This document shows positions 1 to 64,000 of a stretch of DNA of 64,000 nt, one piece after another. The stretch's first letter is position 1, and every line of letters begins with the position of its first letter. Source of the DNA: [Pseudopropionibacterium] massiliense (lineage in GTDB: Bacteria; Actinomycetota; Actinomycetes; Propionibacteriales; Propionibacteriaceae); NCBI RefSeq assembly GCF_900607225.1, contig NZ_LR027842.1, forward strand, positions 3,376,535-3,440,534, in the 5' to 3' direction. The notes below the pieces were generated by a model, which was not told the DNA's origin, did not search any database, and worked only from the letters and a program-made list of their open reading frames with translations. Position numbers and translations under genes: made by a program.

Positions 1-149
1 ACAAAACGCACACACTGCAGGGGCCATCAATCAAAGGAAAAAACAAGAAACAAACCAAAAAATGGTCCATCCCCAAAAAATGGCATTGACTTAAAGCACG
101 CTGTTGAGTTCTCAAAATTCGGAAGCCAATCAGTTTGGCAACCCGACAA
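1..149 (-). other. 16S rRNA operon leader (gene itself beyond base 1)
   Basis: Read on the minus strand, this is the transcribed leader of an rRNA operon. It contains TTGAGAACTCAACAGCGTGC (rc of 96-115), a block that commonly precedes 16S rRNA genes in actinobacteria and is linked to rRNA processing or antitermination. It then runs through T-rich sequence to the window edge. No 16S sequence is visible, so the gene must begin just left of base 1. The operon would be transcribed away from oriC, co-directionally with replication. The motif is seen in the sequence; the rRNA gene is inferred. Confidence 0.7.
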
Positions 150-177
150 ACTTTACTGCATTTCCACCGAGTGTCAA
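150..177 (-). promoter_or_regulatory. Strong rRNA-type promoter
   Basis: On the minus strand there is a perfect -35 TTGACA (172-177), a 16-base spacer and a -10 TAAAGT (150-155). It lies about 35 bases upstream of the rRNA leader motif. The near-consensus match and the position support its being the main promoter of the leftward rRNA operon. Bases 178-471 hold no convincing gene; open frames there are shadows. Confidence 0.75.
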
Positions 178-471
178 ATCCCGTGTTCCTGCATCAAGTT
201 GTGCCGTTGTGGTTTCACCACCCCGAAGGGCAGCTTCTCCAAGATACTCCCTCACACCCGGTTTCGCAAGTCGGGCTTCCCGACCAAGTCTCCCGGGGCA
301 TCGCGGGTTCCGTGACCTTGAGTGGGATCCATGTGACCGCACACTCGCCACGGGGCTCGTCGATGGGGGATCGCCCTGACCTGCCGCTTCCCAGCGGCTT
401 CCGGGGCGAGTGAAAACACTACACCCTTTCCAGGTTGCGCGCAACCCCGGCGAGACACAGAACCCATCGAC

Positions 472-521
472 TTGCAACACGAAGGATCACGATATATCGT
501 AGAGCTATCTACTACGAAAGG
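472..521 (+). promoter_or_regulatory. padR promoter, possible auto-operator and RBS
   Basis: TTGCAA (472-477) and TATCGT (495-500) form a plausible -35/-10 pair with a 17-base spacer. The -10 overlaps GATATATC and an imperfect inverted repeat CGTAG/CTACG (498-516). PadR proteins often bind AT-rich palindromes at their own promoters, so autoregulation is a reasonable inference. A GAAAGG Shine-Dalgarno at 516-521 sits 7 bases before the GTG start at 529. Confidence 0.4.
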
Positions 522-528
522 ATCTGAC

Positions 529-1167
529 GTGAACAAGCACAGTCACACCCCGCACGGCTTCCCGTACCACCCGGAGAACGGGAACGATCACGACGACTTC
601 CGGGAGGCATCCGGTCCGGCGGGCGGCCCACACGGCCGGCGTCGCGGCCCCGGCCCGTTCGGCGGACGTCCCCGGGGAGGCCCCGGGGGCCATGACCGGG
701 AACACCACGGTCGCCGCTCCCGGCGTCGTGGGGATGTCCGGATTGCGGTCCTCCTGCTGCTCGCCGAGGAGTCGATGCACGGTTACCAACTGATGCAGAC
801 CATCGCCGAGCGCACCGACGGAGCGTGGTCCCCCAGTCCCGGCGCCATCTATCCAACGCTCAGCCAGCTCGAGGACGAGGGGCTCGTCCGGATCGACACG
901 AGCGGGGGTCGCAGGGAGGTATCCCTGACGGAGGCGGGCCGGGCCCACGTCGAGGAGCACCACGCCGAGTGGCCCAACCCCTTGGCGACCGATGACGGCC
1001 CCCGCCTGCGGGAGCTCGTGCACTCGCTCGGCGAGGCCGTCCGCCAGGTCGGCCGCACCGGCACCGATGACCAGCGCCAGCAGGCGGCCAGGGAGCTCGT
1101 CGACGTGCGTCGGCGGATCTATCTGATCCTCGCCGGGGACGAGCAGCCCTCGCCCGGCGGGGAGTGA
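529..1167 (+). CDS. PadR-family transcriptional regulator
   Basis: A 212-residue protein. The first ~65 residues are rich in His, Gly, Arg and Pro and low in complexity. A PadR winged helix follows: RRRGDVRIAVLLLLAEESM, then HGYQLMQTI, the recognition segment PGAIYPTLSQLEDEGLV and the wing SGGRREVSLTEAG. The C-terminal part is a short helical dimerisation region. I chose GTG at 529 rather than TTG at 472 because GAAAGG lies 7 bases upstream. The His/Gly-rich N-terminus is unusual and could bind metal, but this is only suggested by composition. Its target is unknown; the next gene downstream on the same strand is a metal-uptake operon. Confidence 0.8.
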   Translation: MNKHSHTPHGFPYHPENGNDHDDFREASGPAGGPHGRRRGPGPFGGRPRGGPGGHDREHHGRRSRRRGDVRIAVLLLLAEESMHGYQLMQTIAERTDGAWSPSPGAIYPTLSQLEDEGLVRIDTSGGRREVSLTEAGRAHVEEHHAEWPNPLATDDGPRLRELVHSLGEAVRQVGRTGTDDQRQQAARELVDVRRRIYLILAGDEQPSPGGE

Positions 1168-1295
1168 GCGGGGAGCGAGGGTTTCCGCCCCCGGGTGCCG
1201 CATGCGGACACGATGTGCACATCACGGGTGTGCACATCCCAACCCCAGTCAATACTGAGAATCCATCGCATGTTAGATTCCTCGCAAATCTGTAT

Positions 1296-1308
1296 TTGGT
1301 CAGACTAA
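1296..1308 (+). promoter_or_regulatory. Candidate MntR/DtxR-type operator upstream of the metal ABC operon
   Basis: TTGGTCAGACTAA is an odd-centred dyad (TTnGTC-A-GACnAA) located 25 bases before the start of the metal-binding lipoprotein, overlapping the likely promoter (TAATTTAAT lies just downstream). Its core TGGTCAGAC occurs again between the divergent mntP and mntR genes at 43689-43697 on the opposite strand. The rest of the 1168-1332 intergenic region shows no gene. Confidence 0.45.
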
Positions 1309-1332
1309 TTTAATGCTGTACTGAAGGAAACC

Positions 1333-2292
1333 ATGCGATCCACCACTCTCACCCGCCGCTCCCTCATCGCCGCGCTCTCCGCGGTCCCCGCCGTTGCCCT
1401 CGTCGCGGGATGCTCCAGCGGTTCCGCCTCGGAGAGCGCCGGCGGCGGGAAGAAGCTCGCCATTTTCGCGACCACCGGCTACCTGGCCGACGCCGCCAAG
1501 GTGCTCGATCCCGACGCAGAGATCACGACGATGGTCAAGCCCGGCGGCGACCCCCACACCTACGAGCCCACCACCCAGGACATCGAGAAGATGCAGTCCG
1601 CCGACGCGGTCTTCTCCTCCGGCGTGCACCTGGAGGCCAAGATGCTGACCCAGCTCGAATCGCTGGGATCCAAGCACATCGCCGTCGGCAACAAGATCGA
1701 CCAGAGCGAGCTGCTGCCCTGGCCGGAGAAGGACGAGCAGGGCAACGATCTCCACGACCCGCACATCTGGAACAGCACCAAGATCTGGCAGCAGGTCGTG
1801 ACCCTGATGGCCGAACACCTCAAGACCATCAACGCCTCGAAGGCCGCCGACTACGACAAGAACGCGGAGGCCTACAAGAAACAGATCGAGGAAACCGACA
1901 CCTGGGCCAAGCAGGAGACCGCGAAGATCCCCGAGGAGCGCCGGGTGCTGGTGACGGGCCATGACGCCTTCAACTACTTCGGGCGGGCCTACAACATCGA
2001 GATCCACGCCACCGACTTCGTCACCTCGGAGGCCGACATGTCCGCCAACGACATCGCCGAACTGGCCGACCTGATCGCCACGCACAAACTGCCCGTGATC
2101 TTCCAGGACAACCTCAAGAACCCCCAGGCGATCCAGTCCGTCAAGGAGGCCGTCGCCGCCAAGGGCTGGCAGGTCGAGGTCTCCGACCAGGAGCTCTACG
2201 CCGACTCCCTCGGCGACGAGGCCGGCGTCGACTCCTACCTCGGTGTGATGAAGCACAACGTCACCACCATCGTTGAGGCGCTCACCAAATGA
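1333..2292 (+). CDS. Metal-binding lipoprotein of a Mn/Zn/Fe-type ABC transporter
   Basis: A 319-residue cluster A-I (ZnuA/MntC/TroA) solute-binding protein. The N-terminus has a twin-arginine-like TRRSLIAALSA followed by lipobox VAGC, so it is probably a surface lipoprotein. Typical metal-site motifs are visible: GDPHTYEPT, DPHIWNSTK, GHDAFNYFGRAY and a C-terminal YADSLGDEAG. There is no His-rich loop as seen in many ZnuA proteins, which leans towards Mn or Fe. It is first in an operon; its stop overlaps the ATPase start (ATGA). RBS is GAAGGA. The motif shared with the mntP/mntR region favours manganese, by inference. Confidence 0.85.
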   Translation: MRSTTLTRRSLIAALSAVPAVALVAGCSSGSASESAGGGKKLAIFATTGYLADAAKVLDPDAEITTMVKPGGDPHTYEPTTQDIEKMQSADAVFSSGVHLEAKMLTQLESLGSKHIAVGNKIDQSELLPWPEKDEQGNDLHDPHIWNSTKIWQQVVTLMAEHLKTINASKAADYDKNAEAYKKQIEETDTWAKQETAKIPEERRVLVTGHDAFNYFGRAYNIEIHATDFVTSEADMSANDIAELADLIATHKLPVIFQDNLKNPQAIQSVKEAVAAKGWQVEVSDQELYADSLGDEAGVDSYLGVMKHNVTTIVEALTK

Positions 2293-3005
2293 CGGCTGCC
2301 CTGAACGTTTCCGGGCTGAGCTTCGCCTACCGCGACTCGCTGGTGCTGCGGGAGGTCACCCTCGACCTCCCGCAGGGCGTGGTCATGGGCATCGTCGGGC
2401 CCAACGGGGCGGGGAAGTCAACGCTGCTGAAGGCCGTGGTCGGGTTGCTGAAACCCACGAGGGGAACCGTCTCCTGCTTCGGCCAGCCGCTGCCGAAGGT
2501 GCGCCGCCGCGTCGGCTACATGCGGCAGGCCAGCAGCGTCGACTGGGACTTCCCGACCACGGTCAGCGATGTCGTCCTCATGGGCACCTACGGCGGCCTG
2601 GGATGGTTCCGCCGGCCCGGGGCGAAGGAACGCGACGTGGCGGCGGCCGCGCTGAGGCGGGTCGGCATCCCCCACCTGGCACACCGGCCCATCAACCAGC
2701 TCTCCGGGGGTGAGCGCCAACGTACCTTCCTGGCGCGGCTGCTGGCCCAGCAGTCCGACCTGCTGCTCCTCGACGAGCCCTTCGCCGGGGTGGACGCCGC
2801 CAGCCAGGAAACCATCACGAACGTGCTGCACGGGCTGCGCGACGCGGGACGCACCGTCGTCATCGTCCACCACGACCTCGCCACCGTCCCGACGCTGTGC
2901 GACTGGACCTGCCTGCTGAACCGGACCGTGATGGGTTTCGGCCCCACGGAGGAGGTGTTCACCGACGAGGCGGTGAAACAGGCCTACGGACTGGCGACGA
3001 CATGA
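2289..3005 (+). CDS. Metal ABC transporter ATP-binding protein
   Basis: A 238-residue ABC ATPase. Walker A is GPNGAGKST (residues ~37-45), the signature LSGGERQR is near residue 138, Walker B is LLLLDEPFAGVD, and the switch histidine is in VIVHHDL. It energises uptake of the metal bound by the upstream lipoprotein through the two downstream permeases. The start overlaps the lipoprotein stop and its own stop overlaps the first permease start, indicating tight translational coupling. Length matches the MntB/ZnuC/TroB family. Confidence 0.9.
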   Translation: MTAALNVSGLSFAYRDSLVLREVTLDLPQGVVMGIVGPNGAGKSTLLKAVVGLLKPTRGTVSCFGQPLPKVRRRVGYMRQASSVDWDFPTTVSDVVLMGTYGGLGWFRRPGAKERDVAAAALRRVGIPHLAHRPINQLSGGERQRTFLARLLAQQSDLLLLDEPFAGVDAASQETITNVLHGLRDAGRTVVIVHHDLATVPTLCDWTCLLNRTVMGFGPTEEVFTDEAVKQAYGLATT

Positions 3006-3907
3006 ACCCCGCCGAGCTGCTGACCAACCACACCTACCGGATGATGCTGCTCGGCACCGTCATCATCGGGTTCACCACCGGGGCCATCGGCACCTTCGCC
3101 TACCTGCGGAAACGCACCCTCCTGGCGGACGTCGTCTCCCACTCCTCCATCGGGGGAGTGATGCTGGCCTTCATCGTCGCCGCGTCCTTCGGGATCGACG
3201 GCCGCAGCAACTGGGTGCTGATCCTCGGCTCCGCGGTGGTCTCCCTGATTGCGGTGCAGCTGGTCGACTGGCTGCCCAAGGTCTCGGTGACGAAGGTGGA
3301 CGCGGCGATGGCGATCGTGCTGGCGCTGTTCTTCGGGGGAGGCATGGTGCTGCACCGGGTCATTCTCGCCGGGCCCTATCCCAGCAAGGGCGGGTTGGCG
3401 GAGTACCTGTTCGGCAACGCCTCCCACCTGACGGTCGAGGACATCGTCTCCAGCGTGGTCGTCTCCCTGGCGACCTTCCTGGTGGCGGCCGTGGCGTTCA
3501 AGGAGTTGAAGCTGAGCTGTTTCGACCCGGAGTACGCGGCGACGCTGGGCTTCTCGTCGCGGCTGCTGTCGGTGCTGCTGAACGCCGTGGTGGTGCTGTC
3601 GATCGTGATCGGTCTCAAGGCCGTCGGGCTGGTGCTCATGGTGGCGCTGGCCATCGCCCCGCCGGTCGCGGCCAGGCAGTGGACCACGCGCGTCGGCAGC
3701 ATGCTGCTGCTGTCGGGGCTGATCGGGGCCTTCAGCGCCCTCGCCGGCTCGTGGCTGGCGGTCTCCATCGGCCGCGTTCCCACCGGCCCGGTGATCGTGC
3801 TGGTGGTCACGGTCATCGCCTTCGCCTCGATCCTGTTCGCCCCCAAACGCAGCCTCCTGCTGACGCTCCGGGCGCGGCGACGCCACCGCAGGGAGGTGAC
3901 GGCATGA
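3002..3907 (+). CDS. Metal ABC transporter permease (first)
   Basis: A 301-residue ABC-3 family membrane protein with about eight to nine hydrophobic segments. It has the family's typical EYLFGNA and CFDPEYAATLGF stretches; the latter lies near the cytoplasmic coupling region. ATG at 3002 overlaps the ATPase stop; an upstream extension in the same frame would lie inside the ATPase gene and lacks support. Two permease genes in one operon, as in TroABCD/SitABCD-type Mn/Fe systems, suggest a heterodimeric channel. Confidence 0.88.
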   Translation: MNPAELLTNHTYRMMLLGTVIIGFTTGAIGTFAYLRKRTLLADVVSHSSIGGVMLAFIVAASFGIDGRSNWVLILGSAVVSLIAVQLVDWLPKVSVTKVDAAMAIVLALFFGGGMVLHRVILAGPYPSKGGLAEYLFGNASHLTVEDIVSSVVVSLATFLVAAVAFKELKLSCFDPEYAATLGFSSRLLSVLLNAVVVLSIVIGLKAVGLVLMVALAIAPPVAARQWTTRVGSMLLLSGLIGAFSALAGSWLAVSIGRVPTGPVIVLVVTVIAFASILFAPKRSLLLTLRARRRHRREVTA

Positions 3908-4767
3908 CCTTCGTGCTGTGGGTGATGATCCTCGCGGTCGTCACCGCCGTCACCTGTGCCCTGCCGGGAATCTGGCTGGTGCTGCGGAAGCAGGCGATGC
4001 TGACCGACGCCATCAGCCACGCCGTGCTGCCGGGCATCGTCATCGCGGCCGTGGCGACGGGCACCATCCAGTCGCCGTGGTCCATCGTCGGGGCGGCCGT
4101 GATGGGCACCGTCGTGGTGCTGGGCGCGGAGCTGCTCGAATCGACGGGCCTGGTCTCCGGTGACGGCCCCCAGGGACTGGTGTTCCCGGCCCTGTTCAGC
4201 ATCGGCGTGCTGCTGCTCAGCACCCGGTTCAACGGGGTCCAGATCACGGAGTCGGCGGTGCTGGTGGGCGACCTCAACCTGGCCGCCTTCCTGCCGCTGA
4301 AGGTCGGGAACGTGCTGCTCGGTCCGCAGTACCTGTGGGTGATGGCCGGGGTGCTGGCCCTGAACGTCGCGTACCTGACGGTGCTGCACACCCGCCTCAA
4401 GCTGATCGCCTTCGACCCGGAACTGGCCCAGACCATGGGCATCCCGGTCAAGCGCCTGGGCCACCTGACCATGCTGGTGGTCTCGGTGACGATCACCGCC
4501 GCCTTCAACGCGGCCGGGGCGGTCCTCGTCATGGCGCTGATGATCGTCCCCGCGGCCATCGCACAGCTGCTGTCCCACAGCATCCACGGCATGTACATCA
4601 TCACCGTCGGCATCACCGTCGCCTGTTCGGTGGTGGGTTTCTGGGCCGCCTACGTCCTCGACGCCTCCACGTCGTCGGGCCTGGCGTTCTTCTACGGGAT
4701 CGTCTACCTGGCGGTGGTGGCCGTGACGGTGATCGGTCGGAGGCTCCGCACCCCGAGCACCAGCTGA
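3904..4767 (+). CDS. Metal ABC transporter permease (second)
   Basis: A 287-residue ABC-3 family membrane protein paralogous to the preceding permease. It keeps the same topology and the equivalent LIAFDPELAQTMGIPV coupling segment. ATG at 3904 overlaps the stop of the first permease. It is last in the operon and is followed after about 20 bases by a strong hairpin shared with the converging peptide/nickel-type operon. It most likely forms the other half of the translocation pore. Confidence 0.88.
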   Translation: MTFVLWVMILAVVTAVTCALPGIWLVLRKQAMLTDAISHAVLPGIVIAAVATGTIQSPWSIVGAAVMGTVVVLGAELLESTGLVSGDGPQGLVFPALFSIGVLLLSTRFNGVQITESAVLVGDLNLAAFLPLKVGNVLLGPQYLWVMAGVLALNVAYLTVLHTRLKLIAFDPELAQTMGIPVKRLGHLTMLVVSVTITAAFNAAGAVLVMALMIVPAAIAQLLSHSIHGMYIITVGITVACSVVGFWAAYVLDASTSSGLAFFYGIVYLAVVAVTVIGRRLRTPSTS

Positions 4768-4785
4768 TCCGGAACCACCCCTTGA

Positions 4786-4832
4786 AACCGGTTGGGCCGG
4801 GCCGCGACGAGAGCGGCCCGGCCCAACCGGGT
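4786..4832. terminator. Strong hairpin between convergent operons
   Basis: An inverted repeat of about 20 bases per arm (AACCGGTTGGGCCGGGCCGC and its near complement ending at 4832) with a 7-base loop. It sits between the stop of the metal permease (+) and the stop of the ABC ATPase (-), so it can serve both transcripts. The arm resembles the core of the repeat family seen at 29-32 kb (GTTGGGCCGG-CCGCGACGA). Confidence 0.75.
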
Positions 4833-4842
4833 TGTGGGGATC

Positions 4843-5622
4843 TCAGCCCTCGAAGAGCTTGATGAGATCCTTGGTGTACTGGTCGCGGCCGTCCTCGAAG
4901 AGTTCGTCGCGACCGAACCGGTCCACGATCTCGCCGCCGCGCAGCACGATGGAGCGTTCGCTCATGAACTGCACCGCGCTGAGGTCGTGGGAGATGAACA
5001 TCGACGACAGGCCGAGTTCCTCCTTCAGCTCCTGCAGCAGGTTCAGCACCCGGGCCTGGATGGAGACGTCGAGGCTGGCCGTGGGCTCGTCGAAGACCAG
5101 GAGGGTCGGCTCCACGCTGATGGCCCGCGCGATCGCGACCCGCTGCTTCTCGCCGCCGCTGAGCTCGTGGGGTTTGCGGTCCAGGCAGGCGACGGGCAGG
5201 TGCACCAGGTCGACGAGCTGCTCGGCGACCTTCCGCTGCGTGCCCGGCTGCACGAAACTCGGCGCGGCGAATCCCCGGGTGCGCAGCGGCTCCAGGAGGG
5301 AGTCGTACATCGTCAGGCGCGAGTTGAACGAGCTCGACGGGTTCTGGAACACCACCTGCAGGCGGCGGCGGATGTCGCGCAGCTCCTTGCCGCGACGCTG
5401 GAGGAGGGATTCGCCCTCCAGCGTCGCCCGACCGGAGGAGACCGGTTCCAGGGTCAGCAGGCACTTGGCCAGCGTCGACTTGCCCGATCCGCTCTCACCC
5501 ACGACCCCGAGGCACTCGCCCTTGTTGATCGTGAACGAGACCCCCCTCACCGCGTGGGTGCCGCCGGGATAGGTCTTGTGCAGGTCCTCGACCTCCAGCA
5601 CGGGGGTTTCGGATTCGCTCAT
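4843..5622 (-). CDS. Opp/Dpp/Nik-type ABC transporter ATPase (second)
   Basis: A 259-residue ATPase of the oligopeptide/nickel subfamily. Walker A is GESGSGKST, signature LSGGEKQRVAIARA, Walker B LLVFDEPTASLD, and the switch His lies in FISHDLSAV. Last gene of a five-gene operon. Its ATG overlaps the stop of the preceding ATPase gene (ATGA). It lacks a long C-terminal Opp-type Cys motif, so it may not carry an Fe-S site. It should work as a heterodimer with the other ATPase to drive import. Confidence 0.88.
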   Translation of the reverse strand: MSESETPVLEVEDLHKTYPGGTHAVRGVSFTINKGECLGVVGESGSGKSTLAKCLLTLEPVSSGRATLEGESLLQRRGKELRDIRRRLQVVFQNPSSSFNSRLTMYDSLLEPLRTRGFAAPSFVQPGTQRKVAEQLVDLVHLPVACLDRKPHELSGGEKQRVAIARAISVEPTLLVFDEPTASLDVSIQARVLNLLQELKEELGLSSMFISHDLSAVQFMSERSIVLRGGEIVDRFGRDELFEDGRDQYTKDLIKLFEG

Positions 5623-6431
5623 GCGCTGGCTCCTTCCGTGAAGACGGGCAGCCGGGAGGGGATGTTGCGCAGCGGCGGGATGGCGGCGATCAGGTTGCGG
5701 GTGATCCTTTCCCTCGGGGACTCGAAGATCTCCTTCGTGGTGCCCCGCTCCTTGATCTCGCCGCCCTGCATGATCACCATCCGGTCGGCGAACCGGCTCA
5801 GCACCCGCAGGTTGTGGGTGATGAACAGCACCGCGCAGCCCTCCTGTTCCTGGATCTCCTCGATCTGGTCGAGCACCAGCGACGCGTTGACCGCGTCGAG
5901 GGCCGTGGTGGGTTCGTCGGCGATGATCAGCTTGGGTTTCAGCAGGATCGCAGCCGCGAGGGCGGCGCGCTGCAGCTGCCCACCGCTGACCTGGAACGGG
6001 TAACGCCTCAGCAGCTCGGCGGGGAGCCGCAGCTGTTCGAGGACCGCGGCGGCCCGTTCCCCCCGGCGCCTGTCGTCCCAGTCGGTGTGGCTGCGCATCA
6101 CCTCGTCGAGCTGCCGCCCGATCCGGTAGTACGGCGAGAACGCCGCCTGGTAGTCCTGGAAGACGTAGGCGATGTCGTTGCCGCGCAGCTGGCGCATCTC
6201 CTCCTGGGAGACGGTCAGCAGGTCCTTGTCACCGAAGGTCATGGTCTCGGCGGTGCGCCTGAGGCCACGCGGAAGCAGGTTGGCGATGGAGAAGGCGGTC
6301 AGGGACTTGCCCGATCCGCTCTCCCCGACGACGGCCAGCCACTCGCCGGTCTCGATGCGCAGGTCGATGCCGTGGACCAGCTCCTTGGTGCGGGTCGTGA
6401 CGCGCAGGTTCTCGATCTCAAGCAGCGACAC
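5619..6431 (-). CDS. Opp/Dpp/Nik-type ABC transporter ATPase (first)
   Basis: A 270-residue ATPase beginning VSLLEIENLRVTT. I chose GTG at 6431 because GGAAGGAGGA lies just upstream; a longer reading to 6485 would run deep into the permease gene. Walker A is GESGSGKSL, signature VSGGQLQRAALAAA, Walker B LIIADEPTTALD, switch His in FITHNLRVL. The start overlaps the permease stop by 14 bases and the stop overlaps the next ATPase by 4, so the operon is translationally coupled throughout. Confidence 0.88.
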   Translation of the reverse strand: MSLLEIENLRVTTRTKELVHGIDLRIETGEWLAVVGESGSGKSLTAFSIANLLPRGLRRTAETMTFGDKDLLTVSQEEMRQLRGNDIAYVFQDYQAAFSPYYRIGRQLDEVMRSHTDWDDRRRGERAAAVLEQLRLPAELLRRYPFQVSGGQLQRAALAAAILLKPKLIIADEPTTALDAVNASLVLDQIEEIQEQEGCAVLFITHNLRVLSRFADRMVIMQGGEIKERGTTKEIFESPRERITRNLIAAIPPLRNIPSRLPVFTEGASA

Positions 6432-7245
6432 CGGTCTCCTCCTTCCTTTCCCCGGAGATGGCGTAGAGGCTCTGCAGCTGGTCACCGAGCCAGTTGGCGG
6501 CGCACACCACCAGGAAGATCGCCAGGCCGGGCGCCAGCATCAGGTGCGGGGCCTGCGTGAAGAACGTCTGGGCCTCGTTGAGCATGGCACCCCACTCGGC
6601 GGAGGGAAGCTGCACACCCAACCCCAGGTAGGACAGCGATGCCACGAGCAGGATCACCTTGCCGATGTCCACCGTCGCCAGGGCTATGACCGGGCCGACG
6701 ATGTGCGGCAGCAGGTGGCGTCGCATGATCGAGAGGGTGGAGGCCCCGCTGATGGTGGAGACCATCAGGTAGTCCTTCGCCTTCTCCTGCATGACGACGC
6801 TCCTGGCCAGGCGGGTGTAGCCCACCCACTTGATGACGAGAATCGCGAGCAGCAGGTTCGCGAACCCCTGACCCATCAGGCCCGCGATGATCATGGCGAC
6901 GATGTACTCCGGCAGCGCCAGGAAGATGTCGACCACCCGCATCAGGGCCCAGTCGGTCCGCCCGCCCAGGTAGCCGGACAGCAGACCCAGCGGAACCCCG
7001 ATCAGGATGGAGATCCCCAGCGCCAGCGCGCTGAGCCCGACCGTGGTGAGCCCGCCGGTCAGGATGCGGGAGAACACGTCGCGGCCCAGGTCGTCGGTCC
7101 CGAGCCAGTGGGCGGCGCTCGGTCCCTGGAGCCTGTCGGCCGTCGCGGTCAGGTTGGGATCCTGCGGCGCGATCCAGGGGCCGATGATCAGCAGCACCAG
7201 GAAGACCGCGACCGCGATCATGACGATTCGTTTTCCGGTGCTCAT
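6418..7245 (-). CDS. Opp/Dpp/Nik-type ABC permease (DppC-like)
   Basis: A 275-residue membrane protein starting MSTGKRIVMIAVAVF. An N-terminal TM is followed by a periplasmic stretch with the family motif HWLGTDDLGRDVFSRILTGG, then four to five TMs. The EAA-like loop VMQEKAKDYLMVSTISGAS contacts the ATPase. ATG at 7245 overlaps the stop of the first permease by 4 bases. Length is normal for DppC/NikC. Confidence 0.88.
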   Translation of the reverse strand: MSTGKRIVMIAVAVFLVLLIIGPWIAPQDPNLTATADRLQGPSAAHWLGTDDLGRDVFSRILTGGLTTVGLSALALGISILIGVPLGLLSGYLGGRTDWALMRVVDIFLALPEYIVAMIIAGLMGQGFANLLLAILVIKWVGYTRLARSVVMQEKAKDYLMVSTISGASTLSIMRRHLLPHIVGPVIALATVDIGKVILLVASLSYLGLGVQLPSAEWGAMLNEAQTFFTQAPHLMLAPGLAIFLVVCAANWLGDQLQSLYAISGERKEETGVAA

Positions 7246-8177
7246 GCCTTCCTCCCCTTGAGCGCGATGGCGGGATCCAGCCAGCGGTAGGACAGGTCCA
7301 CCAGCCCGTTGATGAGGAACACGATGATGCCGATCAGCAGGATGAAGGCCTGGATCGTGGGGTAGTCGCGTTTGGTCAGGGAGTCGAGCACCAGCATGCC
7401 GATGCCCTGGATGGCGAAGATCTTCTCCACCACCACGGTTCCCCCGAGGAGGCCGCCGAGGCTCATCCCCATGATGGTGACCAGGGGGATGAGGCTGGCC
7501 CGCAGCACGTGCTTGCCGAAGACCGTCGACTCCTTCAGGCCCCGTGAACGCGACGCCCGGACGAAGTCCGCCTCCTGCGCCTCGACGAGGCTGTTGCGGA
7601 ACACCTTCACATACGGCGGCACGATGGCGATGGTCATGCAGATGATCGGCATCACCAGACCGCCGGGACGCGCCGCCTGGGAGGGCAGCCACTTGAGCCC
7701 GATGGCGAACACGTTCAGCAGCAGCAGCCCCAGCCAGAACGTCGGCATGGAGGAGGAGACCAGGGTGAACCCCTGGGCCAGGTGATCCGGCCACTTCCCG
7801 ACGTTGCGGGCCGCCAGGGTCCCCAGCAGCCCGGCGAGGACGAAGGCGGCCACCAGGGACCACCCGGCCAGGACGAGCGTGCTGGGGAAGGCGTTGACGA
7901 TCCCGTCGATGACCGGTTTCCCGGTCATCGCGGAGGTGCCGAAGTTCAGCCTCAGCAGGTTCATCAGGTACGCGAGGTACTGCTCCCAGATGGGCGCGTT
8001 GAGGCCGCGTTCCTTCTGGAGGGCCTCGATGTCACTCTGGGTGACCTGAATGGTGTCCATCCGCAGCAGCGAACGGGTCTCGTCGCCGGGCGCCAGCTTC
8101 ACCACCAGGAAACTGACGAGGGTCAGCAACAGGAGGAAGACCGCCACCTCGGCCAGTCTGATCAACCATTTCCTCAT
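7242..8177 (-). CDS. Opp/Dpp/Nik-type ABC permease (DppB-like)
   Basis: A 311-residue permease with an N-terminal TM (LIRLAEVAVFLLLLTLVSF), the long extracytoplasmic segment of the DppB/NikB family, and a coupling loop EADFVRASRSRGLKESTVF. It starts 3 bases after the stop of the solute-binding protein gene. The protein pairs with the DppC-like permease. Substrate cannot be read from it directly; see the riboswitch upstream. Confidence 0.88.
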   Translation of the reverse strand: MRKWLIRLAEVAVFLLLLTLVSFLVVKLAPGDETRSLLRMDTIQVTQSDIEALQKERGLNAPIWEQYLAYLMNLLRLNFGTSAMTGKPVIDGIVNAFPSTLVLAGWSLVAAFVLAGLLGTLAARNVGKWPDHLAQGFTLVSSSMPTFWLGLLLLNVFAIGLKWLPSQAARPGGLVMPIICMTIAIVPPYVKVFRNSLVEAQEADFVRASRSRGLKESTVFGKHVLRASLIPLVTIMGMSLGGLLGGTVVVEKIFAIQGIGMLVLDSLTKRDYPTIQAFILLIGIIVFLINGLVDLSYRWLDPAIALKGRKA

Positions 8178-8180
8178 GGC

Positions 8181-9722
8181 TCAGGAGATGTCCAGGTCCT
8201 TGGTGACCATCTGGAACTCGAACTCGTTGCCGGGGGTCACCCAGCCGGTCACGGTCTTCTTGCTGGCGCTGGTCTCGTAGGGGACCGTGATGTAGGAGTT
8301 GTAGTACTTGGTGTCGATGTACTGGGCGATCTCCTTGGCCAGCGCGGTACGGGCGGTGGTGTCGACCTCGGTGTTGTACTGCTCCAGCTTGGCCAGCAGG
8401 TCGGGGTCGTCGAGCTTGCCGTGGTTCTGGGCCGCGCCCTCACCGAAGGAGCTGTTGAGGAAGAAGGAGCCGTCGCCCCGGGTGATGGTCAGCAGCGAGT
8501 AAGTCGCGAGGTCCCAGTCGTTCTGCTGGAGGTACTCGTCGATGTTGTCGGCCTTGGCGATCTGCATGTCGATGCCGACCTTGCGGGCCTGGTCCTGGAC
8601 GACCTGGGCGATCTTCGGCAACTCGGGACGGGCCTCGTAGGTGATGAGGTTGAGGGTGAGCGGCTGACCGTCGCGGGTCACCTTGCCGTCGCTGACCTGG
8701 AGACCGGCGGCCTCGAAGTGCTTGAGGGCCTCCTCGATGCCGAACGGGTGGGCCGCGACCTTCGGGGAGATCGGGTAGTCGCCGGGGAAGACGTCGTAGG
8801 CCACCTCGGCCTGGCCGCCCATGACGTCACGCACGATGGATTCGCGGTCCACCAGGGCATCGATCCCCTTGCGGAACTCCTCGTTGTTCCAGAGCGCGGC
8901 ATTGGAACCGGAGTAGTTGTAGAGCATGTGGTAGACGCGGGTACCGGGCCTGCTGTCGACCTGGAGGGTGTCATCGGCCTGGATGGTGCTCAGGGAATCC
9001 AGGGAGGGACGGTAGATCACGTCGGCGTCCCCGGCCTGCAGGGCCGACCTGCGGCCGTTGGCATCCTGGTTGGCGGTCATGACGACCCGGTCGAGCTTCG
9101 CCTTGCCGTCGTAGTAGTCGTCGTTGCGCACCAGCACCGCCTCACCGGAGATGTCGAAGCTCTCGAACTTGAACGCGCCCGTCCCAATGGGGAACTTCGA
9201 ATCCGTGGCGGAGGTGTCGACGATCACGGAGTTGTAGTGCACGAGACTGGAGGGCAGTGCCGGGTAGGGGGTCTCGGTGACGATCTTCAGCGTGTGGTCG
9301 TCGGTGGCCTCGATGGACTGGGCCCGCAGGGCGGTCTTGATGCCGGGATTGACCTCGATGGCGTTCTCGAGGCTTGCCTTCACCTTTTCGGCGGTCATCT
9401 CGGTGCCGTTGTGGAACTTGACGCCCTTGCGGAGGGTGAAGGTCCAGTTCTGGGCGTCCGTGGTCTCCCACTTCTCGGCCAGCCAGGGCTTGAGCTGCAG
9501 GGTCTGGGGATCGAGACCGACGAGGGTCTCGACCGTCCCGGAGTTGAAGATGAAGGCGGTCTGGATCCGGTGGGCGTCGGTGTTGTCAGCGGCGAGAACC
9601 GTGATGAGTCTCAGGGTTTTGCCGTCGGTCGACGCCTGGTTCGAGGGAAGACCGCAGGCGCTGATCAGCAGGGCGACGGCGGCCAGAGCCGCGGCCAGCC
9701 ACGTGGCGGGTCGTGTGAGCAT
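8181..9722 (-). CDS. Extracellular solute-binding lipoprotein, family 5 (Opp/Nik-type), under B12 riboswitch
   Basis: A 513-residue SBP_bac_5 protein with a lipoprotein signal (MLTRPATWLAAALAAVALLI then lipobox ISAC). Typical family stretches include the N-terminal VETLVGLDPQTLQLKPWLAE and FTLRKGVKFHNGTEMTAE. It is first in a five-gene import operon, and a cobalamin riboswitch lies directly upstream. Family members bind peptides, nickel/cobalt chelates or haem-like ligands. Control by B12 makes cobalt, a cobalt chelate or a corrinoid the best guess; this is inference from regulation, not from the protein sequence. Confidence 0.85.
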   Translation of the reverse strand: MLTRPATWLAAALAAVALLISACGLPSNQASTDGKTLRLITVLAADNTDAHRIQTAFIFNSGTVETLVGLDPQTLQLKPWLAEKWETTDAQNWTFTLRKGVKFHNGTEMTAEKVKASLENAIEVNPGIKTALRAQSIEATDDHTLKIVTETPYPALPSSLVHYNSVIVDTSATDSKFPIGTGAFKFESFDISGEAVLVRNDDYYDGKAKLDRVVMTANQDANGRRSALQAGDADVIYRPSLDSLSTIQADDTLQVDSRPGTRVYHMLYNYSGSNAALWNNEEFRKGIDALVDRESIVRDVMGGQAEVAYDVFPGDYPISPKVAAHPFGIEEALKHFEAAGLQVSDGKVTRDGQPLTLNLITYEARPELPKIAQVVQDQARKVGIDMQIAKADNIDEYLQQNDWDLATYSLLTITRGDGSFFLNSSFGEGAAQNHGKLDDPDLLAKLEQYNTEVDTTARTALAKEIAQYIDTKYYNSYITVPYETSASKKTVTGWVTPGNEFEFQMVTKDLDIS

Positions 9723-9878
9723 GGGGAGTGCAGCCTTTCGTCGGGTAGCGGCGTTGGTGGTGCTCAGGTTGTTCGACGGCGCCTGCCACGGTGCTCCATC
9801 ACGATGATTCCGCGAGATGCGCAGGGCGCACCCGGGACATCGCCGCTCCGAAGCCTTACCGCGAAGCCCGTCGACGTC

Positions 9879-10040
9879 GCGAACTGGCTGTCTTCGGACT
9901 CAGGATCGTCCTCCTCCGGCACCTTCCCGGGATTTCTCCCAGTGGCCTGCTGCCGGTCTCGTCACCTTCACCGCTGCGCGTCAGTCCCGGATTCCCACCG
10001 GGTTCCGTGGTGAGCGGGGGCCGCCCACCACCAGTTCGCA
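9879..10040 (-). ncRNA. Cobalamin (B12) riboswitch
   Basis: On the minus strand the leader of the ABC operon shows the hallmarks of a cobalamin aptamer: GGTGGGAATCCGGGACTGAC then GCGCAGCGGTGA, the B12-box-like GCCACTGGGAGAAATCCCGG with GGAAGG, and a terminal GAGTCCGAAGAC. The ends close in a perfect 9-bp P1 stem (GCGAACTGG at 10031-10039 with CCAGTTCGC at 9879-9887). About 150 bases separate the aptamer from the first gene, room for an expression platform. B12 binding normally represses downstream genes. Confidence 0.85.
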
Positions 10041-10085
10041 GGCAGAGCGTAACATGAGTTTGATGGCCACCTCTACTGTAACGAG

Positions 10086-10099
10086 AATCAATATTGATT
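10086..10099. promoter_or_regulatory. Perfect 14-bp palindrome upstream of the B12 riboswitch
   Basis: AATCAATATTGATT is fully self-complementary, with CGAG and CTCG close outside it. It stands upstream of the riboswitch on the minus strand, where the operon promoter should be. It could be the operator of a Fur/Zur/Nur-like or other regulator, giving a second layer of control. The regulator cannot be named from the sequence. Confidence 0.4.
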
Positions 10100-10210
10100 T
10101 TCTCGTGTAGCGCTTCCCCGGCACGATCGGGTTGCTGTCGTTGTGGCCGGAATCATGCGACGCGAAAATGCGTCGGCTTCCTCGATTTCCCCAGAAGTTC
10201 TCCAACTGTG

Positions 10211-10284
10211 TGGGCCTAGCTGGACTTGAACCAGCGACCTCATCCTTATCAGGGATGCGCTCTAACCGCCTGAGCTATAGGCCC
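10211..10284 (-). tRNA. tRNA-Ile (GAT anticodon)
   Basis: The minus strand reads GGGCCTATAGCTCAG... with anticodon loop CTGATAA between CATCC and GGATG stems, and T-loop GGTTCAAGTCC. The acceptor stem GGGCCTA pairs with TAGGCCC, followed by discriminator A; CCA is not encoded. tRNA-Ile(GAT) downstream of gyrA is a frequent actinobacterial arrangement. Confidence 0.95.
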
Positions 10285-10339
10285 GTCGTCAACGACGCTG
10301 AACTCTACAACACCCGTCGCTGACCTGACAAGTTGGGTT

Positions 10340-11332
10340 TCAGTCCTCCGCGAGAGTGACCTCGAGGCCGCCGATGACGGCCGCCGCCAGGTTGTACAGG
10401 AAGGCGAACAGCGTCGAGACCGCGGTGATGATGACGACGTTCAACGCCGCCAGGACCGCGGAGAGTCCGATGACGCGTCCGGCGTTGATGTAGTCCTCGA
10501 TGTTGAACTTGGTTCCGGAGTCCCCGATCAGCTGGGTCATGGTCGAGTTGATGGACTGGAGCGCACCGGAGCCCGCGACGACGGCCCACAGCACGGCGAC
10601 GATGATCACCAGCATGATCCCGAAGGCGATGGAGAACAGAAACGTGGTCTTCATCACCGACCAGGGATCGACACGGGAGATGCGCAGCCTCGCCTTGCGG
10701 GTGCGACGCACCTCGCCGACCTTCGACAGCCTTCCCTCGGGTCTGTGTGACTTGTCCCTGGTGGTCGGGTTGCTCGATGCACCGGCAGTGGGGGTGGCGG
10801 ACCAGGGAGCGGCCTTGGCCGATGCGGCAGCAGCACCCGCTCCGGCAGCGGCCGTCCCGGTGGCCCCGGCAGCAGCACCCGCGCCTTGCGCCGCCGGTTT
10901 CCCGGTCCGGGAACCGGGTAGGGCGGCCCTGGCCTGGTGCGGCATCGGCCGCGGGGTCCTCTGGGCGGGTTTGCCACCCTGCTTGGCGTCCGCCCCCGGT
11001 TCCGGGAGAGCCTGGGGGGCACCCTTGGGTCCGGTTGGCTTCTTCTTGCCGCCCTGCCGTGCTTTTTCACCGGTCCTGCTCACCTGTTTGGCACTCTGAC
11101 CGGGCACTGCGAGTTCCTGACCCGGTCGGTCCTTCACAGTGGGGCTCTGCGCCGTCTTCTCGGTGGCGTGTTCGCGGGCGACAGCGGCATCGAGACGTGG
11201 GGTTGCGGAGTTCTTCTTGGCGGCATCCGGCGCATCGGCCTCCTCACCCTCGTTCTCCGGCAGCGACTTGGGACCGAAACTCACACCCGGCTTCCCATCC
11301 GCTCCGGGCCAATGGGGAGACTTGTCACTCAT
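10340..11332 (-). CDS. DUF3566 membrane protein following gyrA
   Basis: A 330-residue protein. Residues 1 to about 225 are hydrophilic, Ala/Pro/Lys-rich and low in complexity. The C-terminal third has two TM segments ([20 protein letters not shown] and a second at [20 protein letters not shown]) separated by [10 protein letters not shown], which is the DUF3566 domain. This family sits directly after gyrA in many actinobacteria; a cell-envelope or division role has been suggested for relatives, but function here is unproven. Its start overlaps the gyrA stop by 8 bases. Confidence 0.8.
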
Positions 11333-13961
11333 CGCCGCTTACCTCCTCGGCCTCCTCGGCCGTCTCGACTGCTGTCTGGTTCACCGTACCCGGTTCCCCA
11401 GTCGTTTCCGCATCCGTATCGGGGAGTTCCGCAGCGGCCTCCGGGTAGAGGGCGATCGCCGCGACGGCGTCGTCACCCCTGACACCGACGAACTTGACAC
11501 CCATGGTGTCGCGTCCCTTGACGGGAACATCGGCGACGGCCGAACGGACGACCTGCCCCGATTGTTTGATCGAGATCACCTCGTCGCCGTCTCCCACGAT
11601 CAATCCACCGACCAGGGATCCGCGGCCGTCGGACAGACGCATCGCCTTGATGCCGAGGCCCCCGCGGCCCTGTTGACGGTACTCGCCGACAGTGGTGCGC
11701 TTCGCGAAACCCCCGTCGGTGACGGTGAACACGAACCGCCCGTCGAAGTCGTCGTCACCGCCCAGGACGGCCATGGACAGCAGCTCGTCGCCGTCGCGGA
11801 ACCGCATCCCGGTCACCCCGGAGGTGGCGCGACCCATGGGGCGCAGCTGGTCGTCGGAGGCCTGGAATCGGATGGCCTGACCCTTGCGGGAGATCAGCAG
11901 TACGTCGTCGAGGGACGAGCACAGCGACGCCCCGATCAGCTCGTCGCCCTCCTCGCGGAAGTTGATGGCGATCACGCCCGCCTGGCGCGGGGAGTCGTAG
12001 GAGCTGAGCGCGGTCTTCTTGACGAAACCCCTGCGGGTGGCCAGCAGCAGGTAGGGGGCGTCGTCGTAGGAGCGCAGCGTCAGCACCTGCGCGATGTGCT
12101 CGTCCGGCAGGAAACTGAGCAGCCCGGCGACGTGCCCGCCCTTCGCGTCGCGGCCGGCCTCGGGCAGCTGCCACACCTTCGCCCGGTACACCCGCCCCAG
12201 GTTGGTGAAGAACAGCAGCCACTCGTGGTTGGTGGCCTTGAACAGGTGCGCCACCTCGTCGTCGGCCCGCAGCGTCGCGCCGCGAACCCCCTTGCCGCCG
12301 CGTTTCTGCACCCGGTACTGGTCGGCGCGGGTGCGTTTGGCGTAGCCGCCGTGGGTGATGGTGACCACGACGTCCTCGTCGGCGATGAAGTCCTCCTCGG
12401 AGAAGTCGCCGTCGGCGGCGACGATGCGGGTGCGCCGCTCGTCGCCGTACTTGTCGGTGATCTCCTGCAGCTCGGCGCCGATGATGGCACGCTGCCGGGC
12501 CTCGGAGGCGAGGATGTCCTTGAGGTCGGCGATGAGGCGTTCGATCTCGGCCAGCCGGTCGATGATCCTCTGGATCTCCATCGACGCCAGCCGCCGCAGC
12601 TGCTGGTCGAGGATGAAACGGGCCTGGAGCTCGTCGATGTCGAGGAGCTCCTGGAGGCCCCGCGAGGCCTCCTCGGCGGTGCGGGAGGCCCGGATCAGCG
12701 CGATGACCTCGTCGAGCATGTTGAGGGCCTTGACCAGGCCGCGATCCAGGTGGGCGCGTTTCTCGGCGTCGGCGAGCTGGAAGGCGGTGCGGCGGCGGAT
12801 GACCTCGATCTGGTGCTTGACCCACTGCGCGATGAACTGGTCGAGCCGCAGGGTGCGGGGTACGTCGTCGACGAGCGCCAGCATGTTGCAGCCGAAGGTG
12901 TCCTGCAGCGCGGTGTGCTTGTACAGGTTGTTCATCACGACCCGCGGCTGGGCGTCGCGTTTCAGCACGATCACCAGGCGCAGACCGGTTCGGGCGGAGG
13001 TGTCGTCGCGGATGTCGGAGATGCCGGTGAGGCGCCCCGAGTTCACCAGTTCCGCGATCTTGGTGGCCAGGTTGTCGGGGTTGCACATGTAGGGCAGCTG
13101 CGTGATCGCGATGCGCTGACGCCCGGAGGAGTCCTCCTCCAGTTCCATGACGGCCCGCATGATCACCGATCCGCGTCCCGTGCGGTAAGCGTCCTCGATG
13201 CCGCGCCGCCCGACGATCAGCCCGCCACCGGGGAAGTCGGGGCCCTGGATGCGGGCCATCGCGGCCTCGAGGAGTTCCTCCCTGGTGGCGTCGGGATGGG
13301 TCAGCGCCCACTGGACGGCGTCGTTGACCTCGCGCAGGTTGTGGGTGGGGATGTTGGTGGCCATGCCCACCGCGATGCCCGTGGAGCCGTTCACGAGGAG
13401 GTTCGGGAACCGCGACGGCAGCACCGTCGGTTCGGAGTCCCGGTTGTCGTAGTTGGGTTTGAAGTCGACGGTGTCCTGTTCGATGTCACGGACCATCTCG
13501 ACGGCCAGCGGCGCCATCTTGCACTCGGTGTAGCGCATGGCGGCGGCCTTGTCGTTGCCCTGGGAACCGAAGTTGCCCTGCCCGGCGACGAGGGGATGCC
13601 GCATCGCCCATGGCTGCGCCAGGCGCACCAGGGCGTCGTAGATGGCGCTGTCGCCGTGGGGGTGGTAGAGACCCATCACATCGCCGACCACGCGGGAACA
13701 CTTGTTCCAGCCGCGGTCGGGCCGGTATCCGCCGTCCCACATCGCGTACAGGACGCGACGGTGCACGGGTTTGAGGCCGTCGCGCACGTCCGGGAGGGCG
13801 CGCCCCACGATCACGGACATGGCGTAGTCGAGGTAGGACTTCTGGATCTCCACCTGGAGGTCGACGGGGGTGGTGTGCCCCTGCATCTTCTGTTCGAGGC
13901 CCTGCGCCTCGGCCTCGAGTTGTTCGTCGACGCCCTCGGGGCGGTCGGTCTCGTCAGCCAC
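11325..13961 (-). CDS. gyrA: DNA gyrase subunit A
   Basis: An 878-residue protein, the breakage-reunion subunit of DNA gyrase, which introduces negative supercoils with GyrB. Visible features: [20 protein letters not shown] at the N-terminus, the quinolone-resistance region [19 protein letters not shown] with Ser and Asp at the usual key positions (wild-type-like), and the catalytic-Tyr segment ending [11 protein letters not shown]. The C-terminal beta-pinwheel carries the GyrA box in [11 protein letters not shown]. The tail is Asp/Glu-rich. It follows gyrB by 34 bases on the same strand. Confidence 0.97.
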
Positions 13962-13995
13962 GGGTAACTAACTCCTTGCCTTCGGGTCGCGGTGA

Positions 13996-16020
13996 TCAGA
14001 CGTCCAGGAATCGGACGTCGCGGGCGTTGTGCTGGATGAAGCTGCGCCGCTGCTCGACGTCCTCGCCCATCAGGACGGAGAACATCTGGTCGGCCATGGC
14101 GGCGTCCTGCAGGTTGACCTGCAGCAGGATGCGCTTGGCCGGATCCATGGTGGTCTCCCACAGATCCTCCGCGTTCATCTCACCGAGACCCTTGTAGCGC
14201 TGGATCGGGTTGACGTTGGGCAGTTTCTTGCCGTCGGCCAGCCCGGCGTCGCGCATCGCGTCGCGTTCCTCGTCGGTGTAGGCCAGTTCGTGGGGGGCGT
14301 TGGTCCAGCGCAACCGGAACAGTGGCGGCTGGGCCAGGTAGACGTGTCCGGCGTCGATGAGGGGGCGCATGAACCGGAACAGCAGCGTCAGCAGGAGGGT
14401 GCGGATGTGGGCGCCGTCGACGTCGGCATCGGCCATCAGCACGATCTTGTGGTAACGCAGCTTGTCGAGGTCGAAATCCTCCTGGATGCCGGTGCCGAGG
14501 GCGTTGATGATCGCCTCGACCTCCTTGTTGGCGAGGATCTTGTCCAGGCGGGCCTTCTCGACGTTGAGGATCTTGCCGCGGATCGGGAGGATGGCCTGCG
14601 TCTTCGGGTCGCGCCCGCCGCGGGCCGAACCGCCCGCGGAGTCACCCTCGACGATGAAGACCTCGCAGTCCCCGGGGTTGCGGGACTGGCAGTCGACGAG
14701 CTTGCCGGGCAGGCCACCGCCGCCGAGGAGACCCTTGCGGTTGCGGGCCATGTCGCGGGCCTTGCGGGCGGCGATCCGGGCGAGCGCGGCCGCCTGCGAC
14801 TTGCGGATGATGTCCTTGCCCTCGGAGGGGTTGCGTTCGAACCAGTCGCCCAAACGGTCGTTGAGGACCTTCTGCACGAACGACTTGGCCTCGGTGTTGC
14901 CGAGCTTGGTCTTGGTCTGGCCCTCGAACTGCGGTTCGGCGAGCTTGATGGAGATGATGGCGGTCAGGCCCTCGCGGATGTCGTCGCCGGAGACCCGGTC
15001 CTCCTTCTTCTTCACCAGTCCCCAGGTCTCGCCCCAGCGGTTGACGGTGTTGGTCAGGGCGGCGCGGAATCCCTCCTCGTGGGTGCCGCCCTCGTGGGTG
15101 TTGATGGTGTTGGCGAAGGTGTGCACCGAGCTGGCGTAGGAGGCGTTCCACTGCATCGCGATCTCCAGGCTCATGCCCTGGGCCTCGTCGTGGGACTCGA
15201 CGTCGATGACGCTCGGGTGGATGGGGTCCTTCGACTGCGACAGGTAGCGCACGTAGTCGATCAGGCCGTGTTCGAAGCGGAACGAGTCGTGGCGCTGCTC
15301 CTCCTCGGCGTCCTCGCCCTCCCGGTCGACGGTGCGCAGGTCGGTGAGGGTGATCCTGAGCCCCTTGTTGAGGAAGGCCATCTCGCGGAACCTCGTGGCC
15401 AAGGTCTCGTAGTTGAAGACGGTGGTCTCGAAGATCTCCGGGCTGGGGTAGAAGGTGACGGTGGTACCGGTGTCCTCGGTTTCCTCCAGTTCCTGGAGGT
15501 CGTAGCGGGGCACGCCCAGGTCGAAGGTCTGCACGTAGCGGTGGCCGTCGCGGGAGACCTCGACGGTGAACTCCTGCGACAGCGCGTTGACCACCGACGA
15601 CCCGACCCCGTGGAGGCCACCGGAGACCTTGTAGCCGCCGTCGCCGAACTTGCCGCCGGCGTGGAGGACGGTGAGCACCAGGGTCACCGTCGGGATCTTC
15701 TCGACGGGGTGCTCCCTGACGGGAATGCCGCGGCCGTTGTCGGCGACGCGCACCCCGCCGTTGTCGAGCAGGGCGATGTCGATCTGGTCGCAGTAGCCGG
15801 CCAGGGCCTCGTCGACGGCGTTGTCCACGATCTCGTAGACCAGGTGGTGCAGGCCGCGTTCACCGGTGGATCCGATGTACATGCCGGGGCGTTTGCGGAC
15901 CGCCTCCAGGCCCTCCAGCACCGAGATCTGTTCCGCATCGTAGGCCGAGTCTGTGTGTGTGCTGCCGGACTGCCCGGCCTCGTCCTGGGGTTCCAACTCG
16001 CCGGCCTGCTCTTGTGTCAC
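13996..16020 (-). CDS. gyrB: DNA gyrase subunit B
   Basis: A 674-residue ATPase subunit of gyrase. GHKL motifs are present: [24 protein letters not shown], and [14 protein letters not shown]. The TOPRIM domain shows [12 protein letters not shown] and the metal-binding DADVDGAHI. The C-terminus has the [20 protein letters not shown] signature. GTG at 16020 is preferred because GGGAG lies 8 bases upstream; an ATG 21 bases earlier lacks a good RBS. In most relatives DUF721 lies directly upstream, but here a 4-kb block intervenes. The 16021-16337 intergenic stretch shows no gene. Confidence 0.96.
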
Positions 16021-16337
16021 GCGGTGCTCCCATTCCATGAAACAGCCGCCGGGTGAACCGACGGCGTGTACAACCTTGGGAATTCTACCCCGAAAACGGA
16101 GCGCCGCACCCTCTGAACACCCTGCCATCCGGCCAGAATCCACTCTCTGACCTCCCGCCAGGGGTGCGGATGACTCGGGATACAGACCCCGGGGCGTCCA
16201 GAGCGCCTGGAGGCCTTCTGCCGGGGTCACGCCACCCCGGCCACCGATCACCCGATCCGGTGCACCACATCCGGGTATCGCCTCCGGAACAGGACCTAGC
16301 ATTGATGTGCGCGCCCCGTCTACCTGAGGAGCACCGA

Positions 16338-17225
16338 ATGATCCGCAACTTCTTCGCAGCCGTCCTGCTGTTGATCGCCACCCTGTGCGCACTGGCCGGC
16401 TCGGTTCTGCAATGGACCGATCGCACGGCCGGTTCACCGGATCCGACCCGGCAACTGGTTCAGGAGATCGCCAGGGACGAGACCGTTAGGGGGGCCGCCA
16501 CCGACACGATCCGCAGTTCGATCGAGCAGCGCTTCCCGGACTCGGTGGACAAGGTTCCGGGCCTTCGCACGACCCTGAAGAGCAGCATCGACGCCGGGGT
16601 CGGTGCCGCCATGTCCGACGCCGAGGTGCAGTCGGCGTGGGAATTGACGCTGAACGACACCCGCGCGACGCTGCTGAAGGACCTCACGGACTACGGCTCC
16701 GGCAGGACCAGGACGCCACCGTCGGTCACGATCAACCTCGACCCGCTCATCTCCAGGGTGTGGCAGAACATCCGCTCGACGGCGGGTTCCGACGTCTCCG
16801 ACCTCATGGACAGGATCGAGCTGCCGTCCGGCGTCCAGGTCAAGGTCGCCGACATTCCGGCGCAGCAGGCGGACCAGGCCAGCCAGATCCTGGCCCTGGC
16901 CTCGTACTGGTGGTTGTTCCACGTGGCGGCCGGGCTGTTGCTCGTCGGGGGTTTGCTGCTCGGGACGAGAATCGGTCGGTGGGTGTTGTTGGCGGTGTTC
17001 TCCCTGCTCGGGATGCTCGCCATCGTGGCGACGCGCGGCATGAGCGGGATGATCACCGTCCCGAATCGGGGAAATCAGCTGATCTGGGCCCTGGAGAACC
17101 GGATCACGAACCACCTGACCGCGTCGCTGGCATCCTCGCTCGATCCGCTCTGGTACGGCTATCTGGGCCTGATGGTCGTCGGTCTGGTGGTCGCCGTCGT
17201 CAAGAGCGTGCGAAAACCGGCTTGA
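16338..17225 (+). CDS. Hypothetical membrane protein
   Basis: A 295-residue protein I do not recognise. An N-terminal TM ([20 protein letters not shown]) is followed by an extracytoplasmic region of about 165 residues rich in Asp, Thr and Arg. Two TMs follow ([18 protein letters not shown], and [16 protein letters not shown]), then a loop, then a last TM near the C-terminus. ATG at 16338 has GAGGAG 6 bases upstream. It is the first gene of the block inserted between gyrB and the DUF721 gene and is divergent from gyrB. Confidence 0.6.
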
Positions 17226-17269
17226 ACCAAGGGAATTTGAACCAAGAGAATCGGCACCCCGGAGTCGGC

Positions 17270-17671
17270 TCAGGCGTCGAGGTCCACCTGTCGCACGTCG
17301 GTGTGGGTGAAATCGTCACCGACGAACAGCAACGGCTCGTCGAGTTCGATTGCCAGTGCGTAGGAGAAACAATCACCCATGTTCAACCGCGCCGATGACC
17401 CGGATCCCGGTCCGTAACGCCGGTGCGCCTGCCGCGCACGCCGGGCCTGGGTTACGGACAGGGGAACAAGAACGATTCCCAGGCCGTCAATCATGGCGTC
17501 GAGTCTGCGCTGATTCGCCCCGGACAGCCGACGATCAGCAACCACCCCCAGCTCGACCCAGGTGGCGGTGGACATGTGAAGCGTGTCCCCGGTCCTCAGG
17601 ACACGGCCGAGCCCCTGGTGTCCTGATTCCTGCAGGATCAGGGCGATCAGCACCGACGAGTCCACGATCAC
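17270..17671 (-). CDS. PIN-domain toxin (VapC-like)
   Basis: A 133-residue PIN-domain protein, probably a VapC-type endoribonuclease. The acidic residues of the PIN site are visible: D4 in MIVDSSVL, E41 in ATWVELGVV, an acidic residue in MGDCFSYALA (GDC motif), and D119 in FVGDDFTHTD. Its start overlaps the stop of the upstream antitoxin-like gene by 4 bases. It may act as a type II toxin-antitoxin system, perhaps helping to stabilise this accessory block next to gyrB. Confidence 0.8.
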   Translation of the reverse strand: MIVDSSVLIALILQESGHQGLGRVLRTGDTLHMSTATWVELGVVADRRLSGANQRRLDAMIDGLGIVLVPLSVTQARRARQAHRRYGPGSGSSARLNMGDCFSYALAIELDEPLLFVGDDFTHTDVRQVDLDA

Positions 17672-17925
17672 CGCGGCAATCCGTCCTCGTCGTAGATTTC
17701 CTGGTTCACGTTTCGGAGGGCCTCGCGTTCCTCATCGGTCATGCTGTCATGGATTTCCTTGGCGACTTCCATGACCTTGTCGAACCGAGCCTGTCGAAGT
17801 CGTTCCTCATGGTTGAGCAGTCCCAGCAGTGCCCGCTCAATGACGTCGACCTGTGTGGTCCCGAACCGGTCGGCCGCCCGCCGGGCGAGTTCGCAGACCC
17901 GCTTGTTCTTGATGTTGAGCGCCAT
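17668..17925 (-). CDS. VapB-like antitoxin
   Basis: An 85-residue protein beginning MALNIKNKRVCELARRAA, which fits the N-terminal DNA-binding strand/helix of the Rv0623/PSK-type VapB antitoxins. A helical, acidic C-terminus (DSMTDEEREALRNVNQEI) would wrap the toxin. It precedes the PIN-domain gene with a 4-base overlap, the usual order for VapBC. Probably autoregulates the pair. Confidence 0.75.
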   Translation of the reverse strand: MALNIKNKRVCELARRAADRFGTTQVDVIERALLGLLNHEERLRQARFDKVMEVAKEIHDSMTDEEREALRNVNQEIYDEDGLPR

Positions 17926-17944
17926 GAAAGAAATTTACACCTGC

Positions 17945-18005
17945 GCGTCAGGTCGTTACACCCGATGGTTTCCAGGACACTGCCGATCAGCTGCGGGCCG
18001 CGGTT
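17945..18005 (-). pseudogene. Degenerate fragment of the DUF721 gene
   Basis: On the minus strand this stretch encodes RGPQLIGSVLET, matching RDPQLIGSVLES of the intact DUF721 gene at 20073-20624. It then jumps to GGAAACCATCGGGTGTAACG, which matches the sequence just after the intact gene (GAAACCACCGGGTGCAATG). It is therefore a worn, internally deleted copy of the DUF721 3' region, in the same orientation as the original about 2.1-2.4 kb away. Confidence 0.55.
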
Positions 18006-18037
18006 TGCCCTGGCTCGATCCGCTCTCGACCCGGTGT

Positions 18038-18823
18038 TCAGCGCCGGTTGAAACGCATGTGACGATGCGCCAGGTAGGCGAACAACACCAGCCACAGGGT
18101 CAACGCGGCCAGAGGCTGCCCGGCTTGGATCCACGACTGGAGGAAAGTGGCGCTCTGGTTGGTCAGCGGGTCCGTCCCCGAGCTGAGGGTCAGAAGATGG
18201 TTGACGGCGATTAATGGGCTCCACCTGGATATGGTCGGTACCGGTTCAGGAAACAACTGGAGCGGAATGATGAGGCCTGAGAGGAAGTAGAAAAACAAAA
18301 ACCCGGGCAACGCCCCGTACTGGGCCGATTCGACGGTTCGGCAGAACGACGACGTGAAAGCGGCACACGCCGCGAACAGGGCGAGGGACAACAGCAGGGC
18401 CAGCATCAGGAGCAGGGGATTTGCGACGGGCCATGTCCTCGCAATCAGCCCGGCCAGGAGCAGCCCACAAAGCACTTGGAGCAACAACACAGCAGCACTG
18501 GGCACGGTGGTGGCCACCACGGTTTCCCACCGGGTTGCTTCTCCGGTGTCCATACGTTGGAAGACACCGTCCTCTCGACGTGCCACGAAGATGGCCGTCA
18601 AGTTGAAATACACGACCAGCAGCAGACTCGTGTTCACCACCAGCTGAAGGACCATTGTGGGTATGGAGACGTTGTTCTCCTCCCGCAGGATCACGGGGCT
18701 GCTGGCGAGCACCAGCAGGGGAGTGAACAGGAGCGCGGTGAGCGCAATGGAGCGATTCCGCATATAGAGGCTCGTCTCAGCCTTGGAAATGGCCCATGTG
18801 CGACGGAAAACTGTTGCAATCAT
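18038..18823 (-). CDS. ABC-2 type exporter permease
   Basis: A 261-residue membrane protein with about six hydrophobic segments. N-terminal VFRRTWAISKAETSLYMRNR is typical of the amphipathic start of ABC-2 permeases. Segments such as YGALPGFLFFYFLSGLIIPL fit the family near its TM5 motif. It starts with a 4-base overlap at the end of the ATPase gene. Likely exports a small hydrophobic or amphipathic compound; relatives include drug and bacteriocin-resistance exporters. Substrate unknown. Confidence 0.82.
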   Translation of the reverse strand: MIATVFRRTWAISKAETSLYMRNRSIALTALLFTPLLVLASSPVILREENNVSIPTMVLQLVVNTSLLLVVYFNLTAIFVARREDGVFQRMDTGEATRWETVVATTVPSAAVLLLQVLCGLLLAGLIARTWPVANPLLLMLALLLSLALFAACAAFTSSFCRTVESAQYGALPGFLFFYFLSGLIIPLQLFPEPVPTISRWSPLIAVNHLLTLSSGTDPLTNQSATFLQSWIQAGQPLAALTLWLVLFAYLAHRHMRFNRR

Positions 18824-19728
18824 GAATGGCTCCTCGATGTGATGTGAAGGAAGGCTGATTCCAGGGACGCAGCCCGGGCATTGAGCCCATCCAGGTGAAT
18901 GTTGCGGCTATCGGCCAGAGCCAACAGCTCACGCAGCGTGGCGTGGAGGTCCGTGCTCAGCACGTGGGTGATCCCCCGATCATGGCTGACCGGGCACACC
19001 ACGTGCGACAGTCTTTCGAACTCGACATCGCTGACCTCGACGTCCGTGAAGGTGATCTCACAGGGATGCCGAGCCACGATTTCAGCGACCGAGCCCTCGG
19101 TCAAGATGCGTCCCTTGTCCATGATGAGGACGCGGTCCGCGAGTTCCTCGGCCTCCTCCATGTAATGGGTGGTGAGCAACACGGTCGATCCCTCATCGAG
19201 CATGCGCCTGACCAATTCCCACGTGTGCTGGCGGACCGCAGGATCGAGTCCGGTGGTGGGCTCATCCATGAACAACAATTCGGGACGCCCAAGGGTGGCC
19301 ATCGCCAGGTCCAGGCGGCGACGTTCCCCACCAGACAGGCTCCCCACCCGGATGTTGGCACGATCCTCAAGGCCACACATGGCCAGGGACTCCGCCACGG
19401 GACGGGGAGCTGTCAGGGTTCCGGCCCACATGACCAAGGTCTCCCGCACGGTGAGGTCCTTGGCGAACCCCGCCTCCTGGAGCATGATGCCCGAGCGTTG
19501 GCGAATGGCGGCTCGATCCGCTATTGGATCGAGCCCAAAGACCTGGACACGACCATCGTTGGAACGCGTACTCCCCTGGAGCACTTCCAGCAACGAGGTC
19601 TTGCCGGCACCGTTCGACCCCAGCAACGCGACCAGCTCACCCTGTGCGACATGAAACGACACCCCGTCCACGGCCGTGAACTTGCCGTAGGTGCGAGTCA
19701 CGTTGTCAGCGACGATGACCTTCTTCAT
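18820..19728 (-). CDS. ABC exporter ATP-binding protein (DrrA/CcmA-like)
   Basis: A 302-residue ATPase. Walker A is GSNGAGKTS, signature LSGGERRRLDLA, Walker B LLFMDEPTTGLDP, switch His in LLTTHYMEEA. The C-terminal ~80 residues form an accessory domain common in ABC-2 exporter ATPases. I start it at ATG 19728 (MKKVIVADN) because GGGAGC lies just upstream and overlaps an alternative ATG at 19740. Paired with the downstream permease. The 19741-20072 stretch upstream has no gene I can support. Confidence 0.85.
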   Translation of the reverse strand: MKKVIVADNVTRTYGKFTAVDGVSFHVAQGELVALLGSNGAGKTSLLEVLQGSTRSNDGRVQVFGLDPIADRAAIRQRSGIMLQEAGFAKDLTVRETLVMWAGTLTAPRPVAESLAMCGLEDRANIRVGSLSGGERRRLDLAMATLGRPELLFMDEPTTGLDPAVRQHTWELVRRMLDEGSTVLLTTHYMEEAEELADRVLIMDKGRILTEGSVAEIVARHPCEITFTDVEVSDVEFERLSHVVCPVSHDRGITHVLSTDLHATLRELLALADSRNIHLDGLNARAASLESAFLHITSRSHS

Positions 19729-20053
19729 GCTTGCTCCCAATCCAGTAAACAGTTCTAGCCACTATGGCACGTCATGCAGGAATTCTCTTATACACATTTC
19801 CCATCGCAATGACACGCTCAACGAGACAACGGATGCGGTTTATGATGGTCGTGTTGTTTCTTCTATCGGCGTCGGTGAATTCATCGCGGGCGGGTTTCCT
19901 CACGAGGGTGATAATTCCCAAAAGGTTGTGAGGAATCCGGATTCCGTGATGGCCTTCGCATCATGAACACTACCCGGCAGAGGCGGGGAGACCCAGGCGA
20001 GGTGCCCGGCCAGCCAGAACGGCGTGGTCGGCGACTGATCATTGCACCCGGTG

Positions 20054-20067
20054 GTTTCACGTGAAAC
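20054..20067. promoter_or_regulatory. parS site (isolated)
   Basis: A perfect 14-bp parS (GTTTCACGTGAAAC), the ParB-binding site, located 6 bases beyond the DUF721 stop. It is about 8.9 kb from the parS cluster on the other side of oriC. Confidence 0.9.
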
Positions 20068-20072
20068 GACCC

Positions 20073-20624
20073 TCACCCGTAGGTGTCCCGGGGGCCGCGT
20101 CCCCGGATCGAGCGGCGACCGTGCCTCCAGCTCGGCGTGTGGGGGCCCAGCACCTCGATGCGCAGGACCGAACGTTCCCCGAGGGCCTGGTTCAGTTTGG
20201 CGATCAGGGGTCCGGCGCTGTACCTCATGGCCGAGGCCCAAGCGGTGGAGTCGCACTGGACGGTGAGCACACCGTCGTTGAACTCGACGGGGGAGGAGTG
20301 TTCGGCGTTCACGGCGCCGACGAGCCCGGGCCAGTCGCGCAGCACGGTGGCGAGGGAGATCTGGCGCTGCCAGCCCCGGCGTTTCGCGACGGATTCCAGA
20401 ACGCTGCCGATCAGCTGCGGGTCGCGGTCGTCGGGGTGGGCCCCGGACCGCTGTTCTCCGGCCCAGCGACGGCGTTTTGGAGCCTTCGGGGGTGGCGGTG
20501 GGACCTCGGGCAGCAGCGAGGAGGTGCGGGCCGTCTGGTGGGCGATCTCGGTCGCCAGCTCCAGCCCACTCGGGTCGTGGGCTTCCTCGTCGGGAAGGTC
20601 GTCGTCGAAAGGTGGTTCAGTCAT
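20073..20624 (-). CDS. DUF721 (DciA-like) protein
   Basis: A 183-residue protein. The first ~60 residues are acidic/Pro-rich; the conserved domain starts at DRDPQLIGSVLESVAKRRGW and continues through VLRDWPGLVGAVNAEHS and VLTVQCDSTAWASAMRY. In actinobacteria this gene lies between recF and gyrB. Related proteins (DciA) recruit or load the replicative helicase DnaB, so a replication role is likely. Its start overlaps the recF stop by 8 bases. Confidence 0.85.
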   Translation of the reverse strand: MTEPPFDDDLPDEEAHDPSGLELATEIAHQTARTSSLLPEVPPPPPKAPKRRRWAGEQRSGAHPDDRDPQLIGSVLESVAKRRGWQRQISLATVLRDWPGLVGAVNAEHSSPVEFNDGVLTVQCDSTAWASAMRYSAGPLIAKLNQALGERSVLRIEVLGPHTPSWRHGRRSIRGRGPRDTYG

Positions 20625-21783
20625 CCGTCACCCCCGGTTCCTCCACGGGATCGACCGCTCCGTCCTGCACCCGGAACCGCCGCGCGGACGGGAAGTCGGG
20701 GACGTCCGCCCCGACGGCGGCGGTGATGAGCACCTGTTCGGCGTCGGCGACCGCTCCCGCGAGGCGTTCGCGACGAGTCGCGTCCAGCTCCGAGAACACG
20801 TCGTCGAGCACCAGGACGGGCTCGATGCCGTCGGCACGCACCAGGGCGAATCCCCCCAGCTTCAGCGCCAGCGCCAGCGACCACGACTCGCCGTGGGAGG
20901 CGTATCCCTTCGCCGGCAGGTCGCCGATGGACAGGGTGATGTCGTCGCGCTGCGGGCCGACGAGGGTCACCCCGCGCGCGACCTCCTCGCGGCGGCGCTC
21001 CGCCATGGCGTCGAGCAGCCGCGCCTCGAGGGTTTCGCGGACCGCATCGCCGGGAATGCCGGCCAGGTCCAGGGAGGTCTTGTACTGCGCCGAGATCCGG
21101 TTGTTCACGGGCGCGATGGTCTCGTAGGCCCCGGCGGCGTGCGGGAGGACGTCGGCCAGGGTGTCGAGGCGCGCGTGCAGCAGCTCGGCGCCGATCCGCG
21201 CGAGGGAGTCGTTCCAGGCCTGCAGGGTCGCGTCCTCCTCGGGTGCGGCCTGCCGCAGCGACCTCCCGGACATCGCCTTCAGCAGAGAGTTGCGCTGCCG
21301 GAGGATCTTGTCCAGATCCGCCCGCACCCCGGCCATGCGCGGCCAGCGGGTGGTGACGAGGGTGTCCAGCCAGGCCCGCCGGTCCGACGGGTCGCCGCGC
21401 ACGATGGCCAGGTCGACGGGTGAGAAGACGACGGTGCGCAGCGCGCCGACGAGGTCGCGGGGTCGCGGCAGGGGAGCACGGTTCAGGCGGGCGACGTTGC
21501 TGCGGCCGTTGGCCACCTCGATCTCCAGGGTGATGAGGCGTTCGTCGTCGCGGGCGGCCTGCACCCGGCCCCGCAGGATCGCGGAGTCGGCGCCGGCGCG
21601 GATCAGGGGAGCCGTCGACGAGACCCGGTGGGAGGACATCGTCGAGAGGTATTCGACGGCCTCGACCAGGTTCGTCTTGCCCTGCCCGTTCGACCCGACG
21701 AAGACGTTGACGCCCGCGACGAGGTCCAGCTCGGCGGCGGCGTAGTTGCGGAAGTCGGTGACCGACAGGTGAGTGACGAACAT
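20617..21783 (-). CDS. recF: DNA replication and repair protein RecF
   Basis: A 388-residue SMC-like ATPase in gap repair and RecA loading. N-terminal MFVTHLSVTDFRNYAAAEL, Walker A GSNGQGKTNLVEAV (~residues 32-45), signature-like SHGESWSLALALKLGGF and Walker B VLVLDDVFSELD near the C-terminus. Located in the canonical dnaN-recF-DUF721 order, though separated from dnaN by a small membrane-protein gene. Confidence 0.95.
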   Translation of the reverse strand: MFVTHLSVTDFRNYAAAELDLVAGVNVFVGSNGQGKTNLVEAVEYLSTMSSHRVSSTAPLIRAGADSAILRGRVQAARDDERLITLEIEVANGRSNVARLNRAPLPRPRDLVGALRTVVFSPVDLAIVRGDPSDRRAWLDTLVTTRWPRMAGVRADLDKILRQRNSLLKAMSGRSLRQAAPEEDATLQAWNDSLARIGAELLHARLDTLADVLPHAAGAYETIAPVNNRISAQYKTSLDLAGIPGDAVRETLEARLLDAMAERRREEVARGVTLVGPQRDDITLSIGDLPAKGYASHGESWSLALALKLGGFALVRADGIEPVLVLDDVFSELDATRRERLAGAVADAEQVLITAAVGADVPDFPSARRFRVQDGAVDPVEEPGVTDD

Positions 21784-21858
21784 CGGGTCCGATCCTATTC
21801 CCCGGAAATGGGGACGGGAGGGAACCGGTGGTTCCCTCCCGTCAGGTCTGTCAATGGC

Positions 21859-22068
21859 TCACTGGGTCTGCTGTGGCTGCTGTTCCTGCTGCTTGCCGTT
21901 CTGCATGAAACCGACTACCAGGAGAGCAAGCCCGACAACGCCCAGGACGATGCCGAACCAGGGTTGCGCTCCCTCGACCGCGGACAGCAGCCTGAACTGC
22001 ATGCCGAAGGCGGGGAGTATCAGCGACCCGAAGCCGAGGATGGCCAGAAGGCCTCCAATGGAGGTCAT
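21859..22068 (-). CDS. Small membrane protein between dnaN and recF
   Basis: A 69-residue protein starting MTSIGGLLAILGFGSLILP with two TM helices (about residues 5-20 and 37-55) and a Gln-rich C-terminus (QNGKQQEQQPQQTQ). A GAAAGGAAAG RBS precedes the ATG at 22068. It lies where actinobacteria sometimes carry gnd or small genes between dnaN and recF. Function unknown. Confidence 0.65.
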   Translation of the reverse strand: MTSIGGLLAILGFGSLILPAFGMQFRLLSAVEGAQPWFGIVLGVVGLALLVVGFMQNGKQQEQQPQQTQ

Positions 22069-22169
22069 AGGTCTTTCCTTTCGTGTGACTACCCTCAACT
22101 TAATACATATGTGTATCGAACGCCACCGGGGCCCTGTCGGCCGTGTGTTCATCGGCCGGATCGGGTCGT

Positions 22170-23330
22170 TCAGCCGGGCAGACGCATGAGCATGATGACG
22201 TGGCGGTAATCGAACAGCTGGTCGCCGTCGATCGTCGCCAGGCCCGTGATGAGGCAGGGTTTGCCGGGCGCCGTGAAGGAGAAGTGCGCGTAGGGGGCGT
22301 CGAGGGCGCCGAGGGCATCGAGCAGGTAGTGCGGGTTGAAACCCGCTGCCTCGACGGATTTCTCCTCGCCGACCACGTCGACCTGCGCCTCGATGGCCTC
22401 GGAGGCGTGGGCCTGGTCTCCGGTGGCGGCCTCGAGGGCGATGTGGTCGTCGTCGATGAGCATGCGCAGCGGGGTGTTGCGTTCCGCGACGAGCGAGACG
22501 CGTTTCACGGCGGCGAGCAGGTCGGCGGTGGGGACGCGCACCGTGACGGTGCCGACGACGTCCATGAGGTGCCGCACCTTCGGGAAGGCCTGGTTGAGCA
22601 GGCGGGTGGTGGCCTCGCGACGACCCTTCGCGCCCTCGCCGATGAACCCGACCAGGCCCTCGCCCTCGGACTCGGTGGTGGACAGTGACACGGTGACGGT
22701 CTTGCCGGAGGTCAAGGACTTCGCCGTGTCCGCCAGCACCCGGCCCGGCACCAGCACCGCGCCCTCGATGTCGGGTGAGGACGGCTGCCAGGTGAGTTCC
22801 TTGAGCGCCATCCGGTAGCGGTCGGTGGCGAGCAGCGACAGCTGGTCGCCGTTGATCTCCACCCGTACGCCCGTGAAGACGTTGAGCAGTTCGTCGCGGC
22901 CCGCGGCGATCACGACCTGGCTGACGGACTTCTCGAAGACGGATGCGTCGACGAGGCCGGTCTGGGTGGGCATCTCGGGCAGGGTGGGATACTCGTCGAC
23001 GGGCAGGGTCTGGAGGCTGAAGCGCGCGGACCCGCACGTCAGCTCGACCTGGGTGTGGTCGGCGGTCATCTCGACGGGCTTGTTCGGCAGGGAACGTGCG
23101 ATCTCGTTGAGCAGCCGCCCCGAGACCAGCACCGTGCCCTCGTCGGTGACCTCGGCCGGCATCGTCACCTGTGCGGAGGTGGTGGAGTCGAAGCTGGAGA
23201 GCGTCACCTCGTCGCCGGAGGCGTTCATCAGCAAACCGGCGAGGATCGGGGCCGTGGGGCGATTCGGCAGGCTGCGGGCCACCCAGGCAACTGCGTCGGC
23301 CAGTGCGTCGCGCTCCACTCGAATCTTCAC
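22170..23330 (-). CDS. dnaN: DNA polymerase III beta subunit (sliding clamp)
   Basis: A 386-residue clamp protein that encircles DNA and tethers the replicase. N-terminal MKIRVERDALADAVAWVARS, the GRLLNEIARSLPNKPVEM region and the C-terminal HYLLDALGALDAPYAHFSFT/ITGLATIDGDQLFDYRHVIM fit the family, including the hydrophobic pocket that binds partner proteins. Adjacent to dnaA across the oriC region, as expected. Confidence 0.96.
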   Translation of the reverse strand: MKIRVERDALADAVAWVARSLPNRPTAPILAGLLMNASGDEVTLSSFDSTTSAQVTMPAEVTDEGTVLVSGRLLNEIARSLPNKPVEMTADHTQVELTCGSARFSLQTLPVDEYPTLPEMPTQTGLVDASVFEKSVSQVVIAAGRDELLNVFTGVRVEINGDQLSLLATDRYRMALKELTWQPSSPDIEGAVLVPGRVLADTAKSLTSGKTVTVSLSTTESEGEGLVGFIGEGAKGRREATTRLLNQAFPKVRHLMDVVGTVTVRVPTADLLAAVKRVSLVAERNTPLRMLIDDDHIALEAATGDQAHASEAIEAQVDVVGEEKSVEAAGFNPHYLLDALGALDAPYAHFSFTAPGKPCLITGLATIDGDQLFDYRHVIMLMRLPG

Positions 23331-23340
23331 ATCGTCCCCT

Positions 23341-23880
23341 TAGGTAGTCGTACCAGCAGCCACCACGGCGTGGTATTTCGTCAGCATACCGGTAGTCGGC
23401 CTGATCGGAACGGGTTTGACGCCCTCGGTTCCCGTGATTCCACGTCAGCCGTTTGGACGGGGTCTTCCACGTTTCCACCGCCCGTGACTTTGAAGAAATT
23501 TTCTGTAATTACATCTTCATACTCGTAGTAACGCCTGTGGAACCTGTGGAAAACGTGCAAAACTCCTTGTCAGGCTGGATTTGAGGGTGTGTACGAGCTG
23601 TGGATTAACCCAAAATTACACGGGGAGGATTTGTGGATTGCTCGACGTCGGTCCGGTGTCCACCACGATGTCCACCGCGGAATCCACAGATCTGTGGACA
23701 ACTTTCCACAGGCACGGTGCCCTTCCCGGAGCTCGTTGAGCCAGCACGTGAGCGGAGCGAACGGCTGAGCCGAAACCACCACCGACACCCGGTATCCAGA
23801 CCCCGCCCCCGGGTCCCCGGCCACCCGCGCCGTGGTTTCGACACCAACCGGGTGTGTTCGCGCTCTCAGCTCTGTTTCTC
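23341..23880. other. oriC: dnaN-dnaA intergenic region with DnaA boxes
   Basis: About 540 bases without a gene and with many DnaA-box-like 9-mers: TGTGGAAAA (23545-23553), TGTGGATTA (23599-23607), TGTGGATTG (23632-23640), TGTGGACAA (23693-23701), CTTTCCACA (23702-23710), and weaker TCCAC cores around 23657-23688. An AT-rich tract at about 23488-23522 could be the unwinding element. The end near 23736-23790 contains a hairpin repeat related to the elements at 29-32 kb. This is the usual actinobacterial oriC position. Confidence 0.85.
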
Positions 23881-25248
23881 TCAGCTCTGTTTGATGCGGT
23901 TGGTGAGCTCGGTCACCTGGTCGAAGAGTTGGCGGTCCTCGCCCATCTTCGTGTCAATCTTCTTCACCGAGTGCATCACGGTGGTGTGGTCGCGACCCCC
24001 GAAGCGGGATCCGATCTTCGGCAGCGACAGGTCGGTCAGTTCCCGGCACAGGTACATGGCGATCTGGCGGGCCCGGGCCAGGGCGGCGACGCGGCTGGCC
24101 CCCGCCAGATCGTCTGCCGAGATCCCGAAATAGGCGCACGTGGCTGCGATGATGGAATCGGCGTCGACGTGGGTGTCGTTGCCCTCCGGCATCAGGTCAC
24201 GCAACACCCGTTCGGTCAGTTCGAGGGTGATCTCCTGCTGGTTGAGACTCGCGAGGGCGGCGACGCGGGTCAGCGCACCCTCGAGTTCGCGGATGTTGGT
24301 GGTGATGTGCGAGGCGATGTGTTCGAGCACCTCCGTGCCGGCGGTCAGCCGCTGCGATGCCGCCTTCTTGCGGAGGATGGCGATACGGGTCTCCAGGTCG
24401 GGGGGCTGGATGTCGGTCATCAAACCCCACTCGAACCTGGATCTGAGCCGTGGTTCGAGCGCCTCCAACAGCTTCGGGGGCCGGTCGGAGGACATCACGA
24501 TCTGTTTCTGCGCGTTGTGGAGGGTGTTGAAGGTGTGGAAGAACTCCTCCTGGGTCTGGATCTTCGACTCCAGGAACTGGATGTCGTCGACCAGCAGCAC
24601 GTCCACGTCGCGGTAGGCGCGCCGGAACTCGGCTGTCCGGTTGTCGGAGATGGCGTTGATGAAATCGTTGGTGAGCTCCTCGGTGGACACGTACCGCACG
24701 CGCAGGTTCTCGTAGTAGCTGCGCACGTAGTGTCCGATGGCGTGGAGGAGGTGGGTTTTCCCCAGCCCGGAGGGGCCGTAGATCATCAGCGGGTTGTACG
24801 ACTTGCCGGGTTGTTCGGCGACGGCGGCCGCTGCTGCGTGCGCGAACCGGTTCGAGGAGCCCGCGACGAAGGATTCGAAGGTGTAGCGCGGGTTCAGTTT
24901 CAGGTCGGAGTTGGGGTTCGCGGAACGATGGTGCCGGACCTTCTCGTCGATGAGTGGTAGGGGCGGTGCGATGTCGAGGTCCGGGGTCTCGACCTGTAGC
25001 GATGGGTCGATCACGAAGGCCAGGTAGGTCCTGGTTCCCGTCACCGTGCTGAGTTTCGTCTCGATCTCGGTGCGCAGCTTGGTCTCGATGCGTTCGCGGG
25101 TGGTCTCGTCGGAGACCGCGAGCATCACGGTGTTGCTGTGCATGGCTATGGGTTTGGTGCGGCGCAGCCATGCCCTGGAGGAGATGGGGGCGTCGCCGAC
25201 GATCCGCGCCCACATGGCGTCCAGTTCGGGGACGGCGGGTACGGACAC
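23881..25248 (-). CDS. dnaA: Chromosomal replication initiator DnaA
   Basis: A 455-residue initiator that binds DnaA boxes and melts oriC. N-terminal domain, then a linker, then AAA+ domain with [20 protein letters not shown], Walker [17 protein letters not shown] and Walker [13 protein letters not shown]. The C-terminal DNA-binding domain holds the signature [18 protein letters not shown] at 25248 is preferred because GGAAGGAG lies upstream; a longer reading to 25377 crosses DnaA boxes of the promoter region. Confidence 0.96.
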
Positions 25249-25574
25249 GAGCGACTCCTTCCTGACAAGGCGTTCCACACAGGGTGGAGCGGTATTCCAC
25301 AGGGTTGTCCACAACAGGGTATAACTTCCCCCACCCTGGACGGCGGCCGCCGGGGACTGTGGATAAGCCAGCCGCATGGGACATGAAACTAGTGCCCCGG
25401 GAAGCCATCCGCAACATGGAAATACCCGTGTTCAAGGACTACAACCGTGTAATTCGCGGGGCCCGGATGTCGGGGTCGCAGTTTGTGGAAATCCGTCCCT
25501 GCGCGTATCGTTGGACAGCCGCTGCCCACGGGAGCGGACCTTCCCGAGTCGAAGATCACCTACGGAGTCATCGC
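25249..25574. promoter_or_regulatory. dnaA-rpmH divergent promoter region with DnaA boxes
   Basis: Contains a perfect box TGTGGATAA (25358-25366), TTGTCCACA (25305-25313) and TATTCCACA (25293-25301). It separates leftward dnaA from rightward rpmH. DnaA boxes here likely mediate autoregulation of dnaA and may add to origin function. Confidence 0.75.
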
Positions 25575-25712
25575 ATGAGCAAGCGCACCTTCCAGCCGAG
25601 CAACCGCCGTCGTAGCCGCACGCACGGTTTCCGCTCCCGCATGCGCACCCGCGCCGGGCGTGCCATCCTGAGTGCGCGTCGCCGCAAGGGCCGCGCGGAA
25701 CTGTCCGCCTGA
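25575..25712 (+). CDS. rpmH: 50S ribosomal protein L34
   Basis: A 45-residue basic protein with the full L34 pattern: [20 protein letters not shown], then [19 protein letters not shown]. First gene of the rpmH-rnpA-yidD-yidC cluster on the plus strand. ATG at 25575. Confidence 0.97.
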
Positions 25713-25720
25713 TCCCGGTA

Positions 25721-26065
25721 GTGCTGCCCCGATCCCGTCGGTTGCGTCGCTCCGGCGACTTCACCGCCACGTTCCGACAGGGTGCGCGGGCCGGTACCCC
25801 GAGTGTCGTGGTCCACGTGGCCGTGAGCGACCGGAATCCACCCGAGGAGACTCGGGTGGGTTTTGTTGTGTCGAAGGCCATCGGTAACGCCGTGGCCCGT
25901 AACCGGGTGAAGCGTCGCCTGCGGCACCTCGTCGCCGGGCTTCCGACTCCATTCGTCGCAGACGTGGTGGTGCGTGCCCTGCCGCCGTCCTTCTCCGAGC
26001 CCGAGAAACTGGCGGATGATCTGGAATCGGCCTGGCGACGGGCCTTCGCGAGGGCGACGTGTTGA
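25721..26065 (+). CDS. rnpA: Ribonuclease P protein component
   Basis: A 114-residue basic protein that helps RNase P RNA process tRNA 5' ends. N-terminal SRRLRRSGDFTATFRQG and the RNR signature region VSKAIGNAVARNRVKRRLR are clear. GTG start at 25721, 8 bases after the rpmH stop, consistent with co-transcription. The stop overlaps the yidD start. Confidence 0.95.
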   Translation: MLPRSRRLRRSGDFTATFRQGARAGTPSVVVHVAVSDRNPPEETRVGFVVSKAIGNAVARNRVKRRLRHLVAGLPTPFVADVVVRALPPSFSEPEKLADDLESAWRRAFARATC

Positions 26066-26349
26066 AGTATCCGATGCTCTGGTTCATCAGGGCCTGGCGT
26101 AGATTCATCTCCCCGTCGTACGGGGAGGTCTGCAAGTTTCATCCCAGCTGCTCCGCCTACGGGGAGCGCGCGGTCGAGTTCCACGGTGGGATCAAGGGAG
26201 GTTTCCTGACCGTGTGGCGAATCGTGCGCTGTCACCCGTGGTCGGCGGGTGGGGTCGAGTATGTTCCCGGGACTCCCGAGGCCGCAGAGTGGGCCGAGGA
26301 AGTCCGACGAGACGAGGCCCGGTCGTTGTCCGGGCAGAAGGTGTCCTAG
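26059..26349 (+). CDS. yidD: Membrane protein insertion efficiency factor YidD
   Basis: A 96-residue protein with the YidD pattern: WFIRAWRRFISP, CKFHPSCSAYGERAVE and RIVRCHPWSAGGVEYVP. The conserved Cys residues are present. GTG at 26059 overlaps the rnpA stop; GAGGG precedes it. It acts with YidC in inserting inner-membrane proteins. Confidence 0.93.
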   Translation: MLKYPMLWFIRAWRRFISPSYGEVCKFHPSCSAYGERAVEFHGGIKGGFLTVWRIVRCHPWSAGGVEYVPGTPEAAEWAEEVRRDEARSLSGQKVS

Positions 26350-27447
26350 ATGATCGACCTGTTGGTGCCGCTGTCCATCTGGGACGGCCTCTACGGATTG
26401 CTCTCCGCGATGATGCAGCCCCTGTACTGGGTAATTTCGGGGTTGATGGTGCTGTTCCACGGTTTCTGGTCCCCGCTGTTCGGGGCCGATTCCGGTGTGT
26501 CGTGGACCTTGGCGATCGTCACCCTCACCCTGGTGGTGCGGACCCTGATGATCCCGTTGTTCGTCAAGCAGGTCAACTCGTCCCGGGCCCTGCAGATGCT
26601 GCAACCCAGGATCCAGGAGTTGCAGAAGAAACACGGGTCGGACCGGGAACGGGTCGCCCGCGAGATGCAGAAGCTCTACGCGGAGGAGGGGGTCAACCCG
26701 ATGGCCTCCTGTTTCCCCATGTTGTTGCAGATGCCCGTCTTCTGGGCCCTGTTCCGGGTGCTCCAGGGCGTGGCCGACAACCAGATCCGGGGGTACTGGT
26801 TCCAGACCAACCCGGACCTCGTCGCCTCGCTCCAGGGCGCCGACCTGTTCGGGGCGAAACTGGCGGGCCGCATCTTCCCCCTCGAGCCGTTCGGCGCCAC
26901 CCAGGTCCTGGGCATCGTTCTGATACTGGTCCTGGTGCTGACCCTGTTCCTGACCCAGCTCCAGTTGATGCGCAAGAACATGCCGCCGGAGGCCCTGAGC
27001 GGTCCCATGGCGCAGAGCCAGAAGGTGATGCTCTACATCTTCCCGGTCATGTACGCGGCCTCCTCGGCGGTGCTCCCGCTCGGTGTGCTGCTCTACTGGA
27101 GCGCCAGCAACGTCTGGACGATGGGTCAGCAGGGGCTGCTTATCCGCAACAACCCGGCCCCCAACACCCCGGCCTACATCGACTGGGAGGAGCGGATGCG
27201 CGCCCGGGGCAAGGACCCGAAGGCCATCATGGAGGCCCGCAACGCGAAACGACGCAAGAACAAGCGCCCCGTTGAAGCCGCCGTGCAGCAGCAGCCCGTC
27301 GACGAGAACGGGAGGCGTCGTGTCGTGCGTCAGCAGGTGAATCGGACGACCTTGAAAACCGACAATTCGGGTGAATCCTCGGGTGCGCAGGGTGGAGTTC
27401 GTCGGCAACCCCGCAGCACCACGCGATCCGCCCGAAAGAAGAAATGA
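26350..27447 (+). CDS. yidC: Membrane protein insertase YidC
   Basis: A 365-residue Oxa1/YidC-family insertase. N-terminal TM, then WTLAIVTLTLVVRTLMIPLF with the conserved membrane Arg, then a cytoplasmic helical hairpin (LQPRIQELQKKHGSDRERVA). Further TMs include CFPMLLQMPVFWALFRVLQG. The C-terminal tail is long and basic (ARKKK end), typical of actinobacterial and Gram-positive YidC. Starts directly after yidD. Confidence 0.95.
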   Translation: MIDLLVPLSIWDGLYGLLSAMMQPLYWVISGLMVLFHGFWSPLFGADSGVSWTLAIVTLTLVVRTLMIPLFVKQVNSSRALQMLQPRIQELQKKHGSDRERVAREMQKLYAEEGVNPMASCFPMLLQMPVFWALFRVLQGVADNQIRGYWFQTNPDLVASLQGADLFGAKLAGRIFPLEPFGATQVLGIVLILVLVLTLFLTQLQLMRKNMPPEALSGPMAQSQKVMLYIFPVMYAASSAVLPLGVLLYWSASNVWTMGQQGLLIRNNPAPNTPAYIDWEERMRARGKDPKAIMEARNAKRRKNKRPVEAAVQQQPVDENGRRRVVRQQVNRTTLKTDNSGESSGAQGGVRRQPRSTTRSARKKK

Positions 27448-27473
27448 ATCGGACCCCATCCGATCGGAGTGAC

Positions 27474-27944
27474 ATGACTGAGAAAACCGACAACGAGACC
27501 CTGTTGGCCGAGGGTGACCTGGTTGCTGACTACCTCGAGGAACTGCTGGACATCGCGGACCTTGACGGCGACATCGAGAACTCCGTCAACAATGGCCGAG
27601 CCCATGTCGTCATCGACACCGAGGATGACCGTCTGGTTGGCAAGGATGGCGAAGTACTCGACGCCCTGCAGGAACTGTCCCGGCTGGTGGTGATGACCGA
27701 GACGGGGCACCGCTCCCGGCTCACCCTGGACATCGGCGGCTTCCGGGAGAAGCGTCGCCTCGAGCTGGTGGCCCTGGCCAAAGATGCCATCGCGGAGGTC
27801 GTCGAGAGCGGAGAACCCGTACGGATGGCGCCAATGAACGCCTATGAGCGCAAGGTTGTTCACGATGAGGTCGCGGCGGCCGGACTGACCAGCGAGTCGG
27901 AGGGCGAACCGCCATTTCGTCGTGTGGTGGTCTCCAAGCCCTGA
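27474..27944 (+). CDS. KH/R3H RNA-binding protein (Jag/KhpB-like)
   Basis: A 156-residue RNA-binding protein. The KH-like part includes HVVIDTEDDRLVGKDGEVLD; the R3H part includes PMNAYERKVVHDEVAA, ending PPFRRVVVSKP. The N-terminal Jag domain of Firmicutes proteins is missing, as is normal in actinobacteria. ATG 27474 has CGGAG upstream; an ATG at 27444 overlapping the yidC stop is possible. Its place between yidC and rsmG is canonical. Confidence 0.88.
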   Translation: MTEKTDNETLLAEGDLVADYLEELLDIADLDGDIENSVNNGRAHVVIDTEDDRLVGKDGEVLDALQELSRLVVMTETGHRSRLTLDIGGFREKRRLELVALAKDAIAEVVESGEPVRMAPMNAYERKVVHDEVAAAGLTSESEGEPPFRRVVVSKP

Positions 27945-28056
27945 GAGCCTCACCTCGTCACCCACGAGCCGGTCGAGCTCCAATGACATCAGGAATGCGC
28001 GAAATGCCCACTGTCCGTGAGACCCCGTGTCGAGCGCGGGTTCGAAGGGGTTGGAT

Positions 28057-28677
28057 GTGACGGAAGAAAGCGCGAGAAGCATTCTCAGGAAGACTTTTCC
28101 GGAGCAGTTCGGGAATCTGGAGTCCTACGCCGGAATTCTTCGGACCCGGGCCATTGAATGGGGTTTGCTCGGGCCGCGTGAGGCCGACAGGATATGGAGC
28201 AGACACATCTCGAATTCCTTGGCCCTGGTGGATGTGATGGGGCAGGGAATGGATGTGGCTGACATCGGTTCGGGCGCCGGACTACCCGGAATCCCTGTGG
28301 CGCTGTGTCGGGATGACCTCCGTATCACTCTTCTGGAACCTCTCCTGCGACGCTACAACTTCCTGCTTCGTGTGGTCGAGGAACTCGATCTGGGTGATCG
28401 GGTACGTGTGCAGCGACTGCGTGCCGAGGACTGCGATGAAACCTTTGACGTGGTGACGTGCCGGGCGGTGGCTTCATTGGAGAAGCTGCTGAAATGGACC
28501 ACCCCCATGTTCTTCCCGGACGGCGAATTGTTGGCCCTGAAGGGGACAGGGGCGGAGAGCGAGATGGAGATGGCGCGTAAGCGCCTGGACGACTACCACA
28601 TGACCGCCCGGGTACTTCACGTCCATGCAGCTCCGGGAATCGAAGGGACGCGCGTGGTTCGGGTGGCGCGGAGGTAG
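28057..28677 (+). CDS. rsmG: 16S rRNA (guanine-N7) methyltransferase RsmG
   Basis: A 206-residue SAM methyltransferase that modifies 16S rRNA (G527 in E. coli numbering). The SAM-binding motif VADIGSGAGLPGIPVAL is clear; WSRHISNSLALVDV and VVTCRAVASLEKLLKW fit RsmG. GTG at 28057 is chosen because AGGGG lies just upstream. In most actinobacteria parA follows directly; here 3.6 kb of non-coding DNA intervenes. Confidence 0.93.
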   Translation: MTEESARSILRKTFPEQFGNLESYAGILRTRAIEWGLLGPREADRIWSRHISNSLALVDVMGQGMDVADIGSGAGLPGIPVALCRDDLRITLLEPLLRRYNFLLRVVEELDLGDRVRVQRLRAEDCDETFDVVTCRAVASLEKLLKWTTPMFFPDGELLALKGTGAESEMEMARKRLDDYHMTARVLHVHAAPGIEGTRVVRVARR

Positions 28678-28917
28678 GTGTTCCTGCACCGTCGACACAC
28701 GAACCTCCGAGCCGGTTTCCGTATTTTCTGTGGTGAAAAAGTTTTATCGACAAAACCATCAAACGGTAGGAGTCGATGACCCGGATGAGGTGATCGTGTC
28801 TGCACTGATGCATGGCGCACCTGGGCGGCGCCCGGATCGGAACCATCGCTCACGGGTTGATGAATCGGCCGCGCGCCTCCGGCGCGTGCAGGGGAGAACC
28901 AAGGACGTGTGCTGCGC

Positions 28918-28931
28918 GTTTCACGTGAAAC
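28918..28931. promoter_or_regulatory. parS site
   Basis: Perfect GTTTCACGTGAAAC, 240 bases after rsmG. First of the right-arm cluster. Confidence 0.92.
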
Positions 28932-29163
28932 CGGTGAGGTGAGCACGCCGACTGACGTTTCTGGGGGCGTGATGCCCCTCCCGGGGCGAGCGAAATCTGA
29001 TGGTTTCCCGATCTTCAGCGGAGGGGTTTTCGAAACCTCGCGCGCCGGGCCGGAACCAAAGCGGGACAGAGCGAGGTCCATTCGCGGGCGAGGGGGAAGT
29101 CAGTTGAGCCGGCCTGCTCTCTCCGCGAGCTGGCCACATCGAACCCCGGTGGTCGTGTTCCAA

Positions 29164-29313
29164 GAGGCTTGTTCACAGGCGGGGCGCCGGCCAGCGCAAT
29201 CCTCTGGTGGTCGTGTCCTGGAACTGCGGTGGGCTTGGTGGTTTCGACACGGACTGCTCCTTCGTCGCGGTCCGGCTCAACCGGCTTCCGGGTAGGTCTC
29301 ATGAACAAGCCTC
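29164..29313 (+). repeat. MITE-like element, copy 1
   Basis: A 150-bp element with 12-bp perfect terminal inverted repeats (GAGGCTTGTTCA at the left, TGAACAAGCCTC at the right). Bases 29172 to about 29287 match copy 31573-31692 at roughly 90% by eye. The core reads GGTGGTTTCGACACGGACTG then CTCCTTCGTCGCGGTCCGG. Confidence 0.65.
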
Positions 29314-29350
29314 CAAGGAATTGCGGTGGGCTCTGCTGTGCGACTGCCGA

Positions 29351-29410
29351 GTGGTTTCGAGGTGGACCGCTCTCTCGTCGCGGTCCGGCTCAACCAGCTT
29401 CGTGAAGGCG
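29351..29410 (+). repeat. MITE-like element core, partial copy 2
   Basis: Carries the core GTGGTTTCGAGGTGGACCGC followed by CGTCGCGGTCCGGCTCAACC and AGCTTCGTGAAGG. Left terminal repeat not visible; it lies directly after copy 1. Confidence 0.5.
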
Positions 29411-29980
29411 TGAGCAGATCCCAGTGACTTCTGCCACGGATTGATCGATCACTAGTTTTATTGGTTAATCTATTTATCATTTCAATTCCATACCGTTGAT
29501 TTGCTGGAGAGCTAGCAGTGGTGCCTTTGCGATATGGCTGCGTGCCGATGGTTGGAAATCTTGAAACGCATCGCATCTGGTCGGATGCGACTCGATGCTC
29601 GGAGTAGGGCACGCGGAACCAGAGCACAGTAGTTCTTTCGAGGACCGTGTTGCTGTGTTGCATCAGGACACGGGGCGGCTCCCTGCGACGGTGCTTGTTC
29701 ATGCATGGAGGGAGATCTTGGATTGTCTGGCCCAGCGCGCTGGCTGCAACCGGACGCGCCTTCGCGCCAGGACGATCAGATCTCTGGCGACCGCTGGGGT
29801 AGGGTCAGAACCACCGGGGATGGCGATGTGAGAGTTCGTGATTTTCCAGAGTTCTGCGGGATGAGGAACGTCGTTGAAGAGTTCCGAGTGCACGACCCCG
29901 GGTGATGGGGATGCGATGGAAATCTGACGAATCTGGTTTCGTCGTGGGTACTGGTGTCGTTTGTTGCACGCGGTTTTCGC

Positions 29981-29994
29981 GTTTCACGTGAAAC
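29981..29994. promoter_or_regulatory. parS site
   Basis: Perfect GTTTCACGTGAAAC with flanking GC/GT. Confidence 0.92.
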
Positions 29995-30176
29995 GTTTGA
30001 ATTGCGATCAGAATTTCCTCTGTGGCAGCGTACCCGTGTCGCGTGTCGTGGGACCTGCTCGACCGGCTTCCGCCCATCACCCGGACCCCTTGCGCCGGGA
30101 CTGCCCACATGGAACAGGCCTCAAGGAACGGAGCCCTCATATCGCCGAGGAGAGCGACGTTCGATAGAGGTCATGC

Positions 30177-30260
30177 GCTAATTCATGGCCTCTCCGAAGC
30201 TGGTTGGGCCGGACCGCGACGAAGGAGCAGTCCACCTCGAAACCACCCCGTGGGTGTCTG
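30177..30260 (-). repeat. MITE-like element core, inverted copy 3
   Basis: Reverse-oriented core AAGCTGGTTGGGCCGGACCG then CGACGAAGGAGCAGTCCACC and TCGAAACCACC, the complement of the core in copy 1. Confidence 0.5.
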
Positions 30261-30289
30261 AGGAATCCGGGGGTCGAGTGTGTTTCTCG

Positions 30290-30365
30290 GCTGCCGGGTG
30301 GTTTCGACACGGCCGTTCGCTGGCGCTCACGAGCTGGCTCAACCAGCATCCTGTGAATTAGCCTC
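30290..30365 (+). repeat. MITE-like element core, copy 4
   Basis: Core GGTGGTTTCGACACGGCCGT ... GAGCTGGCTCAACCAGC and a right end CTGTGAATTAGCCTC resembling the terminal repeat of copy 31565-31713. The internal TTCGCTGGCGCTCACGAG differs from the other copies but resembles the hairpin repeat at 23736-23790 in oriC. Confidence 0.5.
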
Positions 30366-30574
30366 TATCTTTCCTGTGAATCTTTTCGAACCGTCACTTC
30401 GTGAACGCGTGCGATCCCTATGCTCTTCCGGGATGTGGAAAGCCTGGGATCGACCAGCGTATTCTGACAGGTACAGGTTGGTTCATGGATTTAGCAGGAC
30501 GCATTCCCATTCACGAGGGTCTCCCGGCGGTTGGTTTCCACGCTCGGTTCCTTCCATGTCGTGGTTGCGCAGGC

Positions 30575-30588
30575 GTTTCACGTGAAAC
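30575..30588. promoter_or_regulatory. parS site in a longer palindrome
   Basis: Perfect parS extended to GCAGGC...GCCTGC on each side, giving a 26-bp palindrome. Confidence 0.92.
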
Positions 30589-30900
30589 GCCTGCCTGTGG
30601 TGGGGAGGGGTCTTTTGGTTCGCCCCATTCAGCGGCGCCGCTGATTGATACCGCGTGGCGATCGCGGACGCACTACCCATTGCATCCGGTCGGCATGGTG
30701 CTCTATTCCTTGTCCGGCATCAATCGTTGTGGCTGACCTGTACCGTGCCATCCAATGATGAAATCGTCGAGACGCTGCCGCAACTTCCAAACCGATTACG
30801 ATTCGGTCGATCATGACGAAGCCGGACGATCCTTCGGGTGAGTGCGTTGGGTGAACGGTTGGCAGGGATGAGGTCCGATGAGCAATCCGTGTCTTGCCAT

Positions 30901-31031
30901 GAGGCTCATTCGCAGGTGAGGGGGTTGTGGTCAGGGTCTCGAGGGGTGGAAGCCGGGTGGTCTCGACACAGACTGCTCCTTCGTCGCGGTCCAGCCCAAC
31001 CAGCTTCGGGGGAGGCTTGTGAATTTGCCTC
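30901..31031 (+). repeat. MITE-like element, copy 5
   Basis: 131 bp. Left end GAGGCTCATTCGCAGG, right end CTTGTGAATTTGCCTC; core GGTGGTCTCGACACAGACTG and CTCCTTCGTCGCGGTCCAG. Ends are imperfect inverted repeats. Confidence 0.6.
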
Positions 31032-31409
31032 GATATAGTATCTATGTCGATAAATATGGATAGTTCTTTAGGTGTTGAGCGACCAGTCGATGACGCGTGA
31101 GGAAGCGTGAAACGCTGCTTTCGTGGGTCCTGGGCGGTAATGCGTGCAGGGTGATGCGTGCAGTTCGATGTGCATGGCTGGGGCGTGGTTTCCGCCCCGC
31201 GGGATCCCGATGACGGGCCGTCGAGGGGCAAACAGCGGGTGTTCTGCACCTGTCGGGAGAGCCGCGAGGCTGGTGGGTCGTTAATCGGGCACCTCCCCGT
31301 GGCTCGGATGGTAGCAATTTACCAATGTGCAGATGTAACCATATGGCTATATATCTCTCGATGAACAGAATGGGGCGCTGCATCCGTCGATGGCGCAGAG
31401 ATTCGTCTC

Positions 31410-31447
31410 GCGGGGTTGTGCGTTTCACGTGAAACGCACAACCCCGC
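31410..31447. promoter_or_regulatory. parS site within a perfect 38-bp palindrome
   Basis: The parS core (31422-31435) is extended 12 bases on each side by a perfect inverted repeat, left arm GCGGGGTTGTGC, right arm GCACAACCCCGC. All 38 bases are self-complementary. It could act as an enhanced ParB nucleation site or as a cruciform/terminator. Confidence 0.92.
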
Positions 31448-31564
31448 AAGAATGCGAGATCGATATGTCCTGGGATGCTCCGGAATCCTGACGTGACGCG
31501 GATGCCGGGGGTGGTCAGCGTCCGATTCGATCCCTCCTCCGGTAAACCAAGGCCGCGGGACACC

Positions 31565-31713
31565 GAGGCATATTCACAGGCGGGGCGCCGGCCGACGCAA
31601 TCCTCTGGTGGTCGTGTCCAGGGAACTGCGGCGGGCTCCGGTGGTTTCGACACGAACTGCTCCTTCGTCGCGGTCCGGCCCAACCAGCTTCGGAGAGGCT
31701 GTGAATAGGCCTC
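31565..31713 (+). repeat. MITE-like element, copy 6
   Basis: 149 bp with terminal inverted repeats GAGGCATATTCACAG / CTGTGAATAGGCCTC (14 of 15 paired). Nearly identical internally to copy 1. Confidence 0.65.
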
Positions 31714-31829
31714 ACCGTTGACGTTGCATCGGCGGGGATTCATCACGAAATACAATGGATCTCCGCTGAAAAGGGATACGACAAGAATGGCAGGGAGCAT
31801 GCGCACGTGGGAGCCGTGTGGCCAGGACC

Positions 31830-31933
31830 TCGAGGGATGGAAGTCGGTTGAGCCGGCTGGGTGGTTTCGAGGTGGAGTGCTTCTTCGCCACGGTCCGGCC
31901 CAACCAGCGTCAGGAAGGTCGTGAACAAGCCTC
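31830..31933 (+). repeat. MITE-like element core, copy 7
   Basis: Core GTGGTTTCGAGGTGGAGTGC then TTCTTCGCCACGGTCCGGCC and CAACCAGCG; right end CGTGAACAAGCCTC matches the copy 1 terminus. The left end is unclear. Confidence 0.5.
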
Positions 31934-32194
31934 ACGATGTGATCCTGTTCCGGCTGAGTGGTGTAGTGGTGTGGATCACCCGCGTCTGCCCTCGAATGAC
32001 CTCGTGCTGTGACCGTCGGACAACGAGAACCCAGGATTCCAAAGTGCTGTCCCGATGGATCATGCGATGTGGCGGGGCGAGATGAGTCGTCGGCGGGGGC
32101 CGGTGGCTGTACTTCGCCATGGATCGGCGGCACCACGAGCGTCCGACGATGTGTGGCCGTTGGTATCTGTCATCCGTTCGGATTCGTGCAGTAC

Positions 32195-32208
32195 GTTTCA
32201 CGTGAAAC
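32195..32208. promoter_or_regulatory. parS site just upstream of parA
   Basis: Perfect GTTTCACGTGAAAC, 66 bases before the parA start and upstream of a TAAAGT (32244-32249) that could be the parA -10. ParB spreading from here could affect parAB transcription. Confidence 0.92.
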
Positions 32209-32273
32209 GCCGCGAGGTTTCAGTTCGCGTCGGCGACTCAGGATAAAGTTGATGACCGTCAAAGGAGGACTCA

Positions 32274-33287
32274 ATGGCCCTGTTCTTTCGCAAGCGCAAG
32301 CGTACTCCGAAACACGACGTGGACGTCGAGCCTTGGAAGGATCACGAGAGCGTTTCACGTGAAACGGCCATCCAGACCCCCACCGGGCCGCGCCGCGCGT
32401 ACTTCGATCGTGCCGATGATGACTGGGTGGCCGATGACGAGTACGGCACGGAGTATGACGATGAGACCCAGGTGCCGACGCTACCGAGCCCCGAGAACCC
32501 TCGCATTTTTGTGGTGGCAAACCAGAAGGGTGGCGTTGGAAAGACCACCACCACCGTGAATGTCGCCACCGCGCTCGCCTTCGGTGGACTCAACGTGCTC
32601 GTGATCGACATCGATCCGCAGGGCAACGCCTCCACCGCTCTTGGTATAGAGCACGATCCGGGGACGCCGGGAACCTACGAGGTGTTGCTTCGCGGTGAGC
32701 GCATTCAGGATCTTGCCAAGCAGTCGCCCCACACTCCGAACCTGCACGTCCTGCCCGCCACTGTCGACCTCTCGACGGCGGAGCTGGAACTCGTGAACGA
32801 GCCGGGTCGTGAATCCAGGATGAAGAAGGCGCTGGCCGCCTACATCGAGGAGTCCGGAGTCGACTACGTGTTCTTCGACTGCCCCCCTTCCCTCGGGCTG
32901 CTCACGCTCAACGCGCTCGTGGCTTCCAGCGAGATCATGGTGCCGATTCAGTGCGAGTACTACGCGCTTGAGGGGGTCTCCCAGCTGATGCGCACCATCC
33001 AGCGGGTCAAGGGAAACCTGAACGATCGTTTGCAGCTCACGACGGTGCTGTTGACGATGTTCGACAATCGCACCAATCTCTCCCACGAGGTGGCGGGTGA
33101 GGTGCGGGCCCACTTCGGAAAGGAAACCCTTGACGTGGAGATCCCTCGCTCGGTGCGAATCGCCGAGGCGCCATCCTACGGGCAGAGCGTCCTCACCTAT
33201 TACCCCAAATCACCCGGTGCGGTGGCCTACCTCAAGGCCGCCGAGGAGATCGCCCGCGCCGCCACGAACGAGGAAGGAATCGCCTGA
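32274..33287 (+). CDS. parA: Chromosome partitioning ATPase ParA
   Basis: A 337-residue ParA/Soj ATPase. The first ~73 residues are a charged, low-complexity extension; the catalytic domain begins IFVVANQKGGVGKTTTTVN with the deviant Walker A, then VLVIDIDPQGNASTAL, VFFDCPPSLGLLTLNALVAS and ECEYYALEGVSQL-like motif. ATG 32274 has a strong AAAGGAGG RBS. A parS lies within codons 27-31. The stop overlaps the parB start. Confidence 0.95.
   Translation: MALFFRKRKRTPKHDVDVEPWKDHESVSRETAIQTPTGPRRAYFDRADDDWVADDEYGTEYDDETQVPTLPSPENPRIFVVANQKGGVGKTTTTVNVATALAFGGLNVLVIDIDPQGNASTALGIEHDPGTPGTYEVLLRGERIQDLAKQSPHTPNLHVLPATVDLSTAELELVNEPGRESRMKKALAAYIEESGVDYVFFDCPPSLGLLTLNALVASSEIMVPIQCEYYALEGVSQLMRTIQRVKGNLNDRLQLTTVLLTMFDNRTNLSHEVAGEVRAHFGKETLDVEIPRSVRIAEAPSYGQSVLTYYPKSPGAVAYLKAAEEIARAATNEEGIA
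32352..32365. promoter_or_regulatory. parS site inside the parA coding sequence
   Basis: Perfect GTTTCACGTGAAAC within the N-terminal extension of parA, encoding VSRET. It falls in the poorly conserved part of the protein, so the DNA site may be under selection rather than the residues. Confidence 0.92.
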
Positions 33288-34204
33288 TGGCCAGGGGAAA
33301 GCAACACGTGGGCCTCGGGAAAGGTCTGGGAGACCTCTTTGCACGGACGGATGAAGAGAACACCCGCGACACCACCGCTCCCTCCGACCGGCTCCGTGAC
33401 GGCTCCTATTTCGTTGAACTGCCGCTTGATCAGATCGTCCCCAACCCCCGGCAGCCGCGTCACGTCTTCGACGAGGACGACCTGAACGAACTGGCCGCAT
33501 CCATCGGTGAGTTCGGTGTGCTGCAACCCGTCGTTGTACGTGAAGTCGGCCCCAAGAACTTCGAGTTGATCATGGGCGAACGCCGGTTCCGGGCCTCCAA
33601 GATTGCTGGCAAGGAAACGATCCCGGCCATCGTCCGCGGAACTGACGACGACGCTCTCCTCCGCGACGCGCTCTTGGAAAACCTGCACCGTGCCAACCTC
33701 AACCCTCTGGAAGAAGCACTCGCCTACCAACAGCTCCTGGGCGACTTCAACTGCACCAAGGAGGAACTCTCCCAGCGGATTCATCGCAGCCGTCCGCAGA
33801 TCTCGAACACCCTGCGGCTGTTGAACCTTCCCTCCACCGTGCAGACGAAGGTGGCGGCCGGGGTTCTTTCCGCGGGCCACGCGCGTGCGCTGCTCGGATT
33901 GACAAATCAACGATCACAGGAGCTGCTGGCAGAACGGATCGTCGCGGAGGGCCTTTCGGTCCGCAGCACCGAGGAGATCATTCGGCTCGGCAACGTCCCC
34001 ACCGAGGAGGAGCCCACTCCCCGCGTCCGTAGGCTCCCGTCAGAACGTGAAGCAGCCGTCGCGGCGCTTCTCTCCGATCACTTTGACACCCGGGTGAAGG
34101 TCGCCATCGGTAGGAACAAGGGCAGGATCACCATCGAGTTCGCATCCACCGATGATCTCGACCGGATCATGGCCGTGATCGACGGCCGCACCGTCGAACC
34201 CTGA
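33287..34204 (+). CDS. parB: Chromosome partitioning protein ParB
   Basis: A 305-residue CTPase/DNA-binding protein that loads at parS. N-terminal GLGKGLGDLF (ParA-interacting), the nuclease-like CTP-binding region with QPVVVREVG and the arginine patch GERRFRASK, and the helix-turn-helix around TKEELSQRIHRSRPQISNTL. The C-terminal dimerisation domain includes VKVAIGRNKGRITIEFAS. Starts at the parA stop codon. Confidence 0.95.
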   Translation: MARGKQHVGLGKGLGDLFARTDEENTRDTTAPSDRLRDGSYFVELPLDQIVPNPRQPRHVFDEDDLNELAASIGEFGVLQPVVVREVGPKNFELIMGERRFRASKIAGKETIPAIVRGTDDDALLRDALLENLHRANLNPLEEALAYQQLLGDFNCTKEELSQRIHRSRPQISNTLRLLNLPSTVQTKVAAGVLSAGHARALLGLTNQRSQELLAERIVAEGLSVRSTEEIIRLGNVPTEEEPTPRVRRLPSEREAAVAALLSDHFDTRVKVAIGRNKGRITIEFASTDDLDRIMAVIDGRTVEP

Positions 34205-34766
34205 GAATCCTCTCGCGAGGAGCCATAGAGTTTGATCGGTAAGTCGATAAAACGGGATACGGTGGTTGGTGCTCTGGCCGTTGACAAGGGATTTTGTCCT
34301 GGAAGCGCAATGAGACGTCCCAAGGGTTGGGATAGCGGTTGACTGAACCGTCGCCCGGGCTGCGAGTGACAGCGAGCGGGAAACCACCTCCCTCTCCCGG
34401 GCCGAGGCCGGCGGTCCTCGGATGCGACGCGCATTCCTCGGTCTCATGGTTCTGGAAGATGCGGGTGACGCGGTCCAGGGCCCCACAGGGAACCCGCGGT
34501 GACGACGGCGTCATCGGATTCCGCGAGGATTCACTCCTCCGCCATGATCTCGTGGGTCTTGCCTTCTGATCCCGTCCCGGGGATGGCGCCAGCACCTCAG
34601 CCCTGCCAGCGACACGGTTCCATGCCGGTTCGCCAGTGCGAACAGTGGTGTGCCGGCAGCTGATGTTCCCGACGTCTTCAGTCCGCGGAACGGGAACAGG
34701 ACCGAGGACTGTTTGGATCGCTCCAAGCAGTCTTCGAAACCGCCTCACGGTGCGCGACCGCGGGAG
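34205..34766. other. Gene-free stretch after parB
   Basis: About 560 bases without a supportable gene. A short hairpin (AATCCTCTCGCGAGGAGCC, from 34206) right after the parB stop may terminate parAB. The rest shows only short frames with no RBS or conserved motifs. Confidence 0.5.
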
Positions 34767-35570
34767 CTACCGCTGATTCTTCACCGCGTCGTAGACGGAT
34801 CCAATCAGGTCCGCCAAGGTTTCGTTGTCCTGACCACTGAGTCCCATGACCATGATGACCGTCTTGTCGATGACCCGGGCGCACACCGGTTTCTGCTGGT
34901 TCTCGTAGATGCCGCACGAGGCGTCGTGCACCGATGCGACGTTGGTGATGCCGGACTCGGACAGGTAGGAGTTCAGATCCGGTGCCGGGCGCTGCAACAA
35001 CAGCGTGAACTTGGAGCTTCCGTCGGAGTAGTTGGACTGCAGGATTGTTCCCTCGCCATCGGGTGCATCGGACTCCTTCACCCCGTCGTGCGCGAAATCC
35101 GCGATCTGGGACGGAAGCTTGAGAACCCAGGCCGGTGATGCATCCGCGCTGGGCCTTCCGATTCCGCTGAGGCTCATACCCACCCAGATCGCGATCACGA
35201 GAAGCACCACCAAGGCGACGACCCCCATGAGCTTCACGAATCCGGGGATGGGTGGGATGTGGTGCTGCGGTGTCTTGGCGTCGATCTCATCTCTCGGGAC
35301 GTTGCGCCATTCACCGGGATCCCTGGCGGGGGTTTCCGCTGAAACCGCCGAACGACGCGCGATCGGTTCCGTGATTCGCCGGAAAACCGTGGTTGTGTCG
35401 GGGCTTTCGGGGCTGACCGCGCTGCGGCGTGGTCCGGTGAACCTGGGAGGAGTCGGGACGCTCTCCGTCGTTCTCCGGGGTGCGGGGAACTCCGGTTCCA
35501 GGGGGGAATCGGGACTGCTCGCGCTACGGCGAGGCATGCCCTCGCCGTAACGCGGGAAACGGCCGGTCAT
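34767..35570 (-). CDS. Hypothetical single-pass membrane protein
   Basis: A 267-residue protein with a Ser/Pro/Arg-rich cytoplasmic N-terminus of ~115 residues, one TM (GFVKLMGVVALVVLLVIAIW), and an extracytoplasmic C-terminal domain. The latter contains two Cys (DASCGIYENQQKPVCARV) that could form a disulfide. ATG 35570 overlaps the trxA stop (ATGA); ATG 35537 with GGCGAGG upstream is an alternative. Co-transcription with trxB/trxA is likely. Function unknown. Confidence 0.65.
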   Translation of the reverse strand: MTGRFPRYGEGMPRRSASSPDSPLEPEFPAPRRTTESVPTPPRFTGPRRSAVSPESPDTTTVFRRITEPIARRSAVSAETPARDPGEWRNVPRDEIDAKTPQHHIPPIPGFVKLMGVVALVVLLVIAIWVGMSLSGIGRPSADASPAWVLKLPSQIADFAHDGVKESDAPDGEGTILQSNYSDGSSKFTLLLQRPAPDLNSYLSESGITNVASVHDASCGIYENQQKPVCARVIDKTVIMVMGLSGQDNETLADLIGSVYDAVKNQR

Positions 35571-35890
35571 CAGATGAGCTCGTCGACGGCCTTCTTGAGT
35601 GCGTTCTTGGACTTGCCCCCGGACAGGCTTTTCTCCACCTGTCCGGATTTGTAGAACTCCAGCGTGGGGATGCTGAGAATCCCCTTCTCGGCCGCGAAGG
35701 CCACCTCGGCGTTGATGTCGAGTTTGACGAACTTCACCCGGCCCTCGTAGTCGCGGGCGAGTTCCTCGATGATGGGTGCCATCTGTTTGCAGGGGCCACA
35801 CCACGTGGCCCAGTAGTCCACCACCACCGGTATCGGCGAACGCAGCACCTCGTCGGCGAAGGTCGCCTCGGTCACATCGACAACGGCCAT
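35570..35890 (-). CDS. trxA: Thioredoxin
   Basis: A 106-residue thioredoxin with the WCGPCKQM active site near residues 30-37 and the cis-Pro loop GILSIPTLEFYKSG. It reduces protein disulfides and is itself reduced by the thioredoxin reductase encoded immediately upstream. Thirty-four bases separate the two genes. Confidence 0.96.
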   Translation of the reverse strand: MAVVDVTEATFADEVLRSPIPVVVDYWATWCGPCKQMAPIIEELARDYEGRVKFVKLDINAEVAFAAEKGILSIPTLEFYKSGQVEKSLSGGKSKNALKKAVDELI

Positions 35891-35924
35891 GTCACACTCC
35901 TTGTTCTTTGTGGCGAGTCTACGG

Positions 35925-36857
35925 TCACGCCTCGTTCGCGGCCAGCCAGCGTTCGGCGTCGAGGGCGGCCCGGCATCCGGAACCGGCGGCCGTGATGGCC
36001 TGGCGGTACGTGTGATCCACCAGATCGCCGCAGGCGAACACGCCCGGAAGGTTCGTGGCCTGGGAGTCGGCGAGAACCTTCACGTAGCCCGCCCCGTCGA
36101 GTTCCACCTGCCCCTTGACCAGTGCGCTGCGCGGGTCGTGGCCGATGGCGACGAACACCCCGGAGACCTCCAGGCTGCGGGTTTCCCCCGTCACCGTGTC
36201 GCGCAGGGTGACGGACTCCACCCGCGCATCCCCGTTGATGGATTCCACCACCGAGTTCCACGCGAAGTCCAGTTTCGGGTCCTTCTCGGCGCGGGAGGCC
36301 ATGGCCTTCGATGCGCGCAGCTCGTCGCGCCGGTGCACGAGGGTGACGCGGGAACCGAAGCGGGTCAGGAAGGTGGCCTCCTCCACCGCGGAGTCGCCGC
36401 CGCCGATCACGGCGATGGGTTTGTCGCGGAAGAAGGCGCCGTCGCAGGTGGCGCACCAGGAGACACCGCGGCCCGAGAGCCGCTCCTCCCCGTCGACACC
36501 CAGTTTGCGGTACTCGGAGCCCATGGCCAGGATCACCGCCCTCGCCTCCCAGACCTTGCCCGCGGAGTCGGTGACCTTCTTGACCTCGCCGGTCAGGTCG
36601 ACGGCCTCGACGTCGTCGGTGATCAGCCCTGCCCCGAACCTCTCCGCCTGGGCGCGCATCTGCCCCATCAGGTCGGGACCCATCACGCCGTCGGGGAATC
36701 CGGGGAAGTTCTCCACATCGGTGGTGTTCATCAGCGCGCCGCCGCTGTCGAGGGCGCCCTCGAACACGACGGGGTTCAGCGCTGCGCGGGCCGCGTAGAT
36801 GGCAGCGGTGTATCCGGCAGGGCCGGAGCCGATGATGATGAGCTCGTGGATGGTCAT
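35925..36857 (-). CDS. trxB: Thioredoxin reductase
   Basis: A 310-residue FAD/NADPH enzyme. FAD motif [18 protein letters not shown] at the N-terminus, redox-active CATC in [16 protein letters not shown] motif [13 protein letters not shown] and the C-terminal [17 protein letters not shown]. Transfers electrons from NADPH to the thioredoxin encoded downstream. Confidence 0.96.
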
Positions 36858-36994
36858 GGTTCCCCTCGGGTCGTCGTGGTGCCGGTCCAGTGTAGATGGG
36901 GTTTCAAGATGTGGTCAGTGAATCGCGATTACCTCTGGTGCGGTTTCGCGACGAAGATCTAGTATTGGTCGCCAAGGAGTCAGGAAGGAATCGA

Positions 36995-37597
36995 GTGCCG
37001 AAGATCGCAGCCCCCACCGTTGCCCAGCACCGTGCGATGGTTCAGCGCCGGCTGATCGACGCCGCTGAGGAGATCATGCGCTCCGGCGAGCCCGAGAAGC
37101 TGACAGCCGGCGCCGTGACCGCAGCCGCCGGAATTGCCCGCAACAGTATTTATCGCTATGTCGATTCCGTGGATGACCTGCGTGGCCTGGTCCTGGCACG
37201 TCACCTGCCGGCCTGGATCGACGCGGTCGCCGCCGAGCTGGAGGCCGTCGAGGAGCCCGCCGAACGCATCGTCGTGTGGGTCCGCGCGAACCTGCAGCAG
37301 GCGGCCCGCACCGGGCACGGCTGGTTGATGGGGTTGAGCCGTTCCATCACGCCATCGCCGGCCACCGCGAAGGTGATGGACGACTCCCACGCGGTCATGC
37401 GCGATTCGATCGCCCAGGCGTGGGCGGCCCTCGTCCACGACCCGGTGCAGCTGCGGGTGGCGGCCGGGCTGACCCGCGGCCTGCTGGAGGCGGGGTTCCG
37501 GCAGCTCGACTCGGGCATGCCCGTCGACGTGGTGGTCGATCTCGGTGAGAAGGCGGCACGTGGTCTCGTCGCGGGGATCACGGGCGGGGATCTTTGA
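36995..37597 (+). CDS. TetR-family regulator
   Basis: A 200-residue regulator. The N-terminal HTH is RLIDAAEEIMRSGEPEKLTA through AGIARNSIYRYVDSVDDLR; the rest is a helical ligand/dimer domain. GTG 36995 has AGGAAGGAA upstream and is better than the first in-frame start at 36896. It overlaps the azlC start (TTGA), so it is likely coupled to azlCD and may control it. Ligand unknown. Confidence 0.82.
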   Translation: MPKIAAPTVAQHRAMVQRRLIDAAEEIMRSGEPEKLTAGAVTAAAGIARNSIYRYVDSVDDLRGLVLARHLPAWIDAVAAELEAVEEPAERIVVWVRANLQQAARTGHGWLMGLSRSITPSPATAKVMDDSHAVMRDSIAQAWAALVHDPVQLRVAAGLTRGLLEAGFRQLDSGMPVDVVVDLGEKAARGLVAGITGGDL

Positions 37598-38280
37598 CCG
37601 CGGAAACCGCCGCCACGTGGCGGATGGCGCTGTCCGTCAGCGTCGCTACGGGGGCCTACGGGGTGTCCTTCGGGGCGTTGGCCGTCGCGGCCGGGCTCGA
37701 TGTCTGGCAGGCGATGGTGCTGAGTCTGCTGATGTACACGGGCGGGTCGCAGTTCGCCTTCGTCGGCACGCTGGCGAGTGGTGGGCTGCCCGCCGCCGGG
37801 GCGGCCCTGCTCGTCGGGCTGCGCAACGCCGTCTACGTGATGCAGGTGAACTCGTGGTTCCATCCCCGCGGGGTACGGCGTCTCCTGATGGCGCACGTCA
37901 CCACCGACGAGTCGACCGCGGTGGCCGCGGCCCAGTCGGATCGGCGACTGCGGAGGCTGGGGTTCTGGGCCACCGGCATCGGGGTTTTCACGCTGTGGAA
38001 CGCGATGACCCTGGTCGGGGCGCTGCTGGGCAACCTACTGGGCGATCCGAAGGTCTGGGGGCTCGACGGCGCCGCCCTGGCCGCCTTCTGCGGGCTGCTG
38101 TGGCCCCGCCTGGTGGCGCGCGATGCGGTGGCCACCGCGATCGCCGCGGCAGCGGTCACGGTCGCGCTGGTGCCCGTGCTGCCCGCCGGGTTGCCGATCC
38201 TGGCGGCCGTCGTGCTCGGCGGTGGCGCCGCCTGGTTCCAGCGTCGCCGCGCCAACCGTGGGGATGAGGGGGCGCGGTGA
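37594..38280 (+). CDS. azlC: AzlC-family branched-chain amino-acid exporter subunit
   Basis: A 228-residue membrane protein. The AzlC signature region AYGVSFGALAVAAGLDVWQA and MYTGGSQFAFVG is clear. With AzlD it forms a branched-chain amino-acid exporter. TTG start at 37594 overlaps the TetR stop, and the azlD start overlaps the azlC stop. Confidence 0.88.
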   Translation: MTAETAATWRMALSVSVATGAYGVSFGALAVAAGLDVWQAMVLSLLMYTGGSQFAFVGTLASGGLPAAGAALLVGLRNAVYVMQVNSWFHPRGVRRLLMAHVTTDESTAVAAAQSDRRLRRLGFWATGIGVFTLWNAMTLVGALLGNLLGDPKVWGLDGAALAAFCGLLWPRLVARDAVATAIAAAAVTVALVPVLPAGLPILAAVVLGGGAAWFQRRRANRGDEGAR

Positions 38281-38588
38281 TGTGGGGCTGGGTGCTGGTC
38301 GCGTCGCTGGCGTGTTTCGCGACCAAACTGGCGGGTCTGCTGGTGCCGCGCCGCCTTCTCGACGACGAACGCACCGTGCTGACCATGGCCGGCATGACCG
38401 TCGGGGTGCTGGCCGGGCTGATCGGGATCTCCACCTTCACCACGGGCAGCGCCGTCACCGTCGACGCTCGGGTGGCGTCGCTGGTGGTCGCGGTGATCGC
38501 CCTGCGACTGCGGGCCCCGTTCCTGCTGGTCGTGGTACTGGGTGCTGCGGCGGCCGCCCTGGTGAGGGTCGCAGGGATAGCGGGGTGA
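38280..38588 (+). CDS. azlD: AzlD-family small membrane subunit
   Basis: A 102-residue membrane protein with three to four TMs starting MWGWVLVASLACFATKLAGL. It contains the AzlD stretch GLLVPRRLLDDERTVLTMAG. ATG 38280 (or GTG 38277) overlaps the azlC stop. Partner of AzlC in branched-chain amino-acid export. The 38589-38753 gap shows no gene. Confidence 0.85.
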   Translation: MWGWVLVASLACFATKLAGLLVPRRLLDDERTVLTMAGMTVGVLAGLIGISTFTTGSAVTVDARVASLVVAVIALRLRAPFLLVVVLGAAAAALVRVAGIAG

Positions 38589-38753
38589 AGTCGGGTTGTG
38601 CTGTTTCGGCGCCTTGCCGTGGTTCGCTTGCCTTGTGGTCGTTTGCTTGCGCTGTAGCGCTGGTGTTTGTCCGTAAGGCTGGCGTTTCCGTCGGGTAGGC
38701 AGGCGGACGACGACAAGGCCAGCAACCCGAGGCGGGTGCCGCGGTGCGTGGTC

Positions 38754-40871
38754 TCAGCGGCCTATGGCGCGGTGCAGGAAGGTCCAGATCAGGGCGTTCA
38801 TCCAGGCGCGCTGGGCGTTGTCGGCCGCACCTCCGTGGCCTCCCTCCGTGTTCTCCCAGTAGCGGACGTCGGCGCCGAGGGCCTCCAGGGCCGCCGTGAA
38901 CTTGCGGGCGTGGCCCGGGTGGACGCGGTCGTCGCGGGTGGAGGTGGTCACCAGCGTCGCCGGGTAGTCCGCCGACTCGTCCAGCAGGTGGTAGGGGCTG
39001 AAGGTGCGGATGTAGTCCCAGTCGGCGGTGTCGGGGTCGCCGTACTCGGCGATCCACGACGCCCCCGCCAGGAGTTTGGTGTAGCGGCGCATGTCGAGCA
39101 GCGGGACCTGGATCACCACCGCCCCGAACAGACCCGGGTACCGGGTGAGCATGTTGCCGGTGAGCAGGCCGCCGTTCGACCCTCCCAGGCAGGCCAGGCG
39201 CTCCCGGGTGGTCACGCCACGGGCGACGAGATCCCGCGCGACCGCCGCGAAATCCTCGTAGGCGCGGTGCCGGTGTTCCTTCAGCGCGGCCTGGTGCCAG
39301 GCCGGGCCGTACTCGCCGCCGCCGCGGATGTTCGCGACCACGTGGGTGCCGCCTCGCTCCAGCCACGCCTTGCCCGTCAGTGGCCCGTACTGCGGCGACA
39401 TCGACACCTCGAAACCGCCGTACCCCCCGAGCAGGGTCGGGTTCTCCCCGGCCGGCGGTAGGTCGGTGCGACCGATCTGGAAGTACGGCACACGCGTGCC
39501 GTCATCGCTGATCGCGAAGTGCTGGCTCACCTCGAGACCCGTGACGTCGAAGTGCGACGGTTCCGCCTTCATCCTCACCAGCGGCGACGGATCCCCGCCC
39601 TTAAGCAGGGGTGCCAGATTGCCCAGGTACAGCGTCGGCGGCTGGAGGAAACCCGTCGCCGTGATCCACAGCTCGTCGCCCTCGACGTCGTCGACGGCCG
39701 ATGCCCACACCGTGCCCGGCAGGTCGCGGTGGATGCGGCGCGACTGCCACTGTTCGCCGTCGTGGTGGAACACCAGCAGGTAGGTGCGCACGTCCTCCTG
39801 GGCCGTGACCACGATGAAGTTGCGGGTGACGAAGAAGTCCGCGATCGACGTCGACTGCGACGGGGCGAACAACACCCGCACGCGCGGGCCCTTGCCCTCC
39901 CAGCCGGGCAGGAACGACTCCAGCCGTGCCACCGCGAGGGATCCCGCAGGTACCAGGACGTCGTCGACCTCCCAGTCGGTGCGGGGCGTGAGCAGCAGCA
40001 GGTCGCGGTGGGGCGCGGCCGTGCAGTCGGAGGGGACGTCGATCAGACTCAGGGAGTCGTCGGGGTTCAACAGGAACAGGTCGTAGTCGTAGAAGCCGCG
40101 GACCCGGTAGACCCAGTCGCGCACGAAATCCGGCACGTGATCGCGACCCGCGCCGACCTGCATGTCCGTCGGTTCGCCCTGGTAGACGAGATCCGCCTCC
40201 GGCATCGGCATTCCCCGGTGCCAGCGACGCACCTGCAGCGGATACCCGGAGCTGCTGACGCTCTCGGGTCCAAAATCGGTGGCGACGAACACCGTGTCGG
40301 AGTCGATCCAGCTGAGGCTGCCCTTCGCGGCGGGCCGTTCGAACCCGCCCTCGGAGGCGGGCACGAACCGTTTGGTTACCAGATCGAACTCGCGGGTTAC
40401 GTCCGCGTCGGAACCACCGTGGGACAGGGCGACCAGGGCGTGCCGCCACGGCTGGCCGTCCTCAGGGCGCAGCACGGTGGCGCCGTGCCACACCCAGTCC
40501 TCCTGCTCCGCCGCGTTGAGGGCGTCGACGTCGATCAACACCTCCCAGTCGGGTTCCTCGGTGCGGTACGAGTCCAGCGACGTGCGCCGCCACAGCCCCC
40601 GCGGATGCTCCGCGTCGGTCCAGAAGTTGTACAGCCGGTCGCCGCGGCGCACCACGTTCGGGATGTTCGCCGGGGAGTCGAGGATCGCCTTCAGTTCCGC
40701 CGCCAGGGCCGACACCTCGCCGTCCGCGTCGAGTTCCCCCTCGGAACGCACATTGCGTTCACGTACCCATCCCAGTGCGTCCTCGCCGGTCACGTCCTCC
40801 AGCCACAGCCACGGGTCGGTGGAGCCGTCGCGGGCGGGCAGGCCGGGATTGCGGGACTGGTCATCGCTCAT
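38754..40871 (-). CDS. Prolyl oligopeptidase family serine peptidase (S9)
   Basis: A 705-residue protein without a signal peptide, so probably cytoplasmic. N-terminal DPWLWLEDVTGEDALGWVRE is the usual S9A start. A beta-propeller follows. The catalytic domain has the nucleophile in GGSNGGLL, the Asp region STRDDRVHPGHARKF and the His in TEGGHGGAADN. It cleaves short peptides, typically after proline. Monocistronic here. Confidence 0.9.
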   Translation of the reverse strand: MSDDQSRNPGLPARDGSTDPWLWLEDVTGEDALGWVRERNVRSEGELDADGEVSALAAELKAILDSPANIPNVVRRGDRLYNFWTDAEHPRGLWRRTSLDSYRTEEPDWEVLIDVDALNAAEQEDWVWHGATVLRPEDGQPWRHALVALSHGGSDADVTREFDLVTKRFVPASEGGFERPAAKGSLSWIDSDTVFVATDFGPESVSSSGYPLQVRRWHRGMPMPEADLVYQGEPTDMQVGAGRDHVPDFVRDWVYRVRGFYDYDLFLLNPDDSLSLIDVPSDCTAAPHRDLLLLTPRTDWEVDDVLVPAGSLAVARLESFLPGWEGKGPRVRVLFAPSQSTSIADFFVTRNFIVVTAQEDVRTYLLVFHHDGEQWQSRRIHRDLPGTVWASAVDDVEGDELWITATGFLQPPTLYLGNLAPLLKGGDPSPLVRMKAEPSHFDVTGLEVSQHFAISDDGTRVPYFQIGRTDLPPAGENPTLLGGYGGFEVSMSPQYGPLTGKAWLERGGTHVVANIRGGGEYGPAWHQAALKEHRHRAYEDFAAVARDLVARGVTTRERLACLGGSNGGLLTGNMLTRYPGLFGAVVIQVPLLDMRRYTKLLAGASWIAEYGDPDTADWDYIRTFSPYHLLDESADYPATLVTTSTRDDRVHPGHARKFTAALEALGADVRYWENTEGGHGGAADNAQRAWMNALIWTFLHRAIGR

Positions 40872-40927
40872 GGGACACGAGCCTAGCCATCAAGAGGCCA
40901 CGGTGGTACTCCGTGAAGGTTTTCCCG

Positions 40928-41845
40928 TCAGTAGGAGAAGACCTCGTCGACGACCCGTGCGGGCACGTCCTCCAGGGTGGCGTAGCGCCAGGCGGGTTGG
41001 TTGTCCTTGTCGATCAGGAGCGCGCGCACGCCCTCGACGAAGTCGACGGGGATCATGTGCTCCGCGAGTCGCAGGTCCTGGTGCAGCACCCCGTTCAGTT
41101 CGAGGGTGGCGGCGCGGCGCAGCGCCCGCAGCGCGACGTGAACCGCGAACGGTGAGCGGGCCCGCAGCTCGCGACCCGCCTGCTGGGCGGCCGGGTCGGG
41201 ATGCTCCTCGAGCCGGTGGGCGATCTCCACCACGTCGTCACCGGCGTAACACTCCTGGATCCAGGCAGCCTCCGACAGCGGGGCGGGCAGGTCGCCGTCG
41301 GCCGACTCGTCGGCCAGTGTGATGCGCAGGGCGTCACCCCCGCCGATCGTGCCGGAGGTCAGCGCCATGTGGGTGCCCAGCGCCCCCGCCCGCGCCAGCC
41401 AGTACATGACACCCGCGTCGGGGAAGAAACCGATCTTCGTCTCCGGCATCGCCATCAAGGTCGATGAATCCACTATTCGCCGGTCGGCATTGACCGTCAG
41501 GCCCAGCCCGCCACCCATGGTGATGCCGTTGAGGTGGGCGGTGACGTGTTTCGGGAACTGGGCGACGATCAGGTCGAGAAGGTACTCGACCTCCAGGAAC
41601 CGCAGCCAGGGGCCGTTGTCCTCGACGGCTCGCGACAGCTCCCGCACGTCGGCGCCCGCGCTGAACCCGCGCGTCCCCTCGCCGCGGAGCACCACCTCCC
41701 GCACCGAGTCGTCGTGGGCCCACGAGGTGAGGATCTCGCTGGCGCCCTGGAGCATTTCCAGGTTGAGGGAGTTGATGGCGTTGGGACGGTTGAGGGTGAG
41801 GGTGGCGACCCCATCGTCCATGGTGGTGACGAGCAGATCAGTCAT
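40928..41845 (-). CDS. Enoyl-CoA hydratase/isomerase family; 3-hydroxyisobutyryl-CoA hydrolase-like
   Basis: A 305-residue crotonase-fold enzyme. Oxyanion-hole motifs are RGFSAGADVREL and GITMGGGLGLTVNADRRI. AMPETKIGFFPDAGVMYWLARA and the C-terminal DFVEGVRALLIDKDNQPAW are typical of 3-hydroxyisobutyryl-CoA hydrolases of valine catabolism. It is a little shorter than many of them, so another acyl-CoA hydratase is possible. Confidence 0.82.
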   Translation of the reverse strand: MTDLLVTTMDDGVATLTLNRPNAINSLNLEMLQGASEILTSWAHDDSVREVVLRGEGTRGFSAGADVRELSRAVEDNGPWLRFLEVEYLLDLIVAQFPKHVTAHLNGITMGGGLGLTVNADRRIVDSSTLMAMPETKIGFFPDAGVMYWLARAGALGTHMALTSGTIGGGDALRITLADESADGDLPAPLSEAAWIQECYAGDDVVEIAHRLEEHPDPAAQQAGRELRARSPFAVHVALRALRRAATLELNGVLHQDLRLAEHMIPVDFVEGVRALLIDKDNQPAWRYATLEDVPARVVDEVFSY

Positions 41846-41899
41846 GAGGACAGCCTATGAGGTTCACGCAGCGCATCCGAACCGGAAACGGGAATCGAC

Positions 41900-42871
41900 T
41901 CAGTCGAGGCGCAGCCCGGGACGCATCTCGTGCAGCACCGCGCGGGCGGTTTCCTCGTCGATCACCAGGTCCGTCGCGACCCCGGCGCGCAGCGCGCCCA
42001 GCACCGGCACCGCCTTGCCCGTTCCGCTGACCACGCAGATGCGGCGGGGAATGGTTCGCAGTTCCGCCGGGGTCATGCCGGTGGCGCGGGAGTTGAGGGG
42101 GATGTCGCGCCAGGAGCCGTCGGCCCGCAGCATCACGGTGCAGACGTCGCCGACCACCCCCTCCGATTTCAGCTCGGCCAGTTCGGATTCGTCCAGGTAG
42201 TTGGCGGAGTACACGTGGGACTGGAGTTCGGAGCCGAGCCCCCCCACCCCGAAGATCGCCTTCGTGCAGGAGGCCCGCACCTGGAGCATGTGGCGGGTGG
42301 AGCGTTCCGCCCACATGGCGGTGCGGGTGCCCGGGTTGTCGAAGAAGGCCGGCAGCGCCAGGAACTGTTCCTCGCCGTGGAACGCGGCGGCGAAGCGTTG
42401 CAGGATGGAACCGACGTAGGGAAGCCCCGTCGTGCGCTGGTTGGCGCCGCCGTTGAGGCTGACGACGAGCACCCCGTTCAGGTCGTGGGGTCGCAGGTTC
42501 TGGGCGATCGCGGAGACGGTGGTTCCCCACGCCACCCCGATGACATCGTTGTCGGTGACGATCTCGTCGAGGAGCCGGGCGGCGACCTTCGCGACCTGTT
42601 CGAGGCGCAGCACGTAGCTGGATCCGGGGCGGACGTCGACCAGGTGCGCCTGCACGCGGAAGTTCCTGTGGAAGATCTCGGCCAGGCGGGTCATGGGGCG
42701 GTCGGGGTCGGTGATGGTGATGCGCACCAACCCCCGGTCCTTGGCCTCCTTCAGCAGCCGCGACACCGTCGAGCGGGAAACCCCCAGGTGGTGGGCGATC
42801 GCCTCCATGGTCTCGGACTGGACGTAGTACATGCGCGCAACCCGGAGCAACAACTCGGTGTTGCGTTCCAT
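41900..42871 (-). CDS. SorC/DeoR-like sugar-binding transcriptional regulator
   Basis: A 323-residue regulator. The N-terminal HTH is RVARMYYVQSETMEAIAHHL through GVSRSTVSRLLKEAKDRGLV. The large C-terminal sugar-phosphate sensing domain includes VIGVAWGTTVSAIAQNL and the phosphate-loop-like VSLNGGANQRTTGLPY. Such proteins sense phosphorylated sugars, often deoxyribose-type. No cognate operon is adjacent; deoA lies 4 kb away. Confidence 0.83.
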   Translation of the reverse strand: MERNTELLLRVARMYYVQSETMEAIAHHLGVSRSTVSRLLKEAKDRGLVRITITDPDRPMTRLAEIFHRNFRVQAHLVDVRPGSSYVLRLEQVAKVAARLLDEIVTDNDVIGVAWGTTVSAIAQNLRPHDLNGVLVVSLNGGANQRTTGLPYVGSILQRFAAAFHGEEQFLALPAFFDNPGTRTAMWAERSTRHMLQVRASCTKAIFGVGGLGSELQSHVYSANYLDESELAELKSEGVVGDVCTVMLRADGSWRDIPLNSRATGMTPAELRTIPRRICVVSGTGKAVPVLGALRAGVATDLVIDEETARAVLHEMRPGLRLD

Positions 42872-42991
42872 GGCGCTCCTTCACGGGTCGGGGCCGATGC
42901 GTGACGACGGCGCCAGCGTATCCCTTGCTGAAGGTTTGACCAGATGCGGGAGGCCGGATTGCGCGCCCCGGCCGTGGGGCCGCGGAACCGG

Positions 42992-43564
42992 TTACAGCAG
43001 GCCGAGCCCCTCCAGCAGGATGCGGGCCCCGATGATGATCAGCACCATGCCACCGAGGAACTCGGCTGGCCTGCGGAACCTCACCCCGATCCGGTGCCCG
43101 ATACCGACCGCCGCGAACGACGCCACCAGCGTTATCAGGCCGATGCAGAGGATCGCCAGGAGGATGGAGATCTCCAGCATCGCGAAGGACACCCCGACGG
43201 CCGCCGCGTCGATGCTGGTCGCGACCCCCAGGATCAGCAGGCGACGCAGATCGAGCCCGCCACCCCGGCCGACGTCGTCCTCGTCCTCGTCGGCATGGAA
43301 CGCCTCCCAGGCCATCTTGCCGCCGATGATCGCGAGCAGCACGAAGGCGATCCAGTGGTCGAAGGGATCGAGGAGGCTGGTGAAATTGGCGGCCAGCAGC
43401 CACCCGAACAGCGGCATCGCGGCCTGGAAACCCGCGAAGGTGAGGGCGACGATCAGGGCGTGCCGGTAGTTGAACCGGCCCATCTTCACGCCGCTGGTCA
43501 GCGATGCGGCGAACGCGTCGGCGGATACACCGAATCCGACCAACCAGATGGACCACAGAGACAT
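42992..43564 (-). CDS. mntP: Manganese efflux pump MntP
   Basis: A 190-residue, six-TM protein. The MntP acidic motif DAFAASLTSG near the N-terminus and the paired SIDAAAVGVSFA later in the chain are clear. ATG at 43564 has GGAAGG upstream. It exports excess Mn2+. Divergent from an MntR-like gene; the shared spacer holds a candidate operator. Confidence 0.9.
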   Translation of the reverse strand: MSLWSIWLVGFGVSADAFAASLTSGVKMGRFNYRHALIVALTFAGFQAAMPLFGWLLAANFTSLLDPFDHWIAFVLLAIIGGKMAWEAFHADEDEDDVGRGGGLDLRRLLILGVATSIDAAAVGVSFAMLEISILLAILCIGLITLVASFAAVGIGHRIGVRFRRPAEFLGGMVLIIIGARILLEGLGLL

Positions 43565-43684
43565 CGTCAGACCTTCCAGAGCTCCTGTGAGGATTGAGCT
43601 GTGGTGACCTCGTTTCCCGGGGAAATCCAGCTCGTGAAACCACTCTGAACCCGCCGGTCCCGGTGTGTCCACGGGTAACTGAAA

Positions 43685-43700
43685 GTGTGTCTGACCACAC
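43685..43700. promoter_or_regulatory. Candidate MntR operator between mntP and mntR
   Basis: GTGTGTCTGACCACAC, centred on GTCTGAC. On the minus strand it contains TGGTCAGAC, identical to the core of the dyad at 1296-1308 upstream of the metal-uptake operon. It lies about 120 bases upstream of mntP and 147 upstream of mntR. Confidence 0.45.
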
Positions 43701-43846
43701 CTTTTGCGACACCCGGTGCCCTGTTGAGACCCGTCGCCGTTTCGGGAAGAATCGTCAACGCGGGTGGAGAATCACGGCCCGCGACGAACAGCCTGCAGGG
43801 GGCGGTGACAGCCTCCGGCAGGACGACCCACCCGGAAGAAGGAATG

Positions 43847-44527
43847 ATGACGGCCAACGGCGCTGACGTGACCCGGGTCACGGAGGACTACCTCGCGCTG
43901 ATCTGGAAGGCCTGCGAATGGCCCGACGACGGACGCCGCCCGAACACCACCGACCTGGCAGCCGCCCTCGGCGTCACCCCCTCCACGGTCTCGGCCAGTC
44001 TGAAGCGCCTGGCCAGGGAGGGAATGATCAAGTACCGTCCCTACGGCAACATCGAACTGACCGAGGCTGGGGAACGGATCGGGCGTGCGGTGGTGCGGCG
44101 CCATCGCATCATCGAGACCTACCTGGTCACGTCGCTGGGCATGCCCTGGGACCAGGTCCACGACGAGGCCGACCGGCTCGAACACGCAGCCTCCGAGGCG
44201 CTCGTCGACCGGATGGACGAGATCCTCGGACACCCGGCCGCGGACCCGCACGGCGACCCCATCCCGAGGAGCAGGGACATCGACCACCCCGGGGCGATGC
44301 TGATCGCGCACGTGAACGCGGGCACCGAGGTGCGGGTGGTGCGGGTCTCCGACTCGAACCCGGAGATTCTCCGTTTCCTCACGGAACGCGGCATCGCCAT
44401 CGGGACGCGGCTGGAAGTGCTCTCCGGGCTGTCCGGGATGGGGCTGATGGCCGTCGAGCACGCGGGAACCGAGATCGAGCTCAGCGCCCCGATAGCCGAG
44501 GCGATCCACGTCGCGCCCGCGACCTGA
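43847..44527 (+). CDS. mntR: DtxR-family metalloregulator (MntR-like)
   Basis: A 226-residue iron/manganese-responsive regulator. N-terminal HTH: VTRVTEDYLALIWKACEW through TTDLAAALGVTPSTVSASLK. The dimer/metal region has VRRHRIIETYLVTSLGMPW and DEADRLEHAASEALVDRMD with the expected His, Glu and Cys-less pattern. A C-terminal SH3-like domain is present. ATG 43847 follows GAAGAAGGA. The divergent mntP and the shared motif at the uptake operon suggest control of Mn export and import. Confidence 0.82.
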   Translation: MTANGADVTRVTEDYLALIWKACEWPDDGRRPNTTDLAAALGVTPSTVSASLKRLAREGMIKYRPYGNIELTEAGERIGRAVVRRHRIIETYLVTSLGMPWDQVHDEADRLEHAASEALVDRMDEILGHPAADPHGDPIPRSRDIDHPGAMLIAHVNAGTEVRVVRVSDSNPEILRFLTERGIAIGTRLEVLSGLSGMGLMAVEHAGTEIELSAPIAEAIHVAPAT

Positions 44528-44533
44528 GGTCCG

Positions 44534-45778
44534 CTACCGCAGCAGGTCGTCGTGGTGGCCGACGTGGACCAGTTCGATGGTGCCGTCCGGGTACTGCCAC
44601 CAGGTCAACCGCGCCGCACCGGGGGCGCCGCGTTTCACGTACGTCCGCCACGGAACGGCACCCTCGGGAATGGATTTCTGGATCACCGACCTCCCGGGAA
44701 TGATGAATTGATGGGTTTTCCTCCGGTCCCAGGCGTGACCGGAGAGGACGTCGACGACGACCTGAATGATCTTTGCCCGGTCGCGGAGCAGTTCCGCTTC
44801 CATGGAATCCAGGAATCCCTCGCCGATGACGTAGGGACTCAGCGTCTCGCCGCGTTCCTCCTCCGGTTCCCCGGTGAGCCATTCGTATTCCACCTCCCAG
44901 CGGAACTGTTTTTCCGGGTCGTTGTAGACCCGGGGATATCCGCGACGCTCCTCCTGATCGGCCATTCGGCGGCGCAGGTGATCCAATTCCTCCTCCGCGG
45001 CGTCGGCACGGGAGCGTTCCCTCGCCAAGGATTCGTGATCGCTGTCGAGAAGCAGCATCAAATCGTCGATTATGGAACTGCGAAGTTTGTTGGCAATGCG
45101 ATCCGTCTGGGCGTTCAGCAGGTTCTTCAGCTCCGCTGCGCTGATCCCGGTGTCCGTCGACGCGGGAGGCGTGGGGATGGCCGGTGCGGTGGGCGCGCTG
45201 GCCGGACGGTGTGGGCCGGGTTTGGGGGACGGCCCCGGCCTCGGGTGCGGTCCGGGCTTCGGGACCCTTCCCGCGGGAGTGGGTGCGGACGGCGGCGTGA
45301 TGTCGAGGGAGGCCCTGAACCGGTTGAGGGCTGCCATCTGGTCGTCCGAGAGGGCTTTCTGGGGGGTTCCGGTCCCGCTCTGATGCGGCCCGCCCGCCCC
45401 TTGGTGGGATGTGACGTATTCCGCTATGTCGAGGCAGGCGCCGTCCGCGTCGTCGCCCGGGTATACCCGGAACAGCCGGTGCCGCCTCCAGTGATCCGTT
45501 CTGGCCGCTCCGGCGAGAATCACGCGAATACCGCCGCCATAAACCTGGAATTGCGGATCAACCGTGTCCGACAGGCGCTCGGAGGCGGTCATGGAGTCGA
45601 GGACTGCCAATTCGGTTCCGGGGGCCAGGCGTTGGGCCAGTAGCTTCGTGTCGATTCGGGGTCGGTTCGTGTCGCTGGCGGGGGAAACCACGACCAGGGC
45701 GCCGTCGCGCGATGAATCGAAAATTCTGCTCACCAGAATTCCGACATCGCCGACTCCGACCCTCCACTCGGAAACCAC
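44534..45778 (-). CDS. Hypothetical multidomain protein
   Basis: A 414-residue protein I do not recognise. An N-terminal alpha/beta-like domain (~135 residues) ends around QFQVYGGGIRVILAGAART and HRLFRVYPGDD. A Pro/Gly-rich linker with repeats (RPGPSPKPGPHRPASAP) follows, then a coiled coil (LARERSRADAAEEELDHLRR) and a C-terminal region ending DGTIELVHVGHHDDLLR. GTG 45778 chosen with AAGAGGG upstream. Possibly part of a signalling or defence protein, but nothing proves this. Confidence 0.6.
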   Translation of the reverse strand: MVSEWRVGVGDVGILVSRIFDSSRDGALVVVSPASDTNRPRIDTKLLAQRLAPGTELAVLDSMTASERLSDTVDPQFQVYGGGIRVILAGAARTDHWRRHRLFRVYPGDDADGACLDIAEYVTSHQGAGGPHQSGTGTPQKALSDDQMAALNRFRASLDITPPSAPTPAGRVPKPGPHPRPGPSPKPGPHRPASAPTAPAIPTPPASTDTGISAAELKNLLNAQTDRIANKLRSSIIDDLMLLLDSDHESLARERSRADAAEEELDHLRRRMADQEERRGYPRVYNDPEKQFRWEVEYEWLTGEPEEERGETLSPYVIGEGFLDSMEAELLRDRAKIIQVVVDVLSGHAWDRRKTHQFIIPGRSVIQKSIPEGAVPWRTYVKRGAPGAARLTWWQYPDGTIELVHVGHHDDLLR

Positions 45779-45792
45779 AATCCCTCTTTCTT

Positions 45793-45806
45793 GACACACC
45801 TGTGTC
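45793..45806. promoter_or_regulatory. Inverted repeat upstream of the 414-residue protein gene
   Basis: GACACA-CC-TGTGTC, 15 bases upstream of the GTG start. A possible operator; regulator unknown. Confidence 0.3.
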
Positions 45807-45971
45807 GGTCGACAAGCAGTCGCTGTCGCCACTCCGGAGGCGAAGTAGTCGCCAGCGATCCGGCTACCACCCATTGTTGCAGAAGCTTCAACGGGACCAA
45901 ATGCGACTGGCCGGTGACCTGTTCACAACCCCGTGATTTTCACAGGAAAAATTAAGGGTTTGATCAGGAAG

Positions 45972-45997
45972 GAGCCGGAACCGACGGGTTCCGGCTC
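45972..45997. terminator. Hairpin with 11-bp stem
   Basis: GAGCCGGAACC, 4-base loop, GGTTCCGGCTC. On the minus strand it is followed by a short T-rich run, so it may end a leftward transcript; which one is unclear. The rest of 45875-46193 shows nothing else. Confidence 0.45.
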
Positions 45998-46193
45998 GCT
46001 GAGCGGGAGATGCCATCCGGGTATCGCTCAGTTATTGTGATCAGATCAGGGATCGTGCGGAATACGGTAATGTATGACACCCTGTGAGGACGCCACGCCG
46101 CCGTGGTCGGCACGGTGGACGGCCGCGGGATCCGGCTGCAGGAATCCGGGGATGTGTAGCGTGGGACTGGTTCGATTCCGGAGGGAGACCACG

Positions 46194-46499
46194 ATGTCAG
46201 AGGCCAACGATCCCGAGTCGTCGGTGCCCGGGGCCGGTTCCGCATCCGGCGTTGGACGGGGAGCACCGGGAAGACCGGTGAGTCGCGACGTCAAGGGTTC
46301 CCACCGGGCGATCGTGGGTATCGTCCAATTCTGTTTCGGGCTCCTGGTGGTGGTCTTCAGCCTGGACGTCGTGAAGGCCGCGGGGGGTGTGCTCGGCGGC
46401 GGGGAGGGTTTCCCGGCGGTTGACGGTCTTCTGGGATTTCTGCTCGTGGTCATCGGTTTCGCGAGCATGGTGATGGGGATCGCCCGCGTGTTCCGCTGA
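46194..46499 (+). CDS. Small membrane protein
   Basis: A 101-residue protein with a hydrophilic N-terminus of ~35 residues and two TMs (IVGIVQFCFGLLVVVFSL and LLGFLLVVIGFASMVMGIA). ATG 46194 has GAGGGAG upstream. Function unknown. Confidence 0.6.
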   Translation: MSEANDPESSVPGAGSASGVGRGAPGRPVSRDVKGSHRAIVGIVQFCFGLLVVVFSLDVVKAAGGVLGGGEGFPAVDGLLGFLLVVIGFASMVMGIARVFR

Positions 46500-46552
46500 T
46501 GTGATACGAACCGAACAGGTCCTGGGACGAAGCGGTCCAGAACTCGAGTGTG

Positions 46553-46626
46553 TCGGGGTGACAGGATTTGAACCTGCGGCCTCGTCGTCCCGAACGACGC
46601 GCGCTACCAAGCTGCGCCACACCCCG
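46553..46626 (-). tRNA. tRNA-Pro (CGG anticodon)
   Basis: Minus strand CGGGGTGTGGCGCAG..., anticodon loop TTCGGGA, T-loop GGTTCAAATCC, acceptor CACCCCG plus discriminator A. CCA not encoded. Confidence 0.95.
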
Positions 46627-46702
46627 GCGGCTCATCGAGCCAGCGGAAAGACTATACCAGCGCACGCGCGCGGGTGAAATCGCCGCCCGGGCCGCGGATT
46701 CC

Positions 46703-47983
46703 TCAGGCCTCGGCGTCGATCCTTCCCAGGATCACCGGGTCGGGGGTGACCGGCGAGCCGGAGCAGGTGACGGCGCCGTCGAGGGCCTCCAGGGCGCGTT
46801 CGAAACGCTCCGGGGTGGCGGTGTGGAGGGTGAACAGCGGGGCCCCCGCTGTGACATGGTCGCCGGGTTTGGCGTACATCTCGACGCCCGCGACCGCCTG
46901 CACGTCGTCCTCCTTGCGGGCCCGACCCGCCCCCAGCCGCCAGGCCGCCACCCCGACCGCCATCGCGTCCAGGCGCGCGACGTACCCGCTCTCGCCGGCT
47001 GAAACGACGTGGGTGTGTTCCGCGACCGGCAGGGGCGCGTCGGGGTCGCCGCCCTGCGCCGCGACCATGCGTCGCCACACGTCCATCGCGCGGCCGTCCC
47101 GCAGCGCCGGGGCCGGGTCGAGGTCCGGTTTCCCGGCGGCGGCCAGCATCTCGCGGGCGAGTCGCACGGTCAGCTCCACCACGTCCGGCGGGCCGCCGCC
47201 CGCCAGCACCTCCAGCGACTCGCGGACCTCGAGGGCGTTCCCGGCGGTCCGGCCGAGGGGGGTGTCCATGTTCGTCAGCAGCGCGACGGTGTGCACGCCC
47301 GCGTCCGTCCCCAGCGCCACCATGGTGCGGGCCAGCTCCTCCGCGCGGTCGCGGGTCTTCATGAACGCGCCCGAACCGACCTTCACGTCCAGCACCAGCG
47401 CCCCCGTGCCCTCCGCGATCTTCTTGCTCATGATCGACGACGCGATCAGCGGGATGGCCTCGACGGTGCCGGTGGCGTCGCGCAGGGCGTAGAGCTTCTT
47501 GTCGGCCGGGGCCAGGCCGGAACCGGCGGCGCAGACCACCGCCCCGACGCCGGTCAGCTGCGCCAGCAGCTCCTCGTTGTCCAGGTTGGCGCGCCAGCCC
47601 GGGATGGACTCCATCTTGTCGAGGGTGCCGCCCGTGTGTCCGAGGCCGCGTCCCGACAGCTGCGGCACCGCCACGTCGAAGACCGCCACCAGCGGCGCCA
47701 GGGGCAGGGTGATCTTGTCGCCGACGCCGCCCGTGGAGTGCTTGTCGGCGGTGGGTTTGCCCAGCGACGAGAAGTCCATGCGCTGGCCGGAGGCGATCAT
47801 CGCGGCGGTCCAGCGGGCGATCTCGCCGCGATCCATGCCGTTGAGCAGGATCGCCATCGCCAGCGCCGACATCTGCTCGTCGGCCACCACCCCGTCGGTG
47901 TAGGCCCGGATCACCCAGTCGATCTGGGCGTCGCTGAGCCTGCCGCCGTCGCGTTTGGTGGAGATGACCTCTATGGCGTCCAT
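46703..47983 (-). CDS. deoA: Thymidine phosphorylase
   Basis: A 426-residue enzyme that cleaves thymidine to thymine and deoxyribose-1-phosphate. N-terminal EVISTKRDGGRLSDAQIDW, the phosphate-binding KHSTGGVGDK and the family signature LSGRGLGHTGGTLDKMESIPGW are intact. ATG 47983; a longer frame upstream is not supported. An inverted repeat lies between this gene and the divergent MFS gene. Confidence 0.94.
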   Translation of the reverse strand: MDAIEVISTKRDGGRLSDAQIDWVIRAYTDGVVADEQMSALAMAILLNGMDRGEIARWTAAMIASGQRMDFSSLGKPTADKHSTGGVGDKITLPLAPLVAVFDVAVPQLSGRGLGHTGGTLDKMESIPGWRANLDNEELLAQLTGVGAVVCAAGSGLAPADKKLYALRDATGTVEAIPLIASSIMSKKIAEGTGALVLDVKVGSGAFMKTRDRAEELARTMVALGTDAGVHTVALLTNMDTPLGRTAGNALEVRESLEVLAGGGPPDVVELTVRLAREMLAAAGKPDLDPAPALRDGRAMDVWRRMVAAQGGDPDAPLPVAEHTHVVSAGESGYVARLDAMAVGVAAWRLGAGRARKEDDVQAVAGVEMYAKPGDHVTAGAPLFTLHTATPERFERALEALDGAVTCSGSPVTPDPVILGRIDAEA

Positions 47984-48027
47984 GCCGACGAGTCTAGGGC
48001 CCGTCCGGCGAAAGATTTCGTCGCGGG

Positions 48028-48069
48028 TGTGAAGGATTTTGTACCGTGTACGCCACAAAATCTTTCACA
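48028..48069. promoter_or_regulatory. Long inverted repeat between deoA and the MFS gene
   Basis: Two 15-base arms, TGTGAAGGATTTTGT (48028-48042) and ACAAAATCTTTCACA (48055-48069), with one mismatch and a 12-base centre. It covers the region where the divergent promoters should be. It suits a dimeric repressor controlling both genes. Confidence 0.5.
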
Positions 48070-48085
48070 ATGACATAATCCCGGA

Positions 48086-49261
48086 ATGAGTGCTGACGCC
48101 AGGCGGGCCCGGTGGGGTGTTGTCATGCTGTTCTGGTTGAACGGGGTGGCGTGGTCGTCGATCCTGCCCAGGTATCCCGAGATCAAGGAGGCCCTGAGGC
48201 TCGACGACCAGTGGTGGGGTGCTGCGGTGGCGATCGGACCCGTCGGCGGTCTGGCCGCGGGCCTGGTGACGGCCGCGCTGATCCGGCGGTACTCGTCGGC
48301 GTGGGTGTCGGTGATCTCGCAGGTGGTGGGGATCGCCATGCTGAACCTCATCGGCAACGCCCCCGCGGCCTGGGTGTTCGTGGTGGGGGTGTTCCTGATG
48401 GCGAGTCTCGACGCGCTGACCGACATCTCGATGAACGCCCACGGGCTGCGCGTCCAGGAGCTCTACGGCCGCCCGATCCTCAACAGCTTCCACGGCTGGT
48501 GGTCCATCGGCGCGGTGTGCGGGGGCTTCATCGGGTCCGCCGCCCGGCAGGCTGGGATTCCCGTCTGGGTGCAGTGCCTCGCCGCGACGGTGGTGTTCGG
48601 CGGGATGTCGCTGGGGGCGAAGGCCCTGCTGCTGCCCGGCCTGGACCACGAGCCGCAGGCCGAATGGAGCCGGCAGCAGCGACGGCGGCGCCTCCCCGCG
48701 GGGATCGTCGTGCGACTCGCGGCGCTCGGGCTGCTCGGGGCCTCGGCCGGGTTGATGGAGGACACCGGGTCGACCTGGGGCGCGATCTACCTGGACCGGC
48801 AGTTCGACGTCATCCCGTTCGTGGCGGGCATGGCCTTCGTCGGGTTGCAGGGTGCGCAGCTGGTCGGCCGGTTCACCGGCGATGCCCTGGTCTCGCGGAT
48901 CGGGCCCCGGTTCGCCGTCGTTCAGGGCGCCATCATCGCTTTTCTCGGCATGGGGTGGTCGCTGGTCTGGCCTTCTCCGGTCACCGCGATTCTGGGCTTC
49001 GCCTGCGTCGGCTGGGGTGTCGCGACGGCGATCCCGTCGACCATGCACGCCGCCGACGAGCTGCCCGACATGAACCACGGCGACGGGCTGATGATCGTCA
49101 CCTGGATGATGCGGATCGGGTTCTTCGCGGGTCCTCCGTTGATCGGTGCGCTGTCGGAGGCCACGGACCTGCGGCTGGCGCTGTGGGTGGTGCCGGCCTT
49201 CGCGGTCGTGATCCTGGTGTTGAGCCCGTCGTTGGGCCGGAGTGCCGGTGGGAGACGATGA
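48086..49261 (+). CDS. MFS transporter
   Basis: A 391-residue transporter with about 12 TMs, beginning MSADARRARWGVVMLFWLNG. SLDALTDISMNAHGLRVQEL is the only polar family-like stretch near TM4. Relatives often transport sugars or act as drug exporters; the substrate is unclear. Divergent from deoA with a shared inverted repeat, so a nucleoside/deoxyribose link is possible. Confidence 0.8.
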   Translation: MSADARRARWGVVMLFWLNGVAWSSILPRYPEIKEALRLDDQWWGAAVAIGPVGGLAAGLVTAALIRRYSSAWVSVISQVVGIAMLNLIGNAPAAWVFVVGVFLMASLDALTDISMNAHGLRVQELYGRPILNSFHGWWSIGAVCGGFIGSAARQAGIPVWVQCLAATVVFGGMSLGAKALLLPGLDHEPQAEWSRQQRRRRLPAGIVVRLAALGLLGASAGLMEDTGSTWGAIYLDRQFDVIPFVAGMAFVGLQGAQLVGRFTGDALVSRIGPRFAVVQGAIIAFLGMGWSLVWPSPVTAILGFACVGWGVATAIPSTMHAADELPDMNHGDGLMIVTWMMRIGFFAGPPLIGALSEATDLRLALWVVPAFAVVILVLSPSLGRSAGGRR

Positions 49262-49433
49262 TGACGTGCCGGCGAATCCCTCGGCGGTCCGTGGATTCGG
49301 GCGGCTACCGGTTTGGATGTACTTAAGTCGGTCTTCCCGTCAACTGAAGATGGCCTCTTGTCGCCGTTTCTTCCACGCTGCGGACCCCTGTGCCATGCTC
49401 GGGATGAGCATGCGGGTGAGAGGCGGTGTGGAA

Positions 49434-49925
49434 ATGAGCCATGGTCCCGAGCTGATGCCGGAACTTCCCAGAAGACTTCCGCGGCAGGCGCTCGTGGTGT
49501 GGCGACTGGGTGTTCTTGCGAGTGCCTTCCTGCTTGTGCTCCTGATACTCGTGGCCGGGTGGCTCTGGCCCCGACAACGATTCCTGGAAATCGTGACATG
49601 GCCCGCGCTCGGCGTCATACTCGTGTCAACATTTCTTGATGTGGTGGTTCTGTTGGGGCTGCGTCACAAATATTACCGGTACGAGACCGATTCCTCGGGA
49701 CTCCGGATCAGTAGAGGATACATGTTTGCTCGATACATCAGCATTCCCGCGTCCCAGATCCTCTATGTCGACGTTCGACAGGGCCCGCTCGCACGCGCGC
49801 TCGGTCTCAGCACCTTGGAGGTCGGTACTCTCGGGACAACGCACGATCTGGGGCCGCTGGAGTCGGCCAGGGCCAGCGAAATAGTGCAGCAATTCGGTGT
49901 CGGAGCGCGGCATGCGGCGCAATGA
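49434..49925 (+). CDS. bPH2-domain membrane protein (YdbS-like), possible bacteriocin immunity
   Basis: A 163-residue protein. Two TMs (LASAFLLVLLILVAGWLW and LGVILVSTFLDVVVLLGL) are followed by a bacterial PH domain: YRYETDSSGLRISRGYMFAR, ILYVDVRQGPLARALGLSTL. In the aureocin A53 and lacticin Q clusters, proteins of this kind provide self-immunity. Here it partners the next gene and lies close to the leaderless bacteriocin gene. ydbS/ydbT pairs also occur without bacteriocins, so the role is inferred. RBS weak; start less certain. Confidence 0.75.
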   Translation: MSHGPELMPELPRRLPRQALVVWRLGVLASAFLLVLLILVAGWLWPRQRFLEIVTWPALGVILVSTFLDVVVLLGLRHKYYRYETDSSGLRISRGYMFARYISIPASQILYVDVRQGPLARALGLSTLEVGTLGTTHDLGPLESARASEIVQQFGVGARHAAQ

Positions 49926-51309
49926 TCCACGCATGCTGGTCTTGACGACCTACCGGGCCATGGTGGTCTATGTGCCCTTCATGCTGATCCAGGGAAGCGT
50001 CGGTGCGGCGCTACCGGGCTGGGCGGCTTTCCTGTGGATGATGCTGGTGGTGTACTATTCCGTGACCCGGCTTGAGGTGATATTCACCAAATATCTCACG
50101 ACCTTCTGGCACGCGGATGGTGCGGGGATCCGATTTCGTACCGGTTGGCCGGTTCGGGAGGAGACCCATCTCTCCTGGGCCGAGGTGGGTAGTCTCGAGG
50201 TGCACCAGGGGTGGATGGCGAGACTGCTGTGCGTATCGCAGGTAACCGCCTCCGTGGGTGCCGAGAATCGTCGAAGTCTGGTTCTCGATGCGCTCTCCAG
50301 GGCGGAAACAGAAAGATTGTTGAGCCTGCATGACGTTTCTCCTGCGGGAGATGAGGAGGGAGGATGCGTCGCAATCGAGGAATCCGGCGAAGAGATCTAT
50401 CGCGCTCGTCCGCGTGATTATTTTTTGATCGGATTCACGCATGGTAAGTTCTTTCTCTTCGTGCCATTCCTGCTCGGAACCGGATCCGACCTCCTCGAAT
50501 ATGTTGGAGTGGATCTGTTTGGACTTCAGGTCACGTGGGAACTCGTGATCGTCGCTGTCGTGGCAGCGGGGGCGTATGGTGTGGTGCGGGCGTTGGTCAC
50601 CTATGGCCGCTACCGTGTGATCAGGGTTCCTTCAGGTTTCAAGACGAAGGGCGGCATCGTGCAGCGCACGACCTTCGAGGCGCGGGCGACGGAGGTGGTG
50701 GGAATCCGAATTGATCGGAATCCCTTGATGCAGTTGACGGGATACTGCTCGGTGAACCTCATCCTGGCCACTGGGAGAAGGGATCTCGAGGCTCTTCCAA
50801 TACTTCCGGTGATCGCGTATGGCAGAGCATTTGACGAGGTGAAAAACCTCATTCCGGTTCACTGCGAGCAACGATCTCCCTGGGCCGGGAAACTGCCGTT
50901 CACGGTTCTTGCCGGTGGTGTCGGGGTGGCGGTTGTGTTCGCGTGGGCCTCGAACCTGTGGCTGGCGGGACTCGCCCTCGCCGGTGCCCTGTCGGCGGCC
51001 AACTCACTGGTGGCCAGGGTGGGACGTGGTGACGGGGTCGTTCTCGTGGAGAGGGGATTGCTGGGGCGCAGCCTGCGGGTGATCGATGAACAGATGGTTC
51101 GCAGCGTTTCCGCGTTTCAGCGGGTGTGGCCGACCCCGTCGTCCACCGTGTTGATGTCGTTCACGGTGCTCGATCGCCGGAAGTTGAGGTTGCACATTCC
51201 TGGGGTTCCGGTGACCCTTGCGCGAATGTTGATGGCCGTCCCGCGGTCAGTGTCGGTTGCCGGACAGCGATGTCGGCGGCTGGGGTATGACGGCGATCGT
51301 TTTCCATAG
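49912..51309 (+). CDS. Multi-bPH2-domain membrane protein (YdbT-like), possible bacteriocin immunity
   Basis: A 465-residue protein with about six TMs and bPH2 domains. One domain is visible around GFKTKGGIVQRTTFEARATE and GIRIDRNPLMQLTGYCSVNL; others near the N-terminus (GIRFRTGWPVREETHLSW) and C-terminus (VLVERGLLGRSLRVIDEQMV). ATG 49912 follows GGAG and overlaps the previous gene. Its 3' end overlaps the histidine kinase gene (opposite strand) by 63 bases. Likely immunity/transport with its neighbour. Confidence 0.72.
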   Translation: MRRNDPRMLVLTTYRAMVVYVPFMLIQGSVGAALPGWAAFLWMMLVVYYSVTRLEVIFTKYLTTFWHADGAGIRFRTGWPVREETHLSWAEVGSLEVHQGWMARLLCVSQVTASVGAENRRSLVLDALSRAETERLLSLHDVSPAGDEEGGCVAIEESGEEIYRARPRDYFLIGFTHGKFFLFVPFLLGTGSDLLEYVGVDLFGLQVTWELVIVAVVAAGAYGVVRALVTYGRYRVIRVPSGFKTKGGIVQRTTFEARATEVVGIRIDRNPLMQLTGYCSVNLILATGRRDLEALPILPVIAYGRAFDEVKNLIPVHCEQRSPWAGKLPFTVLAGGVGVAVVFAWASNLWLAGLALAGALSAANSLVARVGRGDGVVLVERGLLGRSLRVIDEQMVRSVSAFQRVWPTPSSTVLMSFTVLDRRKLRLHIPGVPVTLARMLMAVPRSVSVAGQRCRRLGYDGDRFP

Positions 51310-52386
51310 GCCATCGTTTCTGTCAACCTCGAACGATCCTCGTAACTGTCGAATCCTCTCCTGTACTCCGAGCAGTCCAAGTCGACCCTTGTTCTCTTTC
51401 TTGCCCGAATCGGGATTCACGTACTCTGCTATCAGGTCACCCTGGTTTTCACGAAGAATTATCGACACGCTGCTTCGGGGAGGACTGTGCTTTATCATAT
51501 TGGTCACGGCCTCGTGGGTGATCTTTGACAATGTGACGGCGCGGGTGGGGGTGATGTTCTTTATGTCAATGGTGACCTCGGGTAAGAAACCTGCTTTTTC
51601 GAGGCGATTGACTTCCCGTCTGGTTTCCGCCGCCAACGTGATGACGTCGTTCGGCTGTTTCCGGTTGTCGACGGAACTCGACGTGCGCAGCGATGAGATC
51701 AGGCTTCTGAGATCATACGCGGAGGTGCTGCAGTCAAAGGCGATCCTCTCCAGGTCGTCGCGTATTTCCTCCGGAAGGTCTGGATGAGTCAGTGCAAGAT
51801 GTGCTCGCATGGCTGTGTGGGACAGCGTCTGCGCCACGGTGTCGTGCAGCTCACGAGCCATTTCGAATCGATAGGAGGTCAGTTTCTGACGCCCGAGCTC
51901 CTCGGCGGCCGCGACGCGTTCCTCACCGCTTCGCAAGAGCACCGCCCCGCCCACGGCTATCGTTGATCCCATCAACAGGGATGCCACATCGATCGCTATT
52001 TCCGAGGGACGCGGTGTCTCCATCGCGACCCCGACCATGATGATGATCCAGATCGTCATCCACCACGTGGCATGGTTGATGCGCAAACGAATTATCGTGA
52101 AAACATGGATCAACAGAGCTGCCGCGCCAACGCTCATGCCCTCGGTTGGAACGTACAGCCCGAGGAGGGTCAGGCATGTGGTGAGGGCTGCGGATTGCAA
52201 GACGAATCGTTTCGCGAAGGCCGCGCTCAGGAACGGAAGTGCATTGACGAGCCAATACGTGGTGTTGCCCGACTCGACAAGGGCGAAGACGGTTGTCAGG
52301 GCCAAGGCAAGTGCTGCAAGCAGTGGCTCCGACCAGTCACTCCTCAGCGTGCGCGAGGTCGGCGTCATGTTGTCGATCCGTGACAT
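51247..52386 (-). CDS. Sensor histidine kinase (HisKA_3/NarX-DesK-type)
   Basis: A 379-residue sensor. N-terminal half has five to six TMs with little extracytoplasmic sequence, typical of sensors of membrane-active peptides. The phosphoacceptor is in RELHDTVAQTLSHTAMRAHL; the ATPase part has ITHEAVTNMIKHSPPRSSV and GRLGLLGVQERIRQLRGSF. Partner of the response regulator at 53141-53773. Could sense the bacteriocin or cell-envelope stress. Confidence 0.85.
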   Translation of the reverse strand: MSRIDNMTPTSRTLRSDWSEPLLAALALALTTVFALVESGNTTYWLVNALPFLSAAFAKRFVLQSAALTTCLTLLGLYVPTEGMSVGAAALLIHVFTIIRLRINHATWWMTIWIIIMVGVAMETPRPSEIAIDVASLLMGSTIAVGGAVLLRSGEERVAAAEELGRQKLTSYRFEMARELHDTVAQTLSHTAMRAHLALTHPDLPEEIRDDLERIAFDCSTSAYDLRSLISSLRTSSSVDNRKQPNDVITLAAETRREVNRLEKAGFLPEVTIDIKNITPTRAVTLSKITHEAVTNMIKHSPPRSSVSIILRENQGDLIAEYVNPDSGKKENKGRLGLLGVQERIRQLRGSFEVDRNDGLWKTIAVIPQPPTSLSGNRH

Positions 52387-52566
52387 GCGCCTCAGTATAG
52401 AGTGTGCGATGTTGTATGCACAGGGAAACGGATCGGTTCTGTTGCGGTGGTCGCGAGTCTGGTGAAGGGGTGCGCGCCGGCCATACGATTGAAATTTTCA
52501 TCGATGTTCTTCCCTGCTTCGGTGCTCCCTTGGCCGGGTGTTCGCGGAATTAGTTTTGCTGCTTAA

Positions 52567-52572
52567 TATAAT
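52567..52572 (+). promoter_or_regulatory. -10 element of the bacteriocin gene promoter
   Basis: A perfect TATAAT in an AT-rich patch about 240 bases upstream of the bacteriocin start; no clear -35 is seen, which suits activator-dependent transcription. The rest of 52387-52813 has no gene; GGTGGTGGCTCCG occurs twice in it. Confidence 0.45.
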
Positions 52573-52813
52573 ATCGGGGATACGGTGGATCATGTGAAGG
52601 TTGGTGTGCGGAACATCCCGCGCTGCACATGCACCGCGGGTGGTGGCTCCGATACCAAAGTTGATCGTGTTATCCGCCAAGGTAGCTTGTTGTGGCACGA
52701 AGGTTGGTGATCAAGCGGCAGGGTCTTCCCGTTCAGTTCGAAACAGGATGTACTGGTGGTGGCTCCGCGGAAGCTTGGAAATCAATCACGGTAACTCAAG
52801 AAGGGATTGCATC

Positions 52814-52972
52814 ATGGCTCTTTTCTCCCGTCTCGTTTCCTACGCTTGGAACTTCGGAAGGCAGATTGTCAACTGGCTCTGGGCACACAGGAATGTCATC
52901 CTCGGCTGGCTTCGTAATGGGTTGGCCTTCGATGTGATCATCGACAAGGTTCGCAGGTACTTGGGGATCTGA
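52814..52972 (+). CDS. Leaderless bacteriocin of the lacticin Q/aureocin A53 type
   Basis: A 52-residue cationic peptide starting MALFSRLVSYAWNF and ending DKVRRYLGI. It has four Trp (12, 21, 23, 32), seven Arg/Lys against two Asp (net about +5), no Cys and no leader. It aligns without gaps to lacticin Q as I remember that sequence: G15, V19, W21/W23-A24, IL30, WL33, G36, D40, K45 and terminal LGI match. AAGAAGGG lies 8 bases upstream. An in-frame upstream ATG at 52748 has no good RBS. Acts on target-cell membranes; flanked by immunity-type and regulatory genes. Confidence 0.85.
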   Translation: MALFSRLVSYAWNFGRQIVNWLWAHRNVILGWLRNGLAFDVIIDKVRRYLGI

Positions 52973-52990
52973 TCGACTTTCCTGATGCAT

Positions 52991-53033
52991 CGCGTGGGTG
53001 TGGTGCCAATGGGAGTGGCACCACACCCACGCG
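52991..53033. terminator. Perfect 17-bp-stem hairpin between bacteriocin and response regulator genes
   Basis: CGCGTGGGTGTGGTGCC, 9-base loop, GGCACCACACCCACGCG. It starts 18 bases after the bacteriocin stop and, by symmetry, can also end the converging response regulator transcript. That would prevent antisense reading through the bacteriocin gene. Confidence 0.8.
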
Positions 53034-53140
53034 ACCGTGGCGGCGGGAGGGATCTCCTGACGTCAACGGGATGGCTACCGTAGCATGTGAGTGATCCTCC
53101 ACCGAGAGGAAGCGGGTGTGGCCACTCCGTCTGGAATATT

Positions 53141-53773
53141 TCAGTCGATGAGGTTCCACTCGTAGGCAAGCGCAGCCAGGGCAGTTCGATTGGGCCGGCC
53201 GAATTTTTCCAGCAGCCTGCTGACGTAGGACTTCACCGTGCTCACCGCCAGGTGGGTTTGGGCGGCGATCTCTGCGTTGCTCCTGCCCTTGCCTATCAGG
53301 ACTATGAACTCGCGGTCCCGGGTGCTGAGGTCCGGAGGGGCGGTGCTGCGACGCAGCATGGGCAGCAGGGCGGTGATGAGCTTCGGGGAGACGAGGGTGT
53401 CCCCGCTGTAAGCCGCGAGGACCCCGTTGACCACCATGTGGGGGTGGTCGGATTTCAGGAGAAAACCGGTGGCCCCCGCCTCCAGGGCCTTGATCATCGT
53501 CGTCTCGTCGGCCATGGCGGTGAAGATGAGCACCCGGCACATCAGCCCTTCGGCGAGTACGCGTCTGGTGACCTCGATCCCGTCGAGCTGAGGCATGATC
53601 AGATCAGTGATGAGGACATCCGGCTGCAGCTCCTGTGTGACCTGCAATGCCTGTCTGCCGTCATGCGCGATCCCGACCACCTCGATGGAGTGGGCCCCCG
53701 ACAGATACCGTTGCAGGGCGGTGACGGCGAAGTGATCGTCCTCGGCGATGACCACCCGGATGTGTGTTTCCAT
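53141..53773 (-). CDS. NarL/LuxR-family response regulator
   Basis: A 210-residue regulator. Receiver: IRVVIAEDDHFAVTALQRYL with the acidic pair, phospho-Asp in DVLITDLIMPQLDG, and LLKSDHPHM. Output HTH: LSTRDREFIVLIGKGRSNAE and HLAVSTVKSYVSRLLEKFG. ATG 53773. Pairs with the kinase at 51247-52386; the bacteriocin gene lies between them on the other strand. Confidence 0.9.
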   Translation of the reverse strand: METHIRVVIAEDDHFAVTALQRYLSGAHSIEVVGIAHDGRQALQVTQELQPDVLITDLIMPQLDGIEVTRRVLAEGLMCRVLIFTAMADETTMIKALEAGATGFLLKSDHPHMVVNGVLAAYSGDTLVSPKLITALLPMLRRSTAPPDLSTRDREFIVLIGKGRSNAEIAAQTHLAVSTVKSYVSRLLEKFGRPNRTALAALAYEWNLID

Positions 53774-53832
53774 TCTGCAATGGTAGGGCTGCGGGTTGGG
53801 TTGTGTGTCGATGTTTGAAACCTCCTCGGAGT

Positions 53833-54606
53833 TTAGCGGTAGATGCGGCCGCGGCGCAGGGCGATGGGAGCCGATGCCGTCACAACGGCGCACCAGAGGA
53901 TCAGCAGGAGACCCGCTAGCAGCGGCGTCACCCTCGTCGCCAGTTCGGAACCGGTCAGGGTGGCCGCATTCATGAGGGAGGACGGAAGATAGGAGAAGAT
54001 CGGGGTGTCAAGACCCGCGGTTGTGAGAGCGGTCTCCAGGGCGGGCACACCAACCACCACGATCAGGACGGTACCCACCGAAAGCGCCGGCTTGGGAAGC
54101 CACCAGGCCGCAACCAGCGCCAGGATGCCCCAGGTGAGATGGACGGCGAACGTACCCAGAACATTGATCCAGAGGACGGGTGAGGCCAGTGTCGCCAGGA
54201 CGAGGGAGGCCGGCAGGAGTGAGAAGCAGAGCGCGACTGCCGCCCCCGTCGTGATGACGGTGGTCAGCAGGGATGCCGTTGAGATCACGATGAGCTTGGC
54301 GCGGAGGATCCGGCCGTTGCTCATGGCCATGTGGATGTGATTGATCGTGCCCGAGGACCAGTCGGCGGTCACCAGGGTCGTCGCCCAGAATGCCAGCAGC
54401 AGGCCGGAGAAGAACGTCGGGCTTCCCGGCATGAAGGCGACGGCCTCGATTTGTGACGCGTGCGTTGCCCCTTCCTCCAAGGCCTTCTGGACGGCCGAGG
54501 AACTGAATGCGACGGCGGCCAGGGTGGCCAGCAGGATGAGGAGCCACACCCAGTAGGTGATTCGGTAGGCCTTGGAACGGACCAGCTCCGCACGGACATC
54601 CCTCAT
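53833..54606 (-). CDS. ABC-2 type permease near bacteriocin gene
   Basis: A 257-residue membrane protein with about six TMs, starting MRDVRAELVRSKAYRITYWV. It begins at the end of the ATPase gene (4-base overlap) and ends 60 bases before the response regulator. In lantibiotic and leaderless bacteriocin loci such transporters (LanFEG or LnqEF type) export the peptide or clear it from the membrane. That role is inferred from context. Confidence 0.8.
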   Translation of the reverse strand: MRDVRAELVRSKAYRITYWVWLLILLATLAAVAFSSSAVQKALEEGATHASQIEAVAFMPGSPTFFSGLLLAFWATTLVTADWSSGTINHIHMAMSNGRILRAKLIVISTASLLTTVITTGAAVALCFSLLPASLVLATLASPVLWINVLGTFAVHLTWGILALVAAWWLPKPALSVGTVLIVVVGVPALETALTTAGLDTPIFSYLPSSLMNAATLTGSELATRVTPLLAGLLLILWCAVVTASAPIALRRGRIYR

Positions 54607-55538
54607 GACTCTTCCTTCCTGGCGGCGATGAGATCACCGCGATACTCCACGTGATCGGCGGTCAGTTCCTGGAATCTTTTCTCGAGGCTGATCGTCTCCT
54701 GCTCCATGTGGGTCAGCGCAACCTCGGCGGCCAAGGCGATTTGCCCGATGGCCTCCGGTTCGAGCGAGATCCGCAGCAACCCATTTCCCGTCACGTCCAC
54801 CGTGGCGCCGGCCCGGCGGCAGGCCTCCGACAGAACGGTGGGGTCGGTGGCCGAGACCAGGGTCGCGGGGTTCGCCAGCCGGGTGAGCTCGGACATGGTT
54901 GCCTGGCTGATGATCTCGCCCTTCCCGATGACCACCACCCGGTCAGCCGTCTGGGCCATCTCCGAGAGCAGATGCGACGACATCAACACCGCTGTGCCAT
55001 CGGCGGACAACATCCTGACCAGGTTGCGCACCCACGTCACCCCATCCGGGTCGAGACCGTTGACCGGCTCGTCGAGAACCACGTTGCCGGGGTCGGTGAG
55101 AAGTGCTGCTGCGATGCCAAGACGTTGCTTCATACCGAGGGAGAACGTGCCCGCTCGACGCTTGGAAACGGCGTGCAGACCGGTCAGTTCGAGAATCTCG
55201 TCCACACGCGAACGTGGTACGTCCTGCATCAGTGCGAGTGCCCTCAGGTGATCGTGTGCCGTGCGACTGGGATGCACCCAGCCGGCATCGAGCAGCACGC
55301 CGAGGTTCGTCCGTGCCGCACCGCGGGGAAGGGGCGTGCCGTCGATGATGATCTGCCCGCCGTCTGGCTGGTCGAGTCCGGCCACGATGCGCAGCAACGT
55401 TGTCTTGCCGGCGCCGTTGGGACCGACGAAACCCGTCACCGCACCGGCGGGTACCTCGAAGGACACTTCCCGTAGAACCTGGTGCTCCCCGAATCGACGG
55501 GTCACCCGCGATATCTCGATCAAGATCATCCCTCTCAT
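54603..55538 (-). CDS. ABC transporter ATPase (bacteriocin/lantibiotic-immunity type)
   Basis: A 311-residue ATPase. Walker A is GPNGAGKTTLL, signature FSLGMKQRLGIAAALL, Walker B NVVLDEPVNGLDPDG, switch His in MSSHLLSEMA. FSLGMKQRL (rather than LSGGQ) is common in LanF/BcrA-type immunity ATPases. The C-terminus has an accessory helical region. The start may be ATG 55538 or TTG 55523; the latter has AGAGGG at good spacing. Works with the downstream permease. Confidence 0.85.
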   Translation of the reverse strand: MRGMILIEISRVTRRFGEHQVLREVSFEVPAGAVTGFVGPNGAGKTTLLRIVAGLDQPDGGQIIIDGTPLPRGAARTNLGVLLDAGWVHPSRTAHDHLRALALMQDVPRSRVDEILELTGLHAVSKRRAGTFSLGMKQRLGIAAALLTDPGNVVLDEPVNGLDPDGVTWVRNLVRMLSADGTAVLMSSHLLSEMAQTADRVVVIGKGEIISQATMSELTRLANPATLVSATDPTVLSEACRRAGATVDVTGNGLLRISLEPEAIGQIALAAEVALTHMEQETISLEKRFQELTADHVEYRGDLIAARKEES

Positions 55539-55816
55539 TCATGGCCGGTGGCCGTCACACTGCCATTCCACAAACCAAGGGACGTCGATATCGAGGAGTT
55601 CTGCGCGAAAGACGACCGTCGTCGGGTGAATTGCCTACTTTGGTACATCGGCGGAGGATTGATCGCAAGGTGTGCACGACACGATCCCCCCGACCGTCGA
55701 GGGCCGAGAGGACCGTGTCATCCGTCAGTTTGAGGTGTTCGCGTGTGGCGTTGCAGGGAAGGAAGCCGTGTCGATGACGTCACATCATCGCAGTGCAGGC
55801 GTTCCGTGACGCTGTT
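55539..55816. other. Spacer between ABC ATPase gene and secreted peptide gene
   Basis: About 280 bases without a gene I can support. It should hold the promoter of the ABC transporter genes; no clear consensus elements seen. Confidence 0.4.
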
Positions 55817-56029
55817 TCACGGTTTGCAGAAGAAGCGTGAAACATACGTGCAGAGCATGTCCTGGATGAAGCTGTACTCGCTCGAGGACCAGCCGCCAAG
55901 GTCGATTTCCATTGGCTGGGACTGGGCGGGCAGGGTTTCCGTGGCCTGCGCGACCGTGGGGGTTCCCACCACCAAGGTGCTGATGGCCAGGGTGGCTCCG
56001 ATGGCGGCGGCGATCTTGCGCTTGAGCAT
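55817..56029 (-). CDS. Small secreted peptide B, C-terminal Cys pair
   Basis: A 70-residue precursor: MLKRKIAAAIGATLAISTLV then a likely cleavage at AQA|TE (residue ~29). The mature part ends QDMLCTYVSRFFCKP with Cys 60 and 68. AAGGAGAAAGAC precedes the ATG. Paralogous to peptide A by its signal sequence and its Cys-loop end. Could be a Sec-exported antimicrobial, pheromone or sensor ligand; I do not recognise the family. Confidence 0.7.
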   Translation of the reverse strand: MLKRKIAAAIGATLAISTLVVGTPTVAQATETLPAQSQPMEIDLGGWSSSEYSFIQDMLCTYVSRFFCKP

Positions 56030-56205
56030 GTCTTTCTCCTTGGATTTCTCGTTGGTTGAGATGATTTTCATCCCTATGGGATTCGCGTCGACGGGATCGG
56101 TGATTGGTGGTTCCGGCGGTACTGGCCATGACACGTCCCGGTGACGGGTGGACCCGGAGCTTCGCCAAACCTGCGAGGTGCGCGAACGGGTCGTGTGAGA
56201 ATCAG

Positions 56206-56406
56206 TCACTTACGGCAGAAGATTCCCAGGTACTTGCAGAAGTAGAAGGAGAGTCCGCGGAATTCTTCTCCCGTCGAGGTGTGGTTGAGTTTCGGGTCCC
56301 AGCCTGGGTCCGCTCCATCATCCGCGTGTGCAGCTGCCGGGGTTCCGAGCAGGGTTGCCAAGGTCAGGGTGACTCCGGCGATGGCTGCGAGTTTGCGCTT
56401 GAGCAT
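56206..56406 (-). CDS. Small secreted peptide A, C-terminal Cys pair
   Basis: A 66-residue precursor: MLKRKLAAIAGVTLTLATLL, cleavage likely AHA|DD (~28). The mature ~38-residue peptide begins acidic and ends SFYFCKYLGIFCRK with Cys 57 and 64, aromatic/hydrophobic residues and basic end. RBS AAGGAGAAAA. The pair of related genes upstream of the ABC exporter genes suggests they belong to the bacteriocin locus. Confidence 0.7.
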   Translation of the reverse strand: MLKRKLAAIAGVTLTLATLLGTPAAAHADDGADPGWDPKLNHTSTGEEFRGLSFYFCKYLGIFCRK

Positions 56407-56436
56407 TTTTCTCCTTGGAGTTGAGTGGTGGAAGGA

Positions 56437-56465
56437 ATTTGATGTCAGATGATCTCTGATGTCAA
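56437..56465 (-). promoter_or_regulatory. Promoter with direct repeats upstream of peptide A
   Basis: On the minus strand TTGACA (56460-56465), 17 bases, TCAAAT (56437-56442). It overlaps two direct TGATGTCA repeats (56440-56447 and 56457-56464, 17 bases apart), which could bind a regulator, possibly the response regulator of the locus. Confidence 0.4.
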
Positions 56466-56527
56466 ATCCTTTTCTTTTCTTTATTCAGTTTTGTTTCTGA
56501 TTTCCCGGTGCGGCGCGGGAAGGACTG

Positions 56528-57619
56528 TCATTCGGCCTTGCGGAGGTGGGCGACGATGCCGTCGATGTCCTGCTGCAGGCGTTCGAGGCGGACGAAGTGG
56601 CCACCTTGTTCCTCGTAGCGTTCGTACTTGATTCCCGCCGAATCGAGTTTTTCTGCGAACTCGCGCTGGGTGTTGAGAACGGTGTCCTCGTTCAAGACGC
56701 TGAAGAGCTCCTGCAGCCCGGACACCTTGGCATGCCCTTCCCACACGGGCTTGAGTCGATCGGTGCCGGCGACGAGGAAGATGCGCTTGTTGCGGTAGCT
56801 CTCGAGGTTCTCGATGGGGTTATCCGCGGTGATGAGATCTTGACGCCACTTGCTTTCCGGGGCTCCGTAGATGGTACCGCCGAGAAGCTCGAAGGCAGCC
56901 GAGGTGAAATTCGCCCAGCGCACGATCACGTCGGTGAGTGGTTGACCGCTGAGCCGTATGCCGGTGCTCGTGGTGCGGAGGTTTGCTGGTCCGGAGTGGG
57001 CGCTGACGGAGGCGAATTTGTCGCTGTACTTGGCGGTGTATTTGAGGGCTCCGAAGCCTCCCATGGAGAATCCGGAGACGGCGCGTCCGGCTTGTTCGGG
57101 GAAGGTGCGGAAGGTGGCGTCGACCCAGGGGATGAGTTCTTCGATGTGGAAGGTTTCCCAGTTGCGTGGGCCCACGTTGGAACTTACGGGGTTGCAGTGC
57201 CAGCCGAGTCCGGCGTCGGGCATGACGACGATGAGGTCGCGTCCGGCGGTCATTTCTCGGATGTTGTATCCGTCGAATTCGGTGTATTGTCCGCCGCCTC
57301 CGTGGAATTGGTACAGCACGGGGTAGCGTTTGCCGCTGTCGTAGCCGTCGGGGAGCAGAACGTTGACACGCGGGTTCCGCAAGAGGCCCGGATTGAAGTC
57401 CTTCGATGTGAACGAGATTATTCTTCTTCTGATCGATGGAGTCGTGAACTCGTAGGTCTGCATGCGGCCGTCGGTTTCCTGGCTGACGACCTCCAGTCCG
57501 GCAGCGTGGGCGGGGGCTGCGGTACCCAGTGCCGCTCCGGCGCCGAGAGCGGATGCCGCTGCAATCGCTCCGGTTCCCTTGAAGACGGTGCGGCGGCTGA
57601 GTTTGTGGTTCAAGGACAT
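56528..57619 (-). CDS. Tat-exported esterase, copy 1
   Basis: A 363-residue alpha/beta hydrolase of the esterase (PF00756/antigen-85-like) family. Tat signal LSRRTVFKGTGAIAAASALG, cleaved after PAHA. Nucleophile in GFSMGGFGALKY, acid candidate in VAGTDRLK, His in EEQGGHFVRLERLQQ. Substrate unknown; possibly short-chain acylglycerols or envelope lipids. ATG 57619 has GGGAG upstream. A 382-bp block (56974-57355) is identical to copy 3. Preceded by the shared promoter at 57798-57826. Confidence 0.85.
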   Translation of the reverse strand: MSLNHKLSRRTVFKGTGAIAAASALGAGAALGTAAPAHAAGLEVVSQETDGRMQTYEFTTPSIRRRIISFTSKDFNPGLLRNPRVNVLLPDGYDSGKRYPVLYQFHGGGGQYTEFDGYNIREMTAGRDLIVVMPDAGLGWHCNPVSSNVGPRNWETFHIEELIPWVDATFRTFPEQAGRAVSGFSMGGFGALKYTAKYSDKFASVSAHSGPANLRTTSTGIRLSGQPLTDVIVRWANFTSAAFELLGGTIYGAPESKWRQDLITADNPIENLESYRNKRIFLVAGTDRLKPVWEGHAKVSGLQELFSVLNEDTVLNTQREFAEKLDSAGIKYERYEEQGGHFVRLERLQQDIDGIVAHLRKAE

Positions 57620-57797
57620 GACTCTCCCTTGTGGTTGAATTTCCATGGGGACAGGTGATTCCGATGTGGGTTGTTTCCCTCTGGAATCGATTCAGGAATG
57701 GTGTTTGACTTCACAACAGACGTGGTCAACCCGGCGTCTTGGATGGTCTGTCCAACCTCCGCTCCCGTGGAGTTCGTTCGCGCTCCAGTTGAACGCA

Positions 57798-57826
57798 ATC
57801 CTAGCTGGATACAACTGTGTATGCAA
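57798..57826 (-). promoter_or_regulatory. Shared esterase promoter/dyad, copy 1
   Basis: Minus strand: TTGCAT (57821-57826), 17 bases, TAGGAT (57798-57803). The spacer contains ATAC-N6-GTAT dyad symmetry. Leader to the start is about 170 bases. Confidence 0.6.
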
Positions 57827-57887
57827 CCCTTTCATCATGCGGAATTCTGATTGCTATTTCAAGGATTTTTCTGATTGAACGGCTTCC

Positions 57888-57922
57888 CCGGGGTCTCCAT
57901 TCCTGTGGCTCGGGGACCCCGG
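57888..57922 (-). terminator. Terminator after esterase copy 2
   Basis: CCGGGGTC ... GACCCCGG, 8-bp stem, 19-base loop, between the stop of copy 2 and the promoter of copy 1. Confidence 0.5.
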
Positions 57923-57959
57923 TTCCGTTCGTGAAATCCCGTGCCTCCGGGGGTCGCGG

Positions 57960-58910
57960 TCAGCCGGCCTTGCGGAGGTGGGCGATGACGCCGTCGATGT
58001 CCTGCTGGAGGCGTTCCCTGCGGACGAAGTGGCCGCCCGGCTCCTCGTGGCGTTCGTAACGGATACCCGCTCCGTCCAGCGCGGCGGCGAATTCTCGCTG
58101 GGTGGGAAGCACGAAGTGTTCGTTCGCGTCGAAGTAGTCGGTGCCGGAGACGAGGAAGATGCGCTTGCCGCGGTAGCTCTCGATACGCTCCACGGGGTTG
58201 TCGGCGCTGACTCGGGCCTGGTCCCAGGGGATTCCGTAGACGGTGCCACCGCCCAGGTCGACGGTCGAGCTGGCGTTCGCCCAGTGGACGACCGCGCCGT
58301 TGATGCTCCGTATGCTGGCGGGTCCTGAGTGGCTGCTGACGGATGCGAAGTGGCCGTAGTACTTGGCGGTGTACTTGAGGGCGCCGAAGCCTCCCATGGA
58401 GAATCCGGAGACGGCGCGTCCGGCCTGTTCGGGGAAGGTGCGGAAGGTGGCGTCGACCCAGGGGATGAGTTCCTCGATGTGGAAGGTTTCCCAGTTGCGT
58501 GGCCCCAGGTTCGCGGTCACCGGGTTGCAGTACCACCCCGCGATTCCGCCGTCCGGCATGACCACGATGAGATCGCGTCCGGCGGTGAGCCCCCGGATGT
58601 CGTCCTCCCTGTCGAACTTCATGAAGTTCTGCGCCCCGCCGTGAAGCAGGTAGAGGACCGGGTAACGGCGGCCGCTGGCGTAGCTGTCGGGCAGGAGGAC
58701 GTTGATTCGCGGATTCCATGCGATCGACGGGGTGGAGACCTTGTAGTACTCCATCCGGCCATAGGTCTGGTGCTCGATGACGTTCAAGCCCGCCGCGTGT
58801 GCGGGGGTGTTGACCGCCAGGGCGGTTCCGGCGCCCAGGACGGATGCGGCGGCGAGTCCCCCGGCTCCCCTGAAGACGCTGCGGCGACTGATACTGCGAT
58901 CCAAAGACAC
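57960..58910 (-). CDS. Tat-exported esterase, copy 2
   Basis: A 316-residue member. Tat signal ISRRSVFRGAGGLAAASVLG, cleavage after PAHA (~39). Ser 171 in GFSMGG, Asp 258 in SGTDYF, His 294 in GGHFVRRERLQQ. GTG 58910 (VSLDRS, as in the other copies) is favoured over an upstream ATG. Only one Cys (128, in WYCNP). More distant from copies 1 and 3 than those are from each other. Confidence 0.85.
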   Translation of the reverse strand: MSLDRSISRRSVFRGAGGLAAASVLGAGTALAVNTPAHAAGLNVIEHQTYGRMEYYKVSTPSIAWNPRINVLLPDSYASGRRYPVLYLLHGGAQNFMKFDREDDIRGLTAGRDLIVVMPDGGIAGWYCNPVTANLGPRNWETFHIEELIPWVDATFRTFPEQAGRAVSGFSMGGFGALKYTAKYYGHFASVSSHSGPASIRSINGAVVHWANASSTVDLGGGTVYGIPWDQARVSADNPVERIESYRGKRIFLVSGTDYFDANEHFVLPTQREFAAALDGAGIRYERHEEPGGHFVRRERLQQDIDGVIAHLRKAG

Positions 58911-59048
58911 GATGCTTCCTATTGATTGAAATTTCATCACGATATGGGGCACGAGACGACCACTGCCGATTCGTGCGAGTTCGGAATTGATGCCGGAGTG
59001 TTCTCCCGCTGGCCTTTCGGGAATCCGACTCGGTGAAGCCTCCCTCGA

Positions 59049-59077
59049 ACCCTAACTGGATACAGGTTCGTATGCAA
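59049..59077 (-). promoter_or_regulatory. Shared esterase promoter/dyad, copy 2
   Basis: Minus strand: TTGCAT (59072-59077), 17 bases, TAGGGT (59049-59054). Same architecture as for copies 1 and 3. Confidence 0.6.
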
Positions 59078-59160
59078 CTCCTTGTGGGGAGGATTTTGCC
59101 GCTCACCTGGAGGTGATGTCGCGGCTCGGGGTGCGGCGCGGCCTCGACCACGAGAAATAG

Positions 59161-59283
59161 TCAAAGAATCAAGAAATACGAGAGCTTCTGCTCGGCCTTG
59201 TGGAAATGGGCAATGACGCCGTTGATGCCCTGCTGGAAGCGTTCCATACGGGCCGCGTGGTCGCCCTCCGGGTTCGTCGGCAT
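59161..59283 (-). pseudogene. 3' fragment of a fifth esterase copy
   Basis: A 40-codon frame, MPTNPEGDHAARMERFQQGI then NGVIAHFHKAEQK. It matches the C-terminal end of the paralogues (GGHFVRRERLQQDIDGVIAHLRKAE) with the catalytic-His position intact. The rest of the gene is missing. It is probably a remnant of deletion or recombination in the tandem array. Confidence 0.6.
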
Positions 59284-59331
59284 CCGTCCCCTCGACGCCG
59301 CCGCGGCGCGCAGGGGGTGAGGCGGTTCGCC

Positions 59332-60366
59332 TCAGGACAGCCAGGCGGCCAGTGACACCAGCAACGTCAATGGCACCGTCACCAGGGCCAGGCCCAGCCC
59401 GTAGGCCCTGGGTGACCTCCGCACCACCGCCACGAACTCCCGCAACATCGCACTGGGCCAGTAATACCACGCGGTACGCGCCCCCAACACCTGAATACCC
59501 GTACCCAGGTCACGAGCCAACAACGCAGCACGCATCGCATGATAGTTACTGGTGACCGCGATCCCCACAGCCCGCGGCCCCAGCCGCGGCTCGGCCAGGA
59601 CCAGGTCCGTCGACATCCGAAAATTCTCCCGGGTGGTCGTGGAACGGTCCTCCAACACCACAGCCGCTTCCGGAACACCCCGCCCCAACGCGTAGTCAGC
59701 CATCGCCCGGGCCTCACTGACGGGTTCATCAGGACCCTGCCCACCACTCATCACCAACAGTGGACGCCGCCCAGCATCGACCTCACCCCGCCACACCCCC
59801 AGCGCCCGGTCGATACGCCCGGCCAGCAGCGGGGTGACCCTCCCGGAAGGAACCCCGGCACCCAGCACCATGATGAAATCCGGATGAACCCTCCGAACGA
59901 CACGCTGGTAGAACCAGGAATACCCGACGAAACAGAAGAACATCAACGCCACCCAACCGGTGGTGATCATGATGAACGTCGGGACGGGAAAGGCCCGTCG
60001 TTCCCCGGTAAGAACCACAAAGACACAAACAACCATTGCCGCAACCAGCCCGATACCGGCGAGCAGGGACAACGAGTGGGCCAGGGAGAAACGTTCCCTA
60101 CACAGCATGACCACACCGTTGAGGACGAGGAAACCCGCCAAACCAATGGCCAACAGCGGCGACATGAGCACCAGGAAACCCAACCCCATCAATGGGGCCG
60201 AGAAACCGAGGACCGCCAACACCTGGATACCGAGCAGCAAGGTGACGGCGATCCACCCGGCATTGGCCAGGCGCCGCGGTTCCTGACGGATACGCCGCCA
60301 CGTCACCCACCCCACAAACACCAAGACCACCAGCAGTATCAAACCGATCAGGACATTCGAATCCAC
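59332..60366 (-). CDS. DUF218 (YdcF/SanA-like) membrane protein
   Basis: A 344-residue protein. The first ~160 residues have about five TMs; the DUF218 domain follows: DFIMVLGAGVPSGRVTPLLA, MSGGQGPDEPVSEARAMADY, EDRSTTTRENFRMSTDLV. A last TM ends the chain (LALVTVPLTLLVSLAAWL). Relatives are implicated in envelope integrity and peptidoglycan synthesis under stress. Split from the esterases only by position. Confidence 0.8.
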   Translation of the reverse strand: MDSNVLIGLILLVVLVFVGWVTWRRIRQEPRRLANAGWIAVTLLLGIQVLAVLGFSAPLMGLGFLVLMSPLLAIGLAGFLVLNGVVMLCRERFSLAHSLSLLAGIGLVAAMVVCVFVVLTGERRAFPVPTFIMITTGWVALMFFCFVGYSWFYQRVVRRVHPDFIMVLGAGVPSGRVTPLLAGRIDRALGVWRGEVDAGRRPLLVMSGGQGPDEPVSEARAMADYALGRGVPEAAVVLEDRSTTTRENFRMSTDLVLAEPRLGPRAVGIAVTSNYHAMRAALLARDLGTGIQVLGARTAWYYWPSAMLREFVAVVRRSPRAYGLGLALVTVPLTLLVSLAAWLS

Positions 60367-60433
60367 ACCGGAACGATAACCCCGCCACCGGCATGAACAT
60401 GTCGCTGTTCACCGACATCCCGAAGGGTGCGAG

Positions 60434-61210
60434 TCACCGGCTGGTGCTGTCGAAGGCCTCCTCGATGAAGGGATCGACCAGCCCGTGGTAGGTCTCCGGG
60501 GCGTCCCGCCGCACGCAGTGGCCGACGCCGTCGACCAGCACCAGGCGCACGAGCGGGTTGGTCACATCGGAGGGGTCAGGGGCCATGTCGCCGTGGCGGG
60601 GTGCGAGGTACAGCGTCGGTATCGTCAGCTGGTTGACCGCGCTGACGAGATCGGCCTCGCCGAGATAGGTGCCCTCGCGTATGAAGCGGCGGTCGACCTG
60701 CTCCTTGCACCGGGCCCACTCCTCGATCTCGGCATCACTCCATGAGGTCTCGCGCCGCATCCGCTCCCGCTCGGCCGCGCCACCATCGGCGACGAACGCA
60801 TCCAGGAACCGCTCCTGGTGTTCCACGAACCAAGAGGCCGGGCCCCAGTGTCCGGTGGGACGCGCGACGTCCTCCAGGACCAGTGCCCGCACCTGGTCGG
60901 GCCGGGCCACGCCCACTCGCAGCGACATGAGCCCTCCCAGGCTGTGCGCCACGACGACCGGGGGCTCCGGGAGTGAGGAGAGCACCCGCTCGAGGTCTTC
61001 CTGCATGGTCTGCGGTGCCCGGTTCAGGGCTTCGTCGTCCCACCGTGGGGACATCCCGTGCCCCCGCAGGTCCACCGCGAGAACGTGATACTGGGAGGAC
61101 CAGCCAGCCACGGCGTCGGGCCAGGCGGCAGCCGATTCCGTCAGGCCGTGTACCAGAAGCAGGGCCGGAGCCGCGGGATTCCCCCACTCGTGCAGTGCAA
61201 GCGTCGTCAC
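60434..61210 (-). CDS. Alpha/beta hydrolase
   Basis: A 258-residue cytoplasmic hydrolase. Oxyanion region LLLVHGLTESAAAWPDAV, nucleophile in VVAHSLGGLMSL, His in DGVGHCVRRDAPE near the C-terminus. Related to haloperoxidase/ester hydrolase types; substrate unknown. GTG 61210 is chosen (VTTLALHEWG); RBS weak. Not related to the Tat esterases around it. Confidence 0.75.
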   Translation of the reverse strand: MTTLALHEWGNPAAPALLLVHGLTESAAAWPDAVAGWSSQYHVLAVDLRGHGMSPRWDDEALNRAPQTMQEDLERVLSSLPEPPVVVAHSLGGLMSLRVGVARPDQVRALVLEDVARPTGHWGPASWFVEHQERFLDAFVADGGAAERERMRRETSWSDAEIEEWARCKEQVDRRFIREGTYLGEADLVSAVNQLTIPTLYLAPRHGDMAPDPSDVTNPLVRLVLVDGVGHCVRRDAPETYHGLVDPFIEEAFDSTSR

Positions 61211-61357
61211 CTCGGTGACTGTAGTACTGGGGGTGTTCAAAGTCGCGGCAAGGTGCTGTGGTCCGGTTCCACCAGCTGCCCCGTCGTGCCGCTGGTCAGC
61301 GTCGCGCGACGGATCGACGCCGTCAAGCCGCCGGGGGGTCGGGTGAGAGCGGATGCG

Positions 61358-61398
61358 TCCGGACCCCCTCGGCCACGAGGAAGTCGAGGGGGTCCGGA
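61358..61398 (-). terminator. Terminator after esterase copy 3
   Basis: TCCGGACCCCCTCG ... CGAGGGGGTCCGGA, perfect 14-bp stem, 13-base loop, 22 bases beyond the copy 3 stop. Confidence 0.75.
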
Positions 61399-61419
61399 GC
61401 CGTCTGGGTCGTGGGGCTC

Positions 61420-62460
61420 CTACTCGGCCTTGCGGAGGTGGGCGACGATGCCGTCGATGTCCTGTTGGAGGCGTTCCCTGCGGACGAAGTGGCCGCCCTG
61501 TTCCTCGTAGCGCTCGTACTTGATTCCGGCCGAGTCGAGTGCGGCCGTGAACTCGCGTTGGGTTTCGCGAACGACATGTTCGTTCGCAGCACTGAAGAGT
61601 CCCATGATCTGGAAATTGATGACGTCCTTGTTGTTTCCGGAAACCAGGAAGATGCGCTTGCCGCGGTAGCTCTCGATGTTTTCTATGGGGTTGTCGGCGC
61701 TGATGAGGTCTTGGCGCCAAAGAATTCTGGGTGCACCGTAGATGGTGCCGCCATTGAGCTCAGCCCCGGCTGCGGTAATATTCGCCCAGCGGATGACGGC
61801 GCTGAGTTGGCTGCGGAGGTTTGCTGGTCCGGAGTGGGCGCTGACGGAGGCGAATTTGTCGCTGTACTTGGCGGTGTATTTGAGGGCTCCGAAGCCTCCC
61901 ATGGAGAATCCGGAGACGGCGCGTCCGGCTTGTTCGGGGAAGGTGCGGAAGGTGGCGTCGACCCAGGGGATGAGTTCTTCGATGTGGAAGGTTTCCCAGT
62001 TGCGTGGGCCCACGTTGGAACTTACGGGGTTGCAGTGCCAGCCGAGTCCGGCGTCGGGCATGACGACGATGAGGTCGCGTCCGGCGGTCATTTCTCGGAT
62101 GTTGTATCCGTCGAATTCGGTGTATTGTCCGCCGCCTCCGTGGAATTGGTACAGCACGGGGTAGCGTTTGCCGCTGTCGTAGCCGTCGGGGAGTAGAACG
62201 TTGACGCGCGGGTTTCTCTTCGCGGTGGGATTGTACTTCCTGGCCAAGTATGAGGGGTTCTCGGGTTTTTTGACCGAGGGAGTGATAAATTCGTAGGTCT
62301 GCATGCGGCCGTCGGTTTCGTGGCTGACGATTTCGAGGCCTTCTGCGTGGGCGGGGGTGGTGCTGTTCCATGCAGCTCCGGCGCCGATGATGGAAGCCGC
62401 GGCGAGGCCTCCGGCTCCCTTGAAGACGGTGCGACGGCTGAGTTTGTGATCCAGGGACAT
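61420..62460 (-). CDS. Tat-exported esterase, copy 3
   Basis: A 346-residue member. Tat signal LSRRTVFKGAGGLAAASIIG. GFSMGG nucleophile, His in EEQGGHFVRRERLQQ. The acid segment reads SGNNKDV instead of SGTD. ATG 62460 (MSLDHKL). A 382-bp block (61812-62193) is identical to copy 1; outside it the two diverge. Confidence 0.85.
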   Translation of the reverse strand: MSLDHKLSRRTVFKGAGGLAAASIIGAGAAWNSTTPAHAEGLEIVSHETDGRMQTYEFITPSVKKPENPSYLARKYNPTAKRNPRVNVLLPDGYDSGKRYPVLYQFHGGGGQYTEFDGYNIREMTAGRDLIVVMPDAGLGWHCNPVSSNVGPRNWETFHIEELIPWVDATFRTFPEQAGRAVSGFSMGGFGALKYTAKYSDKFASVSAHSGPANLRSQLSAVIRWANITAAGAELNGGTIYGAPRILWRQDLISADNPIENIESYRGKRIFLVSGNNKDVINFQIMGLFSAANEHVVRETQREFTAALDSAGIKYERYEEQGGHFVRRERLQQDIDGIVAHLRKAE

Positions 62461-62622
62461 GATGTTTCCTAGTGATTGAGTTTTCACCCTGATGTGTGAG
62501 CGCGTTGTGGCGGAAATGCCGGGGCGCGGATCGGTGCTGGCGCGATCACCCTGACCTGGTGATCATCGCCGTCCCCGGTGGCCTTTCCGGGGATTCCTGG
62601 TCCTGGTTGAAGTTTCCCCCAA

Positions 62623-62651
62623 ACTCTAACTGGATGCAACTCTGTATGCAA
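62623..62651 (-). promoter_or_regulatory. Shared esterase promoter/dyad, copy 3
   Basis: Minus strand: TTGCAT (62646-62651), 17 bases, TAGAGT (62623-62628). Same architecture as for copies 1 and 2. Confidence 0.6.
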
Positions 62652-62716
62652 CCCTCTGGTGGCAATTTCCTTGTTGCGTCGTCACCCGAGGACGCCGGCG
62701 GGCGGGCACGACCCGA

Positions 62717-62742
62717 CTCCTCGACCGCTGCGGGTCGAGGAG
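62717..62742 (-). terminator. Terminator after esterase copy 4
   Basis: CTCCTCGACC, 6-base loop, GGTCGAGGAG; perfect 10-bp stem 29 bases beyond the copy 4 stop. Confidence 0.65.
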
Positions 62743-62770
62743 CCGGGCCTGTTTCAGGATCTGGTGCCGA

Positions 62771-63724
62771 TCAGCAGGGGCGCCAGAGGTGCCCGACGAT
62801 TCCGTCGAGATCCTGCTTCAGGCGGTCCTTGCGGATGTACTGGCCGCCGGAGTCCTCGCAGTGCTCGTGCTTGATGCCGTGCTTGTGCAGGGTCTCCCTG
62901 AACTCCCGGTGGGTGTGCACCACGCAGCGTTCGCGCGAGTTCTTGGAGTCGGTTCCGGAGACGAGGAAGATCCTCTTGCCCTTGTACTTCTCGACGCAGT
63001 CGACGGGGTTGTCGGCCTTGATCCGGTTCTCGTCGGAACCGTAGACGTAACCGCCCGCGAGGTCCACCGAGGAGGAGGAGTTGACCCACTGGACCACGGT
63101 CCTGCCGTAGTAGCCGCGCAGGTTGGCCGGACCCGAGTGGCAGCTGACGGAGGCGAAGTAGTTGCTGTACTTGGCGGTGTACTTGAGCGCCCCGAAGCCT
63201 CCCATGGAGAATCCGGAGATGGCACGTCCCTCGCACTGGGCGATGGTGCGGAAGTTCGCGTCCACCCAGGGAATGAGCTGCTCGATGTGGAAGGTCTCCC
63301 ACTTTTGGGGGCCGGCGTTCGACGTGACGGGGTTGCAGTACCACCCGGCGGAACCCCCGTCGGGCATGACGATGATGAGGTCGTGTGAGGCCGCCAGGTT
63401 GCGGATGTCGACCTCCTTGTCGAACTTCGTGAAGTTCTCCGAGGAACCGTGGAGCAGGTAGAGCACCGGGAAGCGGCAACCGTTGCCATAGTTCTTGGGC
63501 AGGAGGATGTTGACGCGGGGGGTCCAGCTGATGCACGAGGTGGAGAACCTGTAGTACTCCATCCGATCGATGGTCTGGTGCGCGACAACTTTCAGGTCCG
63601 AGGCGGCGTGCGCGGGGCTGGCGGAGCCGCCCAGGACGGCACCGGCGCCGAGGAAGGAGGCCGCGGCGATCCCGCCCGCTCCTTTGAAAATGCTGCGACG
63701 AGTGATTGAATGATTGAGAGACAT
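62771..63724 (-). CDS. Tat-exported esterase-like protein, copy 4 (Cys-rich, predicted His lost)
   Basis: A 317-residue member. Tat signal ITRRSIFKGAGGIAAASFLG. Ser 173 in GFSMGG and Asp 259 in SGTDS are kept, but the segment matching GGHFVRRE reads GGQYIRKD, so His is replaced by Gln 295. It has nine Cys (64, 83, 130, 164, 195, 243, 267, 289, 317) against one in the paralogues. ATG 63724 with GGAGC upstream. It may be a non-catalytic or altered-function paralogue stabilised by disulfides. The promoter motif of the other copies is not found; TAGGGT at 63915-63920 lacks a matching -35. Confidence 0.82.
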   Translation of the reverse strand: MSLNHSITRRSIFKGAGGIAAASFLGAGAVLGGSASPAHAASDLKVVAHQTIDRMEYYRFSTSCISWTPRVNILLPKNYGNGCRFPVLYLLHGSSENFTKFDKEVDIRNLAASHDLIIVMPDGGSAGWYCNPVTSNAGPQKWETFHIEQLIPWVDANFRTIAQCEGRAISGFSMGGFGALKYTAKYSNYFASVSCHSGPANLRGYYGRTVVQWVNSSSSVDLAGGYVYGSDENRIKADNPVDCVEKYKGKRIFLVSGTDSKNSRERCVVHTHREFRETLHKHGIKHEHCEDSGGQYIRKDRLKQDLDGIVGHLWRPC

Positions 63725-64000
63725 CAAAGCTCCTACTTGGTTTTTGCGTCCCTGCAGGTATGGTGGGGGTGTTGTTTTTGAAAATTGTTGTTTTGATGTT
63801 GAGCGCTCGATCGGGTGCGTGGCGGGTCCACGCTGCGCACCCGGTTGATTGCGGTCAGCCATCCCCCAGCTGGTTTGTACGGGGAGGCTGGACCTTTGAC
63901 GAAGCTTCAGGAGCACCCTAACTTCGCTCCACGGGCCGCCGCACGAGACACGCAGAAATGTGTAACTTTCGGGTGGCAACTATGGCCGTTGGTGAACGTT
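63725..64000. other. Upstream region of esterase copy 4
   Basis: No gene seen. TAGGGT (rc of 63915-63920) could be a -10 but the TTGCAT found in the other copies is missing. Confidence 0.4.

Follow-up and report, generated by a model that had tools for sequence, protein, structure and literature searches.

The window, a stretch of 64,000 nucleotides from [Pseudopropionibacterium] massiliense, corresponds to 3.377-3.441 Mb of a 3.469-Mb contig and includes at 31410-31447 a palindrome that we take to be parS-like; the preliminary description had placed the locus near oriC. Seven of its genes are considered here. A gene for a 52-residue peptide (52814-52972) and a pair of genes for PH-domain membrane proteins lie on the plus strand; the genes for a histidine kinase, a response regulator and an ABC permease and ATPase lie on the minus strand, opposite to the peptide, so that the whole forms three opposed transcription units. 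The preliminary description had proposed a leaderless bacteriocin locus, and the family models, the predicted fold and the conserved neighbourhood described below all agree with this proposal.

The peptide contains four Trp, two Asp and no Glu residues, and its charge is about +5. It passes both curated models of the family, Pfam PF11758 (35.2 bits, cut-off 25) and NCBIfam NF033881 aureocin_A53 (48.7 bits, cut-off 27), and it matches lacticin Q (2n8p) with an E-value of 3.3e-8 when phmmer is run against PDB sequences, the two being identical without gaps at 20 of 52 positions. At the sequence level, it is thus a member of the aureocin A53-like leaderless bacteriocin family, the lacticin Q/aureocin A53 group to which it had initially been assigned. 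In a search of plasmids, only Corynebacterium jeikeium gave a match (2 records, 37% identity). A longer in-frame ORF is also present around the peptide. The ATG at 52814 is preceded by a Shine-Dalgarno-like AAGAAGGGA, and in a relative of the same genus (G030) an in-frame stop codon is found two codons 5′ of the ATG, too close for a leader to fit in between. Both features support a product made without one. The predicted structure has four helices (pLDDT 90.7), as had been anticipated, and Foldseek aligned the model with epidermicin (6sif, TM 0.89, rmsd 0.6), lacticin Q (2n8p, TM 0.83) and aureocin A53 (2n8o, TM 0.76), all with a probability of 1.00 and with E-values above 0.001. The model therefore predicts the four-helix saposin-like fold.

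The two PH genes are located 1.5-3.4 kb upstream of the peptide gene. The first (49434-49925, plus strand) encodes a YdbS-type membrane protein of 163 residues with one bPH_2 domain, and the second (49897-51309, plus strand) a YdbT-type protein of 470 residues when counted from the listed GTG. Compared with the homologue in L022, which begins with MKRNDPRML, the ATG at 49912 is a better start for the latter. Both exceed the PF03703 (bPH_2) cut-off of 22 bits, with 30.7 and 52.8 bits respectively; one passing stretch was found in the small protein and two in the large one, against one and three in the YdbS/YdbT pattern. PADLOC returned no match for either protein. Homologues of the YdbS-type protein were detected by tblastn in all six other Propionibacteriaceae peptide loci, and the small protein is 23-27% identical to its counterparts in two Bacillota loci.

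The presence of two bPH2 proteins at this distance from the peptide was described correctly, but their designation as an immunity pair is not favoured by the literature. In enterocin DD14, DdE and DdF are proposed exporters; Orf8 is reported to be essential for aureocin A53 transport; like DdE/DdF and Orf8, LnqC/D have an effect on production or export, and the ABC proteins LnqEF are the minimal lacticin Q immunity unit. Going by these genetic studies, the PH pair would be linked chiefly with export and the ABC transporter with immunity, and the labels "PH immunity, ABC exporter" need changing. The opposite assignment, with immunity conferred by the PH pair and export carried out by the ABC transporter, is possible although we consider it the less probable one. 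It draws on B. subtilis YdbST, which has been linked with resistance to an antimicrobial from Bacillus (Butcher and Helmann, as cited in PMC10311245), and on an orphan PH pair discussed below.

The kinase (51247-52386, minus strand) is of the HisKA_3 type (PF07730, 47.8 bits) with several hydrophobic segments by hydropathy. The regulator (53141-53773, minus strand) is of the NarL/LuxR type, with PF00072 (Response_reg) and PF00196 (GerE) domains; from the alignment we prefer the start METHIRVV at 53773 to that at 53893 in the ORF list. Downstream in the coordinates are an ABC-2-like permease of 257 residues (53833-54606, minus strand) and an ATP-binding protein of 311 residues (54603-55538, minus strand; PF00005, 100.1 bits), whose genes overlap by 4 nt. 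No Pfam match was obtained for the permease, and its AF2 model resembles the NosY and PmtCD permeases. Homologues of the permease occur in all six other Propionibacteriaceae loci, weakly in two of them, and homologues of the ATPase in all six; the ATPase is also 31-32% identical to those of two Bacillota loci. A kinase, a regulator and an ABC exporter do surround the peptide gene, as stated in the preliminary description, but the exporter was called LanF-like and the ATPase reaches only 203.5 bits with the lantibiotic protection model TIGR03740 (LanF), under its cut-off of 309.75, so this likeness is one of resemblance only.

Modules combining a kinase, a regulator and an ABC transporter for peptide detoxification are common, and the four minus-strand genes could be such an ordinary module that merely adjoins the bacteriocin, as their opposite strand and the resemblance of the ATPase to the lantibiotic-protection family would allow. 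We regard this as improbable. Matches to both kinase and regulator accompany the peptide in five of seven Propionibacteriaceae loci, and to the regulator alone in a sixth; in other genera, the ATPase and permease genes are found 3′ of the peptide on one strand. Moreover, when the Micropruina glycogenica cassette proteins are searched against this genome, the kinase finds the cluster kinase first among 10 matches (160.7 vs 95.7 bits) and the regulator finds the cluster regulator first among 27 (171.9 vs 117.3 bits).

Seventeen nucleotides past the peptide stop codon, a perfect inverted repeat of 19 bp with a 7-nt loop and no U-tract was found (52990-53034, plus strand). The hairpin is strong and covaries, its counterparts in relatives carrying compensatory changes, and we infer that it acts as a terminator or 3′ stabiliser of the peptide mRNA. 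Sigma-70-like promoters and U-tract terminators did not occur above chance in the cluster region. An 11-mer, GGTCTTCCCGT, is present upstream of the PH pair (49330-49340, plus strand) and again 92 nt 5′ of the peptide start (52722-52732, plus strand), and these are its only two exact copies in the window. This pair was the best among 20 region-by-strand comparisons and was equalled in none of 60 block shuffles. However, when one mismatch is allowed, the four matches observed against 1.97 expected are within chance (13 of 100 shuffles reach four), and a 13-base form was found in five of 76 loci, all five being pieces of the same genome as the cluster. For these two reasons the element is only tentatively proposed as a common regulator site of the PH pair and the peptide. 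Low G+C content was also considered as a sign of transfer; it is a weak argument, since two other parts of the window, 28-32 kb and 56-58 kb, share this property.

The peptide model was matched in seven of 198 Propionibacteriaceae genomes, this one included. All six partner genes are close to the peptide in G030, G109 and G114 as well as here, so that, judged by homology, the set of peptide, PH pair, ABC ATPase and permease, kinase and regulator is complete in at least three more members of the family, in other orders. All six partners were also found in G139, where the YdbT-type gene was recognised by Pfam only, the permease match is weak and the regulator match is split over two frames. In G141 there is no kinase match, and in G014 the PH genes, the ATPase, a weak permease and half a peptide were found, with no match to the kinase or regulator. 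The order peptide-YdbS-YdbT-ATPase-permease on one strand is shared by both Micropruina loci and G141.

The half peptide frame of G014 would fit a cluster in decay, and one could read the locus described here as a non-functional remnant whose opposed strands are those of a broken-up operon; a strand-opposed Arachnia cluster of similar layout was called probably non-functional by its authors (PMC11580447). Such a reading seems unlikely to us given that the seven reading frames are all open, that the HDTVAQ box of the kinase and the Asp of the regulator are both kept, that other loci have the same genes in different orders and that the hairpin shows compensatory changes. The recurrence in rearranged order suggests that such clusters may be functional with their strands opposed, and together with the hairpin it argues against the non-functional reading of the Arachnia cluster.

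Two members of the genus show what else can occupy the site. In G022, which has the closest flanks, the island is absent and there is no bPH pair. In G033, with flanks of about 90% DNA identity, a bPH pair stands at the site without peptide, ABC or two-component genes, which fits protection better than export. A bPH pair conserved at this place in peptide-less relatives had been named as an observation that would speak against the proposed locus; the G033 pair does exist, but its members share only 29% and 35% identity with those described here, and the large one is cassette-like. This protein scores 166-252 bits against six Propionibacteriaceae cassette proteins, 106 against the one of Curtobacterium and 45-103 against four generic ones. 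In a tree built from 17 rows of large PH proteins, from which L067 (8 residues extracted) and the generic locus L017 were left out, it falls without resolution among the cassette proteins, and three generic proteins share its group. If this orphan pair protects its host, it would help to settle export versus immunity for the PH proteins, on which papers differ. More speculatively, Propionibacteriaceae may possess a specific form of the cluster, with its own two-component switch and tuning by a conserved U-less hairpin, in which a single site of the genus holds the whole weapon, unrelated genes, or a diverged PH pair as an immunity-only "cheater" allele.

We conclude that the seven genes very probably form an aureocin A53/lacticin Q-type leaderless bacteriocin cluster in a member of the Propionibacteriaceae, presumably an Arachnia, and likely a near ortholog of that of arachnicin, even though the peptide scored 47 bits in the family-model scan against 69-81 for four of the six other Propionibacteriaceae loci, which counts against this explanation. 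The peptide would be made active without a leader, fold as four helices and, like its family, permeabilise the membranes of nearby Gram-positive bacteria. By analogy with the systems of enterocin DD14, aureocin A53 and lacticin Q, the ABC pair would export it and also remove it from the membrane of the producer, with the YdbS/YdbT-type pair carrying or assisting export; both roles, export and immunity, are transferred from Bacillota. The kinase-regulator pair, from its orthologous association, could sense the peptide or envelope stress and drive expression, while the hairpin may end or stabilise the mRNA.

The cluster would not represent a new actinobacterial branch, as was first suggested, since Hourigan et al. 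2024 (PMC11580447) mined 97 aureocin A53-like leaderless peptides in Actinomycetota and found synthetic "arachnicin", from an oral Arachnia, to be active without modification. The killing peptide looks closely related to this one from 2024 and is thus not of a new kind; what is added here is the complete seven-gene set in relatives, the covarying hairpin and the comparison of sites, and a probable ortholog of arachnicin is added with every frame open. Arachnicin (Arachnia sp. MAG MGYG000298963, PMC11580447) likewise has 52 residues, Trp at positions 21 and 32 and two Asp, is 38.46% identical to lacticin Q, and is encoded in a Propionibacteriaceae host, its regulator and transporter genes running in the opposite direction. 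The two peptides are probably not identical, as their masses (6219 Da computed here; 6.3 kDa for arachnicin, 15.9 uM at 100 ug/ml), GRAVY values (0.377 and 0.41) and EMBOSS pI (11.86 and 12.12) differ, and from these published properties the one described here is probably a near ortholog. Four genes were counted in the arachnicin cluster, against seven here.

The permease model resembles the structure of PmtCD, the phenol-soluble modulin exporter, as it does that of NosY. PmtCD exports leaderless amphipathic peptides. The PmtD family model, however, gives only 17.1 bits here against a cut-off of 220. Lacticin Q of Lactococcus lactis QU 5 shares the peptide family, the four-helix fold, the YdbS/YdbT-like LnqC/D and the ABC pair LnqE/F, but its regulator is reported to be the TetR-family protein LnqR in place of a two-component system. 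Enterocin DD14 has the YdbS/YdbT-type pair DdE/DdF adjoining a leaderless bacteriocin, but is a two-peptide system from a different subgroup, and its ABC transporter is DdGHIJ. Aureocin A53 of Staphylococcus aureus (pRJ9) shares the family model, the fold, the YdbS/YdbT-like Orf7/Orf8 and an ABC transporter, and differs in being plasmid-borne and only 21% identical in the structural alignment.

The 52-residue peptide MALF...YLGI at 52814-52972, which the preliminary description had proposed as a leaderless bacteriocin, passes the curated cut-offs of both Pfam PF11758 and NCBIfam NF033881 for the aureocin A53 family. The 20 of 52 gapless identities with lacticin Q stated there were computed anew with the same count, and the predicted four-helix fold was also recovered by AlphaFold2 on an 11-row alignment (helices 2-12, 16-24, 26-34 and 39-50; mean pLDDT 90.7). 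All five distinct phmmer matches among PDB sequences (E <=10) were lacticin Q, epidermicin, BacSp222 (two) and aureocin A53. When the model was compared with the PDB by Foldseek (E <=10), six of eight matches were epidermicin, lacticin Q or aureocin A53 chains with probability 1.00, none having E <0.001. Across 11 aligned peptide rows, five columns are invariant (G15, W21, W32, G36 and I42). A possible second copy in the same genome (E 0.25, within a long open frame) was not credible. The window holds a real and probably working aureocin A53-like cluster of an already known kind, in which the two-component system, the conserved hairpin and the orphan PH allele deserve a second look.

Of 198 genomes in the taxonomic family, 7 matched the family model. 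When the order was sampled evenly, 5 of 391 genomes matched, all five already in that set, and a sample of the class gave 3 of 394, ours among them, two of the three exceeding the cut-off. Scanning genome contigs yielded seven loci, from uncultured Micropruina, Micropruina glycogenica, Actinobacteria bacterium HGW-Actinobacteria-2, Tessaracoccus sp. OH4464_COT-324 (assigned to the genus of the window's genome), Curtobacterium, Oceanobacillus halophilus and a Bacillales MAG. In genome G014, an open frame (L028 9705-9788) with PH and ABC genes adjoining encodes no more than the C-terminal half of a peptide of the aureocin A53 kind, and we interpret it as a degenerate or frame-broken copy.

Gene sets were scored by tblastn with proteins of the window and its relatives, plus Pfam. 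The peptide, the YdbS-type and YdbT-type bPH_2 proteins (49434-49925 and 49897-51309 in the window, forward strand), the ABC ATPase and the permease occur in all seven Propionibacteriaceae loci, ours included; for G139 and G014 only Pfam recovered the YdbT-type gene, and the permease matched weakly. Kinase and regulator both lie near the peptide in five of the seven (the G139 regulator match being split over two frames), the HGW-Actinobacteria-2 locus having a regulator with no kinase match and G014 neither match. Since the M. glycogenica queries rank the window's cassette genes first in its genome (the kinase first of 10 matches by 65 bits, the regulator first of 27 by 55 bits), we take the association to be orthologous.

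Gene order varies. The window cassette forms three opposed units. In both Micropruina loci the peptide, two PH genes, ATPase and permease are co-directional, kinase and regulator lying outside them on the opposite strand, whereas the Tessaracoccus locus has the peptide, ABC and PH genes in one run, along with a second PH pair. This second YdbS/YdbT-type pair lies inside the same cassette (L022 10862-12828); its identity to ours is 31% vs 45% for the first pair in the small protein, and 32% vs 41% in the large one. The Curtobacterium locus has PH and ATPase genes and no kinase or regulator match, and in the class member G661 PH genes sit close to the peptide, with kinase-regulator pairs some 7 kb away on either side. 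The permease, found in 2 of 39 genus genomes (ours and Tessaracoccus, E <=1e-10), has no Pfam match; its model (pLDDT 74) is nearest NosY (TM 0.69), then PmtCD (0.50), at E 0.002 or weaker, which gives moderate support to an ABC-2-like permease.

A perfect 19-bp stem with a 7-nt loop begins 17 nt past the peptide stop codon (z = -6.2 over 113 nt) and is not followed by a U-tract. It is the longest of six perfect stems in the window (stem >=12 bp, loop 3-12 nt); it could be of a general terminator type. Among nine loci folded, a strong hairpin occurs at this place in all six family loci tested (z -3.2 to -6.6; G014 not among them); Curtobacterium gave z -3.1, G661, its hairpins differently placed, z -3.6, and the Bacillales locus z +1.3. 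In a gapless alignment of five of the six, L027 being omitted because of its 9-nt loop, both partners differ in 10 of 15 pairs and the covariation score is 0.673 vs 0.235 in shuffles; since the rows, three of them mutually similar, were cut around the loops taken from the folds, part of the percentage paired is built in. PMC6249370 reports that a terminator directly past the LsbB structural gene regulates it, and describes one between the structural and transporter genes of lactolisterin BU, with a hypothesised regulatory role.

G+C is 56-60% at 50-53 kb, but it is low in other window stretches too. G022 has the closest flank in the genus (93% DNA identity); there 2.5 kb stands in place of 49262-59331, and no window gene matched in it. 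The replacement (L058 11530-13747) holds three genes, one for an HTH protein and two that Pfam did not match, and PADLOC gave weak HTH-type matches only; it may be a further mobile module for competition or defence. In G033 (flanks about 90%), 2.27 kb replaces 49240-55681. The preliminary description had held that bPH genes kept at this site in relatives without the peptide would count against its proposal; G033 does carry a pair, but one only 29% and 35% identical to ours. Its genome has no match to the peptide family model, the surrounding 19 kb no ABC or two-component match, and the 42 ORFs of >=30 aa overlapping L023 8000-11200 no peptide-like one by eye. By score the large orphan protein is nearer to six family cassette proteins (166-252 bits) than to four generic ones (45-103), and the tree does not fix its place. 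The large PH protein has some match in 23 of 39 genus genomes, stronger than E 1e-40 only in ours, Tessaracoccus and G033. In enterococci, immunity transporters are known to occur as orphans, with no bacteriocin genes (PMC10598978). According to PMC8657885 and PMC10311245, YdbS/YdbT-type pairs have a proposed export role and LnqEF is the minimal immunity unit; for enterocin DD14, PMC13262744 assigns immunity to DdD and treats the PH proteins as transporters.

Beside the cassette on the reverse strand lie two paralogous small proteins (55817-56209 and 56206-56406), each with a signal-like N-terminus and a pair of Cys close to the C-terminus, neither over cut-off in Pfam/NCBIfam nor matched by PADLOC. 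The 66-aa one has matches (E <=0.001) in 3 of 39 genus genomes, namely ours (two, the second being its neighbour), G033 and, weakly, G022. A Tat-signal esterase array follows (56528-58952 and about 61.4-63.8 kb, reverse strand; PF00756 in the first copy), with four matches in its genome, every one inside the window, and three in G033, one with two TGA codons within the matched stretch. Elsewhere, a perfect 17-bp palindrome centred on TTTCACGTGAAA (31410-31447), which we take to resemble a parS site, is in keeping with a position near the replication origin.

Among the matches listed in the open-licence bacteriocin literature, we found no further paper on this cluster. PMC11580447 reports 97 such peptides from Actinomycetota and describes arachnicin, which inhibits L. 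lactis HP at 100 ug/ml and whose regulator and transporter, on strands opposing the peptide, its authors judge likely non-functional. Our reading of the window peptide is that of a putative near ortholog of arachnicin, not the identical peptide: both have 52 aa, 38.46% identity to lacticin Q, Trp at 21 and 32 (ours also at 12 and 23) and two Asp, whereas ours has pI 11.86, GRAVY 0.377 and 6219 Da and arachnicin 12.12, 0.41 and 6.3 kDa.
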